DNA from: Branchiostoma floridae
Taxonomy: Eukaryota; Chordata; Leptocardii; Amphioxiformes; Branchiostomatidae
NCBI RefSeq assembly: GCF_000003815.2
Contig: NC_049980.1
Coordinates: 10,058,560-10,122,559, forward strand
Length of the DNA: 64,000 bases
Direction of reading: 5' to 3'
Shown here: positions 1 to 64,000 of the stretch, piece by piece
How positions within the stretch are numbered: position 1 is the stretch's first letter
Layout: every line of letters starts with the position of its first letter
Made by a program: the position numbers and the translations under genes
Notes under the pieces: generated by a model
Database searches by the model: none
The model's input: the letters and a program-made list of their open reading frames with translations, nothing else
Told to the model about the DNA's origin: nothing

Positions 1-599
1 ACCTTGGCCATACCTTGGCCATACTTTGGCCATACCTTGGCCATACCTTGGCCATACCTTAGCCATACCTTTGCCATACCTTGGTCATTCCTTCGTCATA
101 CCTTGGTTCATACCTTGGCCATACCTTAGTCATGCCTTGGTTATACCTTGGGCATACCTTGGTCATACATTGGTCATACCTTGGCCATACCTTGGTCATA
201 CCTTGGCCATACCTTGGTCATTCCTTGGCCAAATCTTGGCCATACCGGTCGCGGAAGAACTGGAGTGTGCACCGTTACCCATAGTCATAGCCATACCTTT
301 AATAGCCATACCTTGGCCATGACTTGGTCATACCTTGGTCATACCTTGGTCATACCTTGGTCATACCTTGGCCATACCTTGTTCATACCTTGGTCATACC
401 TTGGTCATACCTTGGTCATACCTTGGTCATACCTTGGTCATACCTTATTCATACCTTGGTCATACCTTCGCTATACCTTGGCCATACCTTATTCATACCT
501 TGGTCATACCTTCGTTATACCTTGGTCATACCTTGGTCATACCTTGGTCATACCTTGGCCATACCTTGGCCATACCTTGGTCATACTTTGGTCATACCT

Positions 600-1250
600 T
601 GGTCATACTTTGGTCATACCTTGGCCATACCTTGGTCATACCTTGGCCATACCTTGGCCAAACCTTAGTCATACCTTGGTCATACCTTGGCCATACCTTG
701 GCCATTCCTTGGGCATACCTTGGTTCATACCTTGGCCTTACCTAGGCCATACCTTGGCCATACCTTGGCCATACCTTGGCCATACCTTGGTCATACCTTG
801 GTCATACCTTGGCCATACCTTGGCCATACCTTGGTCATACCTTGGTCATACCTTGGCCATACCTTGGTCATAGATTTGTCATACCTTGGTCATACCTTGG
901 CCATACCTAAGTAATACCTTGGCCATACCTTGGTCATACCTTGGCCATACCTTGGTCATACCTTGGTCATACCCTGGTAATACCTTGATCATACCTTGGC
1001 CATACCTTGGTCATACCTTGGCCATAGCTTTGTCATACCTTGGCCAAATCCTGGCCATACCGGTCGCGGAAGAACTGGGGTGTGCATCGTTACCCATAGT
1101 CATAGCCATACCTTTAATAGCGATACCTTGGACATGACTTGGTCATACCTTGGTCATACATTGGTCATACCTTGGCCATACCTTGTTTATGCCTTGATCA
1201 TACCTTGGTCATACCTTGGCCATACCTTGGTCATACCTTGGTCATACCTT
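600..1250 (+). repeat. Higher-order duplication within the minisatellite (copy 1)
   Basis: This block matches about 2251-2901 at a constant offset of 1651 bp. The matching landmarks include the rare variants: the AGATTTGTC unit, the CTAAGTAAT unit, the TTTATGCC unit and the CGGTCGCGG interruption. A shorter part, about 750-1060, also matches about 1290-1600 at an offset of 539 bp. The array therefore grew by unequal exchange of multi-unit blocks, not only by single-unit slippage. Confidence 0.85.
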
Positions 1251-2250
1251 GGTCATACCTTGGTCATACCTTATTCATACCTAGGCCATACCTTGGCCAT
1301 ACCTTGGCCATACCTTGGCCATACCTTGGTCATACCTTGGTCATACCTTGGCCATACCTTGGCCATACCTTGGTCATACCTTGGTCATACCTTGGCCATA
1401 CCTTGGTCATAGATTTGTCATACCTTGGTCATACCTTGGCCATACCTAAGTAATACCTTGGCCATACCTTGGTCATACCTTGGCCATACCTTGGTCATAC
1501 CTTGGTCATACCCTGGTCATACCTTGGTCATACCTTGGCCATACCTTGGTCATACCTTGGCCATACCTTTGTCATACCTTGGCCAAATCCTGGCCATACC
1601 GTGCGCGTAACAAGTGCGGTGCGTGTCGATACCCAGAGTCATAGCCATACCTTTCATAGCCATACCTTGGTCATGACTTGGTCATACCTTGGTCATACCT
1701 TGGTCATACCTTGGCCATACCTTGGTCATACCTTGGACATACCTTGGTCATACCTTGGTCATACCTTGGTCATACCTTGGTCATACCTTGGTCATACCTT
1801 GGGCATACCTTGGTCATTACTTGGCCATACCTTGGGTATACCTTGGTCATACCTTGGCCATACCTTGGACATACCTTGGTCATACCTTGGGCATACCTTG
1901 GCCATACCATGGTCATACCTTGGTCATACCTTGGTCATACCTTGGCCATACCTTAGTCATACCTTGGCCATACCTTGGCCATACCTTGGTCATACCTTGG
2001 TCATACCTTGGTCACACCTTGGTCATACCTTGGTAATACCTTGGCCATACCTTGGTCATACCTTGGTCATACCTTGGTCATACCTTGGTCATACCTTGGT
2101 CATACCTTGGCCATACCTAAGTCATACCTTGGCCATACCTTGGCATACCTTACCTTACCTTTGCCATACCTTGGTCATTCCTTCGTCAGACCTTGTTTTC
2201 ATACCTTGGCCATACCTTAGTCATGCCTTGGTTATACCTTGGGCATACCT

Positions 2251-2901
2251 TGGTCATACTTTGGTCATACCTTGGCCATACCTTGGTCATACCTTGGCCA
2301 TACCTTGGCCAAACCTTAGTCATACCTTGGTCATACCTTGGCCATACCTTGGCCATTCCTTGGGCATACCTTGGTTCATACCTTGGCCATACCTAGGCCA
2401 TACCTTGGCCATACCTTGGCCATACCTTGGCCATACCTTGGTCATACCTTGGTCATACCTTGGCCATACCTTGGCCATACCTTGGTCATACCTTGGTCAT
2501 ACCTTGGCCATACCTTGGTCATAGATTTGTCATACCTTGGTCATACCTTGGCCATACCTAAGTAATACCTTGGCCATACCTTGGTCATACCTTGGCCATA
2601 CCTTGGTCATACCTTGGTCATACCCTGGTAATACCTTGATCATACCTTGGCCATACCTTGGTCATACCTTGGCCATAGCTTTGTCATACCTTGGCCAAAT
2701 CCTGGCCATACCGGTCGCGGAAGAACTGGGGTGTGCATCGTTACCCATAGTCATAGCCATACCTTTAATAGCGATACCTTGGCCATGACTTGGTCATACC
2801 TTGGTCATACATTGGTCATACCTTGGCCATACCTTGTTTATGCCTTGGTCATACCTTGGTCATACCTTGGCCATACCTTGGTCATACCTTGGTCATACCT
2901 T
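2251..2901 (+). repeat. Higher-order duplication within the minisatellite (copy 2)
   Basis: This is the second copy of the block at about 600-1250, offset by 1651 bp, with the same order of variant units and the same interruption near 2714. Point differences are few, such as GATCAT against GGTCAT near 1197 and 2848, so the duplication looks recent. Confidence 0.85.
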
Positions 2902-3784
2902 GGTCATACCTTGGTCATACCTTATTCATTACTTGGCCATACCTTCGCTATACCTTGGTCATACCCTGGCCATACCTTGGTCATACCTTGGTCATACCTT
3001 GGCCATACCTTGGCCATACCTTGGTCATACCTTGGTCATACCTTGGTCATACCTTGGTCATACCTTGGTCATACCTTGGTCATACCTTGGTCATACCTTT
3101 GATAGCCATACCTTGGTCATACCTTGGTCATACCTTGGTCATACCTTGGTCATACCTTGGTCATACCTTGGTCATACCTTTGATAGCCATACCTTGGTCA
3201 TACCTTGGCCATACCTTGGTCATACCTTGGTCATACCTTGGTCATACCTTTAATAGCCATACCTTGGTCATACCTTGGTCATACCTTGGTCATACCTTGG
3301 TCATACCTTCGCCATACCTTGGTCATACCTTGGTCATACTTTGGTCATACCTTGGTCATACTTTCGCCATACCTTGGCCATACCTTGGTCATACCTTGGT
3401 CATACCTTGGTCGTACCTTGTCCATACCTTGGCCATACCTTGGCCATACCTTGACCATACCTTGGTCATACCTTGGTCATACCTTGGCCATACCTTGGTC
3501 ATACCTTGGCCATACCTTGGTCATACGTTGGCCAAATCTTGGCCATACCGGTCGCGGAAGAACTGGGGTGTGCACCATTACCCATAGTCATAGCCATACC
3601 TTTAATAGCCAGTTACTGTTACTGTAATCGACTGTTACTGTAATCGACATTGATAATGCTAATTCAAGGACGTCATATACATCTAATAGATATAACTGTT
3701 ATCACTGCATAACCTCACACGTATATATTTGCATTATGGAGTGAAACGTACGCCAGCTGTAGCTAGCTATAGTCTGTAGTGTTG

Positions 3785-3925
3785 TCGGTGTGTGTGTTTG
3801 TGTGTGCGCGCGCGCGCATGTGTGTATGTATGTGTGTGTGTGTGTGCGTGTACGCGCGCGCGCGTGTGTGTGTGCGTGCGCGTGTGTATGTGTGTGTGCG
3901 TATATATGTGTGTGCGAGTTTATAC
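3785..3925. repeat. TG/CG alternating purine-pyrimidine microsatellite
   Basis: This is an imperfect run of TG dinucleotides interrupted by CGCGCGCG blocks and TATG or TATATA steps. Both strands stay open in some frames (Cys/Val on one strand, His/Thr on the other) only because of the dinucleotide repeat. Alternating purine-pyrimidine tracts with CG blocks are classic Z-DNA formers; that last point is general knowledge, not something the sequence shows. Confidence 0.9.
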
Positions 3926-6900
3926 CTTCAAATAGTTTCCGATGATCTAATTGTACAAGATTCAATATATTGCACCTCAAAAATAAATAAGAAATGTTGC
4001 AAAAGCTACTGCTCCATCAAGTTCAGGGAGATTTATCATGATATACCCTCTGCTCCATTTCACCCCATTTACGAACTTTAGATAATCGTCTGTTGTAACG
4101 TTAAGCCGTGGTAGATGCTATAACCATCCTAGCCATACTCAATAATGTAAGAGTAAGATCTGGTGTGCTTTGGACGATCTCTGTATGCAGGACGTTCTGG
4201 CCGGACCGAACGAGCCCTCTGATCTTTGTCAATGAACTCATTCCCTTCCCATCGAGCTATTGGAGATATGTCTATTCAGATCGTTCCCTAATCCCTTTAG
4301 CTATTACCGAGGTGAACCAATCACAATGATATTACTCGTACCTAAATCCGGAAACGGGTGCCCTGTTTATCTTTTTCCGATTGGAATTAAGTTACATAGC
4401 TGCACACTAGGGTGACTTTGGGAAGGAGAAGGGCGGAGGGGAGAGTCAATGACCCGAAGTCTTGCATATTTGCACATGTATCTGCCAGTAAATGTCATTT
4501 TCAATGCACTACTTACAGCTCTTGCCTGAGTAAAGGAAAAGAGTGTTCATCATTGAGAATCTCAAGAACATGGACAACATCGTTTAATGGCCTCATTAGC
4601 TGACTCATTAGCGAGTATTTTTCAGTTCGATTGCACTCGGCTTCTAGCGAAATAGCCCACTCGAGTTCTTGTCGCAGAGCCATGTAGAGTTTGCTAATAA
4701 GGCTATATATATATCGTCGTCGTATTCAACCATTACGAACACACACAGGATGGGGTGAGGAGGGTCTTTGTGAAGACGTTTGAATATGCGTTTTCTGACA
4801 GGCTACAGACTTGGGGGTGAAAAGTCACTAAACCATGTCTGAACCCTACGGTTTGATCCACTGCCAAGGCTCCTTCGTTAAGCCTATGACTGACACTCAT
4901 TCCCTGCCAATACGACACCCAGTCCCTGAAAATTCGCGACCCTGATCCACGAGAGCACAACGGTGGATTTTCTTCACGTAGAATGACGTAAAACCTCCTA
5001 TAATTGGGCAAAAGGTCGATACTGCCGCCAGCTAGAAACATCCGCACACGATACGTTCCTGCTGGGTGGATTTCTAGAGACTTAAGTTCGTGACAAGACC
5101 ACGCAATCTTGATCTTATGACGTCTCCCGAACATCGGAACTTGTTTCGTGCATGTTTAAAGAAAGATCCCAACCAAAAAATTTAAATGAAACTGAAACTA
5201 CTTTAGCCTTTATTGGTTTGCAAGACTATTGGTATTGACACTAAATATACCTACGCACCAATACTATGGCTGCGAATTATACCGAAGAACCAACTAGATC
5301 AGGGACAGCCTTGCCCATAGAGTTTGGAACAGCATGGTCGCATTGCTGAACTGGCATGGTATGAAAAACAGTGAATAGTTCAGATTCATCCATTCCAAAG
5401 ACAACATTGCTATGCTAATATGTATACATTGTAATCTACAGCGTTGGCACGTAACGTAACATAACAACAATACAAAGGATACATGTGATTCCAAACGTGC
5501 CATTATTTCACCATCAAATAAACGCTTATCTAGACAGGCCGAAACATTCAGTAATTGCTACTGTCTAGGCCAATTTAGATTAAACTTCAAACTCATGGAC
5601 TAGGCATGTTGTATATGTTGTAAAACGTTATATGTGTACGGCGTTTGATTCATGTTCTCAATGCGTTACTGCATCGCAAGGTGTACGTATCTTCACTGGC
5701 TTGTATCATTGATTCCAAGCAAACTTATTTGTCAGTGCAAAGGAAAAAATAAGACAAAAACACATGAAAGATGGCTATCACGGAGCAAGAATTACTTTCA
5801 CACAGGAAATTGCTTTGTTTATGACGCAGAAAACAGCAGTATACTCAAACACACTACAGCGTTAGAATAAATGTTTTCGTAAGTGATCTCTAAACGTCGG
5901 CAAAGAAAGGACAAACTATTTAGTAATGGTGTTGCCACACACAAACGGGCCGTATAGCATATAAATAAACATCTCTGCGACTATTATCTTGACGTTCTAT
6001 CCCCAGGGAGCACGTTATCGCTAAAGACGGCTGCTAAATTTGCCGGGCGACCTCCATTACACTCCGAAGCTCTGTATGCCAGATAACTGACACTCTGACG
6101 TCAATCCAGGCCCGCGCGCGAGCCGCCGCCTCGTAAGTGTGATGAACTGGGATCCCCTGAGACGAATGCATAATAAGAGTAATTTCTCCTCGACTAACAA
6201 TCTGACATGGGAAAGATACTCGGAAATTAGTTCCTCTCACAGGGGAATGTGGATACATGTATATACATCGCTTTCTTCTCTCACGTGCATTGGAATGAAG
6301 TACTGGTGTACTGGCCTTCCTTGCTCCATACATTGTGTGTAGGCTTTAAGCAAAATTAAAACACGTCGATGACAAAAAAATATCTTATCAATATAGAGAA
6401 GACTGGAACTGTCTATCACACTTTTTATTATTCATGATTCTATGTCACGGATAGGTTTATGCAAAATTAATGTGCCAAAATTCTATTCTATCCATACAAA
6501 GTGCATTTCCTTCAAATATACAGATATAGCGGCATGTCTTCATTTTTTACAAAAACAGAGCAGAGTCGTATTATTAAAACCACATTATTGACTTGCCATA
6601 GCCTTTCCTCAGTGGGTTCTATTATTTCCCCACGCGAACATAGCGCCAGGAAGTTTTTTTTCCGTAACATTGACGAGCATACGCTGACTGCAAGGTGGTG
6701 ATTCAAATGCCAACTTAGATCACGACTATACATTTATTCCTGCAAATAATGTGTTTATCATTGGTTGAAGCCTGTCTGACATATCTTCTGACGGAGCGCT
6801 AGCGGCGGAGTTGGGGCGAACCCTTCGCCATTCATGTTTCTCTTTCATCTCTGTGAGTACCCTCGCAGCGGTGATACGGAGTACTAGTACTCCACATCGG

Positions 6901-8145
6901 CGACATCTGGGCAAACGGCGGCCCGCCTTTCGTGTGGAAAAAACCTTACTCGGAGAAACCGTGCCTGATAGATTACCGACTTTTCTTGGAAAGGTAAGCC
7001 AGTCTGCTCCCGTGCACACGTAAAAGGAAAATTCTTCCATCGCAGTCGTGACTATGGGTTATGACTTACGTCGTTCTCTTAACATTGAATTGCCTTGTGG
7101 AAAAAGCCAGAATGTGACCAACATATTGGATGGCAGGGTTTTTTCTGGCTTCCTGAAAACTACCCAGTGCCACTAACAGAATTGTTTCGCGACGACGAAG
7201 CCTGGGTCTGCCTTCAAGGGTCGGATGAGGTTATCACCACGATACACCCACACTAATCTGACGTCAAATGGCTATCACTTTGCAAGCAAGACGACGTGCT
7301 CAGCGTAATACCATCCTTCCCACTCCAATCCGAATTCGGAAATCGGCATGGCTTTAGATAACGTTTGGAAAAAAGACAGCTGTGAACGTTGCTTCTCAGA
7401 ATCCCACCAACGCAGAACCAACAGCTGAGCTACAACACAACACAACGTAAGTTGTGAAGGGGAGGATAGACAGTGTCTCTAGGGCGCAGTATAGCACAGA
7501 CATTGTACCCGGTGAGTACTCTTTTTTAATCCGTGTATATGCCATATTTACATGTTCTACAAAGTCAGGGGAAGTCAAGTCGTTATAGCCGCAAAAATCA
7601 GACCCATATAGTGCTTTCAGTATCTCTGTCACGTTTGTAACCCGGCATTATCAATTCTGCATTCGCGTTTTGCCATATACGCAGACAGATGGTGACGCTA
7701 TCAGACTGTGAATGAAGATTTCCGAAACGGGTAATTGTGAAATCCTTCGGAAGCTGAAGGTTTAAGGTCAAGACATATCTGCATTGCCGTAGAGTTGATT
7801 GCTGTCACATGTCTGGAAATGCCAGCTGATTGGACCAACTGAAGAGGTGATTTGGAGTTAGCTAATCGACCTTGCTTGCCGAAGTATGAATAATTTGGCT
7901 TTGGGTTTGAATTCTTACTAAGACTATATGCAGGCTACATACCTCGCAGTGTTGAAAAGGAAATTCGCGTGTCTGTTAATATATTTAGGTACCGCTAGTT
8001 CTTGTGATTCAATGTGACATATATGCGATTGTAATTGCTTCCTTTATTACATAGTATCGTTGTAATATCGCGTTATGTGACATTCGTGTTGAATCGGATC
8101 CCCACATTTACACATAGGCTCTGGGTAGCAGAATAGGACTCCAAT
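3926..8145. other. Intergenic stretch, no supported gene
   Basis: Only short isolated open frames occur here. The longest, at 4733-5134 on the minus strand (133 codons), has no recognisable domain and no convincing splice sites around it. A GC-richer patch at about 6790-6993 ends in a strong donor (AAAG followed by GTAAGC) and could be an upstream exon of the gene at 8146, but this is weak. Confidence 0.5.
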
Positions 8146-8871
8146 ATGATGGGACGCGGCGCTCTAGCGGGGGCAAGACTCGCCAGCGAGAGGAAGAAAA
8201 GAACCTTGAAACTACAGAAGCAAGGGACAAAGAAGCTTCGTCGCATTACACCCAAACCAGCTAAGATCATGGTGATCAAGGGCAGGATCAACCTGCTCTC
8301 CCCGTACACCATCTGTGTGCTCCTGGGCTTCTGTGTCCTTACCGTCGGGGTGGTGATGTGCATGTTTGCGTACGAGTACGTGGAAGTCGCCGTGCGTAAC
8401 AACAACAACTCTTCCAGCACCGCGGAGATGGACAGAGACCGGTCATTCCTTATAAACCGAGCCTTACTGCGGGACTTTCGGCTCATCGGCCCGCTGATTG
8501 TGGGGTTAGGAGTGTTTACAATGCTGTGTGGGATGACTGCTTTACTAGAGGACAGGGATGGGAGAACGAAAAGAATAATCATCCGCGAACCTACGGACGA
8601 AGACTTCGAAAGGGATGTAGGACCAGTCTCGCCGACGTCATCTTCTAAAGCATACTACCCGGATTATACAAGAATAGACAGACTCCCAAAATACAGACTT
8701 CCGCGGTTTACAGTGGGCTCGTGTCCGAACCTGCGGTACCAGCCCGACTCGCCCGCCCGTCTTAACCCGCTACGGGGGTACATGAAGTCCATGCCGTCCC
8801 CCGTGCCGGTACGGGACTTGTACAGGTTTCAGCCTCTGCGATGTATAGGGGAGGCATATGATCTGACTTAA
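8146..8871 (+). CDS. TMEM200-like two-pass membrane protein
   Basis: This is a single-exon open frame of 241 residues. A basic N-terminal segment (about residues 1-45, rich in K and R) leads into 'KGRINLLSPYT', then membrane span 1 (about 52-76), a polar loop with an Asn run and a Ser run (about 84-95), and membrane span 2 (about 112-132). The segment 'LLEDRDGRTK' follows, then a polar tail containing 'SCPNLRYQ'. Vertebrate TMEM200A/B/C proteins share the layout: a G-K-[IL]-R-L-x-S-P-S segment before the first span, a 'LGPxxMGIG' second span, an 'ENRDKETK' exit and an intronless coding region. The tail is shorter than in vertebrate paralogues. The first of two tandem ATGs is taken as the start. 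No enzymatic role is known for this family. Confidence 0.75.
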   Translation: MMGRGALAGARLASERKKRTLKLQKQGTKKLRRITPKPAKIMVIKGRINLLSPYTICVLLGFCVLTVGVVMCMFAYEYVEVAVRNNNNSSSTAEMDRDRSFLINRALLRDFRLIGPLIVGLGVFTMLCGMTALLEDRDGRTKRIIIREPTDEDFERDVGPVSPTSSSKAYYPDYTRIDRLPKYRLPRFTVGSCPNLRYQPDSPARLNPLRGYMKSMPSPVPVRDLYRFQPLRCIGEAYDLT

Positions 8872-9349
8872 GCTGACTTTATCTGGATTCATAGGGCTTA
8901 CAGAAGTATGTCACAGCGTTGAATTAATAAGAGAAAGTTTTCCCCTCTCAGATGTTATTTTCGACATTCATCTCTTGTAATTATTACGTGTTGTGTCATG
9001 AGGCCAAATAGGAGCAACTTTTTCAATGTTATTTTCTCAATATAATAATAACATAGCGTTGAAAAAAGAGGACAACATGCTTCAGTAGCTACGCAGCATC
9101 TACATTTATGGTCTATAGGAGCTTGTTTATGGTCTATAGGAGCTTGTTTGGACTGTTAACATGTGATGATGTTGTTACATCCGTCGGTAAATTTGCTTTT
9201 GCAGAAGAGATGTTGAAAACGTCTGCGTTTTGCGTGCAAATATAGGTCAGAGTATAGGATATCAAGATTCATGAGATTCACAATAGTCCATGACAGTTAC
9301 CATGTGTACGTACAACAGCTGGGTTTGCATATACCCGTGTTATGCTATA

Positions 9350-9636
9350 CGGTCACAGTTACGGTGCCCGTGGGGTGGAAGGTGGAGTGATAGTCCCGAC
9401 CGGGCTCCGAAGTCACAAAAATGTAGACTGACGGACACCAGGTGACACCCCTCAGTGTTTTCATGATTAGGTCACGGAGTCTTATTTTGACTGCGAGTTT
9501 AAGCTAAAACCGGGACCAACCGTGCCCAAAAATAGTCCGGTATCCGCAGGGTGCCCCAAGGGGTCACGTAGTGGTCACGCCCGAAAGTGCCAAAACACAG
9601 CCCGTAAACTACCCGACGGGCACCCGATTGTGACCG
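9350..9636. mobile_element. MITE with TA target duplication
   Basis: The ends form imperfect terminal inverted repeats of about 30 bp that start CGGTCACA and share a GTGCCCGT block further in. TA dinucleotides flank both sides (9348-9349 and 9637-9638). There is no open frame for a transposase, and the length is 287 bp. This fits a non-autonomous element of a TA-targeting superfamily; the superfamily is inferred only from the TA flank. Confidence 0.65.
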
Positions 9637-10378
9637 TAGCATTATTAGGACTGCACCTTAATATTTCTTCCTCTTGTCACGCTGTATGTGCTTGGAAGAT
9701 TTTTGTAATGCAAGCAGTCCATGAAACATGTTTGACGATTGTTGTGGCCTAATTCTCGTCGTCGTTTACGTAGCACGTATTTAGTCGTTAAAGTCAGGAA
9801 ATGACGTAGGTTTGTACACATAAAGTCGACACTGTAATATTCTCTTAATGCTTTCATGAAAATGCAGAGGAGTGATTTATCACGTAATTTGAGACATTAT
9901 GATGCTTCTCGTGTGTTCCAGGGAGGAGTTAGATTGTTTTGTTTTTAATCATTACATGTGGTGTACACAATGTCGATGGCGTAAATATAATTATAGATGA
10001 ATTTCAGTGCAGTTTTATGTCTTGAAGACTGTGTCACACTGAATGACAATCAATATACATCATGACTAAAACGCACCGTATCCAAGTGCTTTTCACACCC
10101 GCCATCCAGGATGATGCGGTAAATCTATAAGATTATGCATCGTTAAAATTCACCCCGTGTCCCCACTACATTGGCAACACTGAAAGCATGTGTGCATACT
10201 AATCGCGGTCATTATAATCAAGTTAAGGTAATGGGACCATTAAAGCCTGGGTAATGGTTTCCAAACCTTTAGAATAATTACGCAATCGATTCGAGTTTTA
10301 ACAGTGTTTGTCAGGAAAGTGTGTTTGTATTAGTTTTCGGGGTGGCACATGCATTCATGTCTTTTGGAGAAAACAATT

Positions 10379-10650
10379 CAGTTTGCTAGCCTCCGTTGCA
10401 GTCTTCAAACGGGGCTGTTTTTTTGTTTTGGTTCGCGATTTTCAACGTTGCCGTTTGCTAGGTTCTCTTGTGCCGGGAAAGGGAGTTTGCCGTGGAGAGG
10501 GAGTTTGCCGTGGAAGGGAGTTTCGCCCCGTTTAACCCCCTTTCCCGGCACAAGAGAACCTTGACAACGTGAAAATCGCAAATCACCCCCCCCCCCCATA
10601 TAAAAACAACAGCCCCGTTCGAAGACTGAAACGGAGGCTATCAGTTTGCA
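10379..10650. repeat. Foldback (inverted repeat) element
   Basis: The left arm (about 10379-10485) and right arm (about 10540-10650) are imperfect reverse complements. They share GCCTCCGTT, AACGGGGCTGTT, GCGATTTTCA and GGTTCTCTTGTGCCGGGAAA. The centre holds two copies of GGGAGTTTGCCGTGG. The right arm contains a long C run, which breaks pairing. The element could form one long hairpin and is probably a foldback transposon. No coding capacity is seen. Confidence 0.8.
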
Positions 10651-12994
10651 GATTGGAAACGCATTACCTTTCAGTGCCAGTCATTTATATTTATACCCCG
10701 TACCGCTCTGAAAGTCCTCGTCCATTACAGCGCACGTCATGATTCATCAAGCGACAAAGATCTGTACGGAATGGCTGTACGCACTTGACTACACCCTGTT
10801 CAGGGCGAACCAAAGTAGTCATTCATTACCCATCGCGCAGAGCAAGTCGATTCACTCGTTTAGAAAATTGCAATCCAACGTCACACATCACTTATATAGA
10901 AGCATTAACTCTCATCATATACAGCGTTATATCGTGCGTTTGCACGCGCAAATCTTCACACAAAGTATTAGAATGTCAAGATCTGGGGCAACATGTACAC
11001 GAGAGCAGGTCTTAGCGTGAAGCTGATTCAAAGGGTATTGGAGTTAAGTCTGGACATTCATCTTGTATCATGCACAACTATACAGTGTATTCACTGCTTC
11101 AAGATTAATTACCCTACTAGCCGGTGGCTATTGCAAAGTTAGCCCTTGCAACAAGCAAGTACGGATCACATGACTTGAACATAAAACATAACTTACAGTC
11201 TAAACTATGCTACATATGGTGTCTAGAGGGAAGGTCAGGGTCAGTATGTACAATAATGTATTACAATTGTATGCGGTTTCAATTGACTGTTGGGGTATTT
11301 AGTTCAAATTTGGCCCCCGAATTCAAACATGTTTACTACAAACGAACAGCTTGTATCGTGCGTGCATCCCGACTATCACGTCACACGGACGCCCCATATA
11401 TAAAATTCATATACATGTACAAATATGAAACATTCAACTCTGGGTTGACGACCTACCGCACAATTCACGCATCTAAAAAGAGAGAACGGTCGATCAACAG
11501 CTTTGATGTCGGGTCAAACTATATGTACAAGAGCTCTTTTGGAAATTGGGGTCGACGTGTGGAGTAGGTACATGCAGGTTCAGATGAACAAGGAAATACT
11601 GGATAGCAGACTCCGCCCCTTGATAGTAAGCGCCCTCTGGTAGAACATAGAAAAACTGCAATGCATCATGATTGTCTTCCATGTTCACCTGTATCATCAT
11701 CCCGTCTCCGTGTGTTCGCACTCCCTCTGCTACCTACTGATCTTTTTATTCCGAAAACAGACGACAGATACACCAAAGCAAAGCAGTCGACTGAAATTTA
11801 GTGGTTTACAATAAACCATGTTTATACATACTATTTCTTAGATTCATGTGTTTGTGTTGCTATATGTGCTTCATCTTCACAGGCCCGTTGCAGAGCTGAG
11901 CTTCACCTTTTAACCGCAAGAGGGTTCCCCCAAACTTTCGGAGGAGGTTGATTGTCGGATAGCTTGTGGCTGAACCAAACAACCTAAGTTTCATATTTAG
12001 TACGTTCATGTTTAGGCCATTTTGATTTGATTATATCCTTTAGTAGATGACATCCGCTCGCGCATCAATTTCGCGCGCGCGCCGTTTCCAAATAAAAAAG
12101 TTTTCGGCCATACTGTGATGGAGGGATAAGGAGTGCAGAAAAAGCCCCATCCCTGAGAAGAGAGCGACGCGAATACTTTCCCCGAAGCATAAGAAAGAGT
12201 GTGGTTGGTTGGGTGTGTAGCTTCTACCCTCCTCTTCACATCTCAACATCCCCGTTCCCTTCCTACCATCCCTATTTGTCCAGACTTTTCGCCTGTTTTT
12301 TTCTCAACGACCACCTGCTTTCCCTCCCCAAAGTCAAACTGTGCGCCTTTTGTGATGATATCGCCATTTTCATATGCCTACCCTCATTAGCATACGTGCT
12401 CATTTGAATAACTCCCCTGATTGGTTACCCTCCTAAATTGAGTTATTGACCACCTGTTTCTCGCGTGTGGGTACAGGTGTAGCGTTGGTTTCATCGCAGC
12501 TGTGGTGAATACTAGTAACATCAAAGCAATGCGAAACGTGGAACACAGGGGGCTGCATTTGACACCTGCAAAATTGTACGCTATACTTGATTAGAGAAGC
12601 CAACGTGAAATGGGTCGAAAGGCTTTACGCCAAATTGTTGCCACCTTTTTACGTGAAATCTAATACATGTGCCTTCATATAATGTCAATTGTGTCAAACC
12701 AATGACCTTGGGTAAAGGAACGTGTGTTTTTGTATGGTCTAACGTTATATATTTCATTTAAAATTGATTTCCGGATTCGCACTCCCTGTAAGTTAAACTG
12801 TTTTCCCATAACCCTCTCTCCTTCTAGATTTATGGATGATAATCAGGTTTGTAAGAAAATTGCGCGACCGTGCTTTAATTGAAGTGTCCTTGTCCGCGCG
12901 CAGTAGTTCGAAACCGGTTTTTCTGAGTGGCTATCTGCTGCTTGGATCCCAATGATGTCACACATTGGAATACTTGGTAACGTTTTGTAGATGA

Positions 12995-13052
12995 TCGGGA
13001 CAAATGACTTTAGTTTTTCAACTCGGGACAAATGACTTTAGTTTTTCAACTC
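12995..13052. repeat. 28-bp tandem duplication
   Basis: Two adjacent, apparently identical copies of a unit beginning CGGGACAAATGACTTTAG, with a period of 28 bp. The lack of divergence suggests a recent slippage or replication event. Confidence 0.85.
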
Positions 13053-13225
13053 CAAGTTGGATGGTAGTACAACTCAACATATATTAGCTATATGGTATCT
13101 TTGTTTTAAAATCAGAACAACAATAGCCATGGAGATAAAATGTATTCGTACAGAATTGAACCAGTTGAGTTGACAGCGTAGTCAGTTGAATTGAGGTCAT
13201 TTAAAAAATAGTAGATGACCCTACT

Positions 13226-13465
13226 GTCCTTTTCCGTCAGTAGAGGAGTTATCATTGAACAGTTAAGAGCGATTTACCCTCAATATGGTGTTCTGGAGGA
13301 CAGTTGAATGAGGTGATTTGATTACGTTTCAACTTCCTTAAAAGTAGATGAAACATGAAACGCCTAATATAGATACTTTTTCCATCAGTAGGAGTTATCA
13401 AGATGGGTAGCGTTTAAGAGGCAGACAGCGATTCACCCTTAACGATGTTCTGAAGGACAGTTGAC
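13226..13465. repeat. Diverged direct duplication of about 145 bp period
   Basis: Two diverged copies share the blocks 'TTTTTCCRTCAGTAG', 'GGAGTTATCA', 'GCGATT', 'ACCCT' and 'GTTCTGRAGGACAGTTGA'. Copy 1 is about 13226-13318 and copy 2 about 13375-13465. It lies directly upstream of the inferred promoter of the dehydrogenase gene. Confidence 0.6.
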
Positions 13466-13602
13466 AGACCGACCCGCACGTTTGACACGGTAACCCATCA
13501 CGCCTGCTCAGCCACGCCCCCATACTTATGCCGCGCGCACGTCATGTGGGGAAGGCCATTGGGCGTCCGACACTACACACGTACTGCACGGCTGCGGCAA
13601 GG

Positions 13603-13669
13603 TATATATAACCGGCAAACCTCCGCTACACCCACTCTCATCACCCACCAGCTTCATACCTACTCACAG
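13603..13669 (+). promoter_or_regulatory. TATA promoter and non-coding first exon of the dehydrogenase gene
   Basis: TATATATA lies at 13603-13610. About 25-30 bp downstream is a pyrimidine-rich start region, and then a CAG followed by a GTAAGC donor (donor GT at 13670-13671). The next acceptor that fits is TTATTCTTATACAG, ending at 15767, 22 bp before the ATG at 15790. A GC-box-like CCACGCCCCC lies near 13515. I infer a short 5' UTR exon of about 35 nt joined to the first coding exon. Cap-site or RNA data would settle it. Confidence 0.6.
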
Positions 13670-15789
13670 GTAAGCCATGTCTAGCATTACTTACTTAACC
13701 TTAACTAGGACGGTAACAAACAAAAAAGTGACAATCTTTACTAGTAGATCTAACATTACGTAACCTACTTTTAGCCCATGCCGGTAAACGATAACATGGC
13801 GATCACTTCCGCGTTCAATATCAGCACAGAACCTCTTGCTGAGGTAAACTAGAGGCATGTCTTGCCTCTTAGTATGATGTACACGTCTGAAATGTCTAGA
13901 CTAGGTTAAAACCGTGATCGATCAACTTGCCTAATGAATTATTCAATGCCCTTGGAGTGGGGAGAGGGGAGGGGGTCGAGAAGCCGGTAGGTCGAACGTT
14001 GGCTTTGAGTATGACCTTCATGGTGAAACAAGAAGCCATGGCCGAGCAGAGGGGACGGGCTATAGATAGATGCGATCATGATACAGCTGCCAATAGAACT
14101 CCCAGTTTGAAATTTTGAGCTAAATGAGGCCCTTGATCCAACTGTAACGTTTTGATTCTGGTGGAATGTGATCTCACCTAAATCTGCCCCCAAAATTTTA
14201 TTCTGAATATTGTGTCATGAACACTTAAGGGGATGATTTTGGCATCTAACCACAACAGAAAAATTTCCATGTCACTTATTTCTAGCAGCAGTCGTTTCAA
14301 CTGTTTTGTGATGAACTTCTGAACGTTAACGGTAAAGTTAGATGTATTGAATTTGTCATTAATATTTAACCATGTCAAGGCCTGATTTTAAATCCTAACA
14401 TAATGCCTTAACCACCCAGACACTGGGATGGTTTAGGATGAATCTCTTGTAACCACAGTGACAATCACCAGATCATCATCTATCTTATATCATCACGCGA
14501 ACACACACTGATGCTTTTGACCTTGACAGAGGTTATCATGGTACAAGTACATGGCACTGATATGTCTTATATGCTAGTTAGTGTATAATTTGCATTGGAA
14601 GGAGCATACACGTTTAATATTGGAATGCACGACATGATATCATGTTACCAGAAAATAATTTTTAAGAGCGTTCCCATGAAATATGTTCGCCATATGCCAG
14701 TGGTTCGCTTGAGAGGTTACATCATTACCGTGTGTGCCTCATCTGTCAAGTGGCCGCCATTTTAAAAGGTGCATTGCACGACCTGTAGTGTTATAACACG
14801 TTACATGTAACATTACTGTAGAAGCTTTTCATTCTGACTTAGTGTGCAGAGCCACACCTGTTCAATGTTTATTATAAATACTAGTGTATTCCAATCATAT
14901 TTCAGGTGAAAGGCAAATGCTGATAAAAGATCACTGAAAAAAAATATTAGGGAAACATTAGCCCTTTTTGTGCATACAATTTTTTTTTCCTTTTTTAAGT
15001 CAGTGACTGGTTATTTCAACGCTCTAAATGAAATGTGAGGAACTTTGAGGTGTTACATTACAGGAATCACAGAAACTGTATACTGTACAGTACAAAGTAT
15101 GTCTAGACATTGTGTCACAATGTAACGTTAAGACTAGATGCACTAAATAACCCCTGAATTTACACCTTAAATCCATTCAAATGTAAGAATTATTTTGTTA
15201 CATACTTCAAGGATATTTCATATGATCCCTTTTCAGAGTTATATTGTAAGAGACACCAGAGGGCATTTTATGAAACTAGTGAAAGGGTCATTGACCTACA
15301 GTTCACTACATTCTGGGACAAGAATAACATGGATTTGGCACCAACTCTACTTACCCCTTATAGAAGCACATGCAGCATTTTGCCTTGCATTTTTGCATGC
15401 AATAAGCATTGAATTCAGATGAATCTTTCTAAGGCTAAATGGTATAACCTTCTGTTATGACAATTGTAGTGCTAAACAAAAAAATGGCATTAACTTAAGT
15501 TTGAGATATGAAATCTGCTTTGTCACTGTGAATAGGGTGTAACTTAGATATGTGTAATTGTGTAAATCAAGAGGACACACCTGGGTACACAGCAAACAAG
15601 GTCACTCCAGGTCATAACGTTATAATTTGGCCAATATTACACAGACATATGATTTGAGCAGAGCGGATTTGTTTACTTAAAAGTTTATCATTGTATGGTT
15701 TAGATGATCAACTCTACCAACTCTTCTGTCCACTGTACCCCCAGGCTTGACTGTTATTCTTATACAGACCACAGACATCAACCTAAGCT

Positions 15790-18700
15790 ATGGCAGACAA
15801 ACCGTTGGTGGTTGCGTCCCTGGCTGACCATGAGCTGTATGTGAAGATAGTGGAGGAACACTTCCGGGTGGTGTGGTGGGAGGACTACATCAAGGGCCCA
15901 GAGAAGTACAACAATGACATCCAGGGGATACTGGTGGATGCTTATGGCAGAGTGAGTAAAATCGTTATACATGTACATGTAATTTACCTTGGTGTAGGTA
16001 CCCAACCTAAGTGCCCATTACTACCCAATCTTGCTGTAGTGAGTAAAATCATTATAATTCACCTTGCCAGTAGTACTGTACCCAATCTGAGTAATGCGGC
16101 TGTTAATGTGCTCGAGGCACCTCCTCAAACACACGGCTCACATTTTATGTCCCTTCCAAAAGACAAATGCAATCCCTTACAACATGTCCAAGCTGAGCCA
16201 ACCCTGGGATTAAACTCAGGCCCATGGATCCATGGAATTGGATCTAGATTGCCAAGCAGTGGGTTTGCATTACCGTTTGGCCACAGAGACATGTTACGAT
16301 AAGCATCTCTGCTGAACTCAGTAGCTTAGCAATCAAAAATTTGTATCAAACAACAACTATAAGAACTAATGAATAATGTTTGGTGAGAGGAGGTGGTTGC
16401 TCCAGACAGCAGAGTCTTGAAACTACGTAAAATTTAAGACAGGACATATTTGTGTGGCTTATGCCTGGAGGTGGTTGTCTGTGCCAGGTGGTTGGCCGGA
16501 TGTTTGACTGTAAATCAAGCTCTGAATGTCAAACAGATACTTCAAGAATGGAGACTGCAATAGTACAACAGTGATGACATTAGATTTTGTTTTTGTCCTT
16601 AAATATTAAGGACAAATTAATAACAGACCAGCATTGTTTTGATGAAAAGGGGGCTGACATTGGGGAGTCCAGTCTTCATACTTGTTTGAATCATTATAGC
16701 ATTGGAATTGGACCTTTAACCGATTGGGTCTGAGCTTTATCAATTAGTAATGATTGTCACGCACTTAACTTCAGCCTGTCAGGTAGGGGTAGCGCTGGCT
16801 TGTTTCCAAACCTCGGGCAATCTGATCATGAACAATCAAATATAGATGTATAATATTGCTCTTCCAGCTGAAGCGTGTGGACGGCTCACTCCTGGACCAC
16901 CTGCCCAACCTGAAGATTGTCAGCACCTTGAGTGTGGGAACAGACCATCTGGATCTGGAGGTAAGTTCAAGGGGGAGGGGGGTTCATAACCACCTGCTGT
17001 TAAAATCTGTAAATCACAGCATGTAGTACCTGTTCTGTTTATAGTACCGTATTCAAAATTGGAGCTTTGTTTTCAATCTACAAAAAAGTTCCTCTTAAAC
17101 TGTTTAGATAATATACATTGTAAAAATTTGAACTACAAAAACTTGACTTAATCTGTAGTTTGTACCATGGAAGTTGTGATGTTTGATAATTTGGTTTCTA
17201 CGTAGCTGCTGTTCAAGAGAGGGATCAAGGTGTCCCGTGTGCCAGATGTGAGCAGTGACTGTGTGGCGGACTGGGGAATCACCTTACTGGTCGGGATGGC
17301 CAGACGTATTGTGGAAGGTATGAGTGACTGGAATAGGAACAATACATTGTAATGTCTATGTTTGTAAATACACTGTACATGTTTTCTAACACCCTTAGTC
17401 ATGATCTTACCGTTTATAGTCTGTTGTTCCTTGTCTTACAGGGGTTAGAATCATACAGTACTTGCACATCAATATGGTCACCTGATGACTGAGTCCCAGG
17501 TACCTCAGACAGTGTTCTGGGTGTTCAGGCTAAATAATGTATTGAAAAGGGGTAGAAATCTTGTGATGATCTTTCTGCGCCGCTTCACTTGGTTTACCCT
17601 TACAATGACCTTTATGTACACAAATAGAGCTCATTGATGAGAGTAGGGACTTATACATGTATGCTTATTTTGCACAAAAATTGATAGAATCTACAATGGA
17701 AGAAGGAATTAGATCTATTCAACAAAGTTCAATATCACACATCTTGTGTCACTGCGTGCTCATCAGAGAGCAAATGAAAGGTTGCAGAGATACATTTTTT
17801 GCTACGTTGTGAATGAATTTAGTGAGTGTCTTCTCTCAATGCACTTTGGCCATGGGTGCATGTATTTGTGAAAAATGGTGCTGGAAAAGTATGCAAAAGA
17901 TGATATGTTCCTTGTTAATTCTAGGTGTTGATTCAGCCAAGAACCCCGCTACTCCTTTTGACTTTAACATCATGGGGAAGAAGATCACTGGTTCCACCAT
18001 TGGTGTTGTTGGGTTTGGGAGAATTGGTAAGCAACAATGCCTCATCGTTTATTGTTCAAACACTGTCCTTCATAATGATTGTTCTCTGAGTGTGGTGAAA
18101 AAATAAGATGGGAAGTAAAATGAAAACATGCAGACCCCCATGTATGTGTATGGTCAGGGCAAGTATTAGCAAGTTATCAGAAAAATAAACGAAGTATGAC
18201 TGCGGATGTTGTTAAATACTACAGTTATAATTATCATGCCACATGTTATATTTGAAACATATAAAAACAGGAATGTATATCATGTCTGATGGATAAACCT
18301 GCTGTTTCTTCTAGGTTACAAGATTGCTGAGCGAGCCTATGGATTCAGCATGAAGGTCCTGTACTACGATGTCTTCCGGCGGTGAGTTTCTTGTAGCCTG
18401 ACTAAATCACACTCTTAGCAGCCCAACTGACTGACCAGTGCAGTACAATCAACAAAATATAGCATAAACATTCATTGCAATGTATATCATCATCAATTTT
18501 CATTTTTTGTCGAGATTGAGGAAAAGCCAAAAAGCAGTTACTCAAGCAGCTGGATATGATTTTAGAAACAGTCAGACATTTCAGATAGTATCCACTATCT
18601 TTCATCAGTGACACTGACATGTGTGGGGAAAAGTTGTGAAAAATTTGTTTGTTGCTTTAAAATTAAAGTGCTACAAGTTGTAGAACAATTTAAGCAAACA

Positions 18701-19908
18701 AGCTTCAAAGAGTAATTAATTCTTGGTACACTACTGCAGACAGTAAAACTTATTAAAACAGGTGCATGACAGAAAAGCTGCAGTTTTCAAATGACCTGCT
18801 AGATGGCATGCATGTACATGTTGGTAAGCACCCTGTCCTAGGTGCTGAAATGACTTCAAATGGTATACCCAATATTAAACATCCTGGGAAGCCTTCCCAC
18901 TGTCACGATTAGTCAGGCCATATCACAAAATGTTTGTTAACATCGTTACTGTGTATTCAGCTGGTTCAGGCTTATAAGAATCCATCTTGTTTCAGATCGG
19001 AGGAAGAAGAGAAGAAGATCGGTGCTACATATTACAGTTCTGTGGATGAGATGCTGCCCCACTGTGACTTTGTGATACTGATCGTACCGCTGCTGCCCAC
19101 CACCCGCGGGATGATCGGCAAGAAACAGTTTGAATTGATGAAGAACTCCGCTATCTTAGTCAATGTTGCAAGAGGTTAGTTGAAATCAATTATGCTTTTT
19201 CAGATTTAACAAATTGTTGAGTAAATAGATGAAACTATAATTTTCATATCACACATTGGTATAAAAGTGGACAATTTATCAAAAAATCATAAATTTTTCA
19301 GAAAGATCTGCAGCAGATGCTGCTATAGGGATAAATCTATGAAAACAATGTAGTTATTCAGATGATACATACCATCCAGAAGAAAAGGATCTGTAAAGGG
19401 CAAAAAGATCTTTTGTTAAAAGAAATATTCTGTTAGATACAGAGCAAAGATAACACTATACACAAACCTGCAAGAAAAAGATAACTTGTATCCTGCATCC
19501 ATCACTCTGTCATGATCACATGCAGGTATATCCACATCCTGTGCTTACAGTACAAGTATGTACATACAGATTGGGTACTAGTACTACCTTACTTCAGTTT
19601 GTCATGTTTGATTGAAAACCCTGCTTTCAGCCCAAGTCATAGACCAAGATGCACTTGTGGAGGCCCTGAAGAACAAGACCATCCGTTCAGCGGCCATCGA
19701 CGTTACTTACCCGGAGCCCCTCCCTGACGACCACCCGCTCCGTTTCCTGGACAACATCATCATCACGCCTCACATGGGGGCCAACAGCGAGGAATCCCGC
19801 CGCGGCGTGGTGGTGGCCGGGGTGAAGAGCTGCATCGCCGGCGTGAAAGGGGAGCCTATCCCCAACGAGGTGCTGCCACCTACCCAGAAACCAGGAAAGC
19901 TGCACTAA
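15790..19908 (+). CDS. GRHPR-like: D-2-hydroxyacid dehydrogenase, glyoxylate/hydroxypyruvate reductase-like
   Basis: Seven coding exons join in frame into 330 residues: 15790-15951, 16868-16960, 17206-17317, 17925-18026, 18315-18381, 18996-19174 and 19631-19908, all with GT-AG introns. The protein is expected to reduce 2-ketoacids such as glyoxylate or hydroxypyruvate to D-2-hydroxyacids with NAD(P)H. Visible features are the Rossmann motif GFGRIG (152-157), Asp175 at the end of the second Rossmann strand (usually NAD(H)-preferring), and the catalytic triad Arg238 in 'NVAR', Glu267 in 'YPEPLP' and His286 in 'TPHMG'. The residue after Arg238 is Ala instead of the near-universal Gly and is encoded across the exon 6/7 junction. 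Length is normal for the family. No signal peptide is seen, so it is probably cytosolic. The exact substrate cannot be read from sequence; 2-ketogluconate or other ketoacid reductase activity is also possible. Confidence 0.92.
16039..16058 (+). promoter_or_regulatory. Duplicated in-frame 5' splice donor in intron 1 of the dehydrogenase gene
   Basis: The sequence AGTGAGTAAAATC followed by RTTATA occurs at the exon 1 donor (15951-15969) and again 87 bp downstream (16038-16056). Using the second donor would add exactly 29 codons with no stop. The first donor gives the family-typical protein, so it is taken as the main site. Confidence 0.5.
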
Positions 19909-20851
19909 ACAACGAGCAGCTCTCCTGGGTTTGAGCTTCAGGCCCGTCACTAACAAAAGGAGCTTGTGCTTCAATCTGCACATCACCATTCTTATAACTT
20001 ACTAGTACAGATCAGTACATGCTCACCATGTAGACTTGTAAAAGTCAAGATTCAAGTTCAAAGAGTTTATAAAAACAGTTTATGTAAAAAGTTTGTGAAT
20101 TTCAGTCTGAAAAGAGCAATAAGATTTAGATGGAGAGAGCATCAGAATGGTGTACTCTAGCGCTTTCAGCTTTGCTGGAGGCACATCTTTATATTGGCTT
20201 ATGAGAGGTATGTGAGTTAAGGAAGCAGCTACATAATGAACTTAGTTCTGTATTTGTTTAGCTGGTATATTATATATAACAGCCCTTCAGCATATAACAC
20301 CAGCTTCTGTGTTATAGCTATATGAGTCTTCAGTCCATGTTGTATATTTACATCTATATAGTACATTAATTGTCTTTCAGCTTGTCTGTATGTGCTGTGG
20401 CTAAGGCTGAACTCTAAAGCTGGTCCCAGCATAGAGATTTCATGCACTTAAATAATTGTTCTGTAAGGTACAGGGTATGTCAGGAGCTGAGCTGCAAGGG
20501 AATTTTCTTTTTGTAGCATAACTTTTGCCACGCCTATTATGTTGCCATGACTGACTCAGAGGCTCTTGCCATGGCTGGCAGTATTGCCTGGCACGGAAGC
20601 TACCACAGCTGTTATTTGAAATGATCCAGTGCTGAACTCTGCTGCAGGGGTAAGGAATTGTTTTCATGACAATTTAATTGTGACTTATCTGTATTTATTT
20701 CATATGTTTGGATAGAGATTGCAATCTGGTAAAATCAGTGATTCTGCTGGTAGAGATACACTTTTTGTACCTATCAAAATCTACAGTTTTCTGTGCATGT
20801 GGAGACTAGCTTGAAAGAGAAAACTTAAAAACTTCTGTTCATATCACTTTA

Positions 20852-20857
20852 AATAAA
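20852..20857 (+). terminator. Candidate polyadenylation signal of the dehydrogenase gene
   Basis: AATAAA lies about 0.95 kb after the stop codon, the first perfect hexamer I see downstream. A second AATAAA lies at about 21876. The 3' UTR would be roughly 0.97 or 2.0 kb long. Confidence 0.4.
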
Positions 20858-20859
20858 TG

Positions 20860-23800
20860 GATTTGTGTGAAACTCAGGATCTACTTTTCCTATAATGGGA
20901 CTGACCACCCTAACACATTCCTAGCAACCTGACCGGAGTAAGGTCGACACTCTGATTGCAATCCATACTAGCAGAATCTGCAATTTTGCGGGATTGCAAA
21001 CTCTACCCTGACATAAGTGTCTGTTTCATGTCCATGTATCTGTCTGTGTTTTCTGTTGAACAGATGCTCCAGTCCATGATGTACTGAACATCTTACATTT
21101 GTCATAACATCATCTCTAACCAGACCCTACTACAAGTGCATCCATGTTGTGTTTACATAATGTTTTGTATTTTTGGAAAGGTGGAACTTTAAGGGGAAAT
21201 TCTGGAATTTTTTAAAATTTGGCTTGTGTGGTAGTGCAATGTCTGTGAGATTTGTCTGTATTTAAACCAACTGTAACATCTATTGAGAAGTGTGGAACAG
21301 GCAGCTGAGATCAGTAACAAAGAAATGTTAACACCTCATTAGAGTGTGGGATTGTATTTGCTTGATCTTTATATTGCTGTAAAATGAATTGAAAGTTAAG
21401 GCTTTCCAAAGATACATTATATAATGCAGATAGTAAGGTAAGAACAGATATCAAAATGACCGCACAAAATTTTATTGTGATGTGGGTGGGGGGTAAGGAG
21501 TGGTGCTAATAAGGTAACGTTTAGTCATTGACAGGACAAGATAGCATGGTTCTGGGAAGAGTCACAGCTGACATTTGCTGCTCATGTTGTTAAGTCCTGC
21601 TTTGAGATGTGACTGTTGTCTCTTGGGTACACAGGTCTGTTTTCAGAATGATGTTTCTAAGCTAAGCCCTGGATGGTTCTGGATAAATCTTACATGAAAG
21701 ATACTGTTGCAGCTAGCTAAGGCCTTGAGAAAGCCTGTGTACACAGGCTGTATACAAGTGCTGCTATAGATGGTAAAGTATATTCAAAAGTATTTCTGTA
21801 GATGTCACTGAGGCGTGTTTAAGATATAAACATCTAGTTTGTGGATCATCTTGATTGTACGGATCACTACAGACCAATAAATTCATATATTACCATAAAC
21901 CAGCTTGGCAAGTTCTGTTGTTGTATGAAGCAGGTGGGTCATGCATACTATTAAACTTCATGGATACATCTAATGTTACATTGTAGAGAATACAACATGG
22001 CATATTGTGTATCACCTGGGGTACCAGCCCTCCCACAGGTTGGAGCGTGGAAGCTCAAATGGCAATTTGAACCCTACATGTATGAAAGCCCATGGGGTAA
22101 AATACAGACTGATCCAAAACACCCGTATTGAGCTTTATCAAGGCAAAGATTTGACCAAAATGTCACAAGTTATTCCTCAGTAAACATACTTGTAATTCAA
22201 TCTAACAATGGAATGATGAAGTCATGTACATCATGCAACAACAACAAAAAACCATCTGTGCAAATTTTTTGAGCACACAAACAAAACACACACACAGAAA
22301 TTTAGATATAATTTTCATTTAATTCCAAAGATTCCATTATATATATCAGGGTAGTATGTACCAATGATATCAACAACAAGTTACTGGCATCAATTATGTT
22401 GACACAGTGTTTGGCTAGTTTGAATTCATATTTCATTGTACAGTTCAGTTGGCTATTGGTGCACATATGTCAGATAATATAAGTTGCATTTTATCTTACT
22501 ACGTTTTCTTTTCATGAGCTTGTCTACAAAACTCAAATTAACAGGACTAACTGAACAATATTCTCAAAGATAGATTAATTGAAAACATTAAAGCATTAAA
22601 AGGGATCAAGAAGAAGTCTTGTTACACTCTAAATCTCTGTACAAGTGGCCATTTCATCTTTAGGCAACCTTAAATTGAAGTAGGTTTCTAGTTAATATGA
22701 GTTTAAGCAGTGACCGTAGAATTGTAGATGTTGCATTTAGTCAAGGGGGAGATTTCTTATAAAATGGGAAAGCAATTTGCATGAGGTAGCTGATGGGGAA
22801 AAATAGTTTAAGATGTAGAAAACAGTAAAGTAATGTGAAAGGTAAGTCTAGGGGGAATAAGGACTTTCATGAGATGCTTTCATAGGCCTTTGAACCCATG
22901 CCACAACCACTGTACATTGCATAGTAAGACATGTAGATGTACAAACTTAAGAAGTGATATGGCTCTTACAGTTTGTTCGACATGAGAAAAAAAATTTAAT
23001 AATTACAAGAAATATTTGAACTTCCTTCTCATTCTTACTCCATTAAACTATTGTGGACTGACTTTTGATACTTTCTTAAAACCATGTAAAACTTTTCAAA
23101 CTCAGACACATTGTGATCAGCCCAAATAAAATGGCCATGAGATTTTTGTGGTAGACACAACCCTTCAGCGATTACCATATTGAGTAATATGTTTAAACAT
23201 TCTGCATATATTTTGTAGCTACTGAAAAAGCTCCAAAAACATATCGAGCACAACATACAATGCTTTTCCGAGCTTGCCATGTGACACACTGTAAAGAAAA
23301 TGAGACCACTAGTATCCTGCCCTATAAAAAAAATATATATAACATAGCTACACAAAGATTTAGAAAACATAACTTGTACAGTCTCTTTGTATAAGGTTCT
23401 AAAAAAATTAGGAAAAAACATCCCTACATTGGCCGTGCTGCATTGTAAGCAATAAGTAACAAAGTGTATCTGTACTTGTACTAGCCAATTTTACAAATAT
23501 ACATAAACATATATCCAATAACACCAATATTTTGAACAATTGCATGGCCATTCAAGAAACATCCATGTGCATCCCCAAATAACTTTACTTTTCTCAACCA
23601 TTCTTTTCCTTGTGGAGTATACTTACAATAAACAAAAGACTTTATATTTCCAGATACATTTGCTTTAAAACACACATGCACCCATCCATGGGTAATTGCT
23701 ATCCGTTTACTCGTTATCTTCTACTGCACTCCGATAAAACCTTGCCTAACTTCAGACCTGCATATCAAACATATTGCGGATCTTGAGGATGTGGCTTTGT

Positions 23801-23979
23801 TTGTTTTCTGTTCACACTGCAATTCACTTATCTGCAATGGGTTCCTTAGTTCTACCGTACTTTGTGTTTGTCATGATATGTCTGCCCCCCTATGTATACC
23901 AATGCCTCCTCCCTTCTCTATGTATCTATCCTTTCTGTATAACCCAACCTGATATGTCCTGTTCATGTAGACTTCTCAA
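20860..23979. other. Convergent 3' region between two genes
   Basis: No coding exon is supported here. It holds the end of the plus-strand dehydrogenase transcript and the 3' UTR of the minus-strand AGTPBP1 transcript. A minus-strand ATTAAA-type signal lies at about 22994-22999, about 1 kb after the AGTPBP1 stop. The short open frames at 23035-23681 on the minus strand are A/T-rich and probably untranslated. Confidence 0.45.
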
Positions 23980-48526
<24,547 letters not shown>

Positions 48527-51500
48527 GGTTGGAGTGGAGAGTCAGTTAAAACGGCACCATTCCCCCGGCCTGTATCTCTCCCACAGCCCTACTAGACACA
48601 GAGTGAGTGGAGTCTACGCACACCACAGGAGCCTGCCCCCACTCCTGACCCAGGATTTCCATCAAAGGGAAAACCAACACTGCTGTCTGTGGGGGTGGGA
48701 GGGGCAGGGAGGGGCTAGCCTCCCAACATGTCCATGGCAAGTGCAAGTAAAGGCTATTTACATGTGGGTGCTAAGCCTTTCCTAATCACATGGGGCGGGG
48801 ATAAGATACCCTTCTTCAAGACTATAAATTAAACTATTACATGCATGAGATATTGATTAGACACAACATAATAAATGTTTACTTTCTGTTTATAAATAGA
48901 TAGACATATCACATTAACAGACACCCTCACAGCTATAGAAACCACAGACAGCTGACTAGAGAATGTGTATGTTGACAAACATAGTGGAAATCAATCTGAA
49001 ACTGACCCCCTGTGCTAAGAATAGAAAAGCCCGTCTCTCACACCCTCCCTTCACAGCAATAATGGACCAGCTCTGGCCCAGTGCCTGAGATAGCACACAG
49101 TATATTATCAGTATGGAAGATATACTGTGTACAGGGCTGAGGTGCAAGTGGCATTCTCCATACATAGATCTGCCAAAGCTACAAGAGAGAGCAAAGAGAT
49201 TTGCCAGGCACCAGCTCACTTCCCAACAGATGGAACTTTTCCAAAACCAGCGGATTGGAATCGCTCCAACCACGTTTGTTGTCTCTCAAAACACAAGGCT
49301 TGCTTTGGGGATATCAGAAGGCTGGGCAGCACAAAAACTCATCAGACAGAAGTGACTGCCAACTGCAAGTACAGCCTGGCTTCTACCACAAGATCTTAGA
49401 CACTCAACAGTTCCCTGACTACCTGAAGGAACTAAGTGGCCTTCAAGTGCACATCTGAGGCGGAAAGTATGTTTTGTTGTCCGACCGTGCGGAAGACAAG
49501 AATCGCTCCCTGCGATCCATGTAATCCCCTGGAAGGTTTTCCATGAGTAGTTTGTACAAAGTTTTACCTCCATCCCACCATACAATGGTTATTCACAAAA
49601 ACCGCTAAGCTGCTTGGACAGGTCCAAAACTTTTGTGTTCTCATGATATGATAGAAAACAGGTGTTTTGTGTGAATATGAAGCAGGGGGCTTCTCTAGTT
49701 GAAGTCAAGCTTAAACAACAAGAACAAAAACAAAAAGCAAGAAAAAAGCAGCTAATCATTGAAACCAACATCGTAGGGACGGACCAAGGACTATGTTGGA
49801 GAGGGGCTCGAAGCGAAGAGCTTATTTAGTGCAAGATCCATTTCATGACAATTGATGGTTTATCCCCTAGGAGAACATATACTTACCAACATGGCATGTC
49901 AACAAAAGATTAATTTCTGTTACCAAGTTTTGAGTCAGAGAAACATGTCTATCACTGCCTAATTGTTATCTTTAACAAACATGTCTGTTATTTCCCGTTT
50001 AGAAAAAGAATGGTTGGCATCAACCTGGATAAGGGCATGGTTCAACAGAGCCCTCTAGTGACACACTACAATACTGCAACCTTTCCTCTCCAAGGTTATG
50101 TTTGAGGTGCCATTGTGTATGTTTGTGGACGGTGACCACAAGTCAAGAAACCCTCCATGGATCTTTATGATATTTGGTATGTGGGTAGGGGTTGCGGAAA
50201 TGAAAGTCAATTTCGATAATGAGCCCCCTTGGGGATTTTATGAGGAACTGCAGTGGAATACGTAAACAATGACTTGAATGAGAAACATTTAAAATTGTGG
50301 AACAAAAATGCATAATCATTAGTGGAACAAAAGTCACAAATTAAAGGCCATTTCACTTTCTCAAATGTAAACAATTTAACAATTCAGTAAACCAATTAGT
50401 TCACACCTAACTGGCAATCTACAATTCTGTAATATTCAGACAAATGAAAAGGTCATGAAACAGAACAGGTTTTTCAGCCCCAGGGCAGACGCTACCTCAC
50501 AACCCAAGTCTCATTAAATGTAGACTTGTTGGTAGTTTACCATAACAAATAGTTAGGAGGACTTCTCACACACAATAGCAATAATTTTTCACTGTCACAT
50601 GAATGGTGCCTCTCTTCCAAACTACATGTATGTTCACCCTTCTATACCACCCAGTAATCCTAAATAAACACCATCACTGAACACTGAACAAACTTTACAA
50701 AGTAAACTACTTTACAGGACAAACTGACCTCATGCCTGGATCAACTGGCCTTCTCTGCAATATGATCCTGAATTACTCAAGAAAACTTGGAGATCGTGAA
50801 GTGACCTTTGGCCGTTGTGTATACTTAAAGCTAGAAAAGATACTGTAAGAGTGGATTGAACCTACCCAAAGAATCCATGATAATGTGTAATCAGTGTCAC
50901 ATAAAAATCTGCTCTAAATCCAGATCAAATCCCAAATTCAACAACATTATGTTGACATATGCTTTGAATCTATGACCTTTCAAAGTGCTATCAATAAGTT
51001 ATCAAAATCTACTCAGATTAGTAATTAACTTATTCAGTTATTGAGTTGTCCTATTCAAAAAAATTGCAAACACACAGACAGTACACAAATATAGGTGACA
51101 ACGTGTCACCTTTCAGTGGGTGTTATAACCTAGCAACCTCACAGCAATTTAGATATGCATATCAGGGACAACCTTGTGAGTTTTTTTCAGTTTGAATTCC
51201 TTTACAGTTGACTTGTCACCTTGGGCATATATAAAGATTCCAACCTATATATGGGACACATAAAAATTGTATCCTCATACTAGTACACAAGTAGTGACTG
51301 TTATGATTCCATGTCAAGGCCACAAGTTCCCTCTCTGTACATTACCACCCAGTACAGACACAGATATATAACATAAACTTGCAATTATATGCAACTTTTC
51401 AACGTTAATATGTACAGCACTCTTAAGAATTCCAATATTTCCTGTAGCAATACTTTTTTCAGTACTGTTGTATGCAGTCCTTACATATTATAACTTGTTC

Positions 51501-52960
51501 ATTGACCTATAAACAATATTTCCCAATCAGATTATAATGACAATTCCAGCAAGTTAAGCAAGAAATATATACCCACACAAGAATAAAATTGTTTTTGTGC
51601 TTAAAGTTTACCAGCATGATCACTGCTCTCTCTTTATCACTTCAATTTCTACGTTACACAATACATCTTTTGCCCTTCTAGTTTTGGTCTACTGTAAAAT
51701 CATTCATTTCTGCGGTTCTAAGTTCACAGATGAAATAATTTGGAGAATAATTTGGAAACAAATATTTGCTGTGTGATAATTTCACAGTGGAGATGTCATT
51801 GCCACAATAGAAACACAGTGGACATTTCAAGATTAACAACAGTATGATCACCCATGTTCACATCACTAAACAAGCTTTTGTCATTGTTAACAGTCAATGT
51901 AACTTTGAAGATAGACAGTTGGATGGGTCAAGTTCAAAAGGTGTTGATGTGACACTGACAGACAGTCCAAAAGCCTTCAGTCAAATACTGTAAATCTTGA
52001 GATATTTGCAGTGAATTAGTATTCACCTTTTCGCAGTGACCTCTACACAAAATCATCACAACCCTTCAAACCCTGTATCAAGGTTAAATAAAGGTAAAAA
52101 AAACATAAGCTTCCATGCGCCCCCCCCCCCACTTCACTGCGAACAGTGAAAGCCTCCTTTCTCCCTAACCAAATTTAATTGAATTTACACTACTTATATT
52201 TACGAAATGACCAACCAAAGGTCAGTGATAACATGGTATGAAAAAAAAATAATCTATAACATGAAACAAATTCATTGCATAGTATACATACAGTGGTACT
52301 CAAGATTACAAAAGCTACAAACTGGCATTTTTTTAAAAATCAATGGGTATCAGAATTCCAAGTTGGTATCGTAAATCTAAAATTTGAAAATTCTAGTTTT
52401 AACAGTAACTACAAGTCATAGAACATATACCAGAGGCAAGAATTTTCGTACGGTATCTTCTTGTTGTTGTTAGCACTCCCTTGACCTTACAATTCAGACC
52501 AGGGCACGGGATGTATTACAATTCGTGAATCCTGGTATGATTGGTCCGAATACGGTTCAGATGAATTCATCTCAGGAACCCCGTTCATAACAGGATTTGC
52601 TAATGAGATCAATCCTGCGTCCTGGGTCACTCAATCACGATTCGCGAATCCTATTATACACTGGTCTACCTTTCTGTAATTTGATGAAAATATGCCCCAG
52701 TTTCTACCATGTACTGAGGAAATACCTGTACCTTTCTTCGCTACTGTTATTACAAAGGGCTTCCATCTTACACAATACTAACAGAATGGAAGATTAGTAA
52801 TCTAATATTTATCAGTGTTTTGAAAGTGTTTTGTTGTGTTGGGGGTTCTGTTGTGTTGTTGTTTACTGTCGCAAGTTCAAAAGTTTTCATCAATGATGGC
52901 CGGTGTCCACCTGGAAACGTTACACACCTGATATCTTTAAACAGAGACAGAAAATGCCGT
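48527..52960. other. AGTPBP1 5' intron region between alternative first exons
   Basis: No further exon is supported. Immediately after 48526 lies the 5' leader of the proximal first exon. The rest is A/T-rich, with a C run at about 52119 and scattered short open frames without domains. A weak inverted pair (AGACCAG...ATTCGYGAATC) at about 52496-52668 may be a degenerate MITE. Confidence 0.45.
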
Positions 52961-52971
52961 CGTTAACGTAC

Positions 52972-52997
52972 CCTTCCTGGGTCTGTTTGCCGCTCAT
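52972..52997 (-). CDS. AGTPBP1: Alternative first coding exon of AGTPBP1
   Basis: On the minus strand an ATG at 52997 reads MSGKQTQEG and runs into a strong donor (GAAGG followed by GTACGT) after 26 nt. This is phase 2, exactly the phase needed by exon 2 at 45203, giving MSGKQTQEG-SRLSSVLQ. The sequence just upstream (52998-53110) is GC- and CpG-rich like a promoter-proximal 5' UTR, and the frame stays open upstream. A TTATTCTGTAG at about 53132 could alternatively be an acceptor. With this exon the protein is 1305 residues. Vertebrate CCP1 also begins with a short MS-K-type segment. Confidence 0.6.
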
Positions 52998-53455
52998 GTC
53001 GGGCGGGGAGGGGGAGGGGTTGCTCCGTCGGCGTGACCGCTGTCCTCCCCGGCTCAAGCTCGGCCCGTTCAGCAGATGGCTCGCCAAAACGTACACCCTC
53101 ACCTGCTGATGCGGCCGCTTGGAACTTTTACATCTACAGAATAACAATACAGGCATGAAAGGCTGTTAAGAACCTGGTTAAAGTTTAACGTTGTCGCTGT
53201 TCGACTTTCCAGACGGCCAGTAAACACCAGTGAAAACATCGACTTGACCGCAAGAATTTTGTAACAGTCATAAGTAACTTGATCGATAGTTTGAACGTTA
53301 GTCACCTTCTCATGGCGTGTGGGTCAGCTCTCCTATAGTCTGGGTATCCAGGGGACCATTATTATTGTAGTCACGGTCTAATGAGTCCCTGAAGGTATTA
53401 ATATACCACCAGCGATCGGGTCACCTTCCCAAACTGTCAACTGGTGACATTACAA

Positions 53456-53483
53456 ACATGGCGGACACCTGACGTCATGTGAC
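53456..53483. promoter_or_regulatory. Candidate AGTPBP1 distal promoter sites
   Basis: A YY1-like AACATGGCGG (about 53456-53465), a perfect CRE palindrome TGACGTCA (53470-53477) and a GTCATGTGAC E-box-type site (53474-53483) lie within 30 bp. They sit about 470 bp upstream of the alternative first exon. The assignment is based on motif clustering and position only. Confidence 0.4.
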
Positions 53484-54179
53484 GCTCGAAGTCGCATTGC
53501 GGCATAGGGGAGACATCTGGCGAAAATGAGCAGTACTGCAACTGCTGTTGCCAATTTACGCCAAGGACAGTTCTGACACTCACAGACTTCTCTTTTGGCC
53601 CAAAGCAAGCAAATGAAATAAGCAGGATTCATATGCACATATACAGGATTCTGGATAAAGACGTCCAGAATTATAGAAAAAGAAAATATTCAACCAGCAC
53701 GTTTGCAAACTTTCTTAGATCCTGGCCATGGCATGGGGTTTTTGACACCTCCCAGAAAACCTAATGATAATGCAGAACACTCCCAAAGAAATATTAAAGT
53801 TCCACTGTTTCCGTGGATGGCTAATTCAACTCCCATTGTGCAAAACTCCGGGTAGGAAAGATTACCCCAGCGGCAGAACTGAGATTCTCCTGTCCCGGTG
53901 GTAGCCTGGCCAATGCACGGTAGACTTGTTTCCATGTTAATTTGCCAGGAGCTTTCATGTTGAAGTTCATGGACTTAGTCAGAGACGTGGTGGGAAACTC
54001 AAATTTGTGGACAGAGTCCGGCCAGAGCAAAGGTGAAGCAAGTGGATGCGCTCGGCAGGATACACTGTGCGAAAGGGTGTCATTTCCGGACGTTTCTATG
54101 TTTGTATACATCCGGATCGGGACCGTTTCTGGATATATCCGGACAATATCCGGACGAAATCTGACATGACTCCCCTGCG

Positions 54180-54660
54180 TTTTCGGATAATTTCAGGAGT
54201 CCGGAACGGGACCATTTAATTCCTGCCTCATATCCGGATTTCCAGTAATGGAACGTTTTCGGACTCTTTTGAGACAAAACACGTTCCGAATATTTCGAAT
54301 ATATCCGGATGACTTCAGGAGTCCGGAACGGGACCAAATAATTACGTCTCATATACGGATTTCCAGTAATGGAACGTTTTCGGAGTCTTTGGATACAAAT
54401 CACGTTCCGAATATTTCGTATAAATCCGGATAATTTCAGGAGTCCGGAACGCGACCAAATAATTACGTCTCATATCCGGATTTCCAGTAATGGAACGTTT
54501 TCGGACTCTTTGGATACAAATCACGTTCCGAATACTAGTTTCGTATAAATCCAGATAATTTCAGGAGTCAAGAATGGGACCGTATTATCATGTCTCATAT
54601 CCGGATTCCAAATTATGGAACGTTCTCGGACACTTTGGAGACAAAACACGTTCCGAGTAT
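54180..54660. repeat. 121-bp tandem repeat inside the CACTA-like element
   Basis: About four copies, with GGAACGTTYTCGGA starting near 54250, 54371, 54492 and 54616. Each contains ATATCCGGAT, ATTTCCAGTAATGGAACG and CACGTTCCGA blocks. The last copy is the most diverged. Confidence 0.9.
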
Positions 54661-55473
54661 TTCATATTTTTTGAGCGCGTTCGGGGCAATTACGCCCCGG
54701 AAAGGTTGCATAAACTTAAGATATACTGAAACATCATAGGAACAATACTGCACCTTATTTCAGAATATCCAGTAACTTTACGATCATGCTAAATACCTAA
54801 TATTTAACGTTCCCTGTCCGTTTTAACCCCGAAAATGCTAACTCGGTAAGACTACATTTTGTGGAAGCTTTTCAAAGACTTTCCTGTATAAATCAGATGA
54901 CACAAGTATCACAACAAATACATTATGTGGAGGAACATATCATGTTAACGTCAAGGTGCAAATCAATATGCATTTGTCTCTTAGTCATACCAAGGAAGTT
55001 TTAGCTCACTACAACCTGATTGGTCTTCACAAAAAGTGAAGCTCGAACGAAGCCAAAGTTAAACAGTTCAGACAATCACTGTCAGATCCAATAATATCAA
55101 GCCCAAGTCAATAACATCATAACAAAACTGATCAGTTTAAATGTACAATATCAAATGTACAGTATCCGACACAAGTCTAACGTTATATACCATACAATCA
55201 ATATTCGTAGGATAAAAATGTCATTGCGAAATCAGTACGACAGTCCATTTTCAAGTCCTCTATAAGTCCGTATCGTGTTGACTGTGGAATCATCGTCCGG
55301 GGAGCCCTCTTCTGCGTCTTTGTGGTAGTGGACGATCATTGGCGACGGAAGATGCTCTGGCAAGACCCCGCAATATCGACGGTACGTCTCGAGGACAGCC
55401 CGCTCCGTTGCATAGTCCAGGCACTGTCCGTCTTCAGAGTAGAAACAGTTCTGGCAGGATGCAACGGCACCGG

Positions 55474-55559
55474 TCACAGACTGTCGTAAGTGTTACCAGG
55501 AGGTAGGCCTCGGTCGTCGGCGTGGCAGGACAGGCGGTTGGGAAACAGGGGCTCAGCGG
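55474..55559 (-). pseudogene. Gene-like terminal exon inside the CACTA-like element
   Basis: On the minus strand a strong acceptor (a T run, then CATTCCAG) opens a 28-codon segment reading AAEPLFPNRLSCHADD and on to GNTYDSL with a TGA stop at 55474-55476. Its phase fits the donor of the upstream exon ending at 56390. In a shifted frame the downstream sequence stays open to 55232 (SCQNCFYSEDGQCLDY and onward), which has coding-like composition, so a frameshift may have truncated the exon. The family is not recognised. It is either a captured host exon or a remnant of the element's own gene. Confidence 0.35.
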
Positions 55560-56389
55560 CTGGAATGAAAAAAAAACGGCTTGTAACTGCCCCGAACCCA
55601 TGAACGGTACATGTAAAATTATTCAAACAACACGGCCATAAAAATCACAGCAGGACAAGACGGGGACAAAGGCAGGAATCTGTAGTCGGCTATCATCAAA
55701 GGGCGCAGGCCTCACAGATGGCACAGATAAGGACCCCAAAGAACGAATGGAATTTGAATATGCACACAATCACATTGGTCCCAGTAGTAAGGAGATTACA
55801 GTTCCTCCTAGGTTCTATTGAAGATTTAGCCAGCCAAAATAGGACAGGAAAGTTTAGAAGCAACCGTTAGGCACTTACAGCACAAAATAATATGAGAATT
55901 TAACTAACTATGGAACGGGCAATTTGTAAACAAGCCGGGGATGACACGCGGGGGTTCCAACTGAAAGAGAAGTGATCTATCATACAACAATCTTTACAAA
56001 AAGATCACACTACTAATTATTAAATACACAAAACACTAGGAAGGGATAACAGACATTGCTGACAGACATATACGGAACTAAGAACGGTAACTGCTATGTA
56101 TATACAATCTATGTACTAGAGAGCTACACTACTCACTTCTTCAAGGTCTTGGTCCGGTAGCGGCTAGCGGCGGCGACTACTGGTGTTCAAATCTAGTTTC
56201 AAACCTAACTGCTGTCACCAGCTGGTCTACTATTGGTCTAGTCAAGTCATGTGATTTCCTAATATGGTCTTGTTACCTAAGGACTCCTCCAGATGGTTCC
56301 AAGCAAGTTAGTGTCATCCATCATGCCTGTTTCACAGAAACACATGGCATTGTGCATTATTTTTGTGAATAAATGCATCATGTACTCAC

Positions 56390-56573
56390 CAGTTTCAAAG
56401 TTGTACACAGCAGCAAACGCTGTGGCGCGGTGTAGGCTGTTATCTGCAGCGACTTCCCCAATGCAGTGCCTGGCGCACCGTTGACATGCCAACGCACTGG
56501 TCTGCTCGGCACTTTGCACAGCTTGCATAACCGCTTTACGAGTGCCTCGTGATATTGTCCGTATATGGACCAT
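56390..56573 (-). pseudogene. Gene-like exon inside the CACTA-like element
   Basis: A minus-strand frame contains ALACQRCARHCIGEV and ATAFAAVYNFETG and ends at a consensus donor (AACTG followed by GTGAGT, phase 1). It joins in frame to the exon at 55474-55559. The Cys/His cluster C-x2-C-x3-C is visible. The upstream boundary is uncertain because no good acceptor is present; it could be a first exon starting at 56573. The family is not recognised. Confidence 0.35.
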
Positions 56574-56630
56574 TCCGACATCGCAACGCTGGTATTCAAT
56601 ATCATGAGTGACTTTTTGTCATGATATTGT

Positions 56631-57134
56631 CCGGATATGGATCTATCCCCAACTGAACCGCTGGTGTGGAGTGTTTTGACCGAACTTTGTTCAAGATATT
56701 GTCCGGATATGGACATATCCCAAACTGCACCGCTGGGGTGGAATGTTTTGACTGAACTTTGTTCAAGATATTGTCCGGATATGGACCTATCTCAAACTGC
56801 ACCGCTGGGGTGGAGTGTTTTGACTGAACTTTGTTCAAGATATTGTCCGGATATGGACCTATCCCAAACTGCACCGCTGGGGTGGAGTGTTTTGACTGAA
56901 CTTTGTTCAAGATATTGTCCGGATATGGACCTATCCCAAACTGCACCGCTGGGGTGGAGTGTTTTGACTGAACTTTGTTCAAGATATTATCCGGATATGA
57001 ACCTATCCCAAACTGCACCGCTGGGGTGGAGTGTTTTGACTGAACTTTGTTCAAGATATTATCCGGATATGGACCAATCCCAAACTGCACCGCTGGGGTG
57101 GAGTGTTTTGAGTGAATGTTGTTCTTGATATTGT
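56631..57134. repeat. 72-bp tandem repeat inside the CACTA-like element
   Basis: Seven copies start at each CCGGATATGR (56631, 56703, 56775, 56847, 56919, 56991 and 57063). The 72-bp period is exactly 24 codons, and one frame on each strand is free of stops: plus reads MDLSQTAPLGWSVL-type repeats, minus reads NKVQSKHSTPAVQF-type repeats. There are few differences between copies. Translation on either strand is not supported by other evidence. Confidence 0.92.
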
Positions 57135-58429
57135 CCGGATATGCAAAAAAACAATGATACTTGACTCATAATTGTTACCATCGCAAAGATTGTTTTCTGT
57201 GTCATTTGATTGTAAATGTCGATGTCAGTATATTTGCACATGTATATGGTAGTTTAAGCTTCAATTACCAGAAAATTAAAGAGTAAATATACATCGACAT
57301 CGGGCATACTCGTTGTAAAATAAAAACACATAAACAGAAGCAAAAACGTTAATGACGTGTATTTGACAAGATATGAAACCTTTTTAGGATATCCAACAAA
57401 GCAATCTCAGATTCATGTATGACAAGAAAAGTAATTTGTTAACCATTAAGTTGTCCGAAAACTGATCTCTGGAATGTTTCTGTTTTGGACATCTGTCGTA
57501 AATGGAACGGAATATGAATTCGGAGGGAGCGAAAATTTCAGCAAAAAATTGCAGTCTTATTTGTTCAGATGCGCAATAAAACAATCACCAATTCACAATT
57601 CGCGTATAGAATACCTTTATCAGTAACGGTCAGAATATGCTAACTCCGAATCTGTCCTAAAATCCATGGAATATCTGTCGCGGATATGTCTCGTAAATGG
57701 AAAGAAGAGAAAATAGTATGAATTCGAAAACATGAAACGTCCCTGACACGTATTCGGAAGAACGGGAAATTCTATCCATCCGGGCATGTGCTGAAACATT
57801 TCATGACTCATGATATTCTGAGACATAATGAATCATGTCATCTGACAATGGCCCAGAAAAAATGCACATCATGCTTCGTGCAAACTCCTAATTTGTCCGG
57901 GTATTCCTTATCGAAATATATGGACCTTGGATATGCAAAGAATGTAAAACATATCACGTATTCGGAGGCAAGAAACGTCAATGGCGCGTATCTTGAAAAA
58001 CAGGAAAGTCTTATTTGTCCGGATACATAACAAGACAATTCCTGACTCATGATATTTCCAGATATGGGAAATATTGAACATCGTGCCCGGACACAGTCCG
58101 AATATTTAGCATGTCCAAAAATATGTCAACTCCGACTTTGTCCGGAAATCACACCCTTTCGCACAGTGATATGTACGGTTGGGGGCAAGGCGTCAAGATA
58201 TGCACAAGGCAAGATGCAGTTTCAAATCCCCACCCTACATGCCCTAGTTTTTGTACGTCTAGATTCATCCCACCGTACGACCCTCTGGGCGTTTGGTCCG
58301 GATTTTTTTGCCCATATACCTTATTCTCTCTTCGAAGCCCGCCCAGAGATCATGTTGGATATGGTACAATTGAGCAGCGGCCAGAGGACCCATTATTCCG
58401 GATAAAGTCACCCACCAACTACGTACTTT

Positions 58430-59215
58430 GATGGTCGATTTCGTGGCATGATGAACACAAGAATATAATAACACCTCTATGTTCACTAGCGGCCTTACTC
58501 GTATTTTCTCACCTCTTTCCCATAACATTGATTTTTGGGGGCGTTGCTTGCAATTGGCCACTACAATTGATGTTCATATTCATATTTTATCATTCACCCC
58601 CCGAAATTTGAGTTGTGTCCCTCGTTTGTGATTGAGACCAAGAACTTATTGAACGCCATCACACCATTCCCTGATGTCTGCTATGAAACTGTCGTCCAGG
58701 ACACTAGAAGTGGACTCACAAGACTTTTTACCGCAGCATACGCAAGGGCTTCTTAACCAGTAACATACATATATAGTAGCCCAGAAAAACATGAATCATA
58801 ACACAATAGATGATATTTCATATTTAATACTCTCACATGACTGCACACAATAAGTATTCTCAACAATACAAATGCAAATACAAATATTTGTTCTCAATAA
58901 TAAATACAAATGCAAGTACAGAAAAGACTGCCAGCAGTCTTTTCGTCTCTTTAGCACATGTGCAAATAATCGGACCATTCTTCGTTACTAATATGCTTAC
59001 TATTATCAAACTAAAGATTTACGATAATGACTGAAGGTCTTTGTTCATATTTACCTGAGAGGAATGTCAATTGTAGCATGATTCACAAATAAGCTCTGCG
59101 AAATAATCTAATAAATTGCCACAAACAGTGCCTACACTATTTCATCTTGTTCTGATACAGAACTCATAAAGAACACGTCAAGATCACCATCCAGCTACGT
59201 ACAGACAATTCAGTA
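58430..59215. other. Intergenic stretch, nothing supported
   Basis: No exon, domain or strong repeat is seen, apart from a short AATACAAATGC repetition near 58865-58920. Confidence 0.5.
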
Positions 59216-59221
59216 AGGCTA

Positions 59222-59394
59222 ACGTTACATTTCCAAACCAGGGTCCGGCCGGCCAGTTTGTGGAAACGGAAAATAGAAATCTACACGTAAAAATATGCAA
59301 AAATAATGCCCACGACTTTTCTCTTTACCCCTTTTTCTTATACATTTTGCTGCTGAAAGCTACCCGGTCGGGCCCGGTTTGGAAATGTGACGTA
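59222..59394. mobile_element. Short TIR element (MITE-like)
   Basis: Inverted ends ACGTYACATTTCCAAACC followed by GGG and CCGRCCGG blocks pair over about 30 bp, enclosing about 110 bp of A/T-rich sequence. No target duplication can be assigned confidently because ACGT itself is palindromic. There is no coding capacity. Confidence 0.65.
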
Positions 59395-59711
59395 AGCTTA
59401 AAAGCGAGATGACTGAGTAACAATCGTCTGAGTCTGACTAACATTGCAGCGTTTCTGTTTCCATGTTGAAAAACACAATATAATATACAGAAATGTTTGT
59501 CGATTGTTTAGTAACTGGCCAAAACTGCCATTGTAACCCACATGAATTGATAAAGCAACAAGAACTTTACCCAATCAATTCATAGTGGGAAGTCGAATGA
59601 TATATATGAAGAGATGGGAAAAATATCCGATACTCACGGCACGAGTGACACTTCAAATGATCTGAGAAATGATAGCCTACCGGTCCTAAATTTCAGGACC
59701 ACAAAGGAAAT

Positions 59712-60600
59712 CTACGGCATTGCCTCTAGAGTGTTCCAGTCGATAAAGTCCATGTTCTTAGCGCGACTCTTGGCCTGCCCGTGGTTTTTCTTCCAGAATC
59801 CGTACGCCTTGACCTTCCTCAGGAAGTACGCCATGCTGCACCAGCGGCTCCTGCACTTGGGGTCCCGCTTGGTTTGCACGACCACAGGATGGCCCCCGTT
59901 GTTGTAACCCTCGGATGGCGTCCGGGCTTTTCTCCTCGCCTGCTGACCGGTTTTCCCTCCAGTCGACCGAAAGCGATCGTACTGTCCGGACCCGTTACTG
60001 CCATGGCGGCGGCGGCAGTGAGACTTGTACCTCCCGATAAGCGAGCGTCGCACTCTGCGATGTCGGGCGGAGGCACTGAAGTCGTTTTCCGAGAGGTCGA
60101 AGCTGCTCTCGTCGTTCTTTGCCTCATCCACGAGGTCGATGTTGGAATCTACCTCGGTAGACCCGGAGCCGTAGTCTGGAAATGTCGTCTCAGCACTGCT
60201 GGCTTCCCACAGCGGAGCGTCTTCATACAGCAGATCGTAGATTTTGACTTTTGCTGCAGGAAATAAAAAAGAGAAATAGGTTAAATACATATGTACCTTA
60301 TGTATCCGCAATGTACAGGAGAGGAACTCGAGGCTAAGACAGAAAGAACTGTTCAGAAATTAAGAAATTGTACAGCTTTTTTGTTTTTCACTTGTTCTCC
60401 GAAGACGTCGGGTGCAGCCTTACGGGTAAGGTCTGGGTTATGTCTAGCTATCAATCCGTTACAAAACTTTATGACCGCTTAAAAATTAGGGATACTTGAA
60501 AGTCAGCATTTCACCATTGCATACCTGGTCTGCTGTTGACATCCTTCCACAAAGTGACAAGGAACACCAGAAAAAGTGGCAAGGTTGCGGTAGCGCGCAT
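59712..60600 (-). CDS. Small secreted, furin-site propeptide of unknown family
   Basis: Two exons (60525-60600 and 59712-60253, GT-AG intron, phase 1) encode 205 residues. Residues 1-23 form a signal peptide (hydrophobic core LPLFLVFLVTLW, likely cut near VNS-RP). Residues 36-83 are acidic. A furin-type RRVRR (91-95) would release a strongly basic C-terminal part of 110 residues with three cysteines (105, 159, 164), including CRSRWCSMAYFLRKVKAYGFW. The odd cysteine count could allow a disulphide dimer; that is inference. A TATA box and CRE lie just upstream. I do not recognise the family. It looks like a growth-factor or peptide-hormone precursor by layout only; other basic secreted proteins are possible. 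Confidence 0.75.
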
Positions 60601-60698
60601 CTTTCTCGAGTCTGGCCTCTCCGTCTCGAGCTCACTGGAGTCGTCTGCTTAGTCGTTCTCAGCCTCAGCTTCTGTTGGCAAGTGGAGAAACCGTTCCA

Positions 60699-60706
60699 TT
60701 TTTATA
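60699..60706 (-). promoter_or_regulatory. TATA box of the secreted-propeptide gene
   Basis: TATAAAAA on the minus strand lies about 100 bp upstream of the ATG at 60600, which places transcription start near 60675 and a 5' leader of about 75 nt. Confidence 0.7.
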
Positions 60707-60766
60707 CCCCAAATCCCGGCTTCTTCAAAAGATTCCCAGAAGAAGCAGCCATGATGACGCTTTCGG

Positions 60767-60774
60767 TGACGTCA
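60767..60774. promoter_or_regulatory. CRE palindrome upstream of the secreted-propeptide gene
   Basis: A perfect TGACGTCA inside GGTGACGTCACC lies about 60 bp upstream of the TATA box. The position is typical of cAMP-responsive, CREB-bound promoters; function is inferred from motif and spacing. Confidence 0.5.
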
Positions 60775-60849
60775 CCAACAACGATAAAGTTTTGGGAACG
60801 CACAATGGCGCTCGTGCGTGCGTACTGGGTGTGTGCTGGATGAATGAGT

Positions 60850-62840
60850 GAATGGCGTCAGTCCTCCATTTTTTTCATCGCAGCCTCTAAAGGTTGTCCT
60901 CAAAAGGCCAATCTGTCGGGCCTTTCTCTGCAGTCTTCACGGTGTGACTCACACTAACAAAGGAAACTGGTACAGAACATGTCCTGGTGATTTCACAGAA
61001 TTGTTGGGGTTATTCATTACCATATTCCACACAACACGAGCTCCGGTCAAAACGGACAAACTTTTCTCGGTAAAAATATAATATAACGGTGTGTTTGCAG
61101 AGGTACGAGAGCGATGTAAAAAAAATCATCTATCGAAGTCTAGAAATCTAAGCCAGAAGACCAGTGCGAGCTCGAGCTGCCTAGGCTGGCCTCATGTCAT
61201 TGGTTGTGTCGTTCTTAATATAGAAGAAAGAACAACAAGACCTTCTACCTATGAAATCTACTGAGAAATGAAAATTTTGGGCAATCATGGATATTCTCAT
61301 CGAAATTCGCGTTCAGCTCATTGTGTCGAGTGTTCTTGGATGATCGTCATACCTGTATATATAAATGTTTCCACTTGTTATAAACGTTTCCCGTACGGTT
61401 TTCTGAATGAAAAAAAAATCTCAAGATTATAGGAGTAAGATTAAGCTATATGTCAGTTGTAATTCATGGTTTGGAGAATTTATCATGTCTGTGTGGTGAC
61501 CAATGCGTCTGTGTTGCTCTTGGACAATGTTAACGTTTGGCGACGTGAAAGCAGTTATTTATAGCTTGTTTTACGCTAATTGTATGCCTCGTACATCAAT
61601 AGATAAAGTATATACTCATTGCCTCAATGGCAATTAGCAATATCCAATATTTACAGATGCAAAAGACTTCCAAATCAAAAAGAGCCAAGGCCAGAGCACT
61701 TCGACAAAGTCAATGTAAGAAATGCAGGCTTTCGAAGTTCAGAAGTGGGAAAATTGGACAATGTCCTTGCACAGGACACATGGAAACGGTTTTGCAGGGA
61801 ACGGAATGTTAAATGACTCGCTCTTCTTTTATTTGTTTGGAGAAAGGGATAACCAGATTAACAAAGTTCAAATCCAACGAAGTTTCCTCGTATAGTTGGT
61901 ACGTTGGGCGGTCTTTTATGTTTGCATAGGGAGGACGTGATTTTCAGCATGTCCTCAGTCGTTTCTCGGGAAACATCACTGGATTGAGAGGAAAGACGTT
62001 TCACACGAAGGAGTTGCCTTAGGAAAAAGATAATCGGGACTATTTTAGGCCAGCTTTTTTTGGAAGCGATATTTCTGTCCACGGTTGAAATCCCGTTCAA
62101 GTTCCGCATGTATAGAACCTAAGCTGCATACTTCAAACAACCAAAGGATGAAACAGCTGTTTGTATGTTCAAACGACTGAAAGATGATGACCTCAAACAT
62201 GAAAACTCAACAATGTAGAAGGCCCGGAAACTTGAAAAATGTATCGGAAAATATATATATATCTGCAAGCTTTAATCTGCTGCTTGTGCACAGCCGCCGT
62301 ACGTGGTCCTACGTCACCCTACGTCATCGCCTTTGTGAAAAGCGACACAGTTAATATTCAGGTTCGCTGAGGTGGAGAACAGACGCACCGGACAAAGCCG
62401 GAATAGCAGCCGACGATATGTTTAGGACAGAACGTATAAATAGACAAGCAAGAGGTGCTAATTTTAGCTCCTGAGAGTGTTTTTTTCCGTCGGGGGCGTC
62501 ATTTTCCGAAATGCCTTTGTAATCATTACGTCCAACCAATGACCTATTTAAGTTATATAAACCCCTTGGTTTAGTCAGTTTCTCAGAAACAGACCGAATG
62601 CAAACAAACCAAAATCGTTTTGCAGGCGTACTCGGCACTGAAAACACAACTTTCTCTCTCGTTAGATTTTTAGCAATCTTTTCATCCTTGAACAAGGACA
62701 TATCAGTAATGTACCGCTTGGTTTGAACGAGTATGTTCAACCGCCTTGGTCTAAAAGTTGGTAGAAAATATTCATGGCACAAATTCATGTCAACATATGC
62801 ATTCTGGCGTATTTTCATATGCGCATGCATTCGATATGCT
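60850..62840. other. Intergenic stretch with one unexplained long minus-strand frame
   Basis: No recognised gene. A 183-codon minus-strand frame (62351-62902) runs into the antisense of the retrotransposon fragment. It has no recognisable domain, although its length is above most chance frames here. Confidence 0.4.
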
Positions 62841-62843
62841 TGA

Positions 62844-63411
62844 TACATTTTTGAAGATCCAGTCCTCGAGTACGGTGATGTCCTCCTTGTAGGCTGTAGC
62901 AAGGAACACTACTGGGAACGCGCAATGCAGAGAGTCCAACAGCGGGCTCTACGGATCATCAGCCGAGCGGGCAGGCGCGATGTGCCCCACCTACCCACCC
63001 TCCAATCGCGACGCGAGGATGCAGCTGTCAAACTTTTCACACAAATGTTGGATGTTGACCATCCCCTACACGACATGGTTCCACCTTCCAGATCAACTGC
63101 CACGGGACGATCACTGAGAAACAAAAACACTTTCTCCATCCCCCCAGCTAGAACTAAAAGACTTCAGAACTCTTTCCTGCACACAGCCATCAAGCTGTAC
63201 AACAAGACTGTAGACACGTAGGTAGTAACAATGGCTACTTAACGTCGGAGATGTTGTTTACTACTTTAGTATATTGTTTCTTATCATATGTGTATATATA
63301 CGGTTTTTATGTTGTAAATTTCAACGCTATTCAGGCTGCTATTATGTCTGCTATGTTGAAATCAATAAAGGATGATGATGAGGATGATGATGAGGATGAT
63401 GATGAAGATGA
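62844..63411 (+). mobile_element. 3' fragment of a non-LTR retrotransposon (LINE)
   Basis: The frame 62844-63221 (126 codons) reads PVLEYGDVLLVGC, then RVQQRALRIISRAG, LPTLQSRREDAAVKLF, HDMVPPSR, GRSLRNKNTF and NSFLHTAIKLYNK. This is the conserved end of LINE ORF2, after the reverse transcriptase core. The fragment is 5'-truncated by a stop at 62841. About 150 bp after its TAG stop lies a (GATGATGAG)n tract at about 63369-63411, resembling the simple-repeat tails of CR1/L2-type LINEs. It is a dead copy. Confidence 0.82.
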
Positions 63412-64000
63412 CTGCATGCACCTGATTGGGGAGAAAATTGTTCAGCTAACACCTGTCTACCAGGTATGAACTTTCTGAGCTGGATCCGGGCGTAGTTCAG
63501 AATGGTAGTGCGGTCGGGGAGATACGTGATGTGAGTTTGGGTGGACATTCGTTAAAGACTCCATGAGTTTGTGTAGATATTTATTTAAGACTCCATACAT
63601 CATAACTATGTCCAGAAATTTGAGTTGTTGCGTGTGTGTCACTGTGAGGCCAGGAACTTCATGAAAGCCCCTCAGTGGTAAATTCAAAACGTTATGCCTG
63701 GAATTCCATCTGTTATACCCGTCTCTGTCATGTCGTTCAAATACAAGATGATAAATGTAGAAATGTACAAAGTTAAACGTTACTGAGATCTCTCTTTCGT
63801 CTGCAGTTTTGATGTAACACCAGGATCAGTTTATTGTACAGCACAAAACAAAAGAAAAACTTTGCAGCCCCCCATATTTGGCCTGTCTGACTCTTTGGAC
63901 ACTACTTGCCGCAGTGTGTTCTGGGTAATACACGATTAGCCTGACTGCGCATGAGCGAACAGTAGCAGTGAATACCCAAAGAAACCGGCAAAATGATGGG
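63412..64000. other. Window end, nothing supported
   Basis: Short open frames without domains. No splice-supported exon was seen. Confidence 0.5.

Follow-up and report, generated by a model that had tools for sequence, protein, structure and literature searches.

A gene with two exons on the minus strand of Branchiostoma floridae DNA, located within positions 59712-60774 of the 64,000-nucleotide stretch that was analysed (the window), is very likely real as judged from its sequence and may encode a secreted, stimulus-regulated peptide precursor of the prohormone type, a reading to which we assign a probability of about 0.5. The term prohormone-type precursor refers here to a kind of protein and not to a homologous family. 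Weighed against a growth factor, an antimicrobial peptide and a matrix protein, hormone-like signalling appears to be the most likely single reading. The joined coding parts of the gene specify 205 residues, and the gene model consists of the following features:

60600-60525, minus strand: coding part of exon 1, starting with the ATG at 60600 and encoding the signal peptide (residues 1-23), residues 24-25 and one further base.
60524-60254, minus strand: intron of 271 nt, GT-AG, phase 1, with the boundaries CAG/GTATGC ... TTTATTTCCTGCAG/C.
60253-59712, minus strand: coding part of exon 2, ending in a TAG stop codon at 59714-59712.
58823-58828, minus strand: ATTAAA, a weak candidate poly(A) signal and the sole AATAAA or ATTAAA downstream to 56001.

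The start codon at 60600 is found in the context GAGAAAGATGC, and a pyrimidine-rich tract precedes the intron acceptor (on the 60254 side). When 16 acceptors were tried in combination with the CAG/GTATGC donor, the acceptor at 60253 yielded 205 amino acids and one located 6 nt further in yielded 203, while the remaining 14 gave at most 66. The frame of exon 2 comprises 215 codons from stop to stop, a length that was not reached when the last 14 kb of the window were dinucleotide-shuffled 100 times (maximum 201) and that was reached once in 500 shuffles of its own 660-base stretch. The G+C content at codon positions 1, 2 and 3 of this frame is 0.525, 0.480 and 0.726. When 5000 stretches of equal length were taken at random from the window, leaving aside the minisatellite in the first 3.6 kb, 12 showed a contrast as strong, and all 12 overlap exon 2 itself. 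A bias in the same direction occurs in the presumably TMEM200-like frame of the same window (0.520, 0.451 and 0.643). By symmetry, counts of RNY codons do not differ between the two strands and are uninformative for the exon 2 frame. An antisense frame of 178 codons over exon 2 uses the same bases, is the mirror of a coding frame with G/C-ending codons and has no match in Pfam. Downstream of the gene, no AATAAA or ATTAAA other than the listed one occurs on the minus strand within 3.7 kb, and the 3' processing signal of the gene is weak. The two-exon model proposed in the initial annotation is thus borne out, as far as the sequence can tell, by a GT-AG intron in phase 1, a frame of 205 amino acids and a composition typical of coding DNA.

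The translated sequence also contains all parts of the layout described earlier, i.e., a signal peptide, an acidic pro-region, the RRVRR motif and a basic part with three cysteines:

Residues 1-23, minus strand: predicted signal peptide, MRATATLPLFLVFLVTLWKDVNS/RPA, with an acceptable cleavage site after Ser23.
60045-60251, minus strand: acidic pro-region, residues 27-95, with RHRRVRR at its C-terminus.
60045-60059, minus strand: RRVRR, predicted furin-type cleavage site, residues 91-95, recognised as a motif.
59715-60044, minus strand: basic C-terminal part, residues 96-205, with Cys105, Cys159 and Cys164.
59865-59870, minus strand: KR, possible second dibasic site, residues 154-155, recognised as a motif.
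59715-59864, minus strand: C-terminal 50 residues, DPKCRSRWCSMAYFLRKVKAYGFWKKNHGQAKSRAKNMDFIDWNTLEAMP, with a possible Cys159-Cys164 ring followed by a helix.

The hydropathy of the signal peptide peaks at 2.5 over 12 residues, and the ATG of this gene is one of only 16 among the 814 ATGs of the window with at least 25 open codons that reach both this peak and the level of the cleavage site. No second membrane-like stretch was found, the best mean hydropathy over 19 residues being 0.05 from residue 24 onwards as opposed to 1.52 in the signal peptide. The sequence hence predicts a cleavable signal peptide and no other membrane span, as expected of a secreted prohormone-type precursor, and basic convertase sites between pro-region and product are present as motifs at residues 91-95 and 154-155. 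The pro-region, counted from residue 26 to 95, holds 16 D/E versus 8 K/R, five of the latter inside RHRRVRR, and residues 96-205 hold 25 K/R and 6 D/E, which corresponds to a net charge of about +19 over 110 residues. Gly, Ser, Arg and Gln abound in the middle of this C-terminal part, which from its composition appears to be disordered and contains further dibasic sites. The last 50 residues, which follow the KR, comprise the C-x4-C spacing, an aromatic stretch and the motif DFIDW. A Gly-dibasic amidation signal is absent from the 205-residue protein, which ends in EAMP directly before the stop codon.

Upstream of the start codon, two promoter elements were identified:

60700-60706, minus strand: TATA box TATAAAA, located 106 bases before the ATG.
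60767-60774, minus strand: full CRE TGACGTCA, part of the 12-base palindrome GGTGACGTCACC and located about 170 bases before the ATG.

A palindrome at this position was also returned by a further scan. The distance to the TATA box downstream is 68 bases from the start of the CRE and 64 bases from its centre, and half-CREs occur at 60755 and 60856. The window as a whole contains four full CREs and 42 TATA-like words, and about 0.48 same-strand pairs at a distance of 20-200 bases are expected in it by chance, with one being observed. Thus, TATA box and CRE are both present as had been claimed, but the pair by itself does not exceed chance for the whole window and is noteworthy solely through its position directly upstream of the ATG. 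In mouse neurons, activity is reported to induce a handful of genes in which a proximal CRE is followed by a TATA box within 300 bp, and not to induce genes without one (PMC5740062); the spacing observed here falls within this 300-bp rule. We infer by analogy that the rule may carry over to this gene. Another full CRE is located at 53470-53477 of the window, with a half site right behind it and ACATGGCGG shortly ahead, and could be the TATA-less promoter of a further gene.

As to its family, the protein appears assignable to none among Pfam, NCBIfam and PDB, which agrees with the initial annotation. Searches of Pfam with the full-length protein, residues 96-205, the last 50 residues, a 21-residue core and the pro-region gave no credible family (matches were listed up to E 10, with the HMMER filters removing most of those above about 0.1). 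The Pfam search with residues 96-205 revealed no clear match to a known family. It returned the lone row of the Pfam searches, MerB, at E 0.081 and 13.3 bits, which is below the cut-off of 27 and was taken as chance. Six of six known short hormones of 32-52 residues, among them ELABELA and three calcitonin-family peptides, were recognised by Pfam; being well-known members, these controls demonstrate that short hormones are visible to the search and do not gauge its reach to remote relatives. NCBIfam, whose families are bacterial and archaeal, was matched neither by the full-length protein nor by the last 50 residues. By sequence, PDB returned four polyketide-synthase chains for the full length (E 0.14-1.1), which were taken as chance, and no match for the last 50 residues. 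Pattern searches yielded two stretches in a viral collection and 58 in microbial contigs, none of which was confirmed by tblastn; as both collections are viral or microbial, this outcome does not bear on animal orthology. Within the window no paralogue was detected, as only three weak matches (E 4.3-8.3) occurred apart from the gene itself, and scanning the window for Rfam families and tRNAs gave no hit. In a partial search of the literature on amphioxus precursors and on the synteny of the neighbours, a description of the protein was not met, by which we do not claim its absence from print, and three sequence words of the protein led to one irrelevant match.

The protein was further compared with 12 hormone sequences by a shuffle test, without and with the cysteines held in place. 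The fraction of shuffles that scored as good was 0.017 and 0.016 for GLP-2, 0.024 and 0.026 for glucagon, 0.031 and 0.064 for adrenomedullin, 0.056 and 0.196 for amylin, and at least 0.15 for the other eight. All 12 likenesses were dropped, as none survives correction for 12 tries. In the case of endothelin, where the distance from Cys to Trp is also 21 residues, two cysteines here stand against four, and 33-38% of shuffles were as good.

With calcitonin, CGRP and adrenomedullin the protein shares a pair of cysteines, Cys159-x4-Cys164, at a spacing that would give a six-residue N-terminal ring if the bond is made, and a dibasic site ahead; a helix may follow. The amphioxus peptides Bf-CTFP1-3 of this family are described as similar to CGRP and adrenomedullin with respect to the length of the ring and the N-terminal extension, and C-terminal amidation in this family is conserved in vertebrates and occurs as Pro-amide in the Bf-CTFPs (PMC6283891). 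The protein described here differs in that the family's C-terminal amidation signal is absent and in that PF00214 (Calc_CGRP_IAPP) finds no match, whereas the adrenomedullin, amylin and salmon calcitonin controls all match. It may work like a calcitonin-family peptide, yet we do not file it as one, because the likeness is not significant for 12 tries and the amidation signal is missing.

GLP-2 carries the sequence DFINW, to which the C-terminal DFIDW of the protein is similar. In contrast to the glucagon/secretin family, however, PF00123 (Hormone_2) has no match here while the GLP-2 control is matched at 5.2e-15, and by eye there is no cleavage site where such a peptide would begin. Peptides of this family are not known to have a C-x4-C ring. 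Signal peptide, pro-region, basic furin-type site and basic mature part are arranged as in neurotrophins and other furin-cut growth factors with a cystine knot. The neurotrophin knot is built from six cysteines, and a knot of this type was excluded by the total of three found here, in addition to the lack of a Pfam match. ELABELA/Toddler (APELA) is likewise an Arg-rich peptide with C-x4-C, but 50-68% of shuffles were as good, and the Pfam model Toddler does not match the protein although it matches ELABELA itself.

An AlphaFold2 model of the last 50 residues from the single sequence predicted a single helix spanning residues 7-47, at a mean pLDDT of 66, the best block of ten residues (pLDDT 82) lying over MAYFLRKVKA. 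The corresponding model of exon 2 alone was poor (mean pLDDT 48.8). Structure models from single sequences tend towards helices, and the hydrophobic moment of the putative helix was ordinary, being reached by 44% of shuffles for a 15-residue stretch and by 29% for a 13-residue stretch. For both reasons the helix is suggestive at most. As regards an amphipathic helix behind the ring, as in the calcitonin family, the observations are a helix in a low-confidence model and a moment not above that of shuffles. In a fold search, a lone low-confidence helix would match anything.

In 20 reading frames of the window, including the one antisense to this gene, Pfam recognised two families above the cut-offs, and eight weaker rows of neighbouring frames below the cut-off were set aside:

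8137-8868, plus strand: DUF2371 reading frame (Pfam, E 9.6e-16), which we take to be TMEM200-like.
27566-30235, minus strand: exons of a cytosolic carboxypeptidase (M14, CCP type), from PDB and Pfam.

The carboxypeptidase is supported by a PDB match at 27566-28102 (E 2.6e-05) and a Pfam N-terminal domain at 29900-30235 (E 3.2e-07); a match at 33078-33512 was too weak (E 0.094) to be accepted as a further part. Both families are uninformative on function. The segment at 62844-63218, without a match in Pfam, is presumably a fragment similar to the C-terminus of a non-LTR reverse transcriptase, with a wording as in lancelet elements. Repetitive DNA was observed at three places. An 11-base minisatellite of about 318 copies (ACCTTGGTCAT) occupies positions 1-3549 and lacks stop codons for long distances in each of the three plus-strand frames, with repeats of the type (S/P)YLGHTLVIPW. 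A 72-base tandem repeat of 7.4 copies with 94% matches is located at 56615-57143 and is open on both strands (187 aa on the minus and 167 aa on the plus strand), as allowed by a repeat length divisible by three. Just past the coding 3' end of the gene, at 59218-59397, lies a MITE-like stretch of 180 bases with terminal inverted repeats of 25 nt (88%).

If the gene encodes a prohormone-type precursor, its transcription would be driven by CREB/CRTC upon a cAMP or calcium stimulus, and the precursor would enter the secretory pathway. The pro-region would hold the basic part in solution up to its release by a furin-like protease behind RRVRR, and a second cut after KR154-155 would possibly free a peptide of 50 residues. 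In this peptide, Cys159 and Cys164 would close a six-residue ring ahead of the helix, with Cys105 being left free or joining two chains, and the released peptide would act on a cell-surface receptor. The propeptide layout stressed in the initial annotation is present; the proposed signalling role is what we infer from that layout, which would equally suit the precursor of a cationic antimicrobial or a matrix protein that is secreted. What counts against the prohormone reading is the lack of a relative in the searches described above, the ordinary hydrophobic moment of the putative helix, the poor model of exon 2, the missing amidation signal, the weak 3' processing signal and a CRE-TATA pair that by itself lies within chance for the window.

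Residues 96-205 may instead stay intact and act as a longer growth factor or heparin-binding ligand, in which the odd Cys105 would link two chains into a disulfide-bonded dimer and the basic stretch would bind heparan sulphate. The odd number of cysteines, the strong net positive charge and a pro-region terminating in a furin-type site are consistent with this idea, but the disordered-looking middle part with its further dibasic sites and the lack of a match to a cystine-knot or any other growth-factor model in Pfam argue against it, and we consider it rather unlikely.

An acidic pro-region combined with a basic mature part is known in several antimicrobial precursors. The charge split between the two parts would thus also suit a cationic antimicrobial precursor, in which the acidity of the pro-region would offset the strongly basic mature part and the latter, once cut free by furin, would disrupt the membranes of microbes. 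However, the protein has three cysteines only, the amphipathicity of the helix segment is ordinary, the linker rich in glycine, serine and arginine is long, no antimicrobial family of Pfam was matched, and CRE and TATA, the promoter elements searched for, are both present upstream, which together make such a role unlikely. An improbable alternative is a lineage-restricted, fast-evolving secreted protein without signalling role, such as a component of matrix or mucus; it would be in line with the lack of a credible family match in Pfam, NCBIfam and PDB and with the low complexity of the basic middle, but the compact C-terminal core of cysteines and aromatic residues and the clean propeptide layout exceed the needs of such a protein, for which TATA and CRE would also be atypical. 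That the locus is no gene, with the open frame as well as the splice and promoter words having arisen by chance, is very improbable. In its favour, the frame length is reached by one local shuffle in 500 and a CRE-TATA pair alone is expected about 0.48 times in the window. Against it, the frame with its codon-phase contrast, the signal peptide, the intron and the promoter elements all occur together, correctly ordered and spaced, and a real gene is therefore very likely.

The interest of the gene as a candidate peptide precursor hinges on its conservation in other deuterostomes. Without conservation, it would join the secreted proteins that are restricted to a single lineage. In the lineage beside the vertebrates, most neuropeptide systems of bilaterians are reported to be present (PMC5818035). 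If the precursor is conserved and processed, it would provide a new ligand in this lineage, which could be paired with an orphan receptor. It is a doubtful further step, yet conceivable, that the gene is the founding member of an undescribed family of chordate peptide hormones, in which the C-terminal 50 residues of a stimulus-induced precursor would serve as a free-acid ligand of ring plus helix, perhaps for a class B receptor.
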